Positions 1 to 64,000 of a DNA stretch of 64,000 nucleotides are shown here, piece by piece; position 1 is the first letter of the stretch, and the number at the start of each line of letters is the position of its first letter. The stretch covers positions 4,774,001 to 4,838,000 of the forward strand of contig NZ_CP136600.1 in assembly GCF_032911225.1 (NCBI RefSeq), written 5' to 3'. Source of the stretch: Thalassotalea fonticola (GTDB lineage Bacteria; Pseudomonadota; Gammaproteobacteria; Enterobacterales; Alteromonadaceae). The position numbers and the translations under genes are program-made. The notes beneath the pieces were generated by a model. The model was not told the origin of the DNA. It was given only the letters and a program-made list of their open reading frames with translations, and ran no database searches.

Positions 1-301
1 AATCACCTTCAGCCTTAGTGAGTAAGTCACCATCAAAGCTTAATACCAGTTTTTTACGTTTATTAAAGGCTTCGTCTTTGCCTGATAGAAACTCATAAAC
101 ATAATACCAAGTGTCACTATTAAAACTGTCTTTTATTACCGGGTTACCAAGTACGTATTTTACTTGTTCTTTGGTCATGCCTACTTGTAATTTGTCAATT
201 TGTTTTTGTTCTAAGTAATTACCTTGAGCCACGTCTATTTTGTATACACAGCCCGAAACTAAGCATAATGCTAAGCTTAAAATTATTGCGCGAGATAACA
301 T
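1..301 (-). CDS. bamE: Outer membrane assembly lipoprotein BamE (SmpA/OmlA), 3' end outside window
   Basis: I translated this partial gene from the reverse strand; it starts at the ATG at 301 and runs off the window's left edge, so its C-terminus is missing. The N-terminus is a lipoprotein signal with lipobox LVSGC, followed by the family core with GMTKEQVKYVLGNP and WYYVYEF. BamE is a small accessory subunit of the Bam complex, which folds beta-barrel proteins into the outer membrane. It lies downstream of recN on the same strand, as in many gammaproteobacteria. The 115-bp gap to recN shows no clear terminator, so cotranscription with recN is possible. Confidence 0.9.
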   Translation of the reverse strand, partial: MLSRAIILSLALCLVSGCVYKIDVAQGNYLEQKQIDKLQVGMTKEQVKYVLGNPVIKDSFNSDTWYYVYEFLSGKDEAFNKRKKLVLSFDGDLLTKAEGD

Positions 302-416
302 CTATTATTTATTCCTATCTTTCCTGAGCAAGGATAATAACCAAGGCAGTTAAGAGATTAAAGGTTTTTGTCATTTATTTGCAAAAATTATTATTATTGC
401 TGTTTATATTGAGTAA

Positions 417-2081
417 CTATCCTGCTAAAAGTTCCTTAGCATTAGCCAAACTGGTTTTTGTTATTTCATCCCCTGCTAATAATCGGGCAATCTCATTCTC
501 TCTTGCATCAAGGGTTAGCTCTGTAACGCTGGTTTGAGTATTTTTACCGTCGGTAAGTTTTGCAACGAACATCTGCTGATGGCCTTTACTCGCCACTTGC
601 GGCAGGTGGGTAACGCAAATAACTTGCGTAGATTCACCAAGTTTATTCAACTGCTGGCCTACTTTGGCCGCCGTTGGACCACTAATACCAACATCAACTT
701 CATCAAAAATAAGAGTAGGGGTAACAACCTTTTCAGCAAGAATCACCTGAATAGCAAGACTGATCCTTGATAACTCTCCACCAGAGGCTACTTTAGCTAA
801 AGGTTCTACCGGTTGTCCTGGATTCATACTTACCAAAAATTCAATATCATCACTGCCATGTGCGGTTGGCTCTAATATGTCTTTTTCAGTCACGTCGAGT
901 TTAAATATTGCATCAGGCATATTCAATTGTCGAATTGACTTAGTGATTGCTTTTTCGAGCTTAGTTGCGGCTTTAATTCTGCTTGTTCTCAGCTTGCAGG
1001 CAAGCTCTTTGTATGCAACTAAACAATTCTCCATTTCATCATGAATGTGCTCTAATCGTGAATCATCTGATGCTATTGCATTGAGCTCCTTGCAAATGTT
1101 TTGATGAAAATCAACTAGATTTTCAGGTGCAACTTTGTGCTTCCTGGCCAAATCAATTGCAGTTGAATAGCGCTCTTCGATTAGAGCAAATGTTTGTGGG
1201 TCTAAATCAATACTTTGTTGGTAGTCAACCAGATCGTGACTGGCTTCTTCAAATTGAATTCTTGCCTCATTTACTAATGTCGCTATTGATTTAACGCTTG
1301 AATCAAGTTCTGCAAGTTGATTTAAGTGTTCGGTTGCTTTTTGTAATTTATCTAGAAGATTGAATTGCTCATCAGCAGATATTTCTTGTACGCATTGCTC
1401 AGATAACAAGAGTAATTGTTGGGCGTTACTATTACGCTTAAAGTCTGCTTCTAGCTGAGTGAATTCATGTTCTTGTAGAGCAAACTCATCTAGCTCTTTG
1501 ACTTGATACTGCAACAATTGTTGCTGAGCAAGACGCTGCTGTTTATTTTGCTGCAGAATTTGTAGCTCACTTTTTAGCGAGTGCCACTGATTTTGGTAAA
1601 ACTTAAGATCAGTTAACAGCTCTTGATGGTTGGCATAATCATCTAATAGTCGACGTTGCTCCAGGTTTTTCATTATTAACTGATGATCGTGTTGGCCATG
1701 AATGTTTAAAAGATATTGACCAAGATCTTTCAATTGCGCTAAAGGGACAGGACTGCCATTAATGTATGCTTTTGAACGGCCTTCTGCGCTTATAACTCGT
1801 CTGACAATACATTCATTATCTTGTTGTAGATCATGGGCAGACAGCCACTTTGATGCTTTTGGAATATCGGCGATCTCAAAAGTCGCGGTGAGTTCAGCTT
1901 TATTGCTGCCAGGTCTAACCGTATTCGCTAATGCTCTACTACCTAAACATAACCCTAATGCATCGATGGCAATTGATTTACCTGCACCGGTTTCGCCGGT
2001 TATTGTAGTCATGCCTTTTTGCCAATCTATTTCTACAAAGCTGACAATGGCGAAGTTTTTTATGGCTAAATTTAATAACAT
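417..2081 (-). CDS. recN: DNA repair protein RecN
   Basis: RecN is an SMC-like ATPase that acts in double-strand break repair, holding broken DNA for RecA recombination. The 554-residue product has the Walker A motif GETGAGKS at residues 29-36, a long central coiled-coil region rich in Gln, Glu and Leu, the ABC signature (VASGGELSR) and Walker B with LIFDEVDVGISG near the C-terminus. I chose the ATG at 2081 (MLLNLAIKNFAIV) because it matches the usual RecN start; an in-frame TTG at 2093 would add four residues. A strong LexA box lies about 40 nt upstream, so SOS induction is expected. Gene order nadK-recN-bamE is conserved in relatives. Confidence 0.96.
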   Translation of the reverse strand: MLLNLAIKNFAIVSFVEIDWQKGMTTITGETGAGKSIAIDALGLCLGSRALANTVRPGSNKAELTATFEIADIPKASKWLSAHDLQQDNECIVRRVISAEGRSKAYINGSPVPLAQLKDLGQYLLNIHGQHDHQLIMKNLEQRRLLDDYANHQELLTDLKFYQNQWHSLKSELQILQQNKQQRLAQQQLLQYQVKELDEFALQEHEFTQLEADFKRNSNAQQLLLLSEQCVQEISADEQFNLLDKLQKATEHLNQLAELDSSVKSIATLVNEARIQFEEASHDLVDYQQSIDLDPQTFALIEERYSTAIDLARKHKVAPENLVDFHQNICKELNAIASDDSRLEHIHDEMENCLVAYKELACKLRTSRIKAATKLEKAITKSIRQLNMPDAIFKLDVTEKDILEPTAHGSDDIEFLVSMNPGQPVEPLAKVASGGELSRISLAIQVILAEKVVTPTLIFDEVDVGISGPTAAKVGQQLNKLGESTQVICVTHLPQVASKGHQQMFVAKLTDGKNTQTSVTELTLDARENEIARLLAGDEITKTSLANAKELLAG

Positions 2082-2112
2082 AGTTGCACTCAATTAGTTA
2101 TTACCAAGAGGT

Positions 2113-2162
2113 AAAAATAAACACTGTTAATATATACAGTAAAATTAACAGTGTTTATTTTT
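2113..2162 (-). terminator. 18-bp perfect inverted repeat between nadK and recN
   Basis: Arms 2113-2130 and 2145-2162 are exact reverse complements (AAAAATAAACACTGTTAA and its partner) around a 14-nt loop. Read on the minus strand, the hairpin follows nadK and ends in a T-rich tract, as an intrinsic terminator would. It works equally on the plus strand. The left arm and loop contain the LexA box of recN, so terminator and SOS operator share the same bases. Confidence 0.7.
2122..2141 (-). promoter_or_regulatory. LexA (SOS) box upstream of recN
   Basis: CTGT-N8-ACAG at 2124-2139, in the context CACTGTTAATATATACAGTA, is close to the gammaproteobacterial LexA consensus TACTGTATATATATACAGTA. It lies about 40 nt upstream of the recN ATG, where RNA polymerase binding would be blocked. 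recN is a classic SOS gene. Only one good box is visible, whereas E. coli recN has more than one. Confidence 0.85.
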
Positions 2163-2183
2163 GAATGCAAGTTTATTTTACCT

Positions 2184-2308
2184 TCAGGGATGAAGGTATG
2201 CCGAACTACCAAGGACGGTATAAGTTCGGCGAGCTCTCAGGGATGAAGGTATGCCGAACTACCAAGGACGGTATAAGTTCGGCGAGCTCTCAGGGATGAA
2301 GGTATGCC
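2184..2308 (+). repeat. Tandem 53-bp hairpin repeat, ANGGA-hexaloop family, 2.4 copies
   Basis: Units begin at 2184, 2237 and 2290, so the period is 53 bp. On the plus strand each full unit contains a hairpin around AGGGAT (stem CCTTC/GAAGG in the first copy). It also contains an outer stem CCGAACT/AGTTCGG enclosing an inner hairpin ACC-AAGGAC-GGT. The same two-hairpin architecture with different stem sequences recurs at 39572-39821 and 49279-49328. Both flanking genes are on the minus strand, so a plus-strand transcript would have to start inside or opposite recN. Confidence 0.85.
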
Positions 2309-2347
2309 AATCGGCTTATTATAGATTTCGGTGAATTGTATTTGTCG

Positions 2348-3229
2348 TTAATAAACTTTATTACCCCAACTCAATTTTGTTCTTAATACATTGAAGTAGT
2401 CATGATCTAGTGGGTGAACCAAACGGAGTGTGTATTTACATTTTTTGATTCGTATTTCGTCGCCTGGCATAACGGCTAAAATCACATGACCATCACAACT
2501 TACTTGTAATTCTTCATGATTATTTGTGGCTACAACCAGTTTTATTTCACTGTCGCCATCGACCACAATTGGACGAGAGCTTAGCGTATGCGGAAACATT
2601 GGCACTAACGAAAGGGCATTTAAGTTTGGTGTCATAATAGGACCACCGGCCGACATAGAATAAGCTGTTGACCCTGTTGGCGTAGACACAATAATTCCGT
2701 CAGAGCGCTGTGAAAACATGAATACATCATCTAAATAAACCGCAAACTCCATCATACTGGCAACTTTACCTGGATGAAGTACAGCTTCATTCATAGCACT
2801 ATTAGAGCTTTTTAGCTGACCATGGCGATAGACTTCTGCTTGAATTAAAAATCGTTGTTCTGTTTTTGAGTGACCATCTAAAATAGCTTCAAGAGGCTCA
2901 ATCAAGTTATCAGGCGATAAATCTGTTAAAAAACCTAAGTTGCCGCGGTTAACACCAAGCACAGCAATGTCATAACTTGATAAAACTCGGGCAGCACCTA
3001 GCATATAGCCATCGCCACCGACAACAATTGCCAAATCAGCCTGCTTGCCAATTTCAACAATATCAAAGGTATGAATGTCTTCTTTATTTAGTTTGTTGGC
3101 CACGGCTGTTTCTATCATGACTTGGTAGTTATTACCTTCCAAATAATGATGAAGCGCTGCAATAGTTGCTAAGGCTCCTTCATGCTCGGGTTTACCGATA
3201 AGGCCTATTGTTTTATACATTTTAGTCAT
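2348..3229 (-). CDS. nadK: NAD kinase
   Basis: This enzyme phosphorylates NAD to NADP using ATP or polyphosphate in the cytoplasm. The 293-residue length fits the family. The hallmark GGDG is at residues 71-74 ([14 protein letters not shown]), followed by [11 protein letters not shown] and the conserved [16 protein letters not shown] substrate-binding segment. The start at 3229 ([14 protein letters not shown]) gives the same N-terminal length as E. coli NadK; a second ATG nine bases downstream is possible. It is divergent from grpE and lies upstream of recN in the same direction, separated by a repeat array and a hairpin. Confidence 0.96.
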
Positions 3230-3321
3230 TTAAATCGTGCTAATTTATTGTTTATTATGGCAGTTTTACCGACATTTTTCCTATTGTAAAGAGCACATAT
3301 GCTAAATAGTTAAAAAATCTC

Positions 3322-3350
3322 CTTGAAACCTTTAATAAAGCCCCCATAAT
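3322..3350 (+). promoter_or_regulatory. Sigma-32 heat-shock promoter of grpE
   Basis: CTTGAAA at 3322-3328 is followed, after 13 nt, by CCCCATAAT at 3342-3350. This is an almost perfect match to the RpoH consensus (CTTGAAA, 13-14 nt, CCCCATnT). It lies about 60 nt before the grpE start. Confidence 0.88.
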
Positions 3351-3409
3351 TATCACAATTATGAATTAAAAAGTCCGGTTTAGGACGAAATGATATTGTG
3401 GAGTTATCG

Positions 3410-4030
3410 ATGACTACTGAGTCAACAAATACTGATAAAGATGTTTCAGCAAGTGAAGCTGAATTGAATGCAACTGAAGAGCAAACGGTTGAACAAAGTG
3501 ATATAGAGCAAACTGAAACGGTTGAAGACGAAGTGGTTGTAGAATTAACTGCAGAGCAACAAAAAATTGCTGAACTTGAACAAGCGTTAGCAGCTGCACA
3601 AATGACTGTTGCTGATCAAAAAGACTCTGTTATTCGAGCTAAAGCTGAAGTAGACAACATTCGTCGTCGCAGTGCGCAAGAAGTGGATAAAGCGAAAAAA
3701 TTTGCTTTGGAAAAGTTTGCCGGTGAAATGCTAAACGTAGTTGATAACCTTGAACGTGGTTTAGCAACAATTGATGCTGAAGCAGAAGAGCAAAAATCTG
3801 TATTTGAAGGGGTAAATTTAACCCTGCAAGGTTTGTCCTCAGGCCTCGAAAAGTTTGGTGTTAAATCGGTCGATCCAAAAGATCAACCTTTTAACCCTGA
3901 ATTACATCAAGCCATGTCGATGCAAGAAGTTGAAGGTGTTCAGCCAAATACTGTTATTGCAGTAATGCAAAAAGGCTATGAACTGAACGGCCGTCTTATT
4001 CGTCCTGCGATGGTTATGGTTTCAAAATAA
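3410..4030 (+). CDS. grpE: Nucleotide exchange factor GrpE
   Basis: GrpE is the cochaperone that releases ADP from DnaK. The 206-residue product has an acidic, low-complexity N-terminus, a long coiled-coil dimerisation helix (about residues 45-110, with [17 protein letters not shown]) and a C-terminal beta domain ending in [13 protein letters not shown] chose the ATG at 3410 because GGAG at 3400-3403 is well spaced for it; the upstream GTG at 3398 overlaps that ribosome site. A sigma-32 promoter precedes it. It is separated from dnaK-dnaJ by 7.5 kb of signalling genes and is divergent from nadK. Confidence 0.97.
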
Positions 4031-4033
4031 ACC

Positions 4034-4200
4034 TAATACCAATCTGCATAAATATATGGTCAACTCAGTGATTATCAAACGCTCGAGAGTAATCAAAATT
4101 TGAAGTAAATAGTTATTCTATATTCTTGAAGTTTTGGGCCGTTATCGTGGGTTTGATAAGCATCCAAAGGGCGATTGTTCTTTATGTAGAATGGTATAAC
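4034..4200. repeat. Possible dispersed intergenic element after grpE
   Basis: The stretch between grpE and the downstream terminator begins TAATACCAATCTGCATAAAT. It contains a 9-bp inverted repeat, TTATCAAAC at 4072-4080 and GTTTGATAA at 4151-4159. The opening resembles intergenic repeats I have seen in Alteromonadales genomes, but only one copy is in this window. No coding potential is convincing. Confidence 0.3.
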
Positions 4201-4214
4201 ACTGAATTCACCAT

Positions 4215-4245
4215 AAAAGAGCAAGCTAGTCTTGCTCTTTTTTTT
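4215..4245 (+). terminator. Rho-independent terminator downstream of grpE
   Basis: The stem GAGCAAG (4219-4225) pairs with CTTGCTC (4231-4237) around a 5-nt loop, is preceded by AAAA and is followed by eight T. It is the first strong terminator after grpE, about 190 nt past its stop codon. Confidence 0.85.
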
Positions 4246-4320
4246 ACTTCAAGGAAGAAGGAATGCAAACTGCCATGGACCGCTCAAACGCGTCCATGCG
4301 AACACGGCATTCAATACATC
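4246..4320 (+). repeat. Hairpin repeat directly behind the terminator (ANGGA family)
   Basis: Directly after the terminator T-tract comes CTTC-AAGGAA-GAAG, then a longer fold in which CATGGAC (4273-4279) can pair with GTCCATG (about 4291-4297). GAATGC and GCATTC form an outer stem. Its first 20 bases nearly repeat at 42746, which is also directly behind a terminator. Confidence 0.6.
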
Positions 4321-5233
4321 CTATATCTCATGGCAATAAGTTTGTAACTCATTAGATTGATTGATCAAAAAGTCTATTTGTTGTTGTAAAACTCTGCTTT
4401 GTAAAATTAATTGGCTATGTGTTTTTACTCTAGCTAATAATATTTTGGGGATGATAGGCTTAGTTATGTAATCTACCGCTCCGATCTCTAGCCCTCTAAC
4501 GACGTCCTTTACACTTGCTAACGCGGTAGTAAAAATTACTCTTATATTTTGAGTCAGTGGATTTGATTTTAGTTGTTTACAAAATGTTAAACCATCAATT
4601 TCGGGCATCATTATATCGAGCAAAATTATATCGGGTGGATTATTTGAAAGGCAAATTTTCATCTAAGAATTAGCATTGTTAGCTGCCTTCACCTTAAATT
4701 TACCTTTAAGTGTACCAGTAACGATTTCAATATTTGAGGGTATATCATCAGCAATAAGTATTTGTATATCTTCAAGCCTGGCTACGTTTTTAAAATGATG
4801 GTTTATTGCAGACTTTGCTAGTTGCTGTTTATGGTTTCTTACTGGAAATTCAATGGCATTTATCAATCTTTCTTCAATGAGTGAAGATGTCAGTGGCAGT
4901 ACAATGTACTCAGTTATACCAAGCCTGATTAATTAAATTTGGCGCAATAATATTTAAGATCACAACTATAGGTAATTTAAAGAGGTTCTTATTGGATCTA
5001 ATGTGGCTAATCAATAGCTTGATATATTCATCGTTATTGTTTTGCCAATAACAAATTACCAAATCATATTGCTTAGCTTTTAAATAATTTTGACTTTGTG
5101 CTAATGAGTCAGCCAAATTACTACTAAAATCAAAGTTTGCGATATACTGCACAGTATTATCGTATTCTCCATTAGCAAAATTAACCAATAGTACTGATTT
5201 TCCTTGTAAAATTTCAATAGAACTTTCCTGCAT
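4321..5233 (-). pseudogene. Decayed response regulator with two receiver domains
   Basis: Three consecutive minus-strand reading frames together describe one protein. Residues encoded at 5233-4910 form a degenerate receiver (GKSVLLVNFANGEYDN). Near 4918 a frameshift is needed to continue into GITEYIVLPLTSSLIEERL. A second receiver then starts with IQILIADDIPSNIEIV, meets an in-frame TAG at 4663, and resumes at once with PPDIILLDIMMPEIDG and GAVDYITKPI. The second receiver resembles that of the HD-GYP regulator at 10393, and the stop falls where that protein has ELALKIA. No output domain follows TYCHEI. The gene is divergent from the hybrid kinase and was plausibly once its partner. Sequencing errors are an alternative, but two independent lesions make decay more likely. 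Confidence 0.8.
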
Positions 5234-5307
5234 ATTTCCCTTAATAAAGTCGCAATTTTCAATACTCTTTATATACTAGATTAAAAGTCGTATAAAAATT
5301 CGTAAAA

Positions 5308-8300
5308 ATGTATTCTTTTAAAAAAATATTTTTCAGCTCACTTTGTTTACTTTTACAAATTGTTTGCCTTGAAATTAATGCACAAGAGTTATCTGCTGAT
5401 TTAAAAGCATGGGCAGAGAAAAATCCTGTTATCTCAATTGCAATCGATTCGAGTCTTGCTCCTTTGGACTATCTTGATGAAAATGATAAAGCCACAGGGA
5501 TCGGAGCACTGTACCGGAATGAATTAAATAAAATCCTGCCGGTAAAGTTAGAGGTGACTTCCGCCTTAACATTTTCTGAAGTACTTAGTGAAGTGCAAAC
5601 CCACCAAGTAGATGCATTATCTTTGTGTTCCTATACAGAGTCGAGAGCAGGAACGGTTCTGTTTTCTAAGCCAATCCTTTCCAGGGCGTCAATTTTAGTG
5701 GTAAGTAAAAGCTCTACCATTAAAACTATTTCCGACATATCCAAAAATAATACAATCGGTGTAGTAAAAGGCTTTGTGAATTTAGAGCACGCGATTGCTT
5801 TGGTTGGCCACAATAATTCAATTCAAGTCGATAATTTAAACTTTGGTTTAGAGCAAGTTCATACCGGGGAGTTGGATGCTTTTATTACTTCTTCCGTAGG
5901 TTTAATTTATGCTGAAAAAGATCAGGTAGAAGACAGGTTTCATACAATACCTTTAAATCATCTAAGGGCCTTTGACTTAGGATTTTGTATTGATACCAAT
6001 AAACCGGAACTGCAAGCAATATTAAACTGGGGAATTGATCAATTAGGCAATGATGCTTGGCAGAATATTAGCTACGATTGGACAAATTCATTAAAAAAGC
6101 AACCACTAGCTTCTGAAGCTTTTAGTATAGACTATCAATTTTATCTATTTATATTGGCAGGTATTTTAGCGTTAATATTTATGGTTATTGAAGGTCGAAA
6201 ATATGCAGATGAAATAGCGATTAAATTCGGTACCGAACGCTTTAAAGCAATTTATATAATGGTTGTTGTACTTATTTTATCTATATTAATCATAGCAGCA
6301 ACTTGGTATTTACAGGATTTTAAAAAGCAATCATCAGCCAAAGTAGAACAAATATTAGATTTAAGTCAAGATCGAATTTCTAATGATTTAAATAATTGGT
6401 ATAACTCACGACTTTTACTGGTAAAGCAGGTTAGTAGGTTACCTTTATTTAAGCAACAAGTTGAAGCATTAGTAACAGCTAAAAACAGTAATGATACTAA
6501 TGAAATTAGCAATGTCAGAGATAGTTTACATCAATTCTTTGCGCAACGACCCTCAACAACATTAAATGCCCGTGGATACAATATAATATCCACGTCAGGA
6601 GTTAATTTACTTAATCATATTAATGAACTTACTGGTCAACAAAATGCAATCACTCAACAGCGTATTGATATATTTAAACAAGTCCTCAATGGTGAAACAA
6701 AATTTATACCGGCGGTAAAACCCCACCTAACTTCGTCATCGGAAGAAAATCGCGAAAGTTTTATTTATATAGCTAGTCCTGTCTTTGATAGTGACGGTAA
6801 TATTATCGCTGTATTCGCCTTAAATTTTGATCCGCTAAAAAGTTTTACTTCAATTTTTACCCAATTAAAAAAAGGTGAAACATTTGATGCTGTAGCTATA
6901 GATGTTAATGGTCAATTAGTTTCCGGTAGTCGATTTCAAAAAGCACTAATAAAAACAAAGAAAATATCGATAAAACAATCAGCCATATTAAACGTATCTT
7001 TACCAGATACACAAAATAACCAGATTGTACAAAGTACAATATTAGGCATTGGTGGGAAGAGCTTTTCAGGTTATCTAAATTATCGAAACAAATTGGTTGT
7101 TGGGACTTGGAAGTGGCATAAGTTATTTAATATCACTACCGTAGTTGAATTAGATTTTGAGGAGTTTGAAGAAGAATATATACAGTTAAGAGATGTTCTG
7201 TTTAGCATTTTATCGGTTACAATTTTTATTCTCATCGCCTTGTCATCTTTCATGTTTATTATTTCACGACGAGCAAACGAAATTAACAATCGTTCAAAAG
7301 CTGAACTAGAAAACTTGGTTGCTCATCGAACTGAAGAGTTAGCAAATTCTGAGCGTAAAAACCGTTCGGTATTAAGCTCTGTTGCCGATGGTATTTTTGG
7401 TATTGATAAACAAGGGAATTGTGTATTTTTTAATGAGTCGGCTTGTACTCTATTAGGCTTTACTGAAGCGGAAGCTATTGGACAAAACTACTTAAATTTG
7501 TTTAACCATACAAATGCCGATGGCTCTGAAAATACGATTGAAACGAGCATCATTGCCAATGCAATTAAAACTCAAAAAACTATTCGAGTTTCTAACAATG
7601 TATTTTGGCATAAGGACGGTGAAAAGATTTTTGTTGGATACTCAGTGGCGCCGATCACGTCAACGGATGATGGCTTGGTTGCCGTCGTAGCTTTTAGTGA
7701 TATAAGTGATAGGTTGAAAGAACGGGAAAGAATTGACAGTCTGTTAGAGACTGCGCCAATTACTATGTTGGTAGTAAATCAGAGCGATTTGATTGTACAG
7801 GCCAATGCAACAACTCAGCGGATGTTAGGTTTTACGCCAAATGAATTAGTTGGTCAGCCATTATCAACGCTTGTGCCTGAGCACCGGCGAGCAGAGCACC
7901 ATTCTTTCACATTGGATTATTGGAAAGATCCTGTGATCCACCGCAGTGGGATTGATGACGGTGCTCTTGACTTGCTGACTAAAAATGGTGGGAGCATTGA
8001 AGTCGAGTCGGTTTATACGCCAATTAACATTGCCGAAGAACAACTTTTAATTATTTCCATTCGTGATATTACCCAAGAGAACTTGGCGAAAAAAGCCTTA
8101 GTTGCAGCGAAACAATTGAGTGATGAAGCGAGCAAAGCCAAATCAGACTTTTTAGCCAATATGAGTCATGAAATCCGAACGCCAATGAATGCGATTATTG
8201 GTATGTCACATCTAGCTTTAGAATATGATTTAGACAATAAGCCAAGAAATTACATTCAAAAAGTACATAAAGCTGCTGAATCATTACTTGGTATTATTAA

Positions 8301-10392
8301 TGATATTCTCGATTTTTCAAAAATTGAGGCTGGTAAGCTAGATTTAGAACGAATTGATTTTCACCTAGAAGATGTTATGCACGACCTGGCTAATATTATT
8401 GGCTTGCAAACCCATGAAAAAGGCTTGGAATTATTATTTAATATCGCCCCCGATATACCAATATATTTAACCGGTGATCCGCTTCGTTTAAATCAAATAT
8501 TAATTAATCTTGCTAGCAATGCGGCAAAATTTACCGAGCAAGGGCAGATTGTTATTTCAATCAAGCTGGTAGAGCTTGAATCTAAACAAGTTAAATTAAG
8601 ATTTGCCATACAAGATTCCGGTATAGGTATGAGCGAAGAACAATTACAAAAACTGTTTAAGTCATTTTCACAAGCCGACTCATCAACCACTCGTAAATAC
8701 GGCGGCACTGGCTTAGGTCTTACTATTTGTAAAAAATTAGTCACTCTTATGGGCGGAGATATCTGGGTTGAAAGTAATGTAGGTAAAGGAAGTTGCTTCT
8801 TTTTTGATGTCTGCTTAGAACTACCTAAAGGTCAGGTGGAACAAAAATTTACTGAGCAACAAATGCAAATGTTGGCCAATAAAAATGTTCTCATAGTCGA
8901 CGATAATCCAATGGCACTGGAAGTACTGCAAGCAATAATGAAATCATTTAAGTGTAATGTCATTACTGCAACAAATGGTCTTGAAGCTATTGCTGTTGCG
9001 CAAGCATTTGACAGTGAATTCGACTTTGCCTTAATAGATTGGAAAATGCCGGGCATAGACGGTATTAAAACTATTGAAAAATTAAAAACACTAGTGTCAG
9101 ATAAAACCAAAAATTTTATTATGGTTACCGCTCATGGCCGAGAAGAAATAAAACGCTATGCCCAAGATGTTGGTAGCGACTTTATTGATAGCTTTATAGC
9201 AAAACCAGTAACAGCCTCATCTGTATTTGATGAAATGATGCACTTAATGGGGCAGTCATTTATCGAAACCAATCGTACGTTGAAAAGAACAAATGAATTA
9301 CGCCAAGATCAACAGTCCTTAGCGGGGGCAAAAATTTTGTTAGTTGAAGACAATGAATTAAATCAGGAACTTGCGATGGAATTGTTAAAGCAAGCAGATA
9401 TCATAGTTGATCTTGCTGAAAATGGTGAACAAGCGGTGAATATGGCTAATGAGCAAACTTATGATGGTATTTTAATGGATCTGCAAATGCCAATTATGGA
9501 TGGTTACACGGCTACCGGAATTATTCGCCAGGAATACCCTAAACTTCCTATATTAGCGATGACTGCAAATGCTATGGCTGGAGATAAAGAAAAAGTAGTT
9601 GCTGCAGGCATGAATGATCATATTGCCAAACCCATTAATGTTGGTGAAATGTTTGCCATTATGAATAAATGGATAAAGCCAAGTGGACTGTCTGTAACTC
9701 AAAAGCAAGGCATAGCTGAGCAAGTCAAACAAATTGCTAATATAGAAAAACCAGTTGTTACTGATATTACACTAGTTAGCTTTAGCCATATAAATATTAG
9801 TTCCGGCCTTGCTATATGTAATGGTAATGCAGAACTATATACCCGCTTATTGAAGAAATTCACCTCTAATCAAAGCTCATTTTATTTAAGCTTTAATGAA
9901 GCATGGTCTGAGAATCAAATAAAAGATGCCACGTTAATTGCGCATACATTAAAAGGTGCTGCCGCAAATATCGGAGCTAAAGTCTTACACCAGCAAGCTG
10001 GTGAGTTAGAAAGCGCTTGCGTCAATGAGGAAGAAACTGAAGTCATTAGTAGCGAATTTCAATTATGTAGTCAAAAGTTACAGCTAGTAATGACTGAGTT
10101 AAATGAATTTTTTGAAAAACAAGACTCCTTAGAAAATGGCGCTACACTTAATAAAGATGAACCTCTATTTGATTTACACGCTTTATTGCCTAAGTTAATC
10201 GAGTTATTAGCTCTTGTTAATGAGTTTGATGCTGATGCAAGCGAATTGGCGGAACATATTATGAAGGAGATCGCTGCGAAAGATATAAAGCAAAACTTTA
10301 AAGTAGTATTAAAAGCTATTGAATCATACGACTTTGATCAAGCGACTGTGCAATTAGTACAGTTTTTAGATAAACATAATTTGGAATATTAA
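5308..10392 (+). CDS. Hybrid sensor histidine kinase: periplasmic SBP sensor, dCache-like domain, two PAS, kinase, two REC, HPt
   Basis: This 1694-residue inner-membrane kinase has an unusually full domain set. It has a signal peptide (1-25) and a periplasmic solute-binding domain of SBP_bac_3 type (about 30-255). Membrane helices lie near 279-296 and 314-335. A second extracytoplasmic region (about 340-625, probably dCache-like) precedes a third helix at 633-652. Next come two PAS domains (about 685-800 and 809-935) and HisKA with SHEIRTP and His954. The HATPase has N-box (about 1063), DSGIGM (about 1102) and GGTGLGL (about 1132). Receivers carry phospho-acceptors near D1244 and D1391, and an HPt domain has His1546 in [12 protein letters not shown]. 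Every phosphorelay residue is present. The next gene starts directly after its stop, so the HD-GYP regulator is the likely output. The ligand is unknown; no clear Shine-Dalgarno precedes the ATG. Confidence 0.93.
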
Positions 10393-11442
10393 ATGAGCGA
10401 ACAATTCACGGTATTAATTGTTGATGACAACGCCGATAATATTGACGTGTTAAATGGAATTTTACGACCATTTTATAAAGTTAAAGCTGCGCTAAATGGT
10501 GAGTTGGCATTAAAGATTGCTAATGGTAAGCAAAAACCCGATCTTATTTTACTCGATGTAATGATGCCGAAAATGGATGGCCATGAAGTGTGTCGACGCT
10601 TAAAAGCTAGCCCGGTAACCTCAGATATCCCAGTAATTTTTGTCACCGCTAAAACTGAAATCGCCGATGAACAAAGTGGCTTTGCTTTAGGAGCTGTTGA
10701 TTATATTACCAAGCCGGTTAGTGTGCCTATTGTTCAAGCCCGGGTAAAAACTCAACTAGCGTTGTATGATCAACAACGAGAACTAGAAAATAAAGTTAAA
10801 GAAAGAACCAAAGAATTAGAAAATACCCGAGCTCAAATCATTAGGCGATTAGGTAGAGCGGCTGAATTCAAAGATAATGAAACCGGTATGCATGTAATTA
10901 GGATGAGTTGCTATGCAAAGTTTTTGGCTGTTGAAATTAATGCAAATAGTGAATGGGCTGAATTACTGTCTAACGCGGCGCCAATGCATGATATTGGAAA
11001 AATAGGTATTCCAGATCATATTTTGCTAAAGCCTGAGAAACTTAATGATGAAGAATGGCTAGAAATGCAGCGCCACGTTGAATATGGAGTAGAAATCTTA
11101 GGTAACCATGATTCACCGTTATTATCTCTTGCAGTTGAGGTTTGTGCCTATCATCATGAAAAGTTTGATGGTAGTGGTTATCCAAACCAACTTAAAGGTA
11201 AGGATATTCCACTAAGTGCTCGGATAGTCGCAATTGCTGATGTTTTTGATGCGCTAACTTCTGAGCGCCCATATAAAAAGGCATGGAGCATTGAACAGGC
11301 TTTTGCTTTCATTGATGAGCAGTCAGGAAAACATTTCGATCCAGACTTAATCGCACCGTTTAAAAATTGTTTAGAGCAAATCAAACAAGTAATGTGCGAA
11401 TATGCTGATGAACATGAACGTGCCACTTTTGGTAATGTGTAG
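10393..11442 (+). CDS. Response regulator with HD-GYP c-di-GMP phosphodiesterase domain
   Basis: The 349-residue protein has an N-terminal receiver (VDDNADN, phospho-acceptor D55 in LLDVMMPKMDG, and the KP motif in YITKPVS). A short coiled linker and a C-terminal HD-GYP domain follow. Catalytic landmarks are HD at 199-200 (MHDIGKIGIP), HH in YHHEKFDGSGYP and GYP at 262-264. HD-GYP enzymes hydrolyse c-di-GMP. Its ATG directly follows the TAA of the hybrid kinase, so the two are translationally linked. I infer that phosphotransfer from the kinase's HPt domain controls c-di-GMP turnover. No DNA-binding domain is present. Confidence 0.95.
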   Translation: MSEQFTVLIVDDNADNIDVLNGILRPFYKVKAALNGELALKIANGKQKPDLILLDVMMPKMDGHEVCRRLKASPVTSDIPVIFVTAKTEIADEQSGFALGAVDYITKPVSVPIVQARVKTQLALYDQQRELENKVKERTKELENTRAQIIRRLGRAAEFKDNETGMHVIRMSCYAKFLAVEINANSEWAELLSNAAPMHDIGKIGIPDHILLKPEKLNDEEWLEMQRHVEYGVEILGNHDSPLLSLAVEVCAYHHEKFDGSGYPNQLKGKDIPLSARIVAIADVFDALTSERPYKKAWSIEQAFAFIDEQSGKHFDPDLIAPFKNCLEQIKQVMCEYADEHERATFGNV

Positions 11443-11521
11443 TGGAGTATCAAGTGTTATTACCGCTTTAATTAACTATTTTTACAAAAAAGTTCATTTT
11501 TTTTAATTTTTTTTATTTTTT

Positions 11522-11554
11522 CTATTGAAAAATAATTACACCCACCCCACTTAT
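11522..11554 (+). promoter_or_regulatory. Sigma-32-like promoter of dnaK
   Basis: CTATTGAAA at 11522-11530 is followed after 14 nt by CCCCACTTAT at 11545-11554. This matches the RpoH pattern TTGAAA, 13-14 nt, CCCCATnT with small deviations. It lies about 50 nt before the dnaK start. Confidence 0.75.
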
Positions 11555-11600
11555 TGAATATCAAAGAATTATCTGAAATATTTTAAGTGGAGATCCTCAA

Positions 11601-13523
11601 ATGGGCAAAATTATTGGTATTGACCTTGGGACAACAAACTCATGTGTTGCTGTATTAGACGGCGATAGCGTACGTGTTATTGAAAATGCAGAAGGCGATC
11701 GTACAACTCCTTCTATCATCGCATACACTGCGGAAGGCGAAACGTTAGTTGGTCAACCAGCAAAACGTCAATCAGTAACGAACCCAACGAATACATTATT
11801 CGCTATCAAGCGTTTAATTGGTCGTCGTTTTGAAGACAAAGAAGTTCAACGTGACATCTCGATCATGCCATTTGGTATTGTTAAAGCTGACAATGGTGAT
11901 GCTTGGGTTGAAGCAAAAGGCGAGAAAGTAGCGCCACCACAAATTTCTGCTGAAGTTATCGCAAAAATGAAAAAGACTGCGGAAGACTTCCTAGGTGAAT
12001 CAGTAACTGAAGCTGTTATCACTGTTCCTGCATATTTTAACGATTCACAACGTCAAGCAACTAAAGATGCTGGTCGTATTGCTGGTCTTGATGTAAAACG
12101 TATCATCAACGAGCCAACTGCTGCTGCACTAGCTTACGGCATGGACAAGCAAGAAGGCGATCGCGTAGTTGCTGTATATGACTTAGGTGGTGGTACATTC
12201 GATATCTCCATTATTGAAATTGATGAAGTTGAAGGCGAGCACACGTTTGAAGTTCTAGCGACTAACGGTGACACACACTTAGGTGGTGAAGATTTCGATA
12301 ACCGTTTAATCAATTACCTGGTAGCTGAATTCAAGAAAGATCAAGGCATGGATTTAACAACCGATCCACTAGCGATGCAACGTTTGAAAGAAGCGGCTGA
12401 AAAAGCTAAGTGTGAGTTATCTTCGGCACAACAAACTGATGTTAACTTACCTTACATCACAGCTGATGCTTCTGGTCCTAAGCACATGAACATTAAAGTC
12501 ACTCGCGCTAAATTAGAGTCACTTGTTGAAGATATGGTTAAAGCGACATTAGAGCCGTTAAAAATAGCGCTAGCTGATGCTGACTTATCAACGTCTGATA
12601 TCACCGATGTGATTATGGTTGGTGGTCAAACACGTATGCCTATGGTGCAAGAAGCGGTTACTAACTTCTTCGGCAAAGAGCCACGTAAAGATGTTAACCC
12701 TGATGAAGCTGTTGCATCTGGTGCTGCAGTTCAAGCCGGTGTTTTATCTGGTGATGTTACAGACGTGCTTCTACTTGACGTTACTCCATTATCTCTTGGT
12801 ATTGAGACTATGGGCGGCGTGATGACTAAAGTTATCGATAAGAATACAACTATTCCAACTAAACAGTCACAAACGTTCTCAACAGCTGAAGATAACCAAT
12901 CTGCTGTAACAGTACACGTTGTACAGGGTGAACGTAAGCAAGCATCACTAAACAAATCTTTAGGTCAATTTAACCTTGAAGGTATTGACGCAGCGCCTCG
13001 TGGTACACCACAAATCGAAGTTACTTTTGATATCGATGCTGATGGTATCTTGCACGTAACGGCGAAAGATAAAAATACTGGTAAAGAACAAAAAATCACT
13101 ATCAAAGCATCATCTGGTTTATCTGACGATGAAGTAGAGCAAATGGTACGTGATGCTGAAGCTAACGCTGACGCTGACGCTAAGTTTGAAGAGCTAGTTA
13201 CTGCTCGTAACCAAGCTGACGGTATGGTTCATGCTACTCGTACGCAAATTACTGAAGCTGGTGATGATTTACCAACTGAAGACAAAGACAAAATTGAAGC
13301 TGCATTAACCGAACTTGAAGAAGCTCTTAAAGGCGACGACAAAGAAGCTATTGATGCAAAATCTCAAGCAGTAATTGAAGCGTCTGCAAAACTTATGGAA
13401 ATTGCTCAAGCTAAAGCACAAGCTCAAGGCGGCGCAGCTCCTGAAGGTCAAGAGCCACAAGCTCAACCTGCAGACGATGTAGTAGATGCTGAGTTTGAAG
13501 AAGTAAAAGAAGACAAAAAATAA
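11601..13523 (+). CDS. dnaK: Molecular chaperone DnaK (Hsp70)
   Basis: The 640-residue Hsp70 folds and disaggregates proteins in an ATP cycle with DnaJ and GrpE. The nucleotide-binding domain (about 1-385) starts [16 protein letters not shown] and carries [13 protein letters not shown] and [11 protein letters not shown]. The linker [18 protein letters not shown] leads to the substrate-binding domain and a helical lid, ending in the conserved acidic tail [23 protein letters not shown] at 11586-11592 supplies the ribosome site. It heads the dnaK-dnaJ pair and has its own sigma-32-like promoter. Confidence 0.99.
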
Positions 13524-13557
13524 TAACTAACTAAGTACACCTTAGGTTAGATATTTA

Positions 13558-13601
13558 ATAAAGCGCTGCAGAGACTTAGTCATGCCAGCGCTTTATTGTT
13601 T
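13558..13601 (+). terminator. 11-bp inverted repeat between dnaK and dnaJ
   Basis: ATAAAGCGCTG (13558-13568) and CAGCGCTTTAT (13586-13596) are exact reverse complements around a 17-nt loop, followed by TGTTT. It is a weak terminator or attenuator that could lower dnaJ expression relative to dnaK; a stabilising 3' hairpin for dnaK mRNA is equally possible. Confidence 0.6.
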
Positions 13602-13630
13602 AAAACGAAAAAGTTGAAATAAAGATTATT

Positions 13631-14770
13631 ATGTCAAAACGTGATTATTATGAAGTTCTTGGTTTGTCGCAAGACGCTGGTGAACGTGAAATAAAAAAAG
13701 CTTACAAACGCCTTGCAATGAAATTTCATCCTGACCGCACCAAAGGTGACAAGGATAAAGAAGAGCAATTTAAAGAAGTAAAAGAAGCTTACGAAATTTT
13801 AAATGATGATCAAAAGCGTGCTGCTTATGATCAATACGGCCATGCAGCTTTCGAGCAAGGTGGTCACGGAGGCGGCGGTGGCTTTGGTGGCGGTGGCTTT
13901 GGGCAAGACTTTGGTGATATCTTTGGCGATATTTTTGGCGGCGGTGGCGGCCGAGGTCGTCAACAACGTCAACAGCGTGGTTCAGATTTACGCTACAACT
14001 TAGACCTAAGCCTTGAAGAAGCCGTTAAAGGTAAAACCGTAGAGCTTAAAGTACCAACTTATGTGAACTGTGATCCTTGTAAAGGTAGCGGAGCTAAAAA
14101 AGGCACTTCAGCAAGTACTTGTCAAACTTGTCATGGCCATGGCCAAGTACAAATGCGCCAAGGTTTATTTGCGGTACAGCAAACCTGTCCAACGTGTTCT
14201 GGTCGCGGTAAGGTGATTAAAGAGCCATGTACATCGTGTCGTGGTCAAGGCCGAGTTGAGAAAACCAAAACATTATCAGCTAAAGTTCCAGCAGGGGTTG
14301 ATACTGGCGATAGAATTCGTTTATCTGGTGAGGGTGAAGCCGGTGAAATGGGCGCACCAGCAGGTGATTTATATGTTCAGGTTAATGTGCGTGATCATGA
14401 TATCTTTGTTCGTGATGAAAATAACTTGTACTGTGAAGTACCAATCAGTTTTACTACAGCTGCGCTTGGTGGTGAAATTCAAGTGCCCACACTAGACGGT
14501 AAAGTAAAACTGAAAATACCTAGCGAAACTCAAACCGGAAAAATGTTCCGCATGCGTGGTAAAGGTGTTAAATCAGTGCGCAGTTCAATTACTGGCGACT
14601 TAATGTGTAAAGTTGTAATAGAAACGCCGGTAAACTTGAAAACTGAACAAAAAGAGTTACTTGAACAACTACAAGCGAGTATGGGTGAAGGTAAAGACGC
14701 CGCTCACTTTCGTCCGAAAGAGCAAGGTTTCTTTGATGGCGTAAAAAAATTCTTTGATGGTTTAAAGTAA
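13631..14770 (+). CDS. dnaJ: Chaperone DnaJ (Hsp40, type I)
   Basis: DnaJ delivers substrates to DnaK and stimulates its ATPase. The 379-residue product has the complete type I layout. The J domain (1-70) carries HPD in [11 protein letters not shown] Gly/Phe-rich linker spans about 75-115. A zinc domain has four CxxCxGxG repeats ([32 protein letters not shown]), and C-terminal substrate-binding domains follow. It lies 107 bp behind dnaK with a hairpin between and is closed by a strong terminator. Confidence 0.98.
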
Positions 14771-14794
14771 TAAGTTAATGAAAACTGGTAATCG

Positions 14795-14824
14795 AAAGGC
14801 TGCAATTTTTTGCAGCCTTTTTTG
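14795..14824 (+). terminator. Rho-independent terminator of dnaJ
   Basis: AAAGGCTGCA (14795-14804) and TGCAGCCTTT (14811-14820) form a 10-bp stem around a 6-nt loop, followed by a T-tract. Confidence 0.92.
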
Positions 14825-14984
14825 TTTGAATAATGTCTGGATAATTATCCTTTTCAAGGATAATGTTAGTTTAAAGTCGGCCCACCTCAAGGCTAGTTTA
14901 GGTCTGGCTGATGTGAGCCTTGAATAGCGTGAATTGATTCGTCAGTTTTGGTAAAAAATTACTCGTTAGATGAGTATTTTAGAC

Positions 14985-14990
14985 TATAAT
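14985..14990 (+). promoter_or_regulatory. Probable -10 element of the Sel1-repeat gene
   Basis: A perfect TATAAT lies 30 nt before the start codon at 15020. I see no convincing -35 hexamer; a small hairpin TACTC/GAGTA lies just upstream. The remaining part of the 14825-15019 gap holds another inverted pair, TCAAGGCT and AGCCTTGA (about 14885-14924). Confidence 0.45.
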
Positions 14991-15019
14991 AGTAATACTT
15001 AATTTTAGGAGTTAACAGA

Positions 15020-15748
15020 ATGGTTTCTATTAAAAAATTCTTCGTTTTAATATTTTTTATGGCTGTTACTGGTCCGGCACTATCTGGTTATGATGAAGCT
15101 TTAGATTTGATCAATAGAGGCGAATTTATTGAGGCTGTAGAAGAGTTAAAGCCACTCGTTGAATTAGGCTACCCACCTGCGCTGTACCACCAGGCAGCTC
15201 TTTATGAAAATGGTCAAGGTGTTAAAAGAGATCAGGTTAAAGCGTTTGAATTATACACGCGAGCTGCCAATCGAGGTATAGCTGAAGCTCAGTTTTCCTT
15301 GGCGCAAATGTACCTTGAAGGTAGGGGGTGCACAAAAGACACAACACAAGGATTTGAATATACTCGTAGAGCGGCTGATAAAGGTTTAGCTGCTGCTCAA
15401 TATAATTTAGCTGTAATGTATCAAAAAGGTGAGGTTACAACTCAGAGTTATCGCAATGCGGCAATTTGGTATGAAGATGCAGCAATGCAAAATTATGCCT
15501 TAGCTCAATTTAATTTGGCATTGTTATATTTTGATGGCCTAGGTGTTACCAAAAATATGGAGATGTCTTATATTTGGAATAGAGTTGCTGCATTTAATGG
15601 TTATGAGCCGGCAGAGAAAAGTATGAACTTGGATTCTAAAAAGCTCTCTAGAGAGCAAATCAAAAGTGCTCGAGAGCGTGCCGATGAATTGTATTTAAAA
15701 ATAACACCTGATGAGAAAGATTATAAACCATTTAGCTTTGACGGTTAA
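15020..15748 (+). CDS. Sel1-like repeat (SLR) protein, probably exported
   Basis: The 242-residue product has an N-terminal signal peptide (about 1-22, ending near GPALSG). Tandem Sel1-type TPR-like repeats follow, seen in the recurring patterns ALYENGQGVKRDQVKAFELY, AQMYLEGRGCTKD, AVMYQKGEV and ALLYFDGLGVTKN. Such solenoids mediate protein-protein contacts in the periplasm or envelope; no enzymatic motif is present and the partner is unknown. AGGAG at 15008-15012 is well placed for the ATG. It stands alone between the dnaJ terminator and a large inverted repeat. Confidence 0.85.
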   Translation: MVSIKKFFVLIFFMAVTGPALSGYDEALDLINRGEFIEAVEELKPLVELGYPPALYHQAALYENGQGVKRDQVKAFELYTRAANRGIAEAQFSLAQMYLEGRGCTKDTTQGFEYTRRAADKGLAAAQYNLAVMYQKGEVTTQSYRNAAIWYEDAAMQNYALAQFNLALLYFDGLGVTKNMEMSYIWNRVAAFNGYEPAEKSMNLDSKKLSREQIKSARERADELYLKITPDEKDYKPFSFDG

Positions 15749-15768
15749 ATCGTTAGGGTCTAAAAACT

Positions 15769-15812
15769 AGGGTCAGAGTCAAGTTACTTTTCAATAACTT
15801 GACTCTGACCCT
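15769..15812. repeat. 18-bp perfect inverted repeat between convergent genes (REP-like)
   Basis: Arms 15769-15786 (AGGGTCAGAGTCAAGTTA) and 15795-15812 are exact reverse complements with an 8-nt loop. It separates the Sel1 gene from the convergent Lrp-type gene and could serve as a bidirectional terminator, although no T-tract follows. The AGGGTCAGAGTCAA core resembles palindromes I associate with REP-type elements and their Y1 transposases; no such transposase gene is in the window. Confidence 0.75.
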
Positions 15813-15821
15813 CTGGTTTAC

Positions 15822-16289
15822 TTAACTGAAATTAGGTATTGCCGCGCTTCTACTATGCTCAAAAACGAGTGCTGTTTCCACATTAGTAACCTCATCACGC
15901 GAGGTTATCGCTTCAAACACAAAACGTCGTAAATGTTCAGTATCTTTAACCGACATATGGATGTAAAAATCAAATGCTCCGCCCATATGAAACATACTGA
16001 CAATTTCAGGTAAAGGTAAAAGCTCATCGCGCAATGAATTTACAATTTGCTCTGAGTAGGGTTGTAATTGAATCGCTGCCATCGCCTGGATATTACCACC
16101 TATGGTATTGTAATTTACGTCGATAAATGAGCCCTTGATCACTCCCGCTGTTTTTAATCGCTTAACTCGCTCTAAACAGGTTGACGGGGCTATGCCAATT
16201 GCTGCAGCCAGATCTTTGTTGGTGATGTCCGCATCTTTGAATAACAAGGTTAATATTTGCAAGTCGACATCATCAAGCTTCTTCATCAT
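15822..16289 (-). CDS. Lrp/AsnC family transcriptional regulator
   Basis: The 155-residue protein has an N-terminal winged helix-turn-helix (about 1-60, LDDVDLQILTLLFKDADITN then GIAPSTCLERVKRLKTAGVI). A C-terminal RAM domain with the alpha-beta ligand-binding sandwich follows (about 70-150). The family senses amino acids or other small effectors and forms octamers. The target is not evident: epmC is divergent and 146 bp away, and the Sel1 gene is convergent. The start is MMKKLDD; the second ATG may be used. Confidence 0.93.
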   Translation of the reverse strand: MMKKLDDVDLQILTLLFKDADITNKDLAAAIGIAPSTCLERVKRLKTAGVIKGSFIDVNYNTIGGNIQAMAAIQLQPYSEQIVNSLRDELLPLPEIVSMFHMGGAFDFYIHMSVKDTEHLRRFVFEAITSRDEVTNVETALVFEHSRSAAIPNFS

Positions 16290-16435
16290 TGGTTCTCTGT
16301 TCGTGGTTTTTATAGTTGAAGTACTATATCGTAAAGTAGCTATTAGATCAGGTTAAATAACAATTAATTGTACTGATTTACGCTGTAAGGTTTTATTGTT
16401 AAAATGCGAGCAATTTACTGATATTAATAACTTCC

Positions 16436-17020
16436 ATGACGCACAATTATCAAGACTTAATCAACATCTTTGCAACACAATTCTCCCTCACAGAGAATAC
16501 TTGCTTAGTAAAAGGTGATGATGAACCTATCTATCTACCGGCAGATGAACGCAATAACCAGCACAGGGTTATATTTGCTCATGGGTTTTATGCGAGTGCA
16601 TTTCATGAAATATCACATTGGTGTATTGCTGGTAAAGAGCGACGCTTACTAGAAGATTTTGGTTACTGGTATGCGCCTGATGGCCGTGATGCAGTACAAC
16701 AAAAGAAATTTGAACAAGTTGAAATTAAACCACAAGCGTTAGAATGGGCTTTTTGTATTGCCTGTGGCTTTAAATTTAATGTATCTGCTGATAATTTATC
16801 TGGTATAGAAGTCGATAGATATGGTTTTCAATGTAAAGTGTTTGCGCAAGTACTGCATTACCTGGAGCATGGTTTTCCCAAAAGAGCCGGTTTATTCATT
16901 GCAGCGCTTATTGATTTTTATCAACCTGGTTTGATTTTAAGCGAAGAAATGTTTGAGTTTAATCACCCTATAGAGCCTACATGTATAAACACAGCCTTAA
17001 CTATGGAAGGTGTAATTTAG
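16436..17020 (+). CDS. epmC: Elongation factor P hydroxylase EpmC (YfcM)
   Basis: EpmC hydroxylates the beta-lysylated lysine of elongation factor P, the last step of the EF-P modification that helps ribosomes through polyproline stretches. The 194-residue product has the family signatures VIFAHGFYASAFHEISHWC and DFGYWYAPDGRD, with a likely metal-binding HExxH-type segment (HEISH). It starts the group epmC-COG3199-yfcL, two bases before the next gene. epmA, epmB and efp are not in the window. Confidence 0.93.
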   Translation: MTHNYQDLINIFATQFSLTENTCLVKGDDEPIYLPADERNNQHRVIFAHGFYASAFHEISHWCIAGKERRLLEDFGYWYAPDGRDAVQQKKFEQVEIKPQALEWAFCIACGFKFNVSADNLSGIEVDRYGFQCKVFAQVLHYLEHGFPKRAGLFIAALIDFYQPGLILSEEMFEFNHPIEPTCINTALTMEGVI

Positions 17021-17021
17021 T

Positions 17022-18155
17022 ATGACACAATTTAAGTTGGGTTTTTTAGTCAACCCTATAGCAGGTATTGGTGGAAGTGTTGCGTTAAAGGGCAGTGATG
17101 GTAAAGACACTACACAAATTGCACTAGGCTTGGGGGCTCAGCCTAAAGCTAACTTACGAGCTAAATTGGCTTTAGAAATACTGCTTCCATATAAAGATAA
17201 AATTACTATTTATACTGCCAATGATGAGATGGGTGAAACTACAGCTAAAGAATTGGGCTTTAATGTTGAGCTGATTTATCACTACAGTGGTCAACAATCC
17301 AGCCCGGACGACACCGAGAACTTGGTTAAAGCACTGCAACAGCAAGGTGTCGATTTGTTATTATTTGCCGGAGGTGATGGTACTGCTCGCAATGTTTGCC
17401 ACCAAGTTGATGGTTATTTTCCTGTGCTAGGAATTCCGGCAGGTTGTAAGATTCATTCTGGCGTATATGCATTAACACCAACGGCAGCTGGTAGAGTAGT
17501 AGAGCAAATGGTAAATAATGAACTGGTGTCATTTACCGATGCCGATGTAATGGATATTGACGAAAATGCATTTCGACGCGGTATTGTAAAAGCTCGGCGT
17601 TATGGTGAAATGCAAATCCCTAGTGAGTTACAATATATACAAGCGGTAAAGTCGGGAGGTAAAGAAACCGATGAAATGGTGCTAATGGATATTGCGGCGC
17701 ATGTTATTGAGCTTATGGATGAAGAGCTGTTTGTGATCGGTTCTGGTTCAACAGTTGCAGCTATTATGGAAGAACTTGCTATCGATAATACGCTATTAGG
17801 TGTAGACCTACTGCAAGAGCAAGAATTATTACGTAGTGATATTATTGAAAATGAATTATTTGAATTTATAGTTGATTCAAAATTGCAGACCAAGTTGGTC
17901 GTTACAGTTATTGGTGGTCAAGGTCATATATTTGGTCGAGGTAATCAACAACTAAGTCCTCGTGTTATACGCGCTATTGGCACTGAAAATATTATTGTTG
18001 TCGCCACCAAAAGCAAACTACAAGCGCTTAATCATCGACCGTTAATTGTTGATACCGGAGATCAACAGCTAGATAAAGAACTAACCGGTTTTATTCCCGT
18101 AGTCACCGGTTTTCATGACCAAGTATTATACCCAGTCGCCAGTCCCGGCTTATAA
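17022..18155 (+). CDS. ATP-NAD kinase-like protein (COG3199 family)
   Basis: The 377-residue product shows the NAD kinase fold signature GGDGT in LLFAGGDGTARNVC. It also has the typical COG3199 opening FLVNPIAGIGGSVALKGSDG and a C-terminal GQGHIFGRGNQQLSPRVI segment. It is distinct from the true NadK encoded at 2348-3229, and its substrate is unknown. It lies one base after the epmC stop, so it is cotranscribed with epmC and yfcL. In E. coli, yfcL and yfcM are neighbours without this gene, so it is an insertion into that order here. Confidence 0.85.
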   Translation: MTQFKLGFLVNPIAGIGGSVALKGSDGKDTTQIALGLGAQPKANLRAKLALEILLPYKDKITIYTANDEMGETTAKELGFNVELIYHYSGQQSSPDDTENLVKALQQQGVDLLLFAGGDGTARNVCHQVDGYFPVLGIPAGCKIHSGVYALTPTAAGRVVEQMVNNELVSFTDADVMDIDENAFRRGIVKARRYGEMQIPSELQYIQAVKSGGKETDEMVLMDIAAHVIELMDEELFVIGSGSTVAAIMEELAIDNTLLGVDLLQEQELLRSDIIENELFEFIVDSKLQTKLVVTVIGGQGHIFGRGNQQLSPRVIRAIGTENIIVVATKSKLQALNHRPLIVDTGDQQLDKELTGFIPVVTGFHDQVLYPVASPGL

Positions 18156-18170
18156 AATAGAAGTTGAATA

Positions 18171-18464
18171 ATGTTAACACTGATGCAAAATATAGAAAAT
18201 CTTGAGCAATTATTTAGCTATTTTGATGGCCTAATTGAATTAGATTGTGATGATCAACTATTTGCAAGTAGCTACTTGCGAGGATTTTTAGAGGTCGCGG
18301 CTGTTGAATTTGGCACACTTCAACAGCCACTATCCGTTGCTTTATATAATAAAGTTGATGGGCAATTGACCGCTTCGCAAGCTGAGCTTTCAGAGCAAGA
18401 TAAAATTTTTGTAAGCAACTTTTGGCAAGCACTAAAGCCTTATTTTTATTCATATGAACAGTAA
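18171..18464 (+). CDS. yfcL: YfcL family protein
   Basis: This is a 97-residue protein of the conserved but uncharacterised YfcL family. It is acidic and mainly helical, with no signal peptide and no catalytic motif visible. Identification rests on size, the pattern LFSYFDGLIELDCDDQLFAS with YLRGFLEVA, and location between epmC (YfcM) and mnmC, exactly as in enterobacteria. Its stop lies 12 bp from the convergent mnmC stop with no visible terminator between. Confidence 0.82.
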   Translation: MLTLMQNIENLEQLFSYFDGLIELDCDDQLFASSYLRGFLEVAAVEFGTLQQPLSVALYNKVDGQLTASQAELSEQDKIFVSNFWQALKPYFYSYEQ

Positions 18465-18476
18465 ATAACTGGCGAG

Positions 18477-20510
18477 TTAATTTTTTGATTTGATCAAATC
18501 GCGAATAACAAAACGGTTTGGTGATAAATTAAATAGCATTTCTTCATTTACCGGATAATCAAGGTTACAAATTTCGGCGGCAAGAATATCGGCAAGTAAT
18601 GGTGCTGAACAAAGCCCTCTGGCTCCTAGTCCGGTTAATACATAAAGACCATTTTTTAATGGTGCAGCTTGGGTGTAATGCCAGTTCTTATCTTTACGTA
18701 AATGAGCATAGTATTGTTTGTGTAATTCAACATCAGGCAAACGGCCAACAAGGGGTAAATGATCGGGAGTACAGCAGCGTAACCTTGCTTTACTCGCTTG
18801 TACGTCCTCACTGGTCCATTGACCAATATCACCTAAACAACGCTCCAGCATCTCAATATTGTAGGTATCATCGATAGTACGTGACGATAAATCGCTATCG
18901 TCTTTATCAAATGTTGCACCTATACAATGTACATTGTCATTTACTGGTGTTAAATAACCTTTGTGACAAAGCACTGTTTTTAAATTATTAATCTTCTCAT
19001 TGGTTTTCATTTGACTAACCTGACCTCGTACAATGGATAGTGGCATGTCATTTAAGGCATCAATTGCTAAGCTGTCTGCGCCAGAGCAGAGAATTAAATT
19101 TTGCACTTGTTTTTGTTCTTGCTTTTTCCCTTTTTGAGTTGTTAACAGCCACCGATCGTTATCTAGAGCTTCTACAGCTACAAATTTCCTGTTGGTTTTT
19201 ACTTTAACCTTGCCGGTATCTACAGCTGCTTGCACAATTGCATTAACTAACTCGGGTGGACAAACCCAACCCGCTCTTGGCATATACAAGCCTGGGTGAT
19301 TCACTTCAATACCACTAATTTCATTAACTTGTTGAGCAGTTATGCCGTGAATTAAATCTACCGGCCAGGCCTCTTTTTGGCAAAACAGGGTTTGCCTTTT
19401 TACTAATGCATTTTTATATGACACCTCAATAAGACCGTTAAATCCATGGCTAAACTGATATCCTTGCGTTAATAGCTCTTGATATAAAATCATTGAACGT
19501 TCAAAGCCCTGTTGATAAAAGTCGCTTAACGGGTCTTTATTTTGGTGCAGCAGTGGATAAACAGCGCCAATGGCATTACTCGATGCTCCTTGCGCGAGCT
19601 GTTCATCTTTACATAATAATGTGACTTGAATGCCCTTCTTTGCCAGAGCAAGAGCCGTACAAGCACTGGCTAAGCCTCCACCAATAATCGTCGCGTGTTT
19701 AGAGCTTTCAACTTTGCCCCGCACTTTAAAGCCTGTTAATGGCTTGCCCTTACGTAAGCCAATAAAGGTAGCGGTTAAAGATTGTGATTTTTCAGCTCGT
19801 TTTTCACTGCTTGCCTGCGAAGCTTCCTCATGCTCAATTTTCCTTACTTTAAACCCAACCTCTTCAAGGCCTCTTCTGACTACTCCTGCGACTGTAAACG
19901 TAGCTAAAGTGGCTCTTTTTTTTGCAATCCTGGCAAGTTGTAAAAATAAGCCTTTATTCCACATGTCAGGGTTTTTAACCGGAGAAAAACCGTCAAGGTA
20001 AAAACAATCAACCAAACCTTTGTGCTCTACCTCTAAACTGGCAAATGCTTTTGCGGAGTCAGAAAATATAACTGTTAACTCCACCTCTATATTTGTAAAT
20101 GAAAACGTTTGCAGTTGCTCATTCAAATTGTATTGTGAGAGTAATTCATTACTATACTTGGCGTGCTCCGGCCATAATGCTAGAGCACTAGCAAGGTCAC
20201 TCTTACTTAATGGATATTTTTCCGTGCTGATAAAGTGAAGCTTTAAGGGTGAGCCAGTTTGTTGCTTGAAATTTATGAAGCGCTCTAATGTAAGGAAAAA
20301 GTTTAAGCCTGTGCCAAAACCGGTTTCAGCGATAACAAATGTTTCCTCACCATAAGTGTGCCAAACTTGTGGAATATTATTTGCTTCGATGAACACTTGT
20401 ACACTTTGTGAGCAGCCTTGGTTACTATCAAAGTAAATATCATCAAATTCTTGAGAAAATGGTGCACCATCTTCAGTAAAAATTACATTTGCTGTTTTTA
20501 TTTGTACCAC
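18477..20510 (-). CDS. mnmC: Bifunctional tRNA 5-methylaminomethyl-2-thiouridine biosynthesis protein MnmC
   Basis: MnmC completes the mnm5s2U modification at the wobble position of tRNAs. The N-terminal MnmD domain (about 1-240) is a SAM methyltransferase, with the SAM-binding AETGFGTGLNFFLT and the YLDGFSPVKNPDMW segment. The C-terminal domain (about 268-677) is an FAD oxidase that removes the carboxymethyl group, with the dinucleotide fold at ATIIGGGLASACTALALAKK. Its 677-residue length equals the fused family form. It is convergent with yfcL and divergent from fabB. Confidence 0.96.
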   Translation of the reverse strand: MVQIKTANVIFTEDGAPFSQEFDDIYFDSNQGCSQSVQVFIEANNIPQVWHTYGEETFVIAETGFGTGLNFFLTLERFINFKQQTGSPLKLHFISTEKYPLSKSDLASALALWPEHAKYSNELLSQYNLNEQLQTFSFTNIEVELTVIFSDSAKAFASLEVEHKGLVDCFYLDGFSPVKNPDMWNKGLFLQLARIAKKRATLATFTVAGVVRRGLEEVGFKVRKIEHEEASQASSEKRAEKSQSLTATFIGLRKGKPLTGFKVRGKVESSKHATIIGGGLASACTALALAKKGIQVTLLCKDEQLAQGASSNAIGAVYPLLHQNKDPLSDFYQQGFERSMILYQELLTQGYQFSHGFNGLIEVSYKNALVKRQTLFCQKEAWPVDLIHGITAQQVNEISGIEVNHPGLYMPRAGWVCPPELVNAIVQAAVDTGKVKVKTNRKFVAVEALDNDRWLLTTQKGKKQEQKQVQNLILCSGADSLAIDALNDMPLSIVRGQVSQMKTNEKINNLKTVLCHKGYLTPVNDNVHCIGATFDKDDSDLSSRTIDDTYNIEMLERCLGDIGQWTSEDVQASKARLRCCTPDHLPLVGRLPDVELHKQYYAHLRKDKNWHYTQAAPLKNGLYVLTGLGARGLCSAPLLADILAAEICNLDYPVNEEMLFNLSPNRFVIRDLIKSKN

Positions 20511-20622
20511 TAAGCAGAAACCTTGTTATTAAAGCTGAACGAAAAATAGTGCAATAACTTGCTAATTTTGTTAAATTTTAACCCTTAGTCGAGCGATTAT
20601 CTACTAAAGTCTATGGTAAATC

Positions 20623-20640
20623 AGCGTACAAGTGTACACT
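20623..20640 (+). promoter_or_regulatory. FabR-like operator upstream of fabB
   Basis: AGCGTACAAGTGTACACT is an 18-bp near-perfect palindrome (half sites AGYGTACA). It overlaps the FadR-like site on its right. FabR represses fabB in enterobacteria from a comparable palindrome next to the FadR site. The assignment is by resemblance and position; no fabR gene is in the window. Confidence 0.6.
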
Positions 20641-20653
20641 GGACAGACCAGAT
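20637..20653 (+). promoter_or_regulatory. FadR-like operator and fabB promoter region
   Basis: CACTGGACAGACCAGAT contains the FadR core TGG-N5-CCA and matches most positions of the FadR consensus. A -10-like TATGAT lies at 20670-20675 without a good -35. A site centred near 20645 would sit about -37 to -40 from the expected transcription start. That is where FadR activates fabB in E. coli, and the lack of a -35 fits an activator-dependent promoter. Confidence 0.65.
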
Positions 20654-20710
20654 AGAGATTTTTTCGTAGTATGATACGCACAATTAAATCAATTAACGAT
20701 GGTTAAATAT

Positions 20711-21922
20711 ATGAAACGTGTAGTTATTACAGGTCTTGGTATTGTGTCTAGTATAGGTAACAATGCAAACGAAGTACTAGATTCTTTACAAAATGGCCGT
20801 TCAGGCATCAGCCGAGCTGAAAGTTTTGATGAAAATGGTTTAAAAAGCCAAGTTTGGGGACAACCTAACATTACGCCAAGTGAACACATAGATCGTAAAG
20901 TTATGCGCTTTATGGGTGATGCTGCAGGTTATGCTTATATCGCCATGCAAGAAGCAATTGATGATGCAAAATTAACCGATGAGCAAGTTTCTAATGTTCG
21001 TACAGGTTTAGTTGCTGGTTCTGGTGGTGCATCTTCAATGAACGTAATTAGTTCATCAGATACGCTTCGTGCAAAGGGAATTCGTCGTGTTGGTCCTTAT
21101 GCAGTACCTAAAACTATGTCGAGTACGTGTTCTGCCTGTTTAGCGACACCATATAAAATTTTAGGTGTGAACTACTCAATCAGCTCAGCATGTGCAACAT
21201 CAGCTCACTGTATTGGTCATGCTGCAGAACTAATTCAATTAGGCAAACAAGATGTTGTTTTTGCTGGCGGTGGTGAAGAAGTAGATTATTCACTAGCTAT
21301 GATGTTTGATGGTATGGGCGCGTTATCTACTAAGTATAATGATACGCCTGAACTTGCTTCACGTACTTATGATGCTAACCGCGACGGTTTTGTTATCTCT
21401 GGTGGTGGCGGAATGGTTGTTGTTGAAGAACTAGAGCATGCTCTTGCTCGTGGCGCACACATTTATGCTGAAATTGTAGGTTACGGCGCAACTTCTGATG
21501 GTTACGATATGGTAGCTCCAAGTGGTGAAGGCGCAGTACGTTGTATGCAACAAGCAATGCACGGCGTAGAGGGCAAAGTAGATTACTTGAACACGCATGG
21601 TACATCAACGCCAGTAGGTGACGTGAAAGAGTTAGGTGCAATTCAAGAAGTATTTGGTCATGATTCGCCAATGATCTCTGCAACTAAAGCAATGACAGGC
21701 CATGCACTAGGTGCTGCCGGTGTTCATGAAGCTATTTACACTATGTTAATGATGGAGAACAACTTCGTCGCTCCTTCAATTAACGTTGATCAGTTAGATG
21801 AAAAAGCTGAAGGCTTAAATATCATCACTGAAAAACTTGATGCTGAAATCAACCTAGCGATGTCAAACAGCTTCGGTTTTGGTGGTACTAACGCTACGTT
21901 AGTAATGCAAAAATATAAATAA
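20711..21922 (+). CDS. fabB: Beta-ketoacyl-ACP synthase I (FabB)
   Basis: FabB elongates fatty acids and is required for unsaturated fatty acid synthesis. The 403-residue product starts [18 protein letters not shown] as in E. coli, which favours the ATG at 20711 over the in-frame ATG at 20699, which has no ribosome site. The catalytic Cys161 lies in [10 protein letters not shown], and the two histidines lie in [11 protein letters not shown] and [12 protein letters not shown]. It is monocistronic, with FabR/FadR-like operators upstream and a terminator downstream. Confidence 0.97.
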
Positions 21923-21941
21923 ATATTAATTGTTTATTTTG

Positions 21942-21969
21942 AAGGGCTGGGTATATCCCGGCCCTTTTT
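21942..21969 (+). terminator. Rho-independent terminator of fabB
   Basis: AAGGGCTGGG pairs with CCCGGCCCTT (one wobble) around a 5-nt loop and is followed by a T-tract. Confidence 0.9.
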
Positions 21970-21982
21970 GTTTGTAGTATTA

Positions 21983-22017
21983 GATACGAGATACGAGATA
22001 CGAGAAACGAGAAATGA
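21983..22017 (+). repeat. Heptanucleotide tandem repeat, five units
   Basis: Three GATACGA units (21983, 21990, 21997) are followed by GAAACGA and GAAATGA, all on a 7-bp period. The array starts 13 nt after the fabB terminator. Related arrays lie at 45074, 49140, 54631 and 62793. Confidence 0.85.
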
Positions 22018-22034
22018 GAGACCTCCGTTCTAAC

Positions 22035-22068
22035 CGACACACCAGTGTCGTCCCGAACTTGATTCGGG
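22035..22068. repeat. Two short hairpins between fabB and pdxB
   Basis: CGACAC/GTGTCG (22035-22050) and CCCGAA/TTCGGG (22052-22068) are adjacent perfect hairpins. The second is of the CCCGAACTTGATTCGGG type. Similar short hairpins ending in GGATCT or GGGATCT occur near 33846 and 39502. Confidence 0.55.
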
Positions 22069-22113
22069 CTCTCATTTAAGATCTATATTAATTTCCTTTG
22101 CTGAGAAACAAAT

Positions 22114-23232
22114 TTGAAAATTTTTTACGATGAAAACATTCCTTATGCCAAAGAGTTTTTCAGTGACTTTGGTGAGCTTGTGCCGTTTGCTGGTAGAGAG
22201 TTAACTGCCGAGCAGGTTAAAGAAGCCGATGTTTTACTTGTACGTTCAATTACCCAAGTAAATGAACAATTGTTGCATTTAAACACTACGCTGAAGTTTG
22301 TTGGTACCGCAACAATCGGTTTTGATCATATCGACCAAGCATATTTACAGCAAAGAGGTATTGTTTTTACCAATGCGCCTGGCTGTAATGCCATATCGGT
22401 TGCCGAATATGTCCTTAGTGCCCTAATGGTATTGGTTGAACGTTTAAACGTTAACTTAATAACTAAAACGGTTGGCATTGTTGGCGCGGGTAATACCGGA
22501 ACGCGGTTATCTGAAAAGTTAGAAGCATTAGGCATTAACTATTTATTATGTGATCCGATCCTCAAAAAAGCTGGCGATAGTCGAAAATTTTGCTCATTAG
22601 ATGAAATTAGAAAATGCGACATCATCTCTTTACACGTGCCAATAACAAAAAATAATAAACACAGCACTTTTCATATGTTTGATCAGTTGGTGCTAGCAGA
22701 GTTATCTAATAAACAAATATTGATAAATGCTTGTCGTGGTGAAGTAATCGACAATCAAGCGTTGTTGCAATTGAAAAAAAATAATAAAGGTCCTCATTTG
22801 GTTTTGGATGTTTGGGAAAATGAGCCCAATATATTAACTGAGTTAATACCATATTGTCAGTTAACTACCGCACACATTGCTGGTTATAGCTTAGAAGGAA
22901 AATCTCGTGGAACAGAGATGCTTTATCAGGCATTATCTAAACTACTGAATAAACCTGTAGAAATGCAGCTTGGGAAAATTTTACCTAAAGCTGAAATTAC
23001 ATGTAAAAATCAACTTTCTGACAACATATTAGACATTGTAAAACAAAGAATTTTTGACGTTTATGATGTGAGGCGAGATGACGAAATCTTCCGAGAACAG
23101 TTGAATATTAAATCTTTTGACTATTTACGTAAAAATTACCCTGTTAGAAGAGAGTTTAGTGCGCTAGAATTATCTGCCCAGCAATGCTGGTCAGAGACAT
23201 TAAAAAACCTTGGCTTTAACGTAAAAAGTTAA
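22114..23232 (+). CDS. pdxB: Erythronate-4-phosphate dehydrogenase
   Basis: PdxB catalyses the second step of the DXP-dependent pyridoxal phosphate pathway, oxidising 4-phosphoerythronate. The 372-residue product opens MKIFYDENIPYAKEFF, matching family N-termini, and this requires a TTG start codon at 22114; no ATG fits. The NAD-binding loop GIVGAGNTGTRLSEKL and conserved HVPITKN and AHIAGYSLEGK segments are present, with the C-terminal PdxB dimerisation domain. It heads the conserved pdxB-to-purF region. Confidence 0.95.
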   Translation: MKIFYDENIPYAKEFFSDFGELVPFAGRELTAEQVKEADVLLVRSITQVNEQLLHLNTTLKFVGTATIGFDHIDQAYLQQRGIVFTNAPGCNAISVAEYVLSALMVLVERLNVNLITKTVGIVGAGNTGTRLSEKLEALGINYLLCDPILKKAGDSRKFCSLDEIRKCDIISLHVPITKNNKHSTFHMFDQLVLAELSNKQILINACRGEVIDNQALLQLKKNNKGPHLVLDVWENEPNILTELIPYCQLTTAHIAGYSLEGKSRGTEMLYQALSKLLNKPVEMQLGKILPKAEITCKNQLSDNILDIVKQRIFDVYDVRRDDEIFREQLNIKSFDYLRKNYPVRREFSALELSAQQCWSETLKNLGFNVKS

Positions 23233-23289
23233 CGGTTAAAAATCGAAGTTAAATTAATCCAGTAAAGTGAATTGAGTAGAGAAAGAATA

Positions 23290-24306
23290 ATGGCACAAAA
23301 ATTTGATGTAGTTGTATTAGGTGCAACGGGTCTAGTTGGTAAACATATGATGGAAATTCTTGAAGAGAGAAAGTTTCCGGTAAATACCCTTTATCCATTA
23401 GCAAGTAGCCGCAGCGCCGGTGAGTTCATTGAATTTAATGGCCAAAGTGTTGAAGTACTCGATGCTGACACATTTGATTTCACTCAAGCTCAAATTGGCT
23501 TCTTCTCAGCGGGTGGCGCAACATCAGCTAAATTTGCCCCTATTGCTGCCGATGCAGGTTGTATTGTTATTGATAATACTTCTGAGTATCGTTATGACCC
23601 AGAAATTCCATTAGTGGTTCCAGAAGTTAACCCGCAAGCGTTAGCCGATTATCGTAACCGTAACATCATTGCTAACCCGAATTGTTCAACAATTCAAATG
23701 ATGGTCGCGCTTAAGCCTATTTATGATGCTGTAGGCATAGACCGTATCAATGTAAGTACTTACCAATCTGTATCAGGTGCCGGTAAAGAAGCTATTGAAG
23801 AGTTAGCAAAACAATGTGCAGATTTATTATCAGGCAAGCCAGTTAAAGTCGAAGCATTTTCTCGTCAAATTGCGTTTAACTCAATTCCACAAATTGATTC
23901 ATTTGAAGATAACGGTTACACCCGTGAAGAAATGAAGATGGTTTGGGAAACTAAAAAAATACTTGGCGACGAAAGCATTCTTGTAAACCCTACTGCGGTT
24001 CGAGTACCTTCGTTTTATGGCCATGGTGAAGCGTTACATATTGAAACAACACAACAAACATCTGCAGAAGAAGTTAAAGAATTACTTGCGCAAGCGCCAG
24101 GTATTGTTTTGGCTGCTAAAGATGAAGATTTCCCGACACAAGTTAGTGATGCTAGTGGTAAAGACGAGGTGTTTATTGGCCGCGTACGTGAAGATATTTC
24201 ACACCCAAATGGTATCAATATGTGGATTGTTGCAGATAATGTTCGTAAAGGCGCAGCAACTAACAGTGTTCAAATTGCTGAACTGTTAATTAAAGATTAT
24301 TTATAA
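23290..24306 (+). CDS. asd: Aspartate-semialdehyde dehydrogenase
   Basis: This enzyme reduces aspartyl phosphate to aspartate semialdehyde, feeding lysine, diaminopimelate, threonine and methionine synthesis. The 338-residue product starts at the ATG at 23290, preceded by an AGAGAAAG ribosome site; an in-frame TTG lies 18 nt earlier. It has the NADP loop VLGATGLVGKHMMEILEER, the catalytic Cys132 in NPNCSTIQMM and the conserved VPSFYGHGEALHIET. It occupies the place of the divergent paralogue usg in E. coli, but the intact active site argues for a working Asd. Confidence 0.93.
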   Translation: MAQKFDVVVLGATGLVGKHMMEILEERKFPVNTLYPLASSRSAGEFIEFNGQSVEVLDADTFDFTQAQIGFFSAGGATSAKFAPIAADAGCIVIDNTSEYRYDPEIPLVVPEVNPQALADYRNRNIIANPNCSTIQMMVALKPIYDAVGIDRINVSTYQSVSGAGKEAIEELAKQCADLLSGKPVKVEAFSRQIAFNSIPQIDSFEDNGYTREEMKMVWETKKILGDESILVNPTAVRVPSFYGHGEALHIETTQQTSAEEVKELLAQAPGIVLAAKDEDFPTQVSDASGKDEVFIGRVREDISHPNGINMWIVADNVRKGAATNSVQIAELLIKDYL

Positions 24307-24322
24307 AAACAGCTAATCTATT

Positions 24323-24590
24323 TATATACCCGTTACTATTCAAGATGCAGGTTTCAGAGCGCTTGAGCGATTCCAATACAAGGCGCAGTTATGTAGTAAT
24401 GGTTATTCCCTTACAAATAGCTGCAACGAAGTAGTGGTGTTGCTCAAGCACTTCTTCGATGGGTTTAAAAGCAATTTATGCCGCATTATTAATTTTAACA
24501 ATGGAACAACCATTCTCTAAATTTAATGCCTGCCTAAATTGCTTTTAACTCCCACTGAAATCCTGCACTTTGAATGGCAACGAGTATATA
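24323..24590. mobile_element. MITE-like element with ~36-bp terminal inverted repeats
   Basis: The ends are imperfect inverted repeats. The left end begins TATATACCCGTTACTATTCA, and the right end, reverse-complemented, begins TATATACTCGTTGCCATTCA. Both continue to GCAGG and TTTCAG. Inside, TTAAAAGCAATTTA (24465-24478) and TAAATTGCTTTTAA (24535-24548) form a perfect 14-bp inverted repeat. The 268-bp element has no coding capacity. The flanking TA-rich ends could hide a TA target duplication. It fills most of the asd-fimV gap. Confidence 0.7.
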
Positions 24591-24605
24591 AGTAAACAGC
24601 TTTAA

Positions 24606-24662
24606 ATAAACCAGAAATCAACTCGGAAAATATTAATAGAATCCGCGTTATTTCTGGTTTAT
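24606..24662. repeat. 13-bp perfect inverted repeat upstream of fimV
   Basis: ATAAACCAGAAAT (24606-24618) and ATTTCTGGTTTAT (24650-24662) are exact reverse complements with a 31-nt AT-rich loop. The pair lies 84 nt before fimV and just right of the MITE-like element. It could be an operator, an mRNA leader structure or an asd terminator without a T-tract. Confidence 0.5.
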
Positions 24663-24745
24663 AGTATCTGATTAAGCAGTAAAGAAATTCTAGACCTTCT
24701 TTGCTGCAATGTATAAAATTGCCTCAGAATAGGACGGATCTTTTC

Positions 24746-26683
24746 ATGGCTGACAATAACAATAAATCGTTATTTACAACGATAATACATTCAATTTGTG
24801 TTTTGCTCATATTGACTGCCCCTATACATGCGACAGCTCAAGATGAAAACTCTGAACTGAGTGCAACCAATCAAACAACTGATACTTCTAGCCCAAACTT
24901 TGATGAAGATAATAAAGCCTCATATGGGCCAATTCTTAAATCGGATACGTTGTGGAAAATAGCCGTTGCCAATCGTCCAAATAGTACCGTATCTAATTAC
25001 CAAGTTATGATGGCGTTGTTTAATACCAATCCTAATGCATTTTTACGAAACGATATAAATACATTAGTTGAGGGACAGTTCCTCCGTATCCCTACACTTG
25101 AAGAAATACGCCAAGTTGCCCCATACCCATATGGCAATACAAAAACAGTAACGACGGAGATGGAAACAACAGATTTAACTGAGAAAGTAGAGATAGTGAC
25201 AGTTGCCTCTATTGAAGATACTTCTGCTGTAGAACTCACTGTAAAAGAAGAAGTAGAAGTAAATACTTCTAATGAAGAGACCACAGAAACTGTTGATGTC
25301 GAATCATCTACTCCTAACACCATTGCACATGTTTTTAACGTTGAACAGGAAGCTGACCTTGGCACTGTAGAAACTTTAAAAGCTGAAAATAGTGAACTTA
25401 AAGAAAGCTTAAGTTCGGTTGATGACCAATTGTCTTACTTGCAATACGAAGTTGCAAAAGCAACTGAAATGCAAGCACAAATGGACGATAAGTTAGCGCA
25501 ACAAAATGCACTGCTTAAAGAAGTAAAAACGCGAGAGCAAAAGTTATTGGCACAACAACGTAAACTTTCTGAGCATCAGCAAGGTTTATTTAATAACCCA
25601 ATAACGTATTGGTCTATTAACGGCTTATTAGCGATATTAGTCGTTATTTTATTTGTGCTGGTGTCTCGTCGTAAAAAAATAGAACAAACTGTAAATAATG
25701 TAAATGCTACAGATAACGTTTCTGTTAAAACAGAGCAACTAGAAAAATCAGAGCTGACGATAAAAGAAAGTGTAAAAGAGGCAATTGATGAAAATGCTGA
25801 AGTTACCACTGTTGCTATCGAAAAGTATGAGCAAATTGATGTTGTAGAACAAAGTGCTGAAATTAATACCATTGAACCAATACCAACACCTTCTGAAAAT
25901 GAGCATGTAGTAACTGCTTTTACAGCGATGGAGTTAACTCCTGAGAAACCTGATGCTGAAATATTAGATGACGAAGATTTATTGGCTAAATTAGTACCTG
26001 GAGGCGTGCAAGATAATCGCAATGAAGATAATGTAACAATTCAAGCAACTGAAGACGATTTAGATATTGAGCAAATCATCGACGATATGCTTGATGAAGA
26101 ATCGAAACCAGCTAAGCTACGCTCAGCCAGAGAGCCATTAGAAGAATTAGTTACTCCGGATGAGACTAATGAACAGGTTTCAAAAGAAAGCAGCTCTGAA
26201 GTACATGAAATTAATGATTATGATGATGTTGAGTTTGATAAATTATTAGCAGAGATATCAGCAGAATCAGAACACATTAAGCCACCGAACAATGTTACAC
26301 AGCTACGAAGAACTACCGAAGTTAAAGAACATGCGATTCAAGATGTGGTTGAACAAATAAAACCGAACCAAGAAGAAAAAGAGTTTATTGCAGTTGAAGC
26401 GCTACTTGAAGAATCAGCCTTGGCTGAAGAGTTAGATGAAAGCGTTTTTGACCATCATAAAATTGATGTTGGTTTAGATGAATTTCCAGAGTTCACTTCA
26501 CAAGTAAACCATGTTAACGTCGATGATGATAAGCATGGCGTTAATGCTAAATTAGATTTAGCACAGGTTTATATAGAAATAGGTGATCTAGATAACGCTG
26601 CAGTTATTCTAAAAAGTGTGATGAAGCTAGGCAATTCTGGACAACAACAGCAAGCTCAGGACTTATTGTATTCAATTAAATAG
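24746..26683 (+). CDS. fimV: FimV/HubP-family cell-pole protein
   Basis: The 645-residue protein has an N-terminal signal peptide and a periplasmic FimV N-domain with LysM-like sequence (about 45-100, SDTLWKIAVANRP to LVEGQFLRIPTLEEI). A coiled coil (about 205-275), one membrane helix (about 290-310, GLLAILVVILFVLVS) and a long acidic cytoplasmic region follow. The C-terminal FimV TPR motif reads LDLAQVYIEIGDLDNAAVIL. The ATG at 24746 has AGGACGG upstream and gives a proper signal peptide; the earlier TTG does not. FimV/HubP proteins organise the pole for type IV pili, flagella and chemosensory arrays. It sits between asd and truA, the usual place. Confidence 0.9.
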   Translation: MADNNNKSLFTTIIHSICVLLILTAPIHATAQDENSELSATNQTTDTSSPNFDEDNKASYGPILKSDTLWKIAVANRPNSTVSNYQVMMALFNTNPNAFLRNDINTLVEGQFLRIPTLEEIRQVAPYPYGNTKTVTTEMETTDLTEKVEIVTVASIEDTSAVELTVKEEVEVNTSNEETTETVDVESSTPNTIAHVFNVEQEADLGTVETLKAENSELKESLSSVDDQLSYLQYEVAKATEMQAQMDDKLAQQNALLKEVKTREQKLLAQQRKLSEHQQGLFNNPITYWSINGLLAILVVILFVLVSRRKKIEQTVNNVNATDNVSVKTEQLEKSELTIKESVKEAIDENAEVTTVAIEKYEQIDVVEQSAEINTIEPIPTPSENEHVVTAFTAMELTPEKPDAEILDDEDLLAKLVPGGVQDNRNEDNVTIQATEDDLDIEQIIDDMLDEESKPAKLRSAREPLEELVTPDETNEQVSKESSSEVHEINDYDDVEFDKLLAEISAESEHIKPPNNVTQLRRTTEVKEHAIQDVVEQIKPNQEEKEFIAVEALLEESALAEELDESVFDHHKIDVGLDEFPEFTSQVNHVNVDDDKHGVNAKLDLAQVYIEIGDLDNAAVILKSVMKLGNSGQQQQAQDLLYSIK

Positions 26684-26703
26684 TTTTTAATTCAAACCAA
26701 ATT

Positions 26704-26729
26704 AAACACCGGCAAATGCCGGTGTTTTT
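26704..26729 (+). terminator. Rho-independent terminator of fimV
   Basis: AAACACCGGC (26704-26713) and GCCGGTGTTT (26718-26727) form a 10-bp stem around AAAT, followed by T. Confidence 0.92.
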
Positions 26730-26857
26730 GTTTCCAGCCGTTGTATTTGGCATTAGCATTGATAAGTAAAATAGACGATAATAGCGAAAATTTTATTTTT
26801 GCTTATATATTTAACCAGATTGATATGAGCTGGGTCGAACTAAAAGGTTAGTAATAG

Positions 26858-27637
26858 ATGCGAATAGCATTAGGCATTGAATACGATGGCAGTAATTATT
26901 GTGGTTGGCAGCGTCAGAGCCATGTGGCTAGTGTTCAAGAGAAGTTAGAAAAAGCAATATCGGTTGTCGTAAATCAACCAACTGAAATTGTTTGCGCCGG
27001 TCGCACCGATACTGGCGTACATGGAACCGGGCAGGTGATACATTTTGATTCACCAGTCGATAGAGGCGACCGTGCTTGGACGTTAGGAGTAAATACTAAT
27101 TTACCAAAAGATATATCGGTAAAATGGAGTCAACCGGTAACTGAAGACTTTCATGCCCGGTTTAGTGCTACAGCAAGACGTTATAAATACATTATTTATA
27201 ATGGCAGCAAACGCCCGGCTATTTTTTATAAAGGTTTAAGCCATTGCCACGACCAATTGGATGCAACCTTAATGCATGAAGCTGCGCAGCATTTGGTTGG
27301 TAAGCATGATTTTACTTCTTACCGCACAGTCCATTGCCAATCCCACTCGCCAGTAAGAACCATTATTCATTGTAATGTTTTTCGCCAAGGCGAATATGTG
27401 GTTATAGATATAAAAGCTAATGCTTTTTTACATCATATGGTCAGAAATATTGCAGGTAGTTTAATGCGTGTTGGCAGAAAAATTGAAACTATACAATGGA
27501 TTGATGAAGTACTTGCACATAAGAACAGGTGCAAGGCAGGGATGACAGCTCCATCAGGCGGCCTGTACTTTATCGAAGTTGATTATCCCGAGCACTTTAA
27601 TATCCCACAGACCGAAAATGGCCCATTATTTTTATAA
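26858..27637 (+). CDS. truA: tRNA pseudouridine(38-40) synthase TruA
   Basis: TruA isomerises uridines 38-40 in the anticodon stem-loop of many tRNAs. The 259-residue length fits. The catalytic Asp51 lies in [15 protein letters not shown], and the family segments [30 protein letters not shown] and [15 protein letters not shown] are intact. It has its own space after the fimV terminator. The following 245 bp before accD contain no gene; the dedA gene found here in E. coli is absent. Confidence 0.96.
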
Positions 27638-27882
27638 AATTATTTAACTATTGCTTAAAAGTTAGGCAAAAGTGTTGATTTTAAGGTAAAATACGAGAAA
27701 ACAGACCAGTTTTTACTGTAAATCACTAGGTGATTTATGGTTAAATTGGCGCTAATTTATTTTATAAGTTTATTGATCTGATAATTTCATTTTCGATAAG
27801 CAAAAAAACTAATATTTCAGTGGCAAAATGAAGCAATTTACGCGGCTGAAAATAATTACCAATATAAAGGTATACTCAAATT

Positions 27883-28746
27883 ATGAGCTGGATTGAAAAG
27901 ATTCTACCAAAACCGAAAACATCGTCTTCTAGTAAGCGTAATATCCCTGAAGGTGTTTGGAGCAAATGTAATTCTTGTGGTGCTGTGTTATACACCGCTG
28001 AATTAGAACGCCAATTAGGTGTTTGTCCAAAATGTGATCATCATATGCGCCTTACTGCACGTAAACGTTTAGAATCATTTTTAGACCAAGGCGAAAAAAC
28101 CGAATTAGGTAAAGAATTAGAACCTCAAGATAAACTTAAATTCAAAGATTCTAAACGCTATAAAGACAGGATCGTTGCAGCACAAAAAGCAACCGGTGAA
28201 AAAGATGCTCTAGTTGCACTTCGTGGTGAACTCGCTGGTATGCCTGTTGTTGCAGTTGCGTTTGAGTTTTCTTTCTTGGGTGGCTCAATGGCATCGGTTG
28301 TAGGTGCCAGGTTTGTTAAAGCTGCTGAAGAATGTTTAAAACATGATTTACCATTAATATGTTTTTCTGCTAGCGGTGGTGCACGTATGCAAGAAGCACT
28401 TATTTCTTTAATGCAAATGGCTAAAACCAGTGCTGCATTAGCGAAAATGAGTGAAAAAGGTTTACCTTTTGTTTCTGTATTAACTGACCCTACTATGGGT
28501 GGTGTATCGGCTAGTTTAGCTATGCTAGGTGACATCAATGTTGGTGAACCAAAAGCGTTAATTGGTTTTGCCGGTCCTCGAGTTATTGAGCAGACGGTAC
28601 GTGAGAAGTTACCTGAAGGTTTCCAGCGCTCTGAATTCTTACTTGACCACGGTGCTATCGATATGATCGTTGATCGCCGTCAAATGCGTTCAACTCTTGC
28701 TCGCATGATAGCTAAATTTATGGGTCACCCAGAACCAACCATTTAA
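27883..28746 (+). CDS. accD: Acetyl-CoA carboxylase carboxyltransferase subunit beta
   Basis: AccD, with AccA, transfers the carboxyl group from biotin to acetyl-CoA to form malonyl-CoA. The 287-residue product has the N-terminal zinc ribbon (Cys29, Cys32, Cys48, Cys51) and the crotonase-fold core with [20 protein letters not shown] and [16 protein letters not shown]. It leads the accD-folC-dedD-cvpA-purF series; folC starts 14 bp after its stop. Confidence 0.97.
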
Positions 28747-28760
28747 TTTGTAAGATTTTT

Positions 28761-30026
28761 ATGAATCAATTAAACAGCCACTTGCAGCTAGCCAGCCTAG
28801 ATGAGTGGCTTTTTTATTTGGAGTCTATTCATCCAACTGAGATAGATATGGGGCTGTCCCGTATCACAGAAGTTGTGCAACGATTGAATATTTCTTTAAC
28901 ACCTTCAAAAATCATTACTGTTGCTGGTACGAACGGTAAAGGCACAACCTGTGCGTTTATTGAAAATGCTTTGCAAGATGAAGGGCACAGCGTTGCAGTA
29001 TACAGCTCTCCTCATATTGAAAAGTTTAATGAGCGGTTGCGTATCAACAAAGTTTTAATTGACGATGAAAGTTTGATCGCAGCTTTTAAACGTATTGAAC
29101 AAACTCGAAAAGAAATATCGTTAACGTATTATGAATATACTACATTAGCGGCACTGTTAATTGCCGAAAAAGTTAAACCGGAATTCTTGATTTTAGAAGT
29201 GGGTTTAGGTGGCAGGCTTGATGCAACAAATGTGATTGATGCTGATATTGCCGTCATTACTAGTATTGATATTGATCATCAAGCTCTTTTAGGTAACACC
29301 AGAGAAGCTATAGGCTATGAAAAAGTAGGCATTGCTCGGGTAAATACTCCCATTATTATTGGTGACTTGAATGTTCCACAGAGTGTTAAAAATTATTGTG
29401 ATGACATAGGCTGTATAGCAAAAATAAGAAATCAGGATTTTCATCTATTAAGTGAAAACTTAACCAGTCATTGGCAGTGGCAAGCCGAAGGGGTTTTAAT
29501 CGCAAATTTACCTGCGCCGTTTATTCCTCGTGACAATATTGCCACAGCATTAATGGTACTGAATGAGTTAGGTATAAATTTTAAGCCTAAACAAGTTGTT
29601 CATTGGATTAATACCACAAAACTTGAAGGTAGAACTGAGATTGTAAAATCTGAACCTTTGGTTGTATTGGATGTTGGCCACAACCCTCATGCGGCGCGAT
29701 ATCTTAATAAATTTGTGAAGGCTAATCAAAAAGGTAAAGTTCACGCCATAGCGGCGATGTTAGACGATAAAGATATACAAGGCACCTTATCTGAAATGTA
29801 TGATTGTGTTGATTTTTGGTATGTATCTAGTTTGTCTGTACATCGAGGTGCAAAGCAGCAAAAACTGAATCAAATACTTAAAGATGATAATATTAAATGT
29901 AATAGCTTTGACAATGTTGATGATGCCTATAGAATAGCTTTAGCTAATGCAGACAATAATGACATGATTCTAATTTTTGGCTCGTTTTTCACTGTAGCCA
30001 AAATTAAAAAATCAGGTTTTAAATAA
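28761..30026 (+). CDS. folC: Bifunctional dihydrofolate/folylpolyglutamate synthase
   Basis: FolC joins glutamate to dihydropteroate and extends the polyglutamate tail of folates. The 421-residue product has the Mur-ligase-like ATP loop VAGTNGKGTTCAFIENAL, the YSSPHIEKFNERLRIN segment, EVGLGGRLDATNVID, and a C-terminal domain starting near GRTEIVKSEPLVVLDVGHNP. It is closely spaced with accD upstream and dedD downstream, so a single transcript is likely. Confidence 0.96.
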   Translation: MNQLNSHLQLASLDEWLFYLESIHPTEIDMGLSRITEVVQRLNISLTPSKIITVAGTNGKGTTCAFIENALQDEGHSVAVYSSPHIEKFNERLRINKVLIDDESLIAAFKRIEQTRKEISLTYYEYTTLAALLIAEKVKPEFLILEVGLGGRLDATNVIDADIAVITSIDIDHQALLGNTREAIGYEKVGIARVNTPIIIGDLNVPQSVKNYCDDIGCIAKIRNQDFHLLSENLTSHWQWQAEGVLIANLPAPFIPRDNIATALMVLNELGINFKPKQVVHWINTTKLEGRTEIVKSEPLVVLDVGHNPHAARYLNKFVKANQKGKVHAIAAMLDDKDIQGTLSEMYDCVDFWYVSSLSVHRGAKQQKLNQILKDDNIKCNSFDNVDDAYRIALANADNNDMILIFGSFFTVAKIKKSGFK

Positions 30027-30042
30027 GACTTAAGGAGCCGTT

Positions 30043-30699
30043 TTGTCGACGCCGTTTCAAAACAGAATAGTGGGGACTATTATAGTTGCCGCCGCTGCAA
30101 TTATATTTTTACCCGATGTCTTTGATGGAGAAAAACAAGCCTATCAAGCGCAATTTGAAGCTGTACCAGATGGTGCAAAAACCGTTCAACAAATTGACAT
30201 TAAAGCATTTCCGAACCAAGATTTCTCAACCTTGAACAAAGCTCAGCCATTAGCCGAAGATATCGCGCTTGATGCTAATAATGAGCAAAAAACAACATTG
30301 TCTGTAGATGAACTGCCAATAAACGCACCGATTAAGCAAGCAAGTACTGAAGTTGTGGCCAAGCCGGCTGAAAAGCCTAATACCAAAACAAATGCAGCCG
30401 TACAGCACAAACCTAAAGTTATTAATGTCACACCTCCTTCAGTTAAAAAGACTCAAGCCTATGTAATTCAGCTTGGCAGCTTTAAACACAAGAAAAATGT
30501 TGAGCAATTAGTTAAAAAATTAAAGTCTTCAGGTTATACGGTATTTACCAAACCAATTAAAACTGCAGCCGGTAATTTAACCAAAGTTTTTATTGGCCCG
30601 GAAATTAGTCAAGCATCCTTACAAGCTAAGTTAGTGAAACTTAAACAGTTAAGTGGTGTACAAGGCAGGATTGCTGTTTATCAACCGATCGACAAGTAA
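30043..30699 (+). CDS. dedD: SPOR-domain protein DedD
   Basis: DedD is an inner-membrane cell-division protein whose SPOR domain binds denuded peptidoglycan at the septum. The 218-residue product has a membrane helix at about 8-24 (GTIIVAAAAIIFLPDVF), a Pro/Lys-rich periplasmic linker and a C-terminal SPOR domain (about 140-215, YVIQLGSFKHKKNVEQLVKK). The start is a TTG at 30043, supported by AAGGAG at 30032-30037; no ATG fits. It lies between folC and cvpA, as in E. coli. Confidence 0.9.
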   Translation: MSTPFQNRIVGTIIVAAAAIIFLPDVFDGEKQAYQAQFEAVPDGAKTVQQIDIKAFPNQDFSTLNKAQPLAEDIALDANNEQKTTLSVDELPINAPIKQASTEVVAKPAEKPNTKTNAAVQHKPKVINVTPPSVKKTQAYVIQLGSFKHKKNVEQLVKKLKSSGYTVFTKPIKTAAGNLTKVFIGPEISQASLQAKLVKLKQLSGVQGRIAVYQPIDK

Positions 30700-30788
30700 T
30701 GTCATTTGTTAGATAAAGCAATAAATCAGTAGTAACTAAAGCGGTGATTCGGTAGAATGCGCCGCAACAAAAGTAGGAAAATTTGCAT

Positions 30789-31271
30789 ATGATTTGGATC
30801 GATTATGCCATCCTAATAATAATAGGCATATCAACGCTGATCAGTTTAGTCCGAGGCTTTGTTAAAGAGGCGGTGTCATTAATTGTTTGGGTATCTGCTT
30901 TTTTTGTAGCGAGTACTTTTTATCAAGACTTGGCTGCATATTTAACAAATATAAACGACCCGATGTTTAGAAACGCAGCGGCAGTCGCAATCTTATTTGT
31001 AACAACTTTAATTCTAGGTGCGGTGATCAATTATTTGATTGGGCAACTAGTAACAAAAACTGGATTGTCTGGTACAGACCGAGTTCTTGGGTTAGCATTT
31101 GGAGCATTAAGAGGGGCCTTAGTTGTAAGTGCAATCCTCTTTTTCATGGATGCATTTACTCCAGCACCATCAAGTACTTGGTGGCAACAGGCAGTTTTAA
31201 TCCCTGAATTTAGGGTAGTAATCGAGTGGTTTTTTGATTACATCAAAACCACCTCAAGTTTTCTAACTTAA
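30789..31271 (+). CDS. cvpA: Colicin V production family protein CvpA
   Basis: CvpA is a small inner-membrane protein found upstream of purF; it is needed for colicin V production and envelope homeostasis in E. coli. The 160-residue product has four hydrophobic segments and the family opening MIWIDYAILIIIGISTLISL, with RGFVKEAVSLIVW. I chose the ATG at 30789, with AGGA ten bases upstream, over the TTG at 30783. I see no purine repressor (PurR) box upstream, unlike the E. coli cvpA-purF operon. Confidence 0.92.
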   Translation: MIWIDYAILIIIGISTLISLVRGFVKEAVSLIVWVSAFFVASTFYQDLAAYLTNINDPMFRNAAAVAILFVTTLILGAVINYLIGQLVTKTGLSGTDRVLGLAFGALRGALVVSAILFFMDAFTPAPSSTWWQQAVLIPEFRVVIEWFFDYIKTTSSFLT

Positions 31272-31298
31272 TTCAATATTCTTGCGGAGAGAAGATTC

Positions 31299-32816
31299 AT
31301 GTGCGGTATTGTTGGCATCGTAGGTACATCACCGGTAAGCCAAGCTTTATATGATGGTTTAACTGTAATTCAACATCGCGGCCAAGATGCCGCGGGTATT
31401 GTTACAATTAGTGATAACAAATTTAGACTAAGAAAAGGTAATGGTTTAGTTAAAGATGTTTTTCACACTAGACATATGCTTAGACTACAAGGTGATATTG
31501 GTATAGGGCATGTTCGTTACCCTACAGCTGGAACATCTAGCTCTTCTGAAGCACAACCGTTTTTTTCAAACTCGCCTTACGGTATTTCTTTAGCTCATAA
31601 TGGTAACCTTACCAATGCAGAAGAACTTGCCAAGTGGTTATACAATAACGCTCGTCGTCATGTAAATACTACCTCTGATTCAGAGTTATTATTGAATGTT
31701 TTTGCGCACGAATTACAAAAGTCTGATAGTTTAGACCTTACCCCTGAAGAAATCTTCAAAGCGGTAAGTAACGTACATCGTCATGTGCGCGGTGCTTACG
31801 CAACTGTTGCGTTAATTGTTGGCCATGGCTTAGTTGCTTTTCGTGACCCACATGGCATTCGACCACTAGCTTTTGGTAAACGTGAAACTGAAAAGGGCAC
31901 AGAATACATGGTTGCCTCTGAATCGGTTGCATTAGATGCTTGTGACTTTGAATTTATTCGTGACGTTGCACCAGGTGAAGCCATCTTCATTACCGAAGAT
32001 GGTCAGTTATTTAGCCAGCAATGTGCGCAAAACCCAGCTTACAATCCTTGTATTTTTGAGTTTGTATATTTCGCACGTCCTGATTCAACAATGGACAAAA
32101 TGTCTGTTTATGGCTCTCGAGTAGAAATGGGTACTGCTTTGGGTAAGAAAATATCTCGTGAATGGGAAGAAGATCAAATTGATGTGGTTATCCCAATTCC
32201 TGAAACATCGTGTGATATAGCCTTACAAATTGCCAACGAATTAAACATTCCATATCGCCAAGGTTTTGTAAAAAATCGCTACGTGGGTCGTACTTTTATC
32301 ATGCCAGGGCAAGCTGAACGTAAAAAGTCAGTTAGACGTAAGTTAAATGCCATTGGGGCAGAATTCAAAGGTAAGAATGTGTTACTTGTTGATGATTCTA
32401 TTGTTCGTGGTACAACATCTGGCCAGATCATCGAAATGGCACGTAAAGCTGGTGCTAAGAAAGTGTATTTTGCTTCAGCAGCGCCAGAAGTACGTTTCCC
32501 TAATGTATATGGCATTGATATGCCAAGTGCAAATGAATTGATTGCTCATGGTCGTGAAAACGAAGATATTTGTGAGTTGATCGGTGCAGATAAACTAATA
32601 TACCAAGACTTAGAAGATTTGATCAGTGCCGTTGGTAAAGGCAATAAAGACATTAAAGAATTTGAAACATCAGTATTTAATGGCCATTACATTACTCAAG
32701 ATATCGATCATGATTACCTTGAACAACTCGATGCTTTACGTAATAACGATACTAAAGAAGACTCAGATAAAGAAGCTGATTCTATTTTAGATCTACATAA
32801 CGAAGGTGCAGAGTAG
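31299..32816 (+). CDS. purF: Amidophosphoribosyltransferase
   Basis: PurF makes 5-phosphoribosylamine from PRPP and glutamine, the committed step of purine synthesis. The 505-residue product begins MCGIVGIVG, so the catalytic Cys is exposed after Met removal. The Ntn-type glutaminase domain (about 1-235) is followed by the phosphoribosyltransferase domain with the PRPP loop [23 protein letters not shown] upstream supports the start. It ends the pdxB-purF region and has a strong terminator. Confidence 0.97.
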
Positions 32817-32843
32817 TTTTAACAACTTCACGCTAAAACGTTT

Positions 32844-32868
32844 AAAGGCTGCATTTGCAGCCTTTTTT
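32844..32868 (+). terminator. Rho-independent terminator of purF
   Basis: AAAGGCTGC and GCAGCC form the stem around ATTT, followed by six T. Directly behind it ACTTCACGATTTGAATACGC starts a loosely inverted segment: AATACGCT near 32880 pairs with AGCGTATT near 32958. It may be a degenerate relative of the post-terminator repeats seen elsewhere. Confidence 0.92.
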
Positions 32869-32983
32869 ACTTCACGATTTGAATACGCTTTGTTTCGGAG
32901 CCGCTATGCTTCGATAGTATTCTAATTCAAAGGTAAAAATTATCGTATTCACAGTGCAGCGTATTCGTGATTCGTTACTTAAT

Positions 32984-33007
32984 AAAAAAGGCGCTGTAAA
33001 GCGCCTT
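32984..33007 (-). terminator. Rho-independent terminator of the Yip1-family gene
   Basis: On the minus strand GGCGC (33005-33001) and GCGCC (32994-32990) pair around a 6-nt loop and are followed by six T. Confidence 0.85.
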
Positions 33008-33033
33008 AATTTTAGAGTCGATAATGATTAATG

Positions 33034-33633
33034 CTAACCCATAAATTCAGGGCCAAAGCCCAAAGTCCACATCATGGCGGTAGCGACTAAAATACATACA
33101 AGTAGTACTAAACCAACCGTTACAACCGAGCTTGCATAAATAAAGCCTTTCTCTTCCGGAATGTGCATCATAATTGGTACACCTGAATAAAGTAGGTAAA
33201 CAGAATAGGCTATTGCTAACATACCGGCTAAAGCAACAAACCATAACACTGGGTACAATGCAGCTAAACCTACCATCAATACAGGAGTCGCAGCGTAAGC
33301 GGCTAATTCTAGTGCTTGAGTAAAGTTTGGAGTGGCATCAAAGGTTTTCGCCATCCACTGGATTAAATAAGCTAGTAAGAACACCCCGGCAATGATAGCT
33401 GCGTACATGCCACTTGCTAAAATTAACGCACTAGATTCAGTAATTTTAACAGGATCGCCAGCACCAATACTCCAGCCAATATGCGCTGCGGCATAATAAC
33501 CACAAATTGATGGAATTAGTGCAACCAGTAAGACATGAGTTAAGCCATAAAGCATATTTTCATGCTTGGTATCAATGTCGTTCCATTCTTCTTTTGGATG
33601 GGCATATAAGCCCCAAATGTGATTCAATATCAT
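33034..33633 (-). CDS. Yip1 family integral membrane protein
   Basis: The 199-residue protein has five predicted membrane helices, for example ALILASGMYAAIIAGVFLLA and the C-terminal SSVVTVGLVLLVCILVATAM. The opening MILNHIWGLYAHPKEEWNDI is typical of bacterial Yip1 (DUF1282) proteins. The molecular role of this family in bacteria is unknown. It is alone, with its own terminator, and is convergent with purF. Confidence 0.85.
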   Translation of the reverse strand: MILNHIWGLYAHPKEEWNDIDTKHENMLYGLTHVLLVALIPSICGYYAAAHIGWSIGAGDPVKITESSALILASGMYAAIIAGVFLLAYLIQWMAKTFDATPNFTQALELAAYAATPVLMVGLAALYPVLWFVALAGMLAIAYSVYLLYSGVPIMMHIPEEKGFIYASSVVTVGLVLLVCILVATAMMWTLGFGPEFMG

Positions 33634-33845
33634 TTATAACTTCCTCTTTTGCTATCCCCATACCCAAAAAACTGTCGTAATATAGACATCTATTGAGCAA
33701 CTTCTGAGCAGATACGCTATGTATGTTTTTATATTTTTATAATCTGCTTATATTAGTTATGTAGCATGTTGAACAATTCGTCAAGACTTGTTTGATAAAC
33801 AACCGAAAAAAAAGCTATTTTGTGGGAAATAGCTTGTTTGGGTTG

Positions 33846-34010
33846 TCCTGAATTTATTTCAGGATCTTTTCAGGTTTTGTTGATTTCTGTACGAAATAGA
33901 TACTGTTGACTATCCTGAATATATTTCATGACCTACTTATATTTGGAAGGGGGTTGTTAAAAATAGTATGTTTGGATTGTCCTGAATTCATTTCAGGATC
34001 TATGCGCTTC
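33846..34010. repeat. 67-bp spaced hairpin repeats upstream of the Yip1-family gene
   Basis: TCCTGAAT-type hairpins (TCCTGAAtttatTTCAGGA at 33846) recur at 33913 and 33980, exactly 67 bp apart. The outer two are clean and the middle one is degraded. An inverted relative (TGAAATAAATTCAGGA) lies at 34439-34454. This is the only content I see in the 434-bp gene-free stretch 33634-34067. Confidence 0.65.
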
Positions 34011-34067
34011 GTAATTGCTTAGTGAGCCGAAATGGAATGTATTGGTAATTCATTACTTAGTTAAGAA

Positions 34068-34343
34068 TTAACTTTGTTTCAATCTTACGACTTTCATTGT
34101 TTCAAACTCTAAACCAGCAACGGTATTTATTTCAGGGTAATAGGTAAGGTTTACTTGCGTACCCTTTAATGATTTATAGGGTTGCTTGCGTTTGTATTTG
34201 AATGGTACATCAATACCTTCAAGCATCAATGTATTTATATACCAATCATCTTCTTGGCGTTGTACATGAGAAAGAACCTTTAAACCTTCGCTATGGATTA
34301 AATTTTCATGATTTGCTAATAGTTTTTTAACGTCTTTGCTCAT
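34068..34343 (-). CDS. Conserved-looking hypothetical protein, 91 residues
   Basis: I do not recognise this protein. It is 91 residues, basic (many Lys and Arg) and without signal peptide or membrane helix. A helical N-terminus (MSKDVKKLLANHENLIHSEG) is followed by alternating strand-like segments around YINTLMLEGIDVPFKYKRKQ. Codon use resembles its neighbours and no other frame is open, so I consider it real. It lies downstream of the aldehyde dehydrogenase on the same strand with a 118-bp gap. Confidence 0.7.
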   Translation of the reverse strand: MSKDVKKLLANHENLIHSEGLKVLSHVQRQEDDWYINTLMLEGIDVPFKYKRKQPYKSLKGTQVNLTYYPEINTVAGLEFETMKVVRLKQS

Positions 34344-34461
34344 CGATAGTCTTAATTTTTAGAAATGAAGGTCTTATTATAGCAAAGGCAAGTAATAGGG
34401 GGACTATAACTTGCCTTTAGCTGGAATAAATGGATGCTGAAATAAATTCAGGACAAGTAAA

Positions 34462-35829
34462 TTATCTAATTTTACGTAATAATTTAAATTTCAGATCAGT
34501 ATAAGGTGCAAAACGTACCGGTAAGTCTTTAAAAAATGGGCGTTTAAGGACCGATTTCAAATGACTAAAATTATCAAAACCACTTTTTCCACTGTATTGC
34601 CCCATACCGCTTGGGCCTGTGCCACCAAATGGAAGGTCAGGTACAGCATTAAACATAATTACATCATTAACACATTGGCTCCCCGAGCTGATGGTATTTA
34701 CCCAATCATTTTGCTGATTTTTATCTTTGCTAAAAATATAGGCCGCTAGCGGTTTTTCTCTATTGATTACTAACTCTTTTGCGGCAGGGTAGTTATCCAC
34801 AGTAATAATTGGGAATATTGGACCAAAAATTTCTTCTGACATTAGCTTTGAGTCTAATGCCGGGTTGACAACAATTGTCGGTTGAAAGAATTTGTTCTCA
34901 ATATCAAACTTTCCACCAAAAACTACTTCACCACTATCAAGGTAAGTTGAAAGTCTTTCGGTATGACGTTGGTTTACAATACGTCCGTAACTATTACTTG
35001 TCGAAGGGTCTTGAGAAAACATCTCATTTACTTGTTTGATAAGAGCATTAACTAAAGGTTCAACCAGCTCTTCACTTGTTAATAGATAATCTGGAGCAAT
35101 ACAAGTTTGTCCAGCATTCATCCACTTCCCCCAAGCTAAGCGTTGTGCCGCAATATTAATATTTGCACTTTTATCTAGATAAACGGGGCTTTTACCACCA
35201 AGCTCTAATGTAACCGGGGTTAAATGTTTCGCTGCAGCCGCCATAACAATCCGGGCTACAGCACCATTTCCAGTGTACATAATGTGATCAAAAGGTAACT
35301 CTAGCAGCGCTGTAGTTTCAGGAATGGCACCTTCAACTACGGCAAAAGCGCTGTTATCTAAATATTTAGGTACTAATTTAGCGATTATAGCTGATACTGC
35401 AGGGGCTAAATCTGAAGGCTTAATTACAGCACAATTACCTGCGGCAATTACGGCCACTAATGGGGCAAAAACTAACTGCAACGGGTAATTCCAAGCACCC
35501 ATTATTAATACCGAGCCAAGCGGCTCTGGTTGGATAAACGATTTACCAGGCATTGCAACTAAAGATGTTTTAACTTTGCGTGGTTTAGCCCATTTTTTTA
35601 AATGTTTTAGAACATGGTCTACATCACCAGTAATATAAGATAACTCGGTAGTCCAAGCTTCTTGTTCGGGTTTTTGCAAATCTGTTTTTAATGCTTTTAA
35701 CAGGGCTTCTTCGTTATCAATAACAAGTTGCTTTACTTGCTTTAACTGCTGGATACGCCAATTAAGGTCGCGAGTTACATTACTATTAAAATATTCTTTT
35801 TGTTGGTCTAATAAATGCTGATAATTCAA
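34462..35829 (-). CDS. Class 3-type aldehyde dehydrogenase (coniferyl aldehyde dehydrogenase-like)
   Basis: The 455-residue enzyme oxidises an aldehyde to the acid with NAD(P). The short length and overall pattern fit the ALDH3/coniferyl aldehyde group. The catalytic Glu lies in TLELGGKSPVY, the nucleophile Cys in NAGQTCIAPDYLLT, and cofactor contacts in MGAWNYPLQLVFAPLVAVIA and MYTGNGAVARIV. A TetR regulator gene lies 41 bp upstream on the same strand and probably controls it. The physiological substrate (fatty, aromatic or other aldehyde) cannot be read from sequence. Confidence 0.92.
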   Translation of the reverse strand: MNYQHLLDQQKEYFNSNVTRDLNWRIQQLKQVKQLVIDNEEALLKALKTDLQKPEQEAWTTELSYITGDVDHVLKHLKKWAKPRKVKTSLVAMPGKSFIQPEPLGSVLIMGAWNYPLQLVFAPLVAVIAAGNCAVIKPSDLAPAVSAIIAKLVPKYLDNSAFAVVEGAIPETTALLELPFDHIMYTGNGAVARIVMAAAAKHLTPVTLELGGKSPVYLDKSANINIAAQRLAWGKWMNAGQTCIAPDYLLTSEELVEPLVNALIKQVNEMFSQDPSTSNSYGRIVNQRHTERLSTYLDSGEVVFGGKFDIENKFFQPTIVVNPALDSKLMSEEIFGPIFPIITVDNYPAAKELVINREKPLAAYIFSKDKNQQNDWVNTISSGSQCVNDVIMFNAVPDLPFGGTGPSGMGQYSGKSGFDNFSHLKSVLKRPFFKDLPVRFAPYTDLKFKLLRKIR

Positions 35830-35870
35830 AATAATCCCTAATTTTTTATTTGTTAACTTTCTTATTATTT

Positions 35871-36530
35871 TTATTGGCGCTTCAAACCCATTACCCAGCT
35901 TATTTGGCGCTTTATAAGTCGATGTAACTCATCAAAGTTAACCTCATCTTTAGGCGTGGCTAAATATTTATACTGAATACGAGTAATTGCAATTACCGTT
36001 AATTCACCATCGATTTCAGGATCAACTTTATTAAAGTAAGCCGCAAAACGAGTAAATGGTTTTAACAATGAGCTTATATGCTTATCGGCTAGATCTTTAA
36101 GCTCTTCGGAGTATAGCATTTCAGTAAAGAAAACCTGCTCTACCGCCAGGCTGGTCGGATTATTAATGATGTTATCATACATATGATTTGCTGCAATAAT
36201 GCTCAATTGTTTACAAACTTGTTCTTTTACCGAGACTTTACGCAAGGTTGCAGCATCAAAATTATCAAGCAAGTTAAACACTTGTTCCCATTCATCTTGA
36301 GTTGAATTAAGAATAGTTTTAGAGCTTAAAGTTATTGCTTCTCTTATGAGTTCTTTAATATCTTTAAAGTAATATGTTGTTAATGACAGTTGAGTATCTG
36401 CTTTGGCTGCAACCGCTCTATGCGTTGTACCTTTAATACCTGAAACAGCAATGACTTCTATTGCGGCTAATAATATTTTTAGGCGGGTTTTTTCACCCTT
36501 TGATCTACGATTTACTTGGCTTGTTGTCAT
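35871..36530 (-). CDS. TetR family transcriptional regulator
   Basis: The 219-residue protein has an N-terminal TetR helix-turn-helix (about 12-60, TRLKILLAAIEVIAVSGIKG then THRAVAAKADTQLSLTTYYF) and a helical ligand-binding C-terminal domain. It lies just upstream of the aldehyde dehydrogenase in the same direction, suggesting autoregulated control of that operon in response to an aldehyde or a related compound. The divergent gene is miaE, 184 bp away. Confidence 0.92.
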   Translation of the reverse strand: MTTSQVNRRSKGEKTRLKILLAAIEVIAVSGIKGTTHRAVAAKADTQLSLTTYYFKDIKELIREAITLSSKTILNSTQDEWEQVFNLLDNFDAATLRKVSVKEQVCKQLSIIAANHMYDNIINNPTSLAVEQVFFTEMLYSEELKDLADKHISSLLKPFTRFAAYFNKVDPEIDGELTVIAITRIQYKYLATPKDEVNFDELHRLIKRQISWVMGLKRQ

Positions 36531-36714
36531 ATAATCCTAGCTTTATCTAATAGCTTTCCTTAAGTGAAAAAGCTCGTTGGAATTTATGCCTTTAACTTAA
36601 ATGTTACCGTAAAAATTAGCAACTTTTTTGTAAATATAATTGTTTTTGAAAGTTTCCTGGTTTTTCTATAAATTCAGTATGCTAAACTCTGCAAAACAGA
36701 TATAGAGAGCAAGT

Positions 36715-37470
36715 ATGTACTCAGCATTATTGGCACCAATCAACTCCTTTTTAAAATGTGAAACCCCTTCACAGTGGATTGAAAAAGCGAAACAGCCTGA
36801 AAATTTACAGTTATTATTAACGGATCATTTAATTTGTGAGCTAAAAGCTGCACAAACTGCAATGTGGTTAATAAGAAAATACGCTGTTGATAAAGAAAGT
36901 GGTGCTGCGTTGCTAGCTTGGTTATCTCCCTTTGAGCAATTTATTTATAAAAAACAGGGCAGTTTAGCCGAATTAGCCAAGGCCAATAAATTATCAAAAG
37001 CAATTGTTCCAAGAAGTAACTCTGTTTACGGCCAAGATTTAATTGATAAAATGGTTTTACTGATTAAAGAAGAAATTCATCATTTTTATCAAGTCTTAGA
37101 GATCATGACAAACCGTAGCATTCCTTACGACAACATTAGTGCAGGACGTTACGCCAAAGGCATGATGAAGCATGTTAAAACTCATGAGCCTGAAACATTA
37201 ATCGATAAACTAATATGTGGCGCTTATATTGAAGCGCGTTCATGTGAACGGTTTGCCAAACTCGCCCCACATTTAGATGATGAACTGAATAAATTTTATG
37301 TTTCTTTGCTGCGCTCTGAAGCTCGTCATTATCAAGACTATCTTGCTTTAGCCGAACAAGTTGCAGGAAAAGATATAACAGCACGAGTACAGTTTTTTGG
37401 TGACATTGAGGCTGAATTAATTACCAGTGATGATGCAGATTTTAAATTTCACAGCGGTATGCCTATATAA
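36715..37470 (+). CDS. miaE: tRNA-(ms2io6A37) hydroxylase MiaE
   Basis: MiaE is a di-iron monooxygenase that hydroxylates the isopentenyl side chain of ms2i6A37 in tRNAs reading UNN codons. The 251-residue product has the ferritin-like helical fold with carboxylate/His ligands in LICELKAAQTAMWLI, EEIHHFYQVLEIM, EARSCERFAKLA and SEARHYQDYL. GAGAGCAAGT precedes the ATG. It stands alone, divergent from the TetR gene. Confidence 0.93.
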   Translation: MYSALLAPINSFLKCETPSQWIEKAKQPENLQLLLTDHLICELKAAQTAMWLIRKYAVDKESGAALLAWLSPFEQFIYKKQGSLAELAKANKLSKAIVPRSNSVYGQDLIDKMVLLIKEEIHHFYQVLEIMTNRSIPYDNISAGRYAKGMMKHVKTHEPETLIDKLICGAYIEARSCERFAKLAPHLDDELNKFYVSLLRSEARHYQDYLALAEQVAGKDITARVQFFGDIEAELITSDDADFKFHSGMPI

Positions 37471-37628
37471 TAAATTTATTTCTTAAATTGGAATTGTGAA
37501 TAAGATGTAAATGAAATGTTACATCTAATTTACCGCCCGCTATTGCTTTATCTTACAAGCCGTCTATCCTTTTTAAGTATTTTTGCCAATTTGGCAGCCA
37601 TAATAATAAAAAAATAGAGACATAAACG

Positions 37629-39494
37629 ATGCAAAAAATTCTTCCTTTACTTGGAGTCGCCGCTTTATTGGGTGCATGCCAACCAGATACACAATCAATT
37701 AACACTGAAAAATCAACCGCTGTAGAAACTGTTGCTCAGGCCGAACAAAACCAAACAACTGAAACCGAACGTTTGAACGAATGGTTCGCGGAAAAATTCG
37801 AAAAACAGCTACAAATGAGTCCTATTTGGATGACTTTTCTAGGTCGAAAAGAAAAGTATGACCAAATTGATGACATGAGTGAAGCTGAAGAAAAAAGGCA
37901 ACTGCAATGGCAAGCAGACAATGTTGCCGAGCTAAAGAAGAATTTTGATTACAACAAACTTACCGATGAAGCAAAACTTTCATACGATATTTGGGTTTAT
38001 CAGTTTGAGCTAGATGCTGAAGGGGAGCAGTTTACCGACAATGGTTATGTGTTTACTCAAATGCAAGGTATTCAAGCATTCGCCGCGCAGTTTTTAATTA
38101 ACTTTCATAAAGTTGATTCTGTAGCTGATATGCATGCCTACAATAAACGCATAGCTGGTATTTCAACTGCAATCAGTACCTTACTGGGAAGAGCACAAAA
38201 ACGTGCTAAAAAAGGCGTGAGACCACCTAAATTTGCTTACGAAGGTGTAATAGAACAAGCACAAAATTTAATTACTGGTGCCCCGTTTGATGAAGCAGAG
38301 CAAGAATCAGCACTGTGGGCTGATGCTAATCGTAAAATAAATGCTTTATTAACAGCACAAACTATTGACCAAGCAACTGCAGATGAATTACTAACAGAGA
38401 GTAAAAAAGTTTTAATGAATAACTTCTTGCCAAGTTATCAAGCGTTAGTTGCCTGGTTTAAAGCTGACATCATTAATACTGACGAAATTGCTTCTGGAGT
38501 TGGCAACCAACCAAATGGTGAAGCATTTTATAACTTCCGTTTAAAATCAAATACGACAACGTCATTAACCGCAGAAGAAATACATCAAATAGGCTTAGCT
38601 GAAGTCGCCCGTTTAACTGCTGAAATGGAAACCATTAAAACTAAAGTTGGCTTTACTGGAAGTTTACAAGAATTTTTCAAGCATGTTGATAAAGGCGAAC
38701 AGTTTTATTACCCAAATACCGATGAAGGTAGACAAGGTTACATCACTGATACTGAAACATATTTAGCATTTATTAATGAACAACTTCCTATGTACTTTGG
38801 AATTTTGCCAAAAGCTGATCTCGTGGTTAAACGGGTAGAAGCGTTTAGAGAACAAGACGGCGCTGCCCAACATTATAATCCGGGTACTCCTGATGGTACT
38901 CGTCCTGGTGTCTATTACGCACACTTGTCTGATATGAGTGCAATGCCAAAAAATGAGATGGAAGCCATTGCTTATCATGAAGGTAATCCTGGCCATCATA
39001 TGCAAATTTCTATTGCACAAGAGTTAACTTCCATTCCTGAGTTTAGAACGCAAGCTGGCTTTACTGCATATAGTGAAGGCTGGGGTTTATACTCTGAATT
39101 ATTAGCAAAAGAAATGGGCGCTTATAAAAGTGATTACTCTGACTTTGGCCGCTTAGTTACCGAAATTTGGCGTGCAGTACGCTTAGTTGTAGACACAGGC
39201 TTACATTCAAAAGGTTGGACCGAAGACGAAGCCGTTGCTTATTTTAAATCGAAAACCCCGGTTCCACCGGAGGCTATAGTATCTGAAGTACGCCGATATA
39301 TTGTTTGGCCAGGACAAGCAACCGCCTATAAAATTGGTATGCTGAAAATTTTAGAACTTAGAAAAAATGCGAAAGCAGAACTAGGAGATAAATTTGATAT
39401 CCGTGGTTTCCATGACACTATTTTAGGTGGCGGAGCTATGCCTCTAGATTTATTAGAGCGTAGAGTGAATACCTGGATAGCAAGTCAAAAGTGA
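37629..39494 (+). CDS. DUF885 family lipoprotein, putative metallopeptidase
   Basis: The 621-residue protein begins with a lipoprotein signal (lipobox LLGAC, Cys16 as the lipidated residue) and a Gln/Glu/Thr-rich linker. The DUF885 domain fills the remainder. The metal-binding motif HEGNPGHH is at 450-457, and a conserved Glu follows in SEGWGLYSELLAKEMG, a gluzincin-like arrangement. Related proteins are peptidase-like; the substrate here is unknown. The lack of an Asp after the lipobox Cys suggests sorting to the outer membrane. It is monocistronic, with a terminator downstream. Confidence 0.88.
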   Translation: MQKILPLLGVAALLGACQPDTQSINTEKSTAVETVAQAEQNQTTETERLNEWFAEKFEKQLQMSPIWMTFLGRKEKYDQIDDMSEAEEKRQLQWQADNVAELKKNFDYNKLTDEAKLSYDIWVYQFELDAEGEQFTDNGYVFTQMQGIQAFAAQFLINFHKVDSVADMHAYNKRIAGISTAISTLLGRAQKRAKKGVRPPKFAYEGVIEQAQNLITGAPFDEAEQESALWADANRKINALLTAQTIDQATADELLTESKKVLMNNFLPSYQALVAWFKADIINTDEIASGVGNQPNGEAFYNFRLKSNTTTSLTAEEIHQIGLAEVARLTAEMETIKTKVGFTGSLQEFFKHVDKGEQFYYPNTDEGRQGYITDTETYLAFINEQLPMYFGILPKADLVVKRVEAFREQDGAAQHYNPGTPDGTRPGVYYAHLSDMSAMPKNEMEAIAYHEGNPGHHMQISIAQELTSIPEFRTQAGFTAYSEGWGLYSELLAKEMGAYKSDYSDFGRLVTEIWRAVRLVVDTGLHSKGWTEDEAVAYFKSKTPVPPEAIVSEVRRYIVWPGQATAYKIGMLKILELRKNAKAELGDKFDIRGFHDTILGGGAMPLDLLERRVNTWIASQK

Positions 39495-39501
39495 CGTAGT
39501 C

Positions 39502-39522
39502 ATCCCGTACTGGTTACGGGAT
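39502..39522. repeat. Short perfect hairpin behind the DUF885 gene
   Basis: ATCCCGTA (39502-39509) and TACGGGAT (39515-39522) pair around CTGGT. It resembles the CCCGAA/TTCGGG hairpin at 22052 and the TCCTGAA/TTCAGGA hairpins at 33846 in layout and in ending with GATCT. Confidence 0.5.
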
Positions 39523-39543
39523 CTAAAGTATTATTGAGTGTTT

Positions 39544-39572
39544 AAAAGAGCGGCAATGCCGCTCTTTTTTTT
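39544..39572 (+). terminator. Rho-independent terminator of the DUF885 gene
   Basis: AGAGCGGC (39547-39554) and GCCGCTCT (39558-39565) form an 8-bp stem around AAT, followed by a run of eight T. The tandem repeat begins at the last T. Confidence 0.92.
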
Positions 39573-39821
39573 AATTCACGGATGACTTAACTTAGAATTA
39601 CCAAGGATGGTGCAAATTCTGTAATTCACGGATGACTTAACTTAGAATTACCAAGGATGGTGCAAATTCTGTAATTCACGGATGACTTAACTTAGAATTA
39701 CCAAGGATGGTGCAAATTCTGTAATTCACGGATGAATTAACTTAGAATTACCAAGGATGGTGCATATTCTGTAATTCACGGATGGATTAAGTTAGAATTG
39801 CTCTGAAAGGTATACATTTTG
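39572..39821 (+). repeat. Tandem 50-bp hairpin repeat, four good copies and a degraded fifth
   Basis: Units start at 39572, 39622, 39672, 39722 and 39772. Each unit has hairpin A (TAATTC-ACGGAT-GAATTA; perfect in the fourth copy, one mismatch in the first three). It also has an outer stem AGAATT/AATTCT enclosing hairpin B (ACC-AAGGAT-GGT). The array fills the gap between the DUF885 terminator and lpxH. It is a pure tandem repeat without spacers, so it is not a CRISPR. It shares its architecture, but not its stem sequences, with 2184-2308. Confidence 0.92.
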
Positions 39822-39861
39822 TCACGCTGCGTGGAGCCGCTTATTATAGAGCACCGCAGCT

Positions 39862-40587
39862 TTATTTAAATGATGTGCTTAATAATTCATAACCATCTGG
39901 CGTAAACTTAAGCCAAGCCCCTTGCTCGTACCAATCACCTAGCACAATACGAGTTGCCGGTTTGCCATTCGCTTCAAGTTGGTGAATAGCTGGCCTGTGT
40001 GTATGGCCATGAATCATTAACTGGCAGTCATTATCTTCGAGCTCTTTAACAACTTCACTTTGAGTAACATCCATGATCTCAGGTGTTAGATCATTTTTTT
40101 TCATCGCGGATTTGGCGCGATAGTCTCTAGCCATCTTTTTTCGTAACCATAATGGCAAACATTGAATGCCTTTACTCCACCACCAAGATCGGGACTTTTT
40201 TCTAAATTTTTGATATTCAATATCATCAATACAAAGCGAGTCGCCATGCATAATTACGGTTTTTGTGCCGTATAAGTTGATAACTTGAACATCTGGCAAT
40301 AATGTCATGCCACATTTTTTTGCGTACTTTTTGCCGATCAAAAAGTCTCTGTTACCCACAATAAAGAACAGTTCAGTCCCTATAGCACTTAATTTTTTTA
40401 ATTCATTTGCAATGTTAAGAACAAAAGGGTGGTCGTCGTCATCACCAACCCAAAACTCGAAGAAATCACCGAGGATGTATAGTTTTTCGGCTTTTGGTGC
40501 TTCATTACGTAAAAAACTCAGAAAGCAATCGGTTATATCCGCTCGCTCCTGAGTTAAATGTAAATCAGCTATAAAGTAAGTGAGCAA
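39862..40587 (-). CDS. lpxH: UDP-2,3-diacylglucosamine diphosphatase LpxH
   Basis: LpxH hydrolyses UDP-2,3-diacylglucosamine to lipid X in lipid A synthesis, at the inner face of the membrane. The 241-residue metallophosphoesterase has the full motif set: IADLHL, GDFFEFWVGDDD, GNRDFLIG, MHGDSLC and HGHTHRP. The start is a TTG at 40587 directly after the ppiB stop codon (TAA-TTG), giving MLTYFIADLHLT as in other LpxH proteins. ppiB-lpxH is a conserved pair and translation is probably coupled. Confidence 0.95.
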   Translation of the reverse strand: MLTYFIADLHLTQERADITDCFLSFLRNEAPKAEKLYILGDFFEFWVGDDDDHPFVLNIANELKKLSAIGTELFFIVGNRDFLIGKKYAKKCGMTLLPDVQVINLYGTKTVIMHGDSLCIDDIEYQKFRKKSRSWWWSKGIQCLPLWLRKKMARDYRAKSAMKKNDLTPEIMDVTQSEVVKELEDNDCQLMIHGHTHRPAIHQLEANGKPATRIVLGDWYEQGAWLKFTPDGYELLSTSFK

Positions 40588-41079
40588 TTATGCTACCTCA
40601 ACAGACTCTATTGTAATGTCTTCTTGCGGTACATCATCGTGATAGCCGGTGCGGCCAGTAGTTACTAAAGTCATTTTATCAACAATATCCATACCTTCTA
40701 CGACATTAGCAAATACACAATATCCCCAACCTTGTACTGACTCATTTTTAAAGTCTAAGAAGTTGTTATCAACCAAGTTGATAAAAAATTGTGCTGAAGC
40801 TGAATGAGGATCTTGAGTACGAGCCATAGCTAAAGAACCGCGAGTGTTGCTTAGGCCATTGTTTGCTTCATTATCGATAGCACCGCGAGTTGTTTTTTCA
40901 CTCATGCCTGATTCAAAACCACCGCCTTGTGCCATAAAGCCTTTAATTACACGGTGAAAAATTGTTCCGTTATAAAAACCATCTTCACAGTATTGTTTAA
41001 AGTTTGCGGCTGTTTTAGGGGCATTATCAAAATCTAATTCGATTTTAATGTCGCCTAAATTTGTTTTAAATGTGATCAT
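40588..41079 (-). CDS. ppiB: Peptidyl-prolyl cis-trans isomerase B (cyclophilin type)
   Basis: The 163-residue cytoplasmic cyclophilin accelerates proline isomerisation. The family core is present: [19 protein letters not shown], the [20 protein letters not shown] active-site segment and [15 protein letters not shown]. There is no signal peptide, so it is the cytoplasmic PpiB form. It is divergent from cysS and directly precedes lpxH, as in E. coli and relatives. Confidence 0.96.
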
Positions 41080-41309
41080 CTCTTGTTTCCTATGTTAGTT
41101 GCCTGAGGCATTTATGGCATGAATTGTAACCTAGTGAGATATTCTGTAAAGAACAAAACAATGAAGAATCAATAAAGTATCCTTAAAAACAGCGCATTTT
41201 AGCTAATTAATGAAAATATCAGCGCTTTTAGTATCCTCATTCTAGTTTCTGGTATCTAGTTCGGGTACAATTGCGCGGCAAATTTTTATCAGTATAAAAG
41301 AGAGAACAA

Positions 41310-42686
41310 ATGTTACAGATATACAATACATTAACCCGTCAAAAGGAAGAGTTTAAACCGATTAATCCTGGAAAAGTGGGTATGTATGTTTGCGGCATTA
41401 CTACTTATGATTTATGTCATATAGGCCATGCGCGTACTTATGTGGCATTTGATGTTATCTCTAGATATATTCGTCATTTAGGTTATGAATTAACTCACGT
41501 TCGTAATATTACTGACGTTGATGACAAAATTATCAAACGTGCTAGCGAGAATAATGAATCATTTGAAGAGTTAACCGAACGCATGATTGCCGAGATGTAT
41601 GCCGATCTAGATGCGTTGAATATTGCTCGACCTGATATCGACCCGCGTGTATCTACTCACATGCCTGAAATCATCGAGATGATTGAAAAAATTATTGCTA
41701 ATGAACATGCCTATGTAGCTGCCAACGGCGATGTGATGTTTGACGTACCATCTTTTAAAGATTACGGTAAATTAAGCTTACAAAATTTAGATATGCTACA
41801 GGCGGGTTCAAGAGTTGATGTTGATGATGCAAAACGTAGCCCCCTTGATTTTGTATTATGGAAAACGGCAAAACCTGGTGAGCCATCTTGGGCTTCGCCA
41901 TGGGGTGAAGGACGTCCAGGCTGGCATATAGAATGTTCTGCGATGAATTCAAAACACTTAGGTGAACACTTTGATATTCACGGTGGCGGTAGCGATTTAC
42001 AATTTCCTCATCATGAAAATGAAATCGCGCAATCATGTTGCGCATCTAAAACCGACTATGTGAATTATTGGTTGCACGGCGGCATGGTACAAATTAACAA
42101 AGAGAAAATGTCTAAATCGTTAAACAATTTCTTTACCTTGCGCAGTGTTCTTGAAAGCTATGATGCTGAATCGGTTCGTTATTTCTTGGTATCAAGTCAT
42201 TATCGCAGTCAGTTGAACTATTCTCAGGAAAACCTGGATCAGGCTCGTGCTTCGATTGAGCGTATTTATAATGCATTAAGAGGCGTTACGCCGATAAGTG
42301 TTGAACTATCAGGTAACGAATATGTACTTCGCTTTGAACAAGCGATGAATGATGATTTTAATACTGCTGAAGCATTGCCGGTTATCTTTGAATTATCAAA
42401 AGAAGTTAACCGCTTAAAAGCCAATGATTTACAAAAGGCGGGAGAGTTAGCATTCATTTTGAAATCGTTAGGCGCAATTATTGGTATAGCACAAACCGAG
42501 CCTGAGGAGTTTTTCAAAGCGGGTAGTGATGATGACGCTGAATTAATTGAACAATTAATTGTGCAGCGCAATACCGCTCGAGCAAATAAAGACTGGGCAA
42601 TGGCTGATGATGCCAGAGATAAACTTAAAGCGATGAATGTTATTCTAGAAGACAGTGCAGGTAAAACAACTTGGCGTAAAGGCTAA
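41310..42686 (+). CDS. cysS: Cysteinyl-tRNA synthetase
   Basis: CysRS charges tRNA-Cys. The 458-residue class I synthetase has HIGH ([13 protein letters not shown]), KMSKS ([13 protein letters not shown]) and the zinc ligands in [11 protein letters not shown] and [16 protein letters not shown] at about 41297-41304 provides the ribosome site. It is divergent from ppiB and closed by a terminator. Confidence 0.97.
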
Positions 42687-42717
42687 AAAAGACTCCACTA
42701 ATTTAAAATAATAAACT

Positions 42718-42744
42718 AAAAAAAGGCGCATCAGCGCCTTTTTT
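42718..42744. terminator. Bidirectional terminator between cysS and folD
   Basis: AAGGCGC and GCGCCTT pair around ATCA, with an A-run before and a T-run after, so it can terminate cysS on the plus strand and folD on the minus strand. Confidence 0.9.
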
Positions 42745-42830
42745 ACTTCATGGAAGAAGGAATGCAAATTGCGATGGACCATTCTTTCACATCCTGTGAT
42801 CATGGCATATACAACATCCATGTTGAAAAC
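42745..42830 (+). repeat. Hairpin repeat directly behind the cysS terminator (ANGGA family)
   Basis: CTTC-ATGGAA-GAAG starts right after the T-tract and is followed by GAATGCAAATTGC and a GATGGACC segment. It nearly repeats the 4246 element. The remaining part is more degraded, with scattered CATCC/GGATG-type pieces up to about 42830. Confidence 0.55.
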
Positions 42831-42870
42831 GGTTTTAAATTTGTACTCACTCCACTCCTAGTTCCTAGTC

Positions 42871-43725
42871 TTAGCTATGAAAGTCTTCACAAGCAATTAG
42901 TGTATTTTCGATTAAGCTTGCTACAGTCATTGGTCCAACCCCACCGGGTACGGGAGTGATAAATGCAGCTTTTTCTTTAGCAACAGTAAACTCTACATCC
43001 CCAACCAATTTGCCAGTATCTAAACGGTTAATACCAACATCGATCACTATTGCGCCTTCTTTGATCCAATCGCCAGGAATAAACTCAGGTTTACCTACGG
43101 CTACTACAACTAAGTCTGCTTGACGAATACGAGCTTCTAGGTTTTTAGTAAACCTATGAGTAGTCGTGGTTGTACAACCTGCTAGTAATAGCTCTAGCGT
43201 CATCGGTCGACCAACAATATTTGATGCGCCAACAACAACTGCTTCTAAACCGTGAGGTTTAACACCTGTTGATTCAATAAGGGTCATGATCCCCTTAGGA
43301 GTACAAGGACGAAGACCAGGCTGACGTAAGCATAACTTACCAACATTAGCCGGGTGGAAACCGTCAACATCTTTATCTGGATGAATATGCTCAATGATCA
43401 AATTAGCATCTAGCTCTTCAGGTAATGGCAGCTGCACTAAAATGCCATCAATCTCATCGTCATTATTTAATTGATCAATTAAATTGTATAATTCTTCTTG
43501 CGTAGTTGTTGCTGGTAAGTCGAATGATTTAGAAATAAAGCCAACCTCTTCACAAGCTCGGCGCTTACTGCCAACATAAACTTCAGAAGCAGGGTCGCTG
43601 CCAACAAGAACAACGGCTAAACCAGGCGCTCTTTTTCCGTCATTTAAACGTTGTAGTACTTTCTCTTTTACTGAATGTCTAATTTGCTTGGCAATTTCCT
43701 TACCGTCAATCAGTTGTGCTGTCAT
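42871..43725 (-). CDS. folD: Bifunctional methylenetetrahydrofolate dehydrogenase/methenyltetrahydrofolate cyclohydrolase
   Basis: FolD interconverts 5,10-methylene-, methenyl- and 10-formyl-tetrahydrofolate with NADP. The 284-residue product has the catalytic-domain segments [20 protein letters not shown] and [14 protein letters not shown]. The Rossmann domain has [13 protein letters not shown] and the C-terminal signature is [18 protein letters not shown]. It is convergent with cysS; the tRNA cluster lies on its other side. Confidence 0.97.
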
Positions 43726-43971
43726 TGTTTTGAAGTTTACCTTAATTAAATTGGCCGTATTTTCTCATAAAATTATTGCTGGTGATAGCTAAATGGCTAG
43801 GTATTCATTATTTTTAAGCTAATGTTTTGTTAACTGCATCGAATGGCGACTTTATAATTAGCTATCCCAACGAAAATATTACCTGAACTGTTTGTTTATT
43901 GTTAAATGTTGTTGGTTTTTGCACAATATGCTGTAAAAACAACCGAACGATCATTTTTTTATAAAAAGTGT

Positions 43972-44004
43972 TTGACGCCATACGGTCAGCTAGGTAATAT
44001 GCGC
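43972..44004 (+). promoter_or_regulatory. Strong sigma-70 promoter of the tRNA cluster
   Basis: TTGACG (43972-43977), a 17-nt spacer and TAATAT (43995-44000) are followed by a GC-rich discriminator GCGC. This is the pattern of stringently controlled stable-RNA promoters. It lies about 35 nt before the first tRNA. Nothing else is evident in the gene-free stretch 43726-44042. Confidence 0.85.
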
Positions 44005-44042
44005 ATCCGTTAACGCAGTGATGTGTTAGCCAGAAAATCTGT

Positions 44043-44119
44043 CGGTGATTAGCGCAGCTTGGTAGCGCACTTGGTTTGGGTCCAAGGGGTCGCAAGTTCG
44101 AATCTTGCATCACCGACCA
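44043..44119 (+). tRNA. tRNA-Pro (anticodon TGG), copy 1
   Basis: The 77-nt gene folds as a full cloverleaf. The acceptor CGGTGAT/ATCACCG carries discriminator A and encoded CCA, the anticodon stem CTTGG/CCAAG holds TGG, and the T-arm is GCAAG-TTCGAAT-CTTGC. It is identical to the copy at 44374-44450. Confidence 0.97.
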
Positions 44120-44177
44120 CTTTTCTAACTTGTTAATTTAAAAATTTTATTTTAACAAACCCTGTAAAGGTTGTTTT

Positions 44178-44254
<77 letters not shown>

Positions 44255-44261
44255 TACAGTG

Positions 44262-44337
44262 GTGGCTATAGCTCAGTTGGTAGAGCCCCGGATTGTGATT
44301 CCGGTTGTCGTGGGTTCAAATCCCATTAGCCACCCCA
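44262..44337 (+). tRNA. tRNA-His (anticodon GTG)
   Basis: The cloverleaf has acceptor GTGGCTA/TAGCCAC, anticodon stem CCGGA/TCCGG with GTG, and encoded CCA. The genomic G at 44261 can serve as the G-1 characteristic of tRNA-His, pairing with discriminator C. Only seven bases separate it from tRNA-Arg, so they share a transcript. Confidence 0.97.
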
Positions 44338-44373
44338 TTTTTCTACACCTTGTAGTTAAATAGAAAAGAATAT

Positions 44374-44450
44374 CGGTGATTAGCGCAGCTTGGTAGCGCA
44401 CTTGGTTTGGGTCCAAGGGGTCGCAAGTTCGAATCTTGCATCACCGACCA
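44374..44450 (+). tRNA. tRNA-Pro (anticodon TGG), copy 2, head of the 3'-end repeat array
   Basis: This copy is base-for-base identical to the gene at 44043-44119, including CCA. Its last 18 nt (44433-44450) are the first bases of the repeat array that follows. Confidence 0.97.
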
Positions 44451-44950
44451 CTTCTTTATCTCTCGCAATACTCAAAATCGTAATAATATTCTAAACATCA
44501 AATATTCGAACTTGCGAAGCAAGTTTTAAAATTTTGTCTGGAACAAAATTTCACGCACTTGTGCGCCCGAAGGGGAAAATACAGGACGTATTTTATACAT
44601 CTTGCATCACCGACCACTTCTTTATCTCTCGCAATACTCAAAATCGTAATAATATTCTAAACATCAAATATTCGAACTTGCGAAGCAAGTTTTAAAATTT
44701 TGTCTGGAACAAAATTTCACGCACTTGTGCGCCCGAAGGGGAAAATACAGGACGTATTTTATACATCTTGCATCACCGACCACTTCTTGAAAAGTCTGAA
44801 ATATTCGACGTTAAAACCTTACTTCAATAAAATACTTATTCGAACTTGTGAAGCAAGTTTGATAAATTTGTCTGGAACAAATTTAAACGCATGTAGTGCG
44901 ACAAAGGGGAAAATACAGGATGTATTTTATTCATCTTGCATCACCGACCA
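44433..44950 (+). ncRNA. rtT-like array: three ~166-bp repeats each carrying the tRNA-Pro 3' end
   Basis: ATCTTGCATCACCGACCA, the last 18 nt of tRNA-Pro with CCA, starts at 44433, 44599, 44765 and 44933. Repeats one and two (166 bp each) are identical; the third (168 bp) has diverged. Each unit can fold into AACTTGC-GAA-GCAAGTT, AAATTTTGT-CTGGA-ACAAAATTT, CGCAC/GTGCG and AAAATAC-AGGAC-GTATTTT before the tRNA-like tail. In the third unit the second hairpin shortens by one base on both arms (AAATTTGT/ACAAATTT) and stays paired. The layout parallels the E. coli tyrT 178-bp repeats that yield RtT RNA. The call as a processed RNA is inference; the repeats are observed. Confidence 0.65.
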
Positions 44951-45073
44951 CTTCTTCTTTTAATTACACCAAAAAATTTTCATGTCGTAATTTAACAAAT
45001 TACATGCAAATTAATTCCATCAACCTTTCTATGCGTTATTGACTAAGTAATCAGAAAACTTTTTACAATACTC

Positions 45074-45142
45074 TCGTTTCTCGTTTCTCGTTTCTCGTTT
45101 CTCGTTTCTCGTTTCTCGTTTCTCGTTTCTCGTTTCTCGTTT
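45074..45142 (+). repeat. Heptanucleotide tandem array (TCGTTTC)n, nine copies and a partial tenth
   Basis: Perfect TCGTTTC units run from 45074 to 45136, then TCGTTTT. This is the reverse complement of the GAAACGA array at 49140. It lies in the 643-bp gene-free stretch 44951-45593, which otherwise holds only the tig promoter and leader. A GTAATTT/AAATTAC hairpin near 44993 is also present. Confidence 0.95.
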
Positions 45143-45368
45143 TAGGCCCTTAATTACAAAATAATTCAATTTTCTTTATTTTACTGTTGTTTTTAAATTC
45201 TCTGCCCATATATAAACGCATAGCGTGACTTATTAATAGGCTAAGTGGTTGTTAGTAAAAAGAACAATAACCTTACTAATTGTAGGCTCTACAGAGCAAT
45301 GCTTATAGTAAACCCATTTCAAAATGGTTTGAATTTACGATGAAGCAAATTAGTTACTAACTCAGCTA

Positions 45369-45397
45369 TTTACACCTGCGGTTAGCACCGCTATAAT
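45369..45397 (+). promoter_or_regulatory. Sigma-70 promoter upstream of tig
   Basis: TTTACA (45369-45374), a 17-nt spacer and TATAAT (45392-45397) are followed by TTCCGCG, a GC-rich discriminator. The tig start is at 45594, which implies a leader of roughly 190 nt. That leader includes a CGAAAG/CTTTCG hairpin near 45454-45479. No tRNA gene lies between. Confidence 0.75.
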
Positions 45398-45593
45398 TCC
45401 GCGTCACATTTTAATCGAGTCTATGTTAATTAGACGATAGAACATCTTTTTTGCGAAAGGTTACAGATTAATCTTTCGACTCATAATTCACTGTAAGGGT
45501 GGTTTATGGATAGGCAGTAAATATAGTGTTTGCTGGTAAATATATAGAGATGCATTAATAGGCGTTATAAACGTCAGAATTTGAGGTACAAAA

Positions 45594-46904
45594 ATGCAAG
45601 TTTCAGTTGAAACTACTCAAGGCTTAGAACGTAAAGTATCAATTTCTGTTCCTGCCGAAACAGTAGATGTAGAAGTAAAAAACCGTTTGCGTCAAATCGC
45701 AAAAACACAAAAAATCAACGGTTTCCGTCCTGGTAAAGTGCCACCTTCTGTAATTCAGAAGCGTTACGGCAAATCAGTACGTCAAGAAGTTGCTGGTGAG
45801 TTAATGCAACGTCACTTCGTAGAAGCAATCGTAGCTGAAAAATTAAACCCTGCTGGTCGTCCTGCATTCGTAGCAAAAAGCAACGAAGAAGGTAAAGAGT
45901 TAGAGTTTGATGCAACTTTTGAAATCTACCCTGAAGTAGAGCTTGCTGGCTTAGAAACAATTAAAGTTGAAAAGCCTGCTGTAGAAGTAACTGAAGCAGA
46001 CCTTGATGAAATGTTTGTTACTTTACAAAACCAACACAAAACTTGGAAAGAAAACAAGCGTAAAACTAAGAAAGGCGACAAGCTTACTTTAGATTTTAAC
46101 GGTCGTGTTGATGGCGAAGAATTTGAAGGCGGTAAAGCCGAAGCTTTCGAACTTGAATTAGGCGCTGGTCGCATGATCCCAGGTTTTGAAAAAGAAGTTA
46201 CAGGCATGAAAGTTGGCGAAGAGAAAACTATCTCTGTTACTTTCCCTGAAGATTACCATGCAGAAAACCTTAAAGGTAAAGATGCAGAGTTTGATATCGT
46301 AGTTCACAAAACTGAAGGCCCAGTGCTTCCAAAAATTGATGAAGAATTTGCGAAATTATTCGGTGTAGAAGAAGGCGGTATTGAAGCCCTTCGCGCTGAA
46401 GTTCAAAAGAATATGGAACGTGAATTATCTCAAGCTGTTAAAGCTAAAGTTAAAGAACAAGTACTTGAAGGTTTAGTTTCTGCAAATGAAATTGATACTC
46501 CAAAAGCATTAGTTACTCAAGAAGTTGATGTGTTACGTCAACAAGCTATGCAAAAATTTGGTGGTCAAATGGATCCTAAGAACATGCCACAACTTCCTGC
46601 TGAAATGTTCCAAGAACAAGCAGAACGTCGTGTTAAAGTTGGCTTGTTATTAGGTGAAGTGATTAAAACCAACGAACTAAAAGTTAATGATGACAAGGTT
46701 AAAGAGTTAATCGAGTCAGCAGCATCTGCTTACGAAGATCCAAAAGAAGTGGTTGATTACTACATGGGTAACCAAGAACTTCTACAACAAATGCAACACG
46801 TAGCTCTAGAAGAGCAAGCGGTTGAATTGATCTTAGAAAAAGCAGCTGTTAAAAACAAAAAAACAGCTTTTAAAGACATCATGAACCCACAAGCTAACGC
46901 TTAG
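45594..46904 (+). CDS. tig: Trigger factor
   Basis: Trigger factor is the ribosome-bound chaperone that meets nascent chains. The 436-residue product has the N-terminal ribosome-binding domain with the signature [17 protein letters not shown] (about 41-57). The FKBP-type PPIase domain (about 150-245, [20 protein letters not shown] and [16 protein letters not shown]) and a helical C-terminal chaperone domain follow. It leads the conserved tig-clpP-clpX-lon-hupB-ppiD order and is closed by a terminator just before clpP. Confidence 0.98.
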
Positions 46905-46962
46905 TAGTTATTTACGAGGTTTAATCGTCTTTTGCATTGACATTGTCTCTTGCAATAGCTTA

Positions 46963-46998
46963 AATGGCTTATATGAATTTCATATAAGCCATTTTTAT
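46963..46998 (+). terminator. Terminator between tig and clpP
   Basis: AATGGCTTATATGAA pairs with TTCATATAAGCCATT in a nearly loop-free 15-bp stem, followed by TTTATTT. It ends less than 20 nt before the clpP start. Confidence 0.85.
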
Positions 46999-47016
46999 TT
47001 CTTTAAGGATATTTTT

Positions 47017-47634
47017 TTGTTTACTTCCAATAATAATTCAACACCAATCGAAAATGCATTAGTACCTATGGTGGTTGAGCAAACACCTAAAGGTGAACGC
47101 TCTTTTGATATTTATTCACGTTTATTAAAAGAACGTGTTATTTTCCTTTGCGGGCAAGTTGAAGAGCATATGGCTAATCTTATTGTGGCGCAATTGTTGT
47201 TTCTTGAGTCTGAAAGCCCAGAGAAAGATATTTTCCTATATATTAATTCGCCAGGTGGCTCGGTAACTGCGGGTATGGCGATATATGATACAATGCAGTT
47301 TATCAAACCAAATGTTAGTACTGTTTGTATGGGGCAGGCGGCGAGTATGGGCGCGTTTCTATTAACCGCTGGTGAAAAAGGCAAGCGCTTTTGCTTACCA
47401 AATGCACGAGTGATGATCCATCAGCCTTTAGGTGGCTTCCAAGGACAGGCATCTGACTTTGAAATTCACGCGAAAGAAATCCTGTCTATTAAAGAGAAGC
47501 TTAATCGTTTAATGTCAGATCATACCGGTCAAAAATATGAAAAGGTAGCTAAAGATACCGACAGAGATAACTTTTTAAGTGCACAAGAAGCGGTTGATTA
47601 TGGATTAGTTGACTCCATATTAACTAAGAGATAG
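47017..47634 (+). CDS. clpP: ATP-dependent Clp protease proteolytic subunit
   Basis: ClpP is the tetradecameric serine peptidase that works with ClpX and ClpA. The 205-residue product has catalytic Ser110 ([12 protein letters not shown]) and His135 ([10 protein letters not shown]), plus the [19 protein letters not shown]-terminus that carries the Asp region. The start is a TTG at 47017 with AAGGA seven bases upstream; starting at a later ATG would delete the conserved ALVPMVVEQ segment. The short N-terminal extension would be the processed propeptide. clpX follows after 163 bp. Confidence 0.97.
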
Positions 47635-47663
47635 TTAGTACTACCCAAAAAAATTGGGCTTAA

Positions 47664-47706
47664 AAGTATGTTCACATTGTTAAAACTACATTTTGTGAAC
47701 ATACTT
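47664..47706 (+). promoter_or_regulatory. 13-bp perfect inverted repeat between clpP and clpX
   Basis: AAGTATGTTCACA (47664-47676) and TGTGAACATACTT (47694-47706) are exact reverse complements with a 17-nt loop. A smaller hairpin CCCAA/TTGGG (47644-47658) precedes it. Neither is followed by a T-tract. Possible roles are operator, attenuator or mRNA-processing structure that separates clpP from clpX expression. Confidence 0.55.
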
Positions 47707-47797
47707 AACAGTGAAACTAGAATTTTTTGTCCCTGAAAAGGGCACTATCAATAGCTAATTTATTGATAGGTTATGTTTAGATTGAGGTAAAAACCGT

Positions 47798-49075
47798 ATG
47801 ACCGACGAGATTAAAGGTAGCGGTGATAACGAAAAGTTATTGTATTGTTCGTTTTGTGGCAAAAGCCAACATGAAGTAAGGAAGCTTATTGCAGGGCCTT
47901 CTGTATTTGTTTGTGATGAATGTGTAGAACTGTGCAACGACATTATTCGTGAAGAAATAAAAGATATTTCTCCGAAAACTGAGTCAGATAAATTACCAAC
48001 TCCGCAAGAGATCAGAGCAAATCTTGATGATTATGTTATTGGTCAATCACATGCCAAAAAAGTATTGTCAGTAGCGGTTTACAACCATTATAAGCGTTTG
48101 CGGAATGGCGATAAGCATAATGGCGTTGAATTAGGTAAATCCAATATCCTATTAATTGGTCCTACAGGCTCAGGTAAAACACTACTTGCTGAAACGTTAG
48201 CGCGTATGTTGGATGTACCGTTTACTATGGCTGATGCTACTACGTTAACTGAAGCTGGTTATGTAGGTGAAGACGTTGAAAACATCATCCAGAAACTTTT
48301 ACAAAAATGTGAGTATGATGTTGAAAAGGCACAACGTGGTATTGTTTACATTGATGAAATCGACAAAATTTCACGTAAATCAGATAACCCATCAATTACT
48401 CGCGACGTTTCCGGTGAAGGCGTTCAGCAAGCATTATTGAAACTGGTTGAAGGTACTATTGCAGCGGTTCCTCCACAAGGTGGCCGAAAACATCCACAAC
48501 AAGAGTTCTTACAAGTAGATACTTCTAAGATCTTATTTATTTGTGGTGGTGCGTTTGCCGGTCTTGATAAAGTTGTTGAACAACGTTTAATCACTGGTAC
48601 GGGCATAGGTTTCGGTGCAAAAGTTAAAGACAGTGATTCTAAAAAAACGCTGACCGAAAGCTTTCAAAACGTTGAACCAGAAGATTTAGTTAAATACGGT
48701 TTAATTCCAGAGTTTATTGGCCGTTTACCAGTTGTTGCAACATTAACTGAACTAGACGAGCATGCGTTAATTCAAATTCTGCAAGAACCTAAGAATGCCT
48801 TAACCAAACAATTTACTGCTTTGTTTGATTTGGAAGGTGTTGAGTTAGAGTTTAGAGAAGATGCGCTTAAAGCCATTGCTAATAAAGCTATGGTACGTAA
48901 AACTGGCGCTCGTGGTCTTCGCTCTATCGTTGAAGGTGTATTACTTGATACTATGTATGAACTACCATCGTTAGTTGATGCAAGTAAAGTTGTAGTTGAT
49001 GAAACTGTGATTAAAGGTGAAACAAAGCCAATTATCATGTTTGAAGCACCAGAAGAGAAGCAAGCGAACGAATAA
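47798..49075 (+). CDS. clpX: ATP-dependent Clp protease ATP-binding subunit ClpX
   Basis: ClpX unfolds tagged substrates and feeds them to ClpP. The 425-residue product has the N-terminal zinc-binding domain ([12 protein letters not shown] and [10 protein letters not shown]), Walker A GPTGSGKT, Walker B YIDEIDKI, the GYVGEDVEN pore region and an AAA+ C-domain with sensor [18 protein letters not shown] precedes the ATG. It is followed by a terminator and a heptamer array. Confidence 0.98.
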
Positions 49076-49100
49076 AACATAAAAGTTTTATATATCATAA

Positions 49101-49129
49101 AAAACCAGTCCATAGTGACTGGTTTTTTT
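49101..49129 (+). terminator. Rho-independent terminator of clpX
   Basis: AAAACCAGTC (49101-49110) and GACTGGTTTT (49117-49126) pair around a 6-nt loop and are followed by T. Confidence 0.92.
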
Positions 49130-49139
49130 ATGCTTGTTA

Positions 49140-49223
49140 GAAACGAGAAACGAGAAACGAGAAACGAGAAACGAGAAACGAGAAACGAGAAACGAGAAAC
49201 GAGAAACGAGAAACGAGAAACGA
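49140..49223 (+). repeat. Heptanucleotide tandem array (GAAACGA)12
   Basis: Twelve perfect GAAACGA units run from 49140 to 49223, beginning ten bases after the clpX terminator. The unit equals the reverse complement of the 45074 array. The open frames across it are low-complexity artefacts. Confidence 0.97.
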
Positions 49224-49278
49224 AGACGGTGGTTGTAACCCCAAAAAGGGAAGTGGCTTCGCCATTACGCGCGAACAC

Positions 49279-49328
49279 AGAATTAATACCATCCGTGGCA
49301 ATTCTAGGTTAAATCATCCATGATTTAA
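49279..49328 (-). repeat. Single unit of the ANGGA-hexaloop hairpin repeat, reverse orientation
   Basis: Read on the minus strand this is TTAAATC-ATGGAT-GATTTAA, then an outer stem AGAATT/AATTCT enclosing GCC-ACGGAT-GGT. That is the same order and spacing as one unit of the 39572 array, but with a different hairpin A stem that remains perfectly paired. Confidence 0.8.
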
Positions 49329-49443
49329 ATTTCACGCCAACCAGTAGTTCTGGTCTTGTTGGTCCGAATTCATTCGAACGTAATCCCCGAAGGGCGTTAC
49401 TGACTATTCTTTTACCCTATTTTTAATTTTTTGGTATTAGTTA

Positions 49444-49471
49444 TTGAAACCTTAAACGCTATCCCCATATA
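49444..49471 (+). promoter_or_regulatory. Sigma-32 heat-shock promoter of lon
   Basis: TTGAAA (49444-49449) is followed after 13 nt by CCCCATATA (49463-49471), a very good RpoH match. It lies about 100 nt before the lon start. Confidence 0.87.
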
Positions 49472-49574
49472 CTTAAATAGAGCATTAAAAAACTGCCGAC
49501 TTTTTATCTAAAGAATAAACAACAATAGAGATAAATAGTTAGGTTAAAACATCACTTTTCCAAGAGAATTCCCC

Positions 49575-51923
49575 ATGACTATAGAGCATTCAGGACAAAT
49601 AGAAACCCCGGTATTAGCCTTACGTGATGTCGTTGTCTATCCACAAATGGTAATTCCATTGTTTGTAGGCCGTGAAAAATCAATTCGTTGTTTAGACCGA
49701 GCAATGGAAAACGACAAAAGAGTTTTCCTCGTAGCACAAAAAGATGCAAGTGTTGATGACCCACAAGCTGAAGATTTATTCCAAATTGGAACGGTTGCCA
49801 CAATATTACAAATGCTTAAATTACCTGATGGCACAGTAAAAGTACTTGTTGAAGGCATGCAGCGTGGCAGTATTAAAGAATTTACTGAAACTGAAGAGTA
49901 TTTTATTGCCGATGTTGATTTTTTAGAAGCCGAACAAACTGATATTGATAATCATGAAGTACTAGTGCGCAGTGCGGTTTCGCAATTTGAAGGTTACGTT
50001 AAACTAAACAAGAAGATACCTCCTGAAGTCTTAACTTCTGTATCAGGTATCGATAGTGCCGAACAACTTGCTGATACTATGGCTGCTCATATGCCGTTAA
50101 AATTGCAAGATAAACAGCATGTGTTAGAGATTATTAATGTTGGCGAACGTTTAGAGTATTTAATGGGGCTGATGGAAGGTGAAATAGATCTTCTACAAGT
50201 AGAAAAGAAAATTCGCGGCCGGGTTAAAAAACAAATGGAAAAAAGCCAACGCGAGTACTATTTGAATGAGCAAATGAAAGCGATTCAAAAAGAACTAGGC
50301 GATATGGATGATGTGCCCGACGAAGCTGAGTTATTAGCTAAGAAAATAGACGAAGCACAAATGCCCAAAGAAGCTAAAGAAAAAACCTTAGCTGAACTGC
50401 AAAAATTAAAAATGATGTCTCCGATGTCAGCAGAAGCAACTGTTGTACGCAGTTATATTGATTGGATGATCTCCGTGCCATGGAAAAAGCGCAGTAAATT
50501 AAAGCGTAATCTTAAGCTTGCTGAAGATGTATTAAATAAAGATCATTACGGCTTAGAAGAAGTAAAAGAACGGATCATTGAATACCTAGCCGTGCAACAA
50601 CGTGTGACTCAGCTTAAAGGTCCTATTTTATGTCTTGTTGGTCCTCCTGGGGTTGGTAAAACATCTTTAGGTCAGTCTATTGCTAAATCTACTGGTCGTA
50701 AGTACGTGCGTATGGCGTTAGGTGGAGTAAGAGATGAAGCTGAGATACGTGGTCACCGCCGAACTTACATAGGTTCTATGCCGGGCAAGCTAATTCAAAA
50801 AATGGCGAAAGCCGAAGTTAAAAATCCATTATTTCTATTAGATGAAATTGATAAAATGGCCTCGGATATGCGTGGCGATCCAGCTTCGGCATTACTGGAA
50901 GTGCTAGACCCTGAACAAAATAATAATTTTAACGACCATTATTTGGAAGTGGATTATGATTTGTCTGATGTCATGTTCGTTGCCACCTCAAATAGTATGA
51001 ACATTCCAGGCCCGTTATTGGACCGTATGGAAGTTATTCGCCTATCGGGGTATACAGAAGATGAGAAACTCAACATCGCTCGTAATCACTTATTAGCAAA
51101 ACAAATTAAGCGAAATGGTTTAAAAGATAACGAAATAGAAATTGAAGATAGTGCCATTATCGGCATTATTCGCTACTACACTCGTGAGGCTGGCGTACGT
51201 AGTTTAGAACGAGAAATCTCAAAACTATGTCGCAAATCAGTGAAAAAAATACTGCTTAACAAAGACATTAAAAAAGTAGTGATCAACCAAGAGAACCTGG
51301 AAGAGTTTTTAGGTGTACAGCGATGCGATTATGGTAAAGCGGAAGATGAAAATCGCATTGGCCAAGTAACAGGTCTTGCCTGGACTGAAGTAGGGGGGGA
51401 ATTATTAACGATAGAAGCTGCCTCTGTTCCTGGTAAAGGCAAATTACAATTTACCGGCTCACTTGGTGAAGTTATGCAAGAGTCAATTCAAGCTGCAATG
51501 ACAGTGGTAAGAAGCCGTACTGAAGGTTTAAGAATCAACGCCGATTTTAATGAGAAGCGTGATATTCATGTTCATGTGCCAGAAGGCGCTACACCAAAAG
51601 ATGGTCCAAGTGCAGGTATTGGCATGTGCACGGCATTAGTGTCTAGTTTAACTGGTAACCCGGTTAAAGCGGATGTTGCCATGACTGGTGAAATTACTTT
51701 GCGTGGAGAAGTGCTAGCGATTGGTGGCTTAAAAGAGAAGTTATTAGCTGCACATCGTGGTGGTATCAAAACGGTGATCATTCCAAAAGATAATGAACGA
51801 GATCTAAAAGATATTCCTGATAATGTAAAAGCTGACTTGTCGATACACCCAGTTAAGTGGATTGATGATGTGCTAGATCTGGCGTTGGCAGAGTCACCTG
51901 ATAAGTGGTCTGTAGCCAGTTAG
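49575..51923 (+). CDS. lon: ATP-dependent protease Lon
   Basis: Lon degrades misfolded and regulatory proteins. The 782-residue product has the N-terminal LON substrate domain (about 10-200), a coiled-coil linker, the AAA+ module with Walker [14 protein letters not shown] and Walker [10 protein letters not shown], and the C-terminal peptidase domain. The peptidase domain carries Ser679 ([11 protein letters not shown]) and Lys722 ([11 protein letters not shown]), the same numbers as in E. coli. GAGAATTCCCC precedes the ATG at close to normal distance. The sigma-32 promoter fits known heat-shock control. Confidence 0.98.
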
Positions 51924-52210
51924 GTTAAGTTATTGTTAAGTGTTGTTTGAAAAGTAACCGTTTTTGAAAGAAAATTTCGAAAAATTTTAAATTAGGGCTT
52001 TTCAAACAAGTTATCTGTGGTAATCTGATTGTCGAATTAAGCTTGGCCTGCTCTACAGGATAGTAATAGTAAGGCACAGACAGATATTAATTAATTTTAA
52101 TAGATAAATTATTTTTAATAGATGGAGCTTGCAGTAGTTAAAAATGCCTGATATAAAATGTTCAAGTATTTTTTTAGTTCCAAATAATAACAATTAAAGG
52201 GGAAGACAAA

Positions 52211-52483
52211 ATGAATAAGTCTCAATTAATCGAAAAAATCGCAGCAGGTGCTGACATTTCTAAAGCTGCAGCTGGTCGTGCGTTAGATTCTTTCATCGAT
52301 GCAGTTTCTGATGAATTAAAATCAGGCGAGCAAGTTGCTCTAGTTGGTTTTGGTACATTCTCAGTTCGTGATCGTGCAGCCCGTCAAGGCCGTAACCCAC
52401 AAACTGGTGCTACAATCGAAATTGCAGCAGCTAAAATCCCAGCATTTAAAGCCGGTAAAGCGCTTAAAGATGCGGTAAACTAA
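52211..52483 (+). CDS. hupB: DNA-binding protein HU-beta
   Basis: HU is the abundant nucleoid protein that bends DNA. The 90-residue product has the full family length and the DNA-binding arm signature [31 protein letters not shown] precedes the ATG. It follows lon after 287 bp of AT-rich sequence in which I see no gene, and it has its own terminator, the usual lon-hupB-ppiD order. Confidence 0.98.
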
Positions 52484-52502
52484 AATTAAATTTTAGTTTC
52501 AT

Positions 52503-52528
52503 AAAGCTGGCTTAGGCCGGCTTTTTTT
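52503..52528 (+). terminator. Rho-independent terminator of hupB
   Basis: AAAGCTGGC and GCCGGCTTT pair (one G-T) around TTAG and are followed by a T-tract. Confidence 0.9.
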
Positions 52529-52632
52529 ATAACAAAAATAAATTCACTTTTTGTATATTAATACTTCAAGCACGCTAGTGCTTTTGCTACAATCAGGGAT
52601 TAAATTTTTTGTCCGATGTTAAAGAGACACAC

Positions 52633-54546
52633 ATGTTAGAAAGAATAAGAGAAGGCTCTTCAGGAATTACTGCCAAAGTTATTTTAGGCTTAGTAATTGC
52701 AACGTTTGTATTTGCTGGTGTTGGTAGTTATACCAACTCTGTAGATACTTCAGCAGCCACAGTAAATGGTGAAAAGATTAGCCAGCAAAAGTTTGATCAA
52801 GCGTATCAAAATCAACGTAACCGCATGGAACAACAATACGGTGAAATGTTTGCACAGTTAGCTGGTAACGATATGTACATGCAATCTATGCGCAGTAATG
52901 TACTAGAGAATTTGATCAATGAAGAATTGCTTGATCAAAATGCTCGTGAATTAAATATTCGCATAAGCGATCAACAAATCAAAGAAGCCATCCTTGCCAT
53001 GCAAGAATTTCAAGTTGATGGTGTATTCAATAATGATCGTTATTTAATGGTAATTAACCAAGCTGGTTTTTATCAACCTTCTGCATTTAGAGATTACTTA
53101 CGTGTAGACATGGCTCGTCGTCAATTAATGCAAAGTGTAATGGCAACTGAATTTAGCATGCCATATCAACAAGATTTGGCTGTGAAGTTAACCAACCAAA
53201 CTCGTAGCATTCGCTATGCAACTATTACTGCAGAGCAATTTAAAGCGACAGTTGAAGTGACTGATGAAGAAATTAACCAGTATTATCAAGAGAATCAATC
53301 ACGTTTTGCTACGCAAGAGCAAGTTAAAGTTGAATACATCAGCCTTGATATTGCCAACCTCAAAAAAGACGTAGTTATTGAAGACAGTGAAGTACAGGCT
53401 TATTACGATGATAACCTTTCATCTTATTCTACAACTGAACGTCGTCGTGCATCACACATTCTGATTGAGTTTGGTGAAGATGACGTAGCTGCTGAACAAC
53501 AAGCTAAAGACATCCTTGCTAAAGTTAATGCTGGTGATGATTTTGCCGCACTTGCTAAAGAATTTTCTGCAGATACATTCTCTGGTGAAAATGGCGGCGA
53601 TTTAGATTGGTTTGAACAAGGTGCTATGGATATTGAGTTTGATAAAGCGGTATTCGCATTAACTAAAGAAGATAACCTTAGTGACATTGTTAAATCTGAT
53701 TTTGGTTTTCACATCATTAAGCTAACTGACATTGAAGAAGTTGCAACAAAGCCTTTTGCTGATGTTAAAACTGAAATTTTAGCGCAATTAACTAACGATC
53801 AAGCTTTAGAAGTTTATTACGATTTACAAACTCAAATGGCTGAAGTCGCATTTGAATCTCCTGATTCGCTTGAAGAAGCAGCTGCAGTAATTAATGCAGA
53901 AATTCAAACCAGTAACTGGTTAACTCGTGGTAATAATCCTGCACCATTTAATAATAGTGATGTTGTTGAAGTTGCTTTTTCTGATGTAGTTCTACTTGAT
54001 AATATGAACTCTGATGTTGTTGAAGTTTCTGCAGATCAAGTTGCAATGGTGGTACGTATTAACGATCATCAGGAAGCTACAACTAAGCCTTTAACTGAAG
54101 TTTCTGAGCAAATTAAAGTTCAACTTGTTAACAACAAAGCAAGCTTAGCAGCACAACAGGCAAGCGAATCATTACTATCTAAAGTTTTAGCGAATGAAGA
54201 TGTTACTGTAGCTCTTGCCGCAACTGGTTCTAGTTTTGTTGCAGCTGATAATATTACTCGTAACGGCGCTGAAGTTACCAATAATATTGCCAAACAAGCG
54301 TTTACCTTAGCTCATCCTACTGAAGGTCAAGTATCTGCAGCAAGCACGTTAATGCTTTCTGGTGATTATGCAGTAATAGAAGTATTAAGTGTAACGGAAG
54401 GTGTTGCCGGTGATGCAGATGCTAATGTTGCTCAGCAACAAGCTATGTCAGTGTCGCAAGCTGTGTTTGAAGGCTATATCGCTAACCTTAAGGAAAACGC
54501 TGAGATCACTCGTAACTTACCAGCGAACTCTTCTCCATTACTATAG
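52633..54546 (+). CDS. ppiD: Periplasmic folding chaperone PpiD
   Basis: PpiD is anchored in the inner membrane near the Sec translocon and helps exported proteins fold. The 637-residue product has one N-terminal membrane helix (about 15-33, VILGLVIATFVFAGVGSY), a SurA-like N-domain, one parvulin domain (about 245-355, RRASHILIEFGEDDV to SDFGFHIIKLTDI) and a long C-terminal region. I chose the ATG at 52633 with AAAGAGA upstream; a TTG at 52609 would add eight residues before the helix. Its position behind hupB is conserved. Confidence 0.96.
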   Translation: MLERIREGSSGITAKVILGLVIATFVFAGVGSYTNSVDTSAATVNGEKISQQKFDQAYQNQRNRMEQQYGEMFAQLAGNDMYMQSMRSNVLENLINEELLDQNARELNIRISDQQIKEAILAMQEFQVDGVFNNDRYLMVINQAGFYQPSAFRDYLRVDMARRQLMQSVMATEFSMPYQQDLAVKLTNQTRSIRYATITAEQFKATVEVTDEEINQYYQENQSRFATQEQVKVEYISLDIANLKKDVVIEDSEVQAYYDDNLSSYSTTERRRASHILIEFGEDDVAAEQQAKDILAKVNAGDDFAALAKEFSADTFSGENGGDLDWFEQGAMDIEFDKAVFALTKEDNLSDIVKSDFGFHIIKLTDIEEVATKPFADVKTEILAQLTNDQALEVYYDLQTQMAEVAFESPDSLEEAAAVINAEIQTSNWLTRGNNPAPFNNSDVVEVAFSDVVLLDNMNSDVVEVSADQVAMVVRINDHQEATTKPLTEVSEQIKVQLVNNKASLAAQQASESLLSKVLANEDVTVALAATGSSFVAADNITRNGAEVTNNIAKQAFTLAHPTEGQVSAASTLMLSGDYAVIEVLSVTEGVAGDADANVAQQQAMSVSQAVFEGYIANLKENAEITRNLPANSSPLL

Positions 54547-54593
54547 ATAAACTGCTGCGCATTTTGTTATGGTAACTAGGTGACATAAAATAA

Positions 54594-54622
54594 TAAAGGC
54601 CGCATATTGTATGCGGCCTTTA
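54594..54622. terminator. 12-bp hairpin between ppiD and sapF
   Basis: TAAAGGCCGCAT (54594-54605) and ATGCGGCCTTTA (54611-54622) are exact reverse complements around ATTGT. It is symmetric and could end both the plus-strand ppiD transcript and the minus-strand sap operon. Confidence 0.85.
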
Positions 54623-54630
54623 TACTTTGA

Positions 54631-54727
54631 TAGTTCTTAGTTCTTAGTTCTTAGTTCTTAGTTCTTAGTTCTTAGTTCTTAGTCCTTAGATCTCATACCT
54701 AGTTCTTAGCACCTCGTTCCTAGTGCT
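54631..54727 (+). repeat. Heptanucleotide tandem array (TAGTTCT)7 with degenerate extension
   Basis: Seven perfect TAGTTCT units (54631-54679) and TAGTCCT are followed by decayed units such as CCTAGTTCTTAGCAC. They reach the 3' end of sapF at 54727. The array starts eight bases after the hairpin that follows ppiD. Confidence 0.92.
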
Positions 54728-55506
54728 TATCTGACTTTTGTTTTTCTTTGCGACAAAATAAGCTTGCGGGTAAATTTATCTTTTGGATTTGTTAATACAT
54801 CGCTGGTATTGCCATATTCAACAACTTTTCCTTCTCTAAGTACCATCAATTTATCACTAAAATGTTCGACTACATCAATATCATGCGAGACTAATAAATA
54901 GGCAAGTCCCATTTGTTGTTGCAACTCAAGCAATAAGTTGATCATTTGGGCCCGTAACGACAAATCTAAAGAAGCTAATGCTTCATCCAAGATAACCAGT
55001 TGTGGCTGCAAAATAATAGCTCTAGCAAGCGAAATACGCTGCTTTTGACCACCAGAGAACATATGAGGGTAGAAGTGCATATGATCGGCTAGTAAACCTA
55101 CTTTCTGCAATGTGGCTCTTATCATTGCTTTACGTTCGTTTTCATTCAAGCGGGTATTTAAAATTAAAGGCTCTTCAAGTTGTTGCCTTATGGTTAAACT
55201 CGGGTTTAGAGTATCACCAGCATTTTGGAAGATCATCCTCACATGTTGACAGCGTTGCTTAAAATTACCCGTTTGCAGATGCTGCCCGTTCAAGCTTATT
55301 TCGCCAGTAGTTGGTCTTGCTGCGCCTACTAGCAGTTTAGCAAGCGTAGACTTTCCCGATCCAATCTCACCAATAACAGCAAGAGTTTCTTTTGCTTCTA
55401 ATTTAAAAGAAATAGGATGTAAAACAGTCACTGATTTTTTTTTGAACCAGTTAGACTTAATTTTGTATCGCTTACTTAAATTTTTTACTTCAATTAAACT
55501 TGTCAC
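54727..55506 (-). CDS. sapF: Peptide ABC transporter ATP-binding protein SapF
   Basis: SapF is one of two ATPases of the SapABCDF importer, linked to antimicrobial-peptide resistance and peptide or putrescine transport in other bacteria. The roughly 259-residue product has Walker A IGEIGSGKSTLAKLL, the signature FSGGQKQRISLARA and Walker B LVILDEALASLD. Its opening is close to E. coli SapF (LIEVKNLSKRY and WFKKKSVTVL). The start is GTG at 55506 (AAGGA nine bases upstream) or TTG at 55512; both overlap or abut the sapD stop. It is the last gene of the operon. Confidence 0.9.
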   Translation of the reverse strand: MTSLIEVKNLSKRYKIKSNWFKKKSVTVLHPISFKLEAKETLAVIGEIGSGKSTLAKLLVGAARPTTGEISLNGQHLQTGNFKQRCQHVRMIFQNAGDTLNPSLTIRQQLEEPLILNTRLNENERKAMIRATLQKVGLLADHMHFYPHMFSGGQKQRISLARAIILQPQLVILDEALASLDLSLRAQMINLLLELQQQMGLAYLLVSHDIDVVEHFSDKLMVLREGKVVEYGNTSDVLTNPKDKFTRKLILSQRKTKVR

Positions 55507-55508
55507 AA

Positions 55509-56498
55509 TCAATAATCCTTACGATGAGAAAAATGACAACTGACTTGATGACCATGATATGACTCGATCTGTGGCGCCTGAACACACTTTTTTTGCGCAT
55601 TTGGACAACGCGGTCCTAAACGACATCCAATAGGTAAATGTTGCAACCCCGGAATACTTCCTGGCATAGCGTGTAAACGACATTTTTTTTCTATATTATT
55701 TCTAGCTCTAGGGGTACTGGCAATCAGTGCTTTGGTGTAGGGATGAAAAGGAGTGTTAAATATCTGCTCTGTTGTGCCTGCTTCAACAAACTGGCCAGAG
55801 TACATTACGGTTAAATAATCAGTCCAGTGACTTATTTTTTCTAACTCGTGGCTGATTAATAGAATCGACATGTTTTTTAATTGATTAAGACTGGATAATA
55901 AGCGAAATATTTGTGCCTGATTACTTGCTTCCATGGATGCGGTTGGCTCATCAGCAATAAGCAATTTAGGTCTTTTTGCCAACGCTATAGCAATCATCAC
56001 CCGCTGACACAAAGCATTAGTGAGTTGGTGAGGGTAACTTTTAGCACAAACTTGATGGTTTTTAATGCCTACTTTATGCAATAACTTTGCTGCCGCAGCT
56101 TTTCTCTGTTGTGCTTTTTGCCAGAAAAAGCCTGAAAATTGTTCGCTATTTAACGACTCTTCTATTTGCTCGCCAATACTGTTGGTCGGATCTAGGCAGC
56201 TCATCGGCTCCTGAAATATCATTGCCACATCTTTAGTAATAATTTGCTTTCGTTCTTCCACAGGTAAACGCAATAGATCGATGCCTTGCCAATGAAATCT
56301 ATCAGCCTCAACATGCCATTTATCATCAAGAACGCCAATAATTGCTTGCGCAAGTATTGATTTACCTGAGCCAGATTCACCTACCAAACCTCTTATTTCG
56401 CCGTCTTTTAATGCGAGTGATACTCTATCCACGGCTAAAATATTCTCACCGTGGCTGGTTAATTCAATACTTAAATTTTTAATATCGAGTAAATTCAT
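55509..56498 (-). CDS. sapD: Peptide ABC transporter ATP-binding protein SapD
   Basis: The 329-residue ATPase has Walker A LVGESGSGKSILAQA, Walker B LLIADEPTASMEA and the C-terminal oligopeptide/dipeptide transporter motif with clustered Cys (GCRLGPRCPNAQKKC). The signature loop reads HQLTNALCQRVMIA rather than the usual LSGGQ. This deviation is also typical of SapD. Its start overlaps the end of sapC by one base and its end meets sapF. Confidence 0.92.
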   Translation of the reverse strand: MNLLDIKNLSIELTSHGENILAVDRVSLALKDGEIRGLVGESGSGKSILAQAIIGVLDDKWHVEADRFHWQGIDLLRLPVEERKQIITKDVAMIFQEPMSCLDPTNSIGEQIEESLNSEQFSGFFWQKAQQRKAAAAKLLHKVGIKNHQVCAKSYPHQLTNALCQRVMIAIALAKRPKLLIADEPTASMEASNQAQIFRLLSSLNQLKNMSILLISHELEKISHWTDYLTVMYSGQFVEAGTTEQIFNTPFHPYTKALIASTPRARNNIEKKCRLHAMPGSIPGLQHLPIGCRLGPRCPNAQKKCVQAPQIESYHGHQVSCHFSHRKDY

Positions 56499-57391
56499 TA
56501 ATTATCTTTTTGTATTTTTAAAGAGTGACGAAGGCCTTCACCAACCAGGTTAGTTACTATCACGGTAAACAATATGGCTAAACCAGGCAAGTAAGATGTC
56601 CAAGGCGCGATATAAAATAAATCTAAAGAGTTTTTTAACATAGAACCCCACTCAGGCATAGGTACTGGTGCGCCTAACCCTAAGAAACCCAAAGCGGCAA
56701 TATCTAAAATTGCCGCTGATTGAGCCAGAGTTGCCTGAATAATAATCTTATCAATAATATTAGGATATATGGAGGTGATCAGTACTCTTGTTTCAGTTGC
56801 ACCATCAAGAATAGGAGTTAACACATAGCCTTTCTTTTGTTCTTCTTTTATCGCATTACGGGTAACATGAATAAATTGCGGAATAGACACCAAAGCGATA
56901 GCCCAGAGCACGTTTTCAAGGCCTTGCCCTAAAATTGCAACAATAATTATGGCGAGTAAAAGTGACGGTGTTGACAATATCACATCGAGAAAATGAGTCA
57001 GAAAGCTTGATTTAACACCACGAGTAATTGCCGATATTGAGCCAATAACAACCCCTATAGTCATTGCAAAAATAACCACCACAAAACTCAGGCCAAACGT
57101 TAAAGATGTACCATGAATAAGACGTGACAGCATATCTCGGCCCAAATCATCAGTCCCTAATAAATAACTAATATTACCTTCATCATTCCAAGCAGGGGGA
57201 ACCAATAATTGATCCAAATTATTTTCAAGCACATCATGGGGAGTAAGAAAACTGCCAAAAACAGCCATAAAGACTAAAAATAAATAGCAACTAAAACCAA
57301 TCATGGCAACCGGGGTATTACGAAAGGTATACCAAAGTTGTTTAAATGGTGACGGAAACTCTTCCTCAGAATAAATATGCTCACGTGCCAT
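56498..57391 (-). CDS. sapC: Peptide ABC transporter permease SapC
   Basis: The 297-residue inner-membrane permease belongs to the DppC/OppC type. An N-terminal helix (about 31-51) is followed by a periplasmic segment with LGTDDLGRDMLSRLIHGTSL, a hallmark of this class. Further helices and the cytoplasmic EAA-like loop around AILDIAALGFLGLGAPVPMP complete it. It overlaps sapB by 11 bases upstream and sapD by one base downstream. Confidence 0.93.
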   Translation of the reverse strand: MAREHIYSEEEFPSPFKQLWYTFRNTPVAMIGFSCYLFLVFMAVFGSFLTPHDVLENNLDQLLVPPAWNDEGNISYLLGTDDLGRDMLSRLIHGTSLTFGLSFVVVIFAMTIGVVIGSISAITRGVKSSFLTHFLDVILSTPSLLLAIIIVAILGQGLENVLWAIALVSIPQFIHVTRNAIKEEQKKGYVLTPILDGATETRVLITSIYPNIIDKIIIQATLAQSAAILDIAALGFLGLGAPVPMPEWGSMLKNSLDLFYIAPWTSYLPGLAILFTVIVTNLVGEGLRHSLKIQKDN

Positions 57392-58409
57392 GTTTTTTAT
57401 GCCTTTCTAATGGATTAAGCGTAGCGTAGAGAAAATCTGACAAAATATTAATGAAGAAGGTAAATGTGGCCAATGCAATTAAGCCACCTTGAATGGCGGT
57501 ATAATCACGCTCAAATATACTTTGAATTAGCCAGCTGCCAGCTCCTTGCCAATCAAATATCACTTCGGCAATCATAGCAATGGTGACCAAATTGGAAAAA
57601 TTTAAACCTATTTGTCTTACTATACCTACTAGGGAGTTACGAATGCCGTGATGGTAAATAATATGTGTTTGCGACAAGCCTTTTGCTTTTGCAGCTTTAA
57701 TATAATTAGATTCTAAAACATCAAGCATTGAGGTGCGTGCCAAACGAATGAATATTGTCATTGGCGCCATAGCCACAGCAAAAGCAGGCATTATAATGTG
57801 CATAAAAGCATCTTTTAATGCTTGCCAAGTGTAAGAGCTGTCACTGAGAATGATATCAATAAATTTAAAACCAGTGACTTGCTCAATTTCAAATAATAAA
57901 TTTAATTGGCCAGAAGAGGGGAACCAAGACAAGGTTATCGAAAATATAAGTATTAATATTAAGGCCAGCCAAAATACAGGAATTGAATAGCCAATCATGG
58001 CAAACGTTAAAATAACTTTATCAATGGCTTTATTATGAAATACCGCCGCTAAAAATCCTAAGGGTACGCCAAACAATAAAGCAATAAATAAAGCCGCTAA
58101 ACAGAGTTCTATGGTTGCCGGTAAAAAGGTTACTAACTCGACACTTATCGGCATTTGGCTAGACATGGAAATACCAAAATTACCATCAAATATTTGGCCA
58201 ACGTACGCTGCATATTGGTGGAATATGCTCTGATCCATTTGATATATCTGAGCAAGTTCTGCGAGCTGCTGCTCATCGGCATTTACTTGACCGGTTAAAT
58301 TAATTAATTCGTCGCCTGGAAATAAATAACTTAAACTAAATGACATGATAGAAAGCATCAGCAAGGTAAAAAACAGTAAGTTTAGTCGCCTTAAAGTAAA
58401 GGTTAACAT
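57381..58409 (-). CDS. sapB: Peptide ABC transporter permease SapB
   Basis: The 342-residue permease is of the DppB/OppB type: the first helix is at about 10-30 (LLFFTLLMLSIMSFSLSYLF), with five more helices and the loop with RTSMLDVLESNYIKAAKAKG. It starts two bases after the sapA stop and ends inside sapC, so translation of the permease pair is coupled. Confidence 0.93.
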   Translation of the reverse strand: MLTFTLRRLNLLFFTLLMLSIMSFSLSYLFPGDELINLTGQVNADEQQLAELAQIYQMDQSIFHQYAAYVGQIFDGNFGISMSSQMPISVELVTFLPATIELCLAALFIALLFGVPLGFLAAVFHNKAIDKVILTFAMIGYSIPVFWLALILILIFSITLSWFPSSGQLNLLFEIEQVTGFKFIDIILSDSSYTWQALKDAFMHIIMPAFAVAMAPMTIFIRLARTSMLDVLESNYIKAAKAKGLSQTHIIYHHGIRNSLVGIVRQIGLNFSNLVTIAMIAEVIFDWQGAGSWLIQSIFERDYTAIQGGLIALATFTFFINILSDFLYATLNPLERHKKHGT

Positions 58410-58411
58410 TG

Positions 58412-60055
58412 CTAGTCAGCTCCTTTTTTATTGACATCTTCAAAACTAATGCCGCCAAATGGAGTAAGGATATTACCTTCTATTTCTTTAACTTTAGCTT
58501 GAGCTCTTTTTCCGTGTGCAATTGGGAAAACTGGTAACTGCTCTTGTAGCAATTGTTGAGCCTGAAGATAAAGTTTTTTACGTGTATTTGAGTTGTTGGT
58601 TAATAACGATTTTTGTAATAGTTTATCAAATTCTTCATTACACCACATTGCTCGGTTACCACCAGTCTTGACCGCAGCACAACTCAGTAAAGGAGAGAAA
58701 AAATTGTCAGGATCAGGGTGATCGGCTTGCCAGCCAATTAACACCGATTGATGTTCGCCTTTAGCCAGTTTCTTCAAAAAAGTTGTCCATTCAAAAGTGA
58801 TAATATTCACTTCTATGCCAACTTCAGCCAAGTTAGATTTTATTAATTTTGCCATTTTACGGGCATCAGGGTTATATGCTCTATGCACAGGAACTGCCCA
58901 AACATCTATACTAAAGCCATCGGATAAACCAGCATCACTAAGCAACTTAACTGCTAACTCTTTTGAATATGTAACTTCTTCAACCTGATCTGAATAAGCC
59001 CAAGAGGCTTTTGGCAACAGAGATTGCGCTACTTCGGCTTGATCATAATAGACGGCACTAACAATGGCATCTTTATCTATTGCATGAGCTACAGCTTTAC
59101 GAACTAGCGGGTTATCAAACGGTGGCACTTTAGTATTAAAGGCAAGAAACGCGACATTAAAAGAGGTTACTTGCTCCAGAGATAGGTCTGGCCTTGATGC
59201 GATTTCTTGAGTTGCAATAGGGTAAGATATTACATCGCATTCATGGGTTAGAAGCTTCGTTAAACGACTAGTATTGTCAGTACTAATGTTAAATAGTAAA
59301 TTTTCAATATTTACTTTTCTGCGCCAATAGTTTTCATGGCGCTGAAAACGAATTAACGATCCGTTTCTATAGTCTTTATATTTAAATGGTCCAGTGCCAA
59401 TAGGCAAGTTATCTATTAATGTTAAATCCTTTTTAGATTCAATTAAGCTATCAGCATATTCTTTTGACAAAATAACTGAAAATGGCGCAGCAATATTTGC
59501 TAAAAATGAGCTTTGTGGATGAGTTAATCTAAAACGAACAGTGTAATCATCAATTTTCTCTACATCTTTTACCAAATCATCAAATTTAACACTTTGAAAA
59601 AAAGGAAATTTACCATCGACTGACTGATAAAAAGCTTGTTCTTTATCTAATATTCTATTGAAACTAAAAATGACATCGTCGGCATTCATATTTCTGGTGG
59701 GAGTGAAATACTTTGTTTGATGAAATTGCACATCTTTACGCAAATAAAAGGTGACTAGTTTATTATTTTTCGTTACATGCCATGATCTTGCCAGCGCCGG
59801 AATTTTTTCAAAATTGCTAGGGTCAAAATCGAGCAAGCGATTATAGATTTGCTTTGAAGTTGCATCAATAGTGGTACCAGAGGTAACCAATTGTGGATTA
59901 AATGAAGTCGGAGAGCCTTCTGAGCAATAGACAATACCTTCAGTTAAAATTGAATCGGAACCGACTTTTCCACAGCTGCTCACCATTAAAGTAAAAAATG
60001 CCGCGGCAATTACTTGTCGAGTATTTTGTATTGGCAACCAAGACTTAACTTTCAT
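58412..60055 (-). CDS. sapA: Peptide-binding lipoprotein SapA
   Basis: SapA is the substrate-binding component (SBP_bac_5 fold) of the Sap importer. The 547-residue product has an N-terminal signal with a lipobox-like LMVSSC, so it is probably lipid-anchored, unlike the soluble enterobacterial SapA. The family segments YNRLLDFDP, SARSW-type ARSWHVTKN and DNPLVRKAVAHAIDKDAIV are present. I chose the ATG at 60055; the GTG at 60064 would add three residues. Either start lies inside the end of pspF. Confidence 0.9.
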   Translation of the reverse strand: MKVKSWLPIQNTRQVIAAAFFTLMVSSCGKVGSDSILTEGIVYCSEGSPTSFNPQLVTSGTTIDATSKQIYNRLLDFDPSNFEKIPALARSWHVTKNNKLVTFYLRKDVQFHQTKYFTPTRNMNADDVIFSFNRILDKEQAFYQSVDGKFPFFQSVKFDDLVKDVEKIDDYTVRFRLTHPQSSFLANIAAPFSVILSKEYADSLIESKKDLTLIDNLPIGTGPFKYKDYRNGSLIRFQRHENYWRRKVNIENLLFNISTDNTSRLTKLLTHECDVISYPIATQEIASRPDLSLEQVTSFNVAFLAFNTKVPPFDNPLVRKAVAHAIDKDAIVSAVYYDQAEVAQSLLPKASWAYSDQVEEVTYSKELAVKLLSDAGLSDGFSIDVWAVPVHRAYNPDARKMAKLIKSNLAEVGIEVNIITFEWTTFLKKLAKGEHQSVLIGWQADHPDPDNFFSPLLSCAAVKTGGNRAMWCNEEFDKLLQKSLLTNNSNTRKKLYLQAQQLLQEQLPVFPIAHGKRAQAKVKEIEGNILTPFGGISFEDVNKKGAD

Positions 60056-61139
60056 CAGCGTCACTACTTTCTAATAGGTTGTATTTTTTTAAATAACCTC
60101 TTAATTGATGGTAGGTTAATTTTAACGCTTCTGCTGTTTTCTTTTGGTTAAATTGACATGAGGCTAATGCATCTTTTAACAGCGTTATCTCATAATCATT
60201 AGACAAATCTTTCAAAGAAACAGGATACGATAATGGGCTCAATGAGCTACTTGAATCAGAAAGCTTAGTGTCGGAACTTACTACAGATGCTAAATCTGTA
60301 TTCTTCTCTTCTGTTGTTGCTTGCCTATCGGCTGTTTTAATACGGTTATTAGGTCTAAAAGGTGACTCAAAAGGATCAATAATTAATTGATTCACTGGTA
60401 AGTGAGGATTGTTATGACGATAAACACTGCGTTCTACAACGTTTTTTAACTCCCTAATATTGCCTGGCCAACGGTAAGCTAACATGGATTTTTTCACTTT
60501 TTCAGTGAAGCCACTAAATAGTTCAAACTCTAGCTCCCTTGCCATATTAATAGCAAAATGCTCAGCAAGAATTAAAATATCTTCAACACGCTCTCTTAAT
60601 GGGGGCAGGGTAATTACATCAAATGCTAAGCGATCAAGTAAGTCTGCTCTAAATTCACCTTTCTCAGCAAGCATTGGCAAATCTTCGTTAGTCGCGGCAA
60701 TTAAGCGAACATCAGATTTTACCGTTTTAGAGCCACCGACACGTTCAAATTCACCATATTCAACTACGCGTAGCAGCTTCTCTTGAATTAGCCCAGAAGT
60801 ATTTGCTAGCTCATCAAGAAATAATGTACCGCCATTAGCTCGCTCAAAACGACCTTCATGGCGCTTACTCGCACCAGTAAAAGCACCGCCTTCATGTCCG
60901 AAAAGTTCGCTATCTAAAAGGTTTTCATTTAAAGCTGCGCAGTTGAGTTTTATATAACTTTGATCCCATCTTTTTGAAAGATAATGCAGGCGTGCGGCGA
61001 CCAGTTCTTTACCTGTGCCGCGCTCACCAATTAATAAAACTGGTTTAGCAAGGGGGGCTACCTGTGAGATATGTTCCAGTACTTCTAAAAAGCTATTAGA
61101 CTGGCCAATTAAATTGTCTTGTTGTTTAAAACGGGTCAT
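60045..61139 (-). CDS. pspF: Sigma-54 activator PspF (phage shock protein operon)
   Basis: PspF is the enhancer-binding protein that activates the psp operon with RpoN and is held inactive by PspA. The 364-residue product lacks a receiver domain, as PspF does. The AAA+ domain (about 10-240) has Walker [17 protein letters not shown], the sigma-54 contact loop [14 protein letters not shown] and Walker [13 protein letters not shown] Ser-rich linker leads to a C-terminal Fis-type helix-turn-helix (about 320-360). It is divergent from pspA, and its 3' end overlaps sapA, linking it to the sap operon. Confidence 0.95.
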
Positions 61140-61263
61140 AGGTGACCTAATTATTGGTTTTTTTCACTAACAAATAGTGTATTTCATTAATGATGAGCTG
61201 AAAAGTCTTTTTTAAATTTAATTAATTTTATTATAAACAACGAGTTACAGTTAATTGAAAACT

Positions 61264-61280
61264 TGGCATTAATAATGAAT
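61264..61280 (+). promoter_or_regulatory. Candidate sigma-54 promoter of pspA
   Basis: TTGGCATT at 61263-61270 supplies the -24 GG (61265-61266). After the required 10 nt comes GA instead of GC at -12 (ATGAAT). The -24 half is good and the -12 half is poor. The position, about 60 nt before pspA and beside pspF, supports it. The 61140-61262 interval would hold the PspF enhancer sites, which I cannot define. Confidence 0.45.
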
Positions 61281-61339
61281 GTATTTGCATAGGTATAAAA
61301 TTACTAATAAATAAAATTTATTAATACGAGGAAGTTATT

Positions 61340-62035
61340 ATGGGTATTTTTTCAAGATTTACAGATATCATCAATTCGAATATCAACAGCATATTAGACA
61401 AGGCTGAAGATCCCGAAAAAATGGTGCGTTTAATTATTCAAGAAATGGAAGACACACTCGTTGAAGTTCGCTCATCTTCAGCGCGTACATTAGCAGATAA
61501 AAAGGAATTAACTCGCCAGATAACGCGTTTAGATACTGATTCAGAAACTTGGCAACAAAAAGCAGAGTTAGCGTTAAGTAAGGGACGTGATGATTTAGCA
61601 AGAGCAGCATTAGTTGAAAAAAATAAATGTGAAGATGCAGCTCAATCCATGAATGATGAATTGGCCAGCTTTGATGATCACATTGCAAAACTACAAGATG
61701 AAATATCACAATTACAAGAAAAATTAGCAGATGCTAAAGCTCGTCAAAAAGCTATCGTTATGCGTGGCAAAACAGCGAGTTCTCGATTAAAGGTGAAAAG
61801 CAAACTTGATAGTGGCAAAGTAGAAGATGCACTTAGCCGTTTTGATCGTTACGAACGTAAAATCGACGACTTAGAAGCACAAGTTGACTCCTATGACTTA
61901 GGTAAAAAGTCTTTAGCAGATGAAATTGCCGATTTAGAAACAGATGATAGTGTCGATAATGAGCTTGAGGCCCTTAAAGCCAAAATGCAAAAACCAAAAA
62001 AAGCAGCTACAAAAACTAGCAAAGCTAAAAAATAA
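61340..62035 (+). CDS. pspA: Phage shock protein A
   Basis: PspA is an ESCRT-III-like membrane-stabilising protein and the negative regulator of PspF. The 231-residue product opens with the amphipathic helix MGIFSRFTDIINSNINSIL, followed by an almost entirely helical coiled coil (about 25-215) with DPEKMVRLIIQEMEDTLVEV. The Lys/Ala-rich C-terminus (KPKKAATKTSKAKK) is longer than usual. GAGGAAG precedes the ATG. It leads pspABC. Confidence 0.97.
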   Translation: MGIFSRFTDIINSNINSILDKAEDPEKMVRLIIQEMEDTLVEVRSSSARTLADKKELTRQITRLDTDSETWQQKAELALSKGRDDLARAALVEKNKCEDAAQSMNDELASFDDHIAKLQDEISQLQEKLADAKARQKAIVMRGKTASSRLKVKSKLDSGKVEDALSRFDRYERKIDDLEAQVDSYDLGKKSLADEIADLETDDSVDNELEALKAKMQKPKKAATKTSKAKK

Positions 62036-62076
62036 AACGCACTAATTTATAAGCTCAATCGTTAAGGAGAATTATT

Positions 62077-62307
62077 ATGGATCCAGGTCTTTTAATGGCA
62101 CCGATCATTATATTTATGGTTATTGTGGCACCAATTTGGTTAATTTTACATTACCGTTCAAAGCGTCAAATAAGCCAAGGTTTAAGCGAAGATGAATATA
62201 GACAATTATCAGATTTATCGGAAGCTGCAGATCAAATGGCAGAAAGAATCCAAACCCTCGAAGCCATTTTAGATGCTGAAACTCCAGACTGGAGAAAGAA
62301 AGTATGA
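62077..62307 (+). CDS. pspB: Phage shock protein B
   Basis: The 76-residue membrane protein has one N-terminal helix (about 5-25, LLMAPIIIFMVIVAPIWLIL), a basic turn (HYRSKRQ) and a leucine-zipper-like cytoplasmic helix (LSDLSEAADQMAERIQTLEA). With PspC it senses envelope stress and releases PspA from PspF. AAGGAGAA precedes the ATG, and its stop overlaps the pspC start by four bases. Confidence 0.95.
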   Translation: MDPGLLMAPIIIFMVIVAPIWLILHYRSKRQISQGLSEDEYRQLSDLSEAADQMAERIQTLEAILDAETPDWRKKV

Positions 62308-62735
62308 AAACATCAAGAGGTGAACTATTTCGAGACCCGACTAAAGGCAAAATTGCCGGAGTCTGTGCCGGATTAGCACAGTATTTTGGCTGGGAAGCCT
62401 GGCTTGTAAGAATACTGGTTGTGTCAGGTGTATTACTTGGTATGGGGTGGTTTGTAATTCTTTACATCGCAGGTTGGTTTATTTTAGATAAAAAACCAAA
62501 CCGTCTTTCTCCGAAGCAAGCGGCAAAAAACGTTAAAGACAAAATTCATGAAGAAGAAATTTTTAATGAATCAATTAAAGTAAAAGCAAAAATTTGGCAG
62601 TCTGGAGAGTTACCAAAACAAGCGGTGCGAGATATAAGCCTTAAGTTTAAATCTCTAGAACATGAATTGCGTAATATGGAGCGCTACGTAACTTCACCAG
62701 AATTTACAGTTTCAAGAGAAATCAACAAGTTATAA
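62304..62735 (+). CDS. pspC: Phage shock protein C (PspC-domain protein)
   Basis: The 143-residue protein has the PspC domain (about 8-70) with FRDPTKGKIAGVCAGLAQYF and a membrane helix (about 35-60, ILVVSGVLLGMGWFVILYIA). A helical cytoplasmic tail resembling the toxic-membrane-stress sensors of enterobacteria follows. The ATG overlaps the pspB stop (ATGA type), so translation is coupled. pspD and pspE are absent; a terminator follows directly. Confidence 0.95.
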   Translation: MKTSRGELFRDPTKGKIAGVCAGLAQYFGWEAWLVRILVVSGVLLGMGWFVILYIAGWFILDKKPNRLSPKQAAKNVKDKIHEEEIFNESIKVKAKIWQSGELPKQAVRDISLKFKSLEHELRNMERYVTSPEFTVSREINKL

Positions 62736-62753
62736 ATGTTTAACATCTTTATC

Positions 62754-62778
62754 AAAGGTCGCTATTAGCGACCTTTTT
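62754..62778 (+). terminator. Rho-independent terminator of pspABC
   Basis: AAAGGTCGC (62754-62762) and GCGACCTTT (62768-62776) pair around TATTA and are followed by T. Confidence 0.92.
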
Positions 62779-62792
62779 AATTTTTATGATTT

Positions 62793-62940
62793 GAAACGAG
62801 AAACGAGAAGCTAAGAGAAGGGAGCATGAGATGACTCCGATTTAGTGGACACCTTGCTGAACTCGCTTCAGGCTTCCCTCTTGCTTTTCGGTTCTAGCTT
62901 CTAGCACTCTCTTTTCTGAACTCGTTTCAGGAGCTATTTT
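62793..62940 (+). repeat. Degenerate heptamer and short hairpin repeats between pspC and ycjX
   Basis: Two GAAACGA units at 62793-62806 are followed by decayed 7-bp units (GAAGCTA, AGAGAAG). Two similar segments, TGAACTCGCTTCAGG near 62868 and TGAACTCGTTTCAGG near 62917, each fold as TGAA-type hairpins. Nothing coding is seen in the gene-free stretch 62736-63044. Confidence 0.6.
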
Positions 62941-63044
62941 GTTTTTTCATTTTTCTTTACTCTCTAGTAAGTTTTAAGCTTTTGTTTTACATTAGATATT
63001 AAGATAAAGAAAAATATTAATAAGCGATTTTAAAGCGTGGAGCG

Positions 63045-64000
63045 ATGGCAATAATTAATAAAAAAACGATCAAAAATCTTCAACGACGAGTGAAAGATTC
63101 AGCGAGTGAGTTGTTTAATAGAAGCCTTGATCAGCATGTTAACCTAGCCGTTACGGGCTTGTCGCAAAGTGGTAAAACCGCATTTATTACTTCTTTGGTA
63201 AATCAACTAATCAATGAAGGGAATGGCAAACCGTTAACATTTTTTAATGTTGTCCATGAAGGACGATTTATTGCCGCTAAACGGGTGCCGCAATCCAATT
63301 TACACATTAGTCGTTTTGATTATGATGGTGCAATGCAAAACTTGGGGGAAGATGAACCCATTTGGCCAGTACCAACTAAAAACATTAGCGAGTTGCGTTT
63401 AGCTATCCGTTATTACCCTGATCAATCATTATTAAAATATGCCAAAGAGATGGCGACATTATATGTAGATATTACAGATTACCCTGGTGAGTGGTTACTC
63501 GATTTACCTATGTTAAATCAAACTTTTGAAGAATGGTCAGAATACATGGGCGAATTACTTAAGCAAGAGCCCAGAAAAGAACTTGCCGCCGACTTTCTGA
63601 CAAAGCTGAATGAAGTTGATCCCCTTGGGCCTGTAAATGAAGATTTGCTAGCCGAACTTGCTCATGATTATACCCAAATTTTGATAAAGTTTAGACACGA
63701 ACAAGGCCTCTCTGTTATTCAACCAGGCCGTTTTATTTTGCCCGGCGAGCATGAAGGTGCACCTATCTTACAATTTGTGCCTTATCCATTTTTTAATGAT
63801 ATAGAAAAAAATGATTATCAATCAGCAGGGCAGGACACCTTCATTGGTATGCTCAGAGCCCGTTACTTAGAATATAGAGAACGAATAGTCAGAGAGTTTT
63901 ATAAAAAACATTTTGTTAAATTTGATCGACAAATTGTTTTAGCAGACTGTTTAACCCCATTGACAAATGGTCCGTATGCTTTCGATGATTTACAACAAGC
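63045..64000 (+). CDS. ycjX: YcjX family GTP-binding protein (DUF463), 3' end outside window
   Basis: I translated 318 residues from the ATG at 63045; the frame is open to the window edge, so the C-terminus is missing. The Walker A motif VTGLSQSGKTAFITSLVNQL is at about 35-54. Family segments WPVPTKNISELRLAIRY, YVDITDYPGEWLLDLPML and QPGRFILPGEHEGAP are present. YcjX is an Hsp-regulated P-loop protein of unknown function, normally followed by ycjF and found next to psp genes, as here. GTGGAG lies only two bases before the ATG, which is unusually close. Confidence 0.92.
   Translation, partial: MAIINKKTIKNLQRRVKDSASELFNRSLDQHVNLAVTGLSQSGKTAFITSLVNQLINEGNGKPLTFFNVVHEGRFIAAKRVPQSNLHISRFDYDGAMQNLGEDEPIWPVPTKNISELRLAIRYYPDQSLLKYAKEMATLYVDITDYPGEWLLDLPMLNQTFEEWSEYMGELLKQEPRKELAADFLTKLNEVDPLGPVNEDLLAELAHDYTQILIKFRHEQGLSVIQPGRFILPGEHEGAPILQFVPYPFFNDIEKNDYQSAGQDTFIGMLRARYLEYRERIVREFYKKHFVKFDRQIVLADCLTPLTNGPYAFDDLQQ

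What the first reader, a model, noticed from the sequence alone, without database searches (positions are those of the whole stretch)
44374..44950. tRNA-Pro followed by three ~166-bp repeats that each end in the tRNA 3' end (rtT-like locus)
The last 18 nt of tRNA-Pro(TGG), including CCA, recur at 44599, 44765 and 44933 with periods of 166, 166 and 168 bp. Known parallel: the E. coli tyrT locus has 178-bp repeats each carrying the tRNA-Tyr 3' end and gives the small RtT RNA. I know of no such array on tRNA-Pro in this lineage. The first two repeats are identical (recent duplication or gene conversion), while the third is old and keeps its hairpins. A processed, CCA-ended RNA family is inferred. 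Because it sits behind a stringent-type promoter, it may be a growth-rate-coupled regulator.
Basis: partly seen in the sequence, partly recalled or inferred. Interest (0 to 1): 0.78.

Follow-up and report, generated by a model that had tools for sequence, protein, structure and literature searches.

The report
RrB-like tRNA-linked repeats behind tRNA-Pro
Three copies of a small folded repeat sit right behind a proline tRNA gene in a marine bacterium; they belong to the same family as E. coli repeats found behind tRNA and ribosomal RNA genes, one of which makes a small RNA that binds the regulator CsrA, so this array may tie growth rate to that regulator.

Summary
The array is real and where stated: tRNA-Pro(UGG) 44374-44450, then units of 166, 166 (identical) and 168 bp, each ending in that tRNA's last 18 nt. 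It belongs to a known kind, the tRNA-linked repeats (TLRs) of E. coli, which include RtT behind tyrT and RrA/B/F behind 5S rRNA. A covariance model from 23 hand-picked elements outside the window's genus finds the three units (E 1.5e-21 to 7.4e-20), all four E. coli RtT copies (1.8e-11 to 7e-10) and E. coli RrB (6.9e-23). Each unit is a covarying four-hairpin core set in the T-loop of a copy of the tRNA's 3' part; the right flank matches its own tRNA better than other isotypes in 46 of 57 elements. Two loops carry GGA, as in RrB, a published CsrA-binding sRNA; the genome encodes CsrA. Best reading: a transcribed, growth-coupled TLR array offering six GGA loops to CsrA. Transcription and binding here are inferred. 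Against a purely RNA-level view: most sampled cores lie away from tRNAs, some spread as dispersed copies, and at Ser loci a terminator precedes the element. New here: the family's breadth, and RrB-type GGA hairpins in tandem at a tRNA locus.

The parts
43972..44008 (+). promoter-like site TTGACG-17-TAATAT with G+C-rich stretch GCGCATCC (candidate growth-regulated tRNA operon promoter)
   Evidence: consensus scan, (number of sites not above shuffles); discriminator read
44043..44119 (+). tRNA-Pro(UGG), first gene of the operon
   Evidence: ARAGORN
44178..44254 (+). tRNA-Arg(UCU)
   Evidence: ARAGORN
44262..44337 (+). tRNA-His(GUG)
   Evidence: ARAGORN
44374..44450 (+). tRNA-Pro(UGG), last gene of the operon; source of the repeated 3' end
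   Evidence: ARAGORN, Rfam
44451..44616 (+). TLR unit 1 (166 bp): spacer, inverted T-arm copy 44501-44517, H1 44509-44525, hairpin core, tRNA 3'-end copy 44599-44616
   Evidence: model R2 44486-44619, 78.9 bits, E 1.5e-21
44527..44595 (+). four-hairpin core of unit 1: H2 44529-44551 (loop CUGGA), H3 44554-44565, H4 44566-44574, H5 44576-44594 (loop AGGAC)
   Evidence: model R1 93.1 bits (unit 1 is in the training set); fold; covariation
44617..44782 (+). TLR unit 2, identical to unit 1; core 44693-44761
   Evidence: R2 E 1.5e-21
44783..44950 (+). TLR unit 3, diverged; core 44861-44929; tRNA 3'-end copy 44933-44950
   Evidence: R2 E 7.4e-20

Best explanation
The array is a tandem set of three tRNA-linked repeats (TLRs) of the RrB/RtT family. 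SHOWN: each unit is a conserved four-hairpin core set in the T-loop of a copy of the 3' part of the tRNA just upstream, with an inverted T-arm copy before it; the family is homologous to E. coli RtT and RrB. INFERRED: the units are transcribed by read-through from the tRNA-Pro operon (no intrinsic terminator was found between), cut behind the tRNA-like 3' ends by tRNA-maturing RNases, and released as short-lived RNAs whose amount follows tRNA operon output, hence growth rate. Their GGA loops (two per unit, six in the array) titrate CsrA weakly, as binding by RrB in vitro suggests. Copy number changes by unequal recombination between the tRNA 3'-end copies, which would explain the identical units 1 and 2 and the differing copy number in relatives.
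For: Homology: R2 (23 elements outside the genus, no E. coli) hits only the three window units and the four RtT copies in 66 kb at E<=1, and E. coli RrB with 78.8 bits, E 6.9e-23. R1, built from 13 cores of the window's kind, hits RrB too (58.4 bits, E 1.1e-12) but not RtT; neither hits the E. coli proM operon. Structure: 26 of 37 pairs change on both sides, 87.3% of cells paired; no shuffle of 500 as high on four of five measures, 3 of 500 on the fifth. tRNA-specific ends: the right flank matches its own tRNA better than every other isotype in 46 of 57 elements (4 ties), 0 of 10,000 permutations. GGA in both loops in 116 of 137 distinct cores by single folds. No intrinsic terminator before the element in 15 of 15 tRNA-Pro(UGG) loci. 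One CsrA gene, 88.8 bits. RrB is transcribed by read-through, found as 173- and 115-nt RNAs and binds CsrA through loop GGAs (PMC8144298). Copy number varies in relatives.
Against: No expression data. At other loci an intrinsic terminator lies between tRNA and element (Ser 10 of 10, Glu 5 of 10, Arg(acg) 2 of 4; all 17 of 48), although RrB also lies behind one. 91 of 149 sampled cores had no tRNA 3' end within 250 bp; only 6 of those 91 share 12 nt or more with a tRNA 3' end of the set. Some genomes hold near-identical dispersed copies, which points to DNA-level spread. 8 of 58 tRNA-linked elements lie antisense. Six of 13 genus genomes read lack the element at this tRNA, so it is dispensable. 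[quoted passage not shown] coli were predicted not to bind CsrA. The models and the H2 pattern favour GGA, so these counts are partly circular; H5 in the pattern sample is not (22 of 28 by folds).
Confidence: 0.6

Rival explanations
1. A DNA-level repeat: a hairpin-rich, possibly mobile core (REP/MITE-like) that settles in hairpin loops, the tRNA T-arm among them, and goes along with duplication of the neighbouring gene's 3' end. Any RNA from it is a by-product.
For: Core matches in 93 of 274 class genomes and 158 of 246 family genomes (at most 18-20 candidates scored per genome, so copy numbers are lower bounds); 91 of 149 sampled cores away from tRNAs; 11 fetched near-identical copies of a unit of about 200 bp in G495; a core inside an IS110-like transposase frame (L106); elements in either orientation; terminators before many elements; rtT-like elements called BIMEs in PMC2965389 (passage).
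Against: Covarying stems with conserved GGA loops, and co-direction with the tRNA in 50 of 58 (not independent events), are more than a passive repeat needs; REP-like elements can covary too, so this is not decisive. No transposase was tied to the core; the one Y1-transposase gene of the genome has other-looking flanking repeats (by eye).
Confidence: 0.27
2. Scar or decoy of site-specific integration: the 18-19-nt copies (T-loop to CCA) are attachment-site copies left by integrases that target tRNA 3' ends.
For: The block T-loop to CCA is of the kind that tRNA-targeting integrases duplicate (general knowledge, recalled); in G006 an 8.36-kb stretch with a 415-aa phage-type integrase sits between tRNA-Ser(GGA) and its element.
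Against: No core lies between tRNA-Ser and the displaced element there among the matches (one match in G006); units of about 166 bp hold no gene; in E. coli rrnB the same arrangement is made with a 5S rRNA 3' end (by eye); the inverted T-arm copies and the conserved core are not explained.
Confidence: 0.04
3. Transcription terminator array of the tRNA-Pro operon: hairpin H1 followed by T-rich DNA ends transcription.
For: H1 (44509-44525) is followed by TTTTAAAATTTT; the scan found no intrinsic terminator on the + strand of 43700-45700.
Against: H1 itself fails the terminator criterion; six relatives keep the operon without the element; at Ser loci a separate terminator exists.
Confidence: 0.08

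Closest known systems
RrA/RrB/RrF, TLR sRNAs behind E. coli 5S rRNA (PMC8144298)
   Same: Same hairpin core with GGA in the loops of H2 and H5 and a 3' end copied from the gene upstream; on the rrnB locus R1 58.4 bits, R2 78.8 bits. rrnA and rrnD were not fetched.
   Different: Behind 5S rRNA and between two terminators; here behind tRNA-Pro, three tandem units, no terminator found between
RtT / rttR of E. coli tyrTV (Rfam RF00391)
   Same: Units downstream of a tRNA, tRNA 3' end at each unit's end, inverted T-arm copy, same order of hairpins
   Different: RtT lacks the GGA loops and its H2 aligns poorly; the window units do not match RF00391 directly
tRNA-linked repeats (TLRs) of E. coli, 22 at ten loci (Rudd 1999 as cited in PMC8144298)
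   Same: Defining 18-19-nt identity with the upstream tRNA or rRNA 3' end
   Different: The paper reports rrA/B/F homologues in Enterobacteriales; here in Colwellia/Thalassotalea-like genera (names) and at tRNA-Pro, where neither model finds an element in the E. coli proM operon
Photobacterium phosphoreum repetitive tRNA-Pro/His cluster (recalled, Giroux and Cedergren; not seen here)
   Same: Repeats of tRNA-Pro parts in the homologous operon, as recalled
   Different: Not compared; searches did not find it

Membership tests
[quoted passage not shown]
   18 of 18 nt in each of the three units
TLR (tRNA-linked repeats) | homology of the unit to known TLRs | tested here: met
   R2 hits window units, RtT x4 and RrB
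RrB-type CsrA-binding TLR | hairpin core with GGA in two loops | tested here: met
   R1 hits RrB, E 1.1e-12; loops at 44538-44542 and 44583-44587 in unit 1
RrB-type CsrA-binding TLR | RNA made and bound by CsrA | not testable with these tools
   no expression or binding data; a CsrA gene is present
RF00391 RtT | score at or above the Rfam gathering cut-off (45 bits) | tested here: not met
   no RtT match on 44370-45000 even at E<=10; related elements at other tRNAs reach 41.9 and 39.7 bits
REP/BIME-like repeats mobilised by a Y1 transposase (RAYT) | match between transposase-flanking repeats and the element | tested here: inconclusive
   one Y1 transposase gene; flanking repeats look different, judged by eye only

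The most novel reading that the evidence does not exclude
TLRs are a class-wide family of self-adapting elements: a conserved GGA-hairpin core repeatedly takes on the 3' end of whichever RNA gene it sits behind, so its RNA inherits that gene's promoter and processing signals. In this lineage the tRNA-Pro array works as a growth-rate-coupled CsrA sponge whose capacity is set by tandem copy number (none to three units, two GGA loops each).
Probability: 0.35. Interest if true: 0.72.

Novelty: new variant of a known kind. Interest (0 to 1): 0.55.

Why it matters
RtT and RrB were described from E. coli and its relatives. Here both fall into one covariation-supported family that also covers tRNA-Pro, Ser, Glu, Lys, Arg, Phe and other loci across gammaproteobacteria, with ends that follow the neighbouring tRNA. 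That makes two open questions testable: what TLRs do (does read-through RNA from tRNA and rRNA operons set CsrA activity to growth rate?), and how an element acquires the 3' end of its host gene. It also bears on the rrnB T1-T2 cassette of many plasmids, which carries one of these elements (PMC8144298).

Tried and rejected
Rejected: chance or misreading. A protein-coding repeat: the unit length of 166 is not a multiple of three, so the 87-aa ORF across units 2 and 3 is not a repeated reading frame. Carriage by plasmids or viruses: no match in the plasmid collection; the H2 pattern in 3 stretches of the viral contig collection, not followed. Integrase origin and terminator: see rivals. A tRNA-like acceptor/T-stem helix between inverted and direct copy as a general rule: arms pair better with their own partner than with swapped ones (48 co-directed elements, -13.0 versus -10.5 kcal/mol; 80 without a tRNA, -13.8 versus -11.6; 0 of 5,000 each), but the own partner is best in only 8 of 48 and 5 of 80, the 8 antisense elements show no such effect, and in the window's own units most pairs of that stem mismatch, so it is not part of the best explanation. 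The inverted copy is also the weaker half of the flank test: left arms beat all other isotypes in 29 of 57, 8 ties. Direct Rfam membership failed; and 51 families that are plainly wrong here (for instance sX4, 38.4 bits, on tRNA genes) score like RtT, so those RtT matches alone would prove little.

Rows dropped or picked: one search used 57 distinct of 58 tRNA-linked elements; one search used 136 of 149 (duplicates and short flanks out); one search used 48 distinct co-directed; one search used 137 distinct of 149. Samples S1, S3 and S4 are best-scoring model hits, not random ones. The 23 sequences of R2 were picked by hand for the full plan: 21 have a tRNA gene found beside them, L113 and L241 only tRNA-like ends; four are Pro-linked. 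The structure was fitted to the same alignment. One search stopped with an error after 12 of 13 loci; for the last (G005) one search shows 160 nt behind the tRNA, and one search lists no match near it; G013 (L313) could not be judged.

Literature: 10 searches used. The papers of Bosl and Kersten, Rudd, Egan and Landy, Giroux and Cedergren were not seen, only cited text or recall. No report of TLRs outside Enterobacteria and Pasteurellaceae was found; that is not proof of absence.

Full report
OBSERVATION. tRNA-Pro(UGG) 44374-44450 closes an operon Pro-Arg-His-Pro and is followed by three units ending at 44616, 44782 and 44950, each in the tRNA's last 18 nt. Units 1 and 2 are identical; unit 3 is 85% identical from the T-arm copy onward but not in its spacer.

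ANATOMY. Each unit has a spacer, an inverted copy of the T-arm (17 nt, 94%, at 44501-44517), a hairpin AACTTGC-GAA-GCAAGTT, then H2 (loop CUGGA), H3, H4 and H5 (loop AGGAC or AGGAU), then T-loop to CCA of tRNA-Pro. So the core sits in the T-loop of a 3'-end copy. Between units 1 and 3, H2 differs by two double changes that keep pairing, while H4 of unit 3 is damaged (read).

RELATIVES. A blastn search of the genus hit 9 of 15 genomes, behind tRNA-Pro or tRNA-Ser(GGA) and at two loci without a tRNA in the stretch (L011, L016). Behind the operon-end tRNA-Pro the element is present in 6 of 13 genomes read (G000, G002, G004, G007, G009, G012) and not seen in 6 (G001, G005, G006, G008, G010, G011); in G014 the contig ends, but another tRNA-Pro there has two copies. 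G006 keeps only a core-free copy of the tRNA 3' half. In a sample of 30 genera of the family, 27 of 30 stretches upstream of tig showed tRNAs and 3 of these 27 carry the element, the window's own among them. An alignment of 13 cores (A2, 11 from the genus) has 96.8% of cells paired and 10 of 24 pairs changed on both sides. Model R1 from it finds matches in 158 of 246 family genomes and 93 of 274 class genomes, with few candidates scored per genome; with 150 scored, 12 of 14 genus genomes, 0-14 matches each. In the window's genome there are seven at E<=0.01: the array (3), one behind tRNA-Ser(GGA), one 320 bp behind tRNA-Ser(UGA), and two with no tRNA in the 1.4 kb fetched.

tRNA-SPECIFIC ENDS. 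I sampled 149 cores: 30 best family hits, 30 of the 46 places of a pattern that sees only H2 (46 places in 15 of 59 genomes, none for the reversed pattern), 60 further family hits and 29 class hits. 58 of 149 have a tRNA 3' end within 250 bp (24 of 30, 7 of 30, 18 of 60, 9 of 29), 50 in the tRNA's direction and 8 opposite. In 57 distinct ones the right flank shares on average 14.2 nt with its own tRNA's 3' end against 5.1 with other isotypes; own beats all others in 46, ties in 4. The inverted copy on the left is less exact: 29 of 57, 8 ties. Amino acids seen: Pro, Ser, Glu, Lys, Arg, Phe, Tyr, Cys, Gly, Gln, Leu.

MEMBERSHIP. Rfam RtT matches several of these elements along its full length below its cut-off (41.9 and 39.7 bits, cut-off 45), but wrong families score alike in those calls, and the window units do not match RtT at all. 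I therefore built R2 from 23 hand-picked elements outside the genus; 26 of 37 pairs change on both sides. R2 finds the three window units, the four E. coli RtT copies and nothing else in 66 kb at E<=1, then E. coli RrB with 78.8 bits and nothing in the proM operon. R1 also finds RrB but not RtT. RF00391 itself hits 50 of 274 class genomes, 18 above cut-off; of the 18 loci fetched for those 18 genomes, 17 have a tRNA in the stretch and R2 has a match at E<=0.01 in 18 of 18, the weakest 18.2 bits (L180).

FUNCTION. PMC8144298 (end of the abstract, Introduction, first of two parts of the Discussion, and passages) describes TLRs as repeats whose last 18-19 bp equal the upstream tRNA or rRNA 3' end, says that the starvation role of RtT was retracted, and reports that RrA/B/F are transcribed by read-through, short-lived, and bind CsrA through GGA motifs in vitro. 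PMC4986893 (passages) reports RtT members near Asn and Lys tRNA genes in Actinobacillus. The window core has GGA in the two corresponding loops. Across 137 distinct cores both loops show GGA in 116 by single folds, and GGA lies within core positions 51-70 in 135 of 137, 43% expected after shuffling; the models favour GGA, and only H5 of the pattern sample is free of this bias (22 of 28). The genome has one CsrA match. No terminator precedes the element in 15 of 15 tRNA-Pro(UGG) loci, but one does in 10 of 10 Ser and 5 of 10 Glu loci. Transcription, processing and CsrA binding of the window array remain inferences.

DNA-LEVEL LIFE. G495 has 11 fetched copies of a unit of about 200 bp with shared ends; L106 has a core inside a frame with a weak IS110 transposase match (21.5 bits, below the cut-off of 29); L016 has a 20-nt inverted copy of the EF-Tu gene's 3' end near two cores (95% identity, 32.8 bits, best of 100 shuffles 28.3). 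In E. coli rrnB the core lies inside a second copy of the 5S 3' end (read). So the core spreads or is spread, and repeatedly lies in a copy of its neighbour's 3' end; how is open.

VERDICT. A real, known kind (TLR), here in a new lineage and locus, with RrB-type loops in tandem.

Noticed in passing
window 45072-45142 and 49139-49223: Heptamer arrays (TCTCGTT x10, AGAAACG x12). Behind this tRNA-Pro, 4 of 11 genus genomes checked have a heptamer array, each with a different heptamer.
   Followed up: partly
G007:C123:147370-147785, G006:C1:50717-51135, G011:C1:60953-61510, G002:C1:3758183-3758538, G004:C1:4286574-4286878: A second tRNA-His locus is followed by tandem copies of about 36 bp (the tRNA from about position 48 plus a few bases), period roughly 92-120 bp; no core match is listed there.
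   Followed up: no
L333 (G006:C1:3150000-3169900): An 8.36-kb stretch with a 415-aa phage-type integrase (PF00589, 77.8 bits) separates tRNA-Ser(GGA) from its TLR element.
   Followed up: partly
L106 around 1501-1570: A core lies inside a reading frame with a weak IS110 transposase match, in the loop of an imperfect palindrome (palindrome by eye).
   Followed up: partly
L198-L208 (G495): Eleven dispersed copies of a MITE-like unit of about 200 bp (TTAACGTGAA...GAGAGTT) that contains the core.
   Followed up: partly
window 39572-39799 and 2184-2308: Tandem repeats of 50 and 53 bp whose units hold hairpins such as ACCAAGGATGGT, again with GGA at the apex (by eye).
   Followed up: no
L016, behind tuf in G002: Two cores behind an EF-Tu gene with an inverted copy of 20 nt of the gene's 3' end.
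   Followed up: partly
L054 (G041): Three tandem core-free copies of the tRNA-Pro 3' half behind the same tRNA operon.
   Followed up: no
L015 (G009), upstream of tRNA-Ser(GGA): Tandem copies of the 5' part of the tRNA with its upstream region, the mirror case of the 3' copies (by eye).
   Followed up: no
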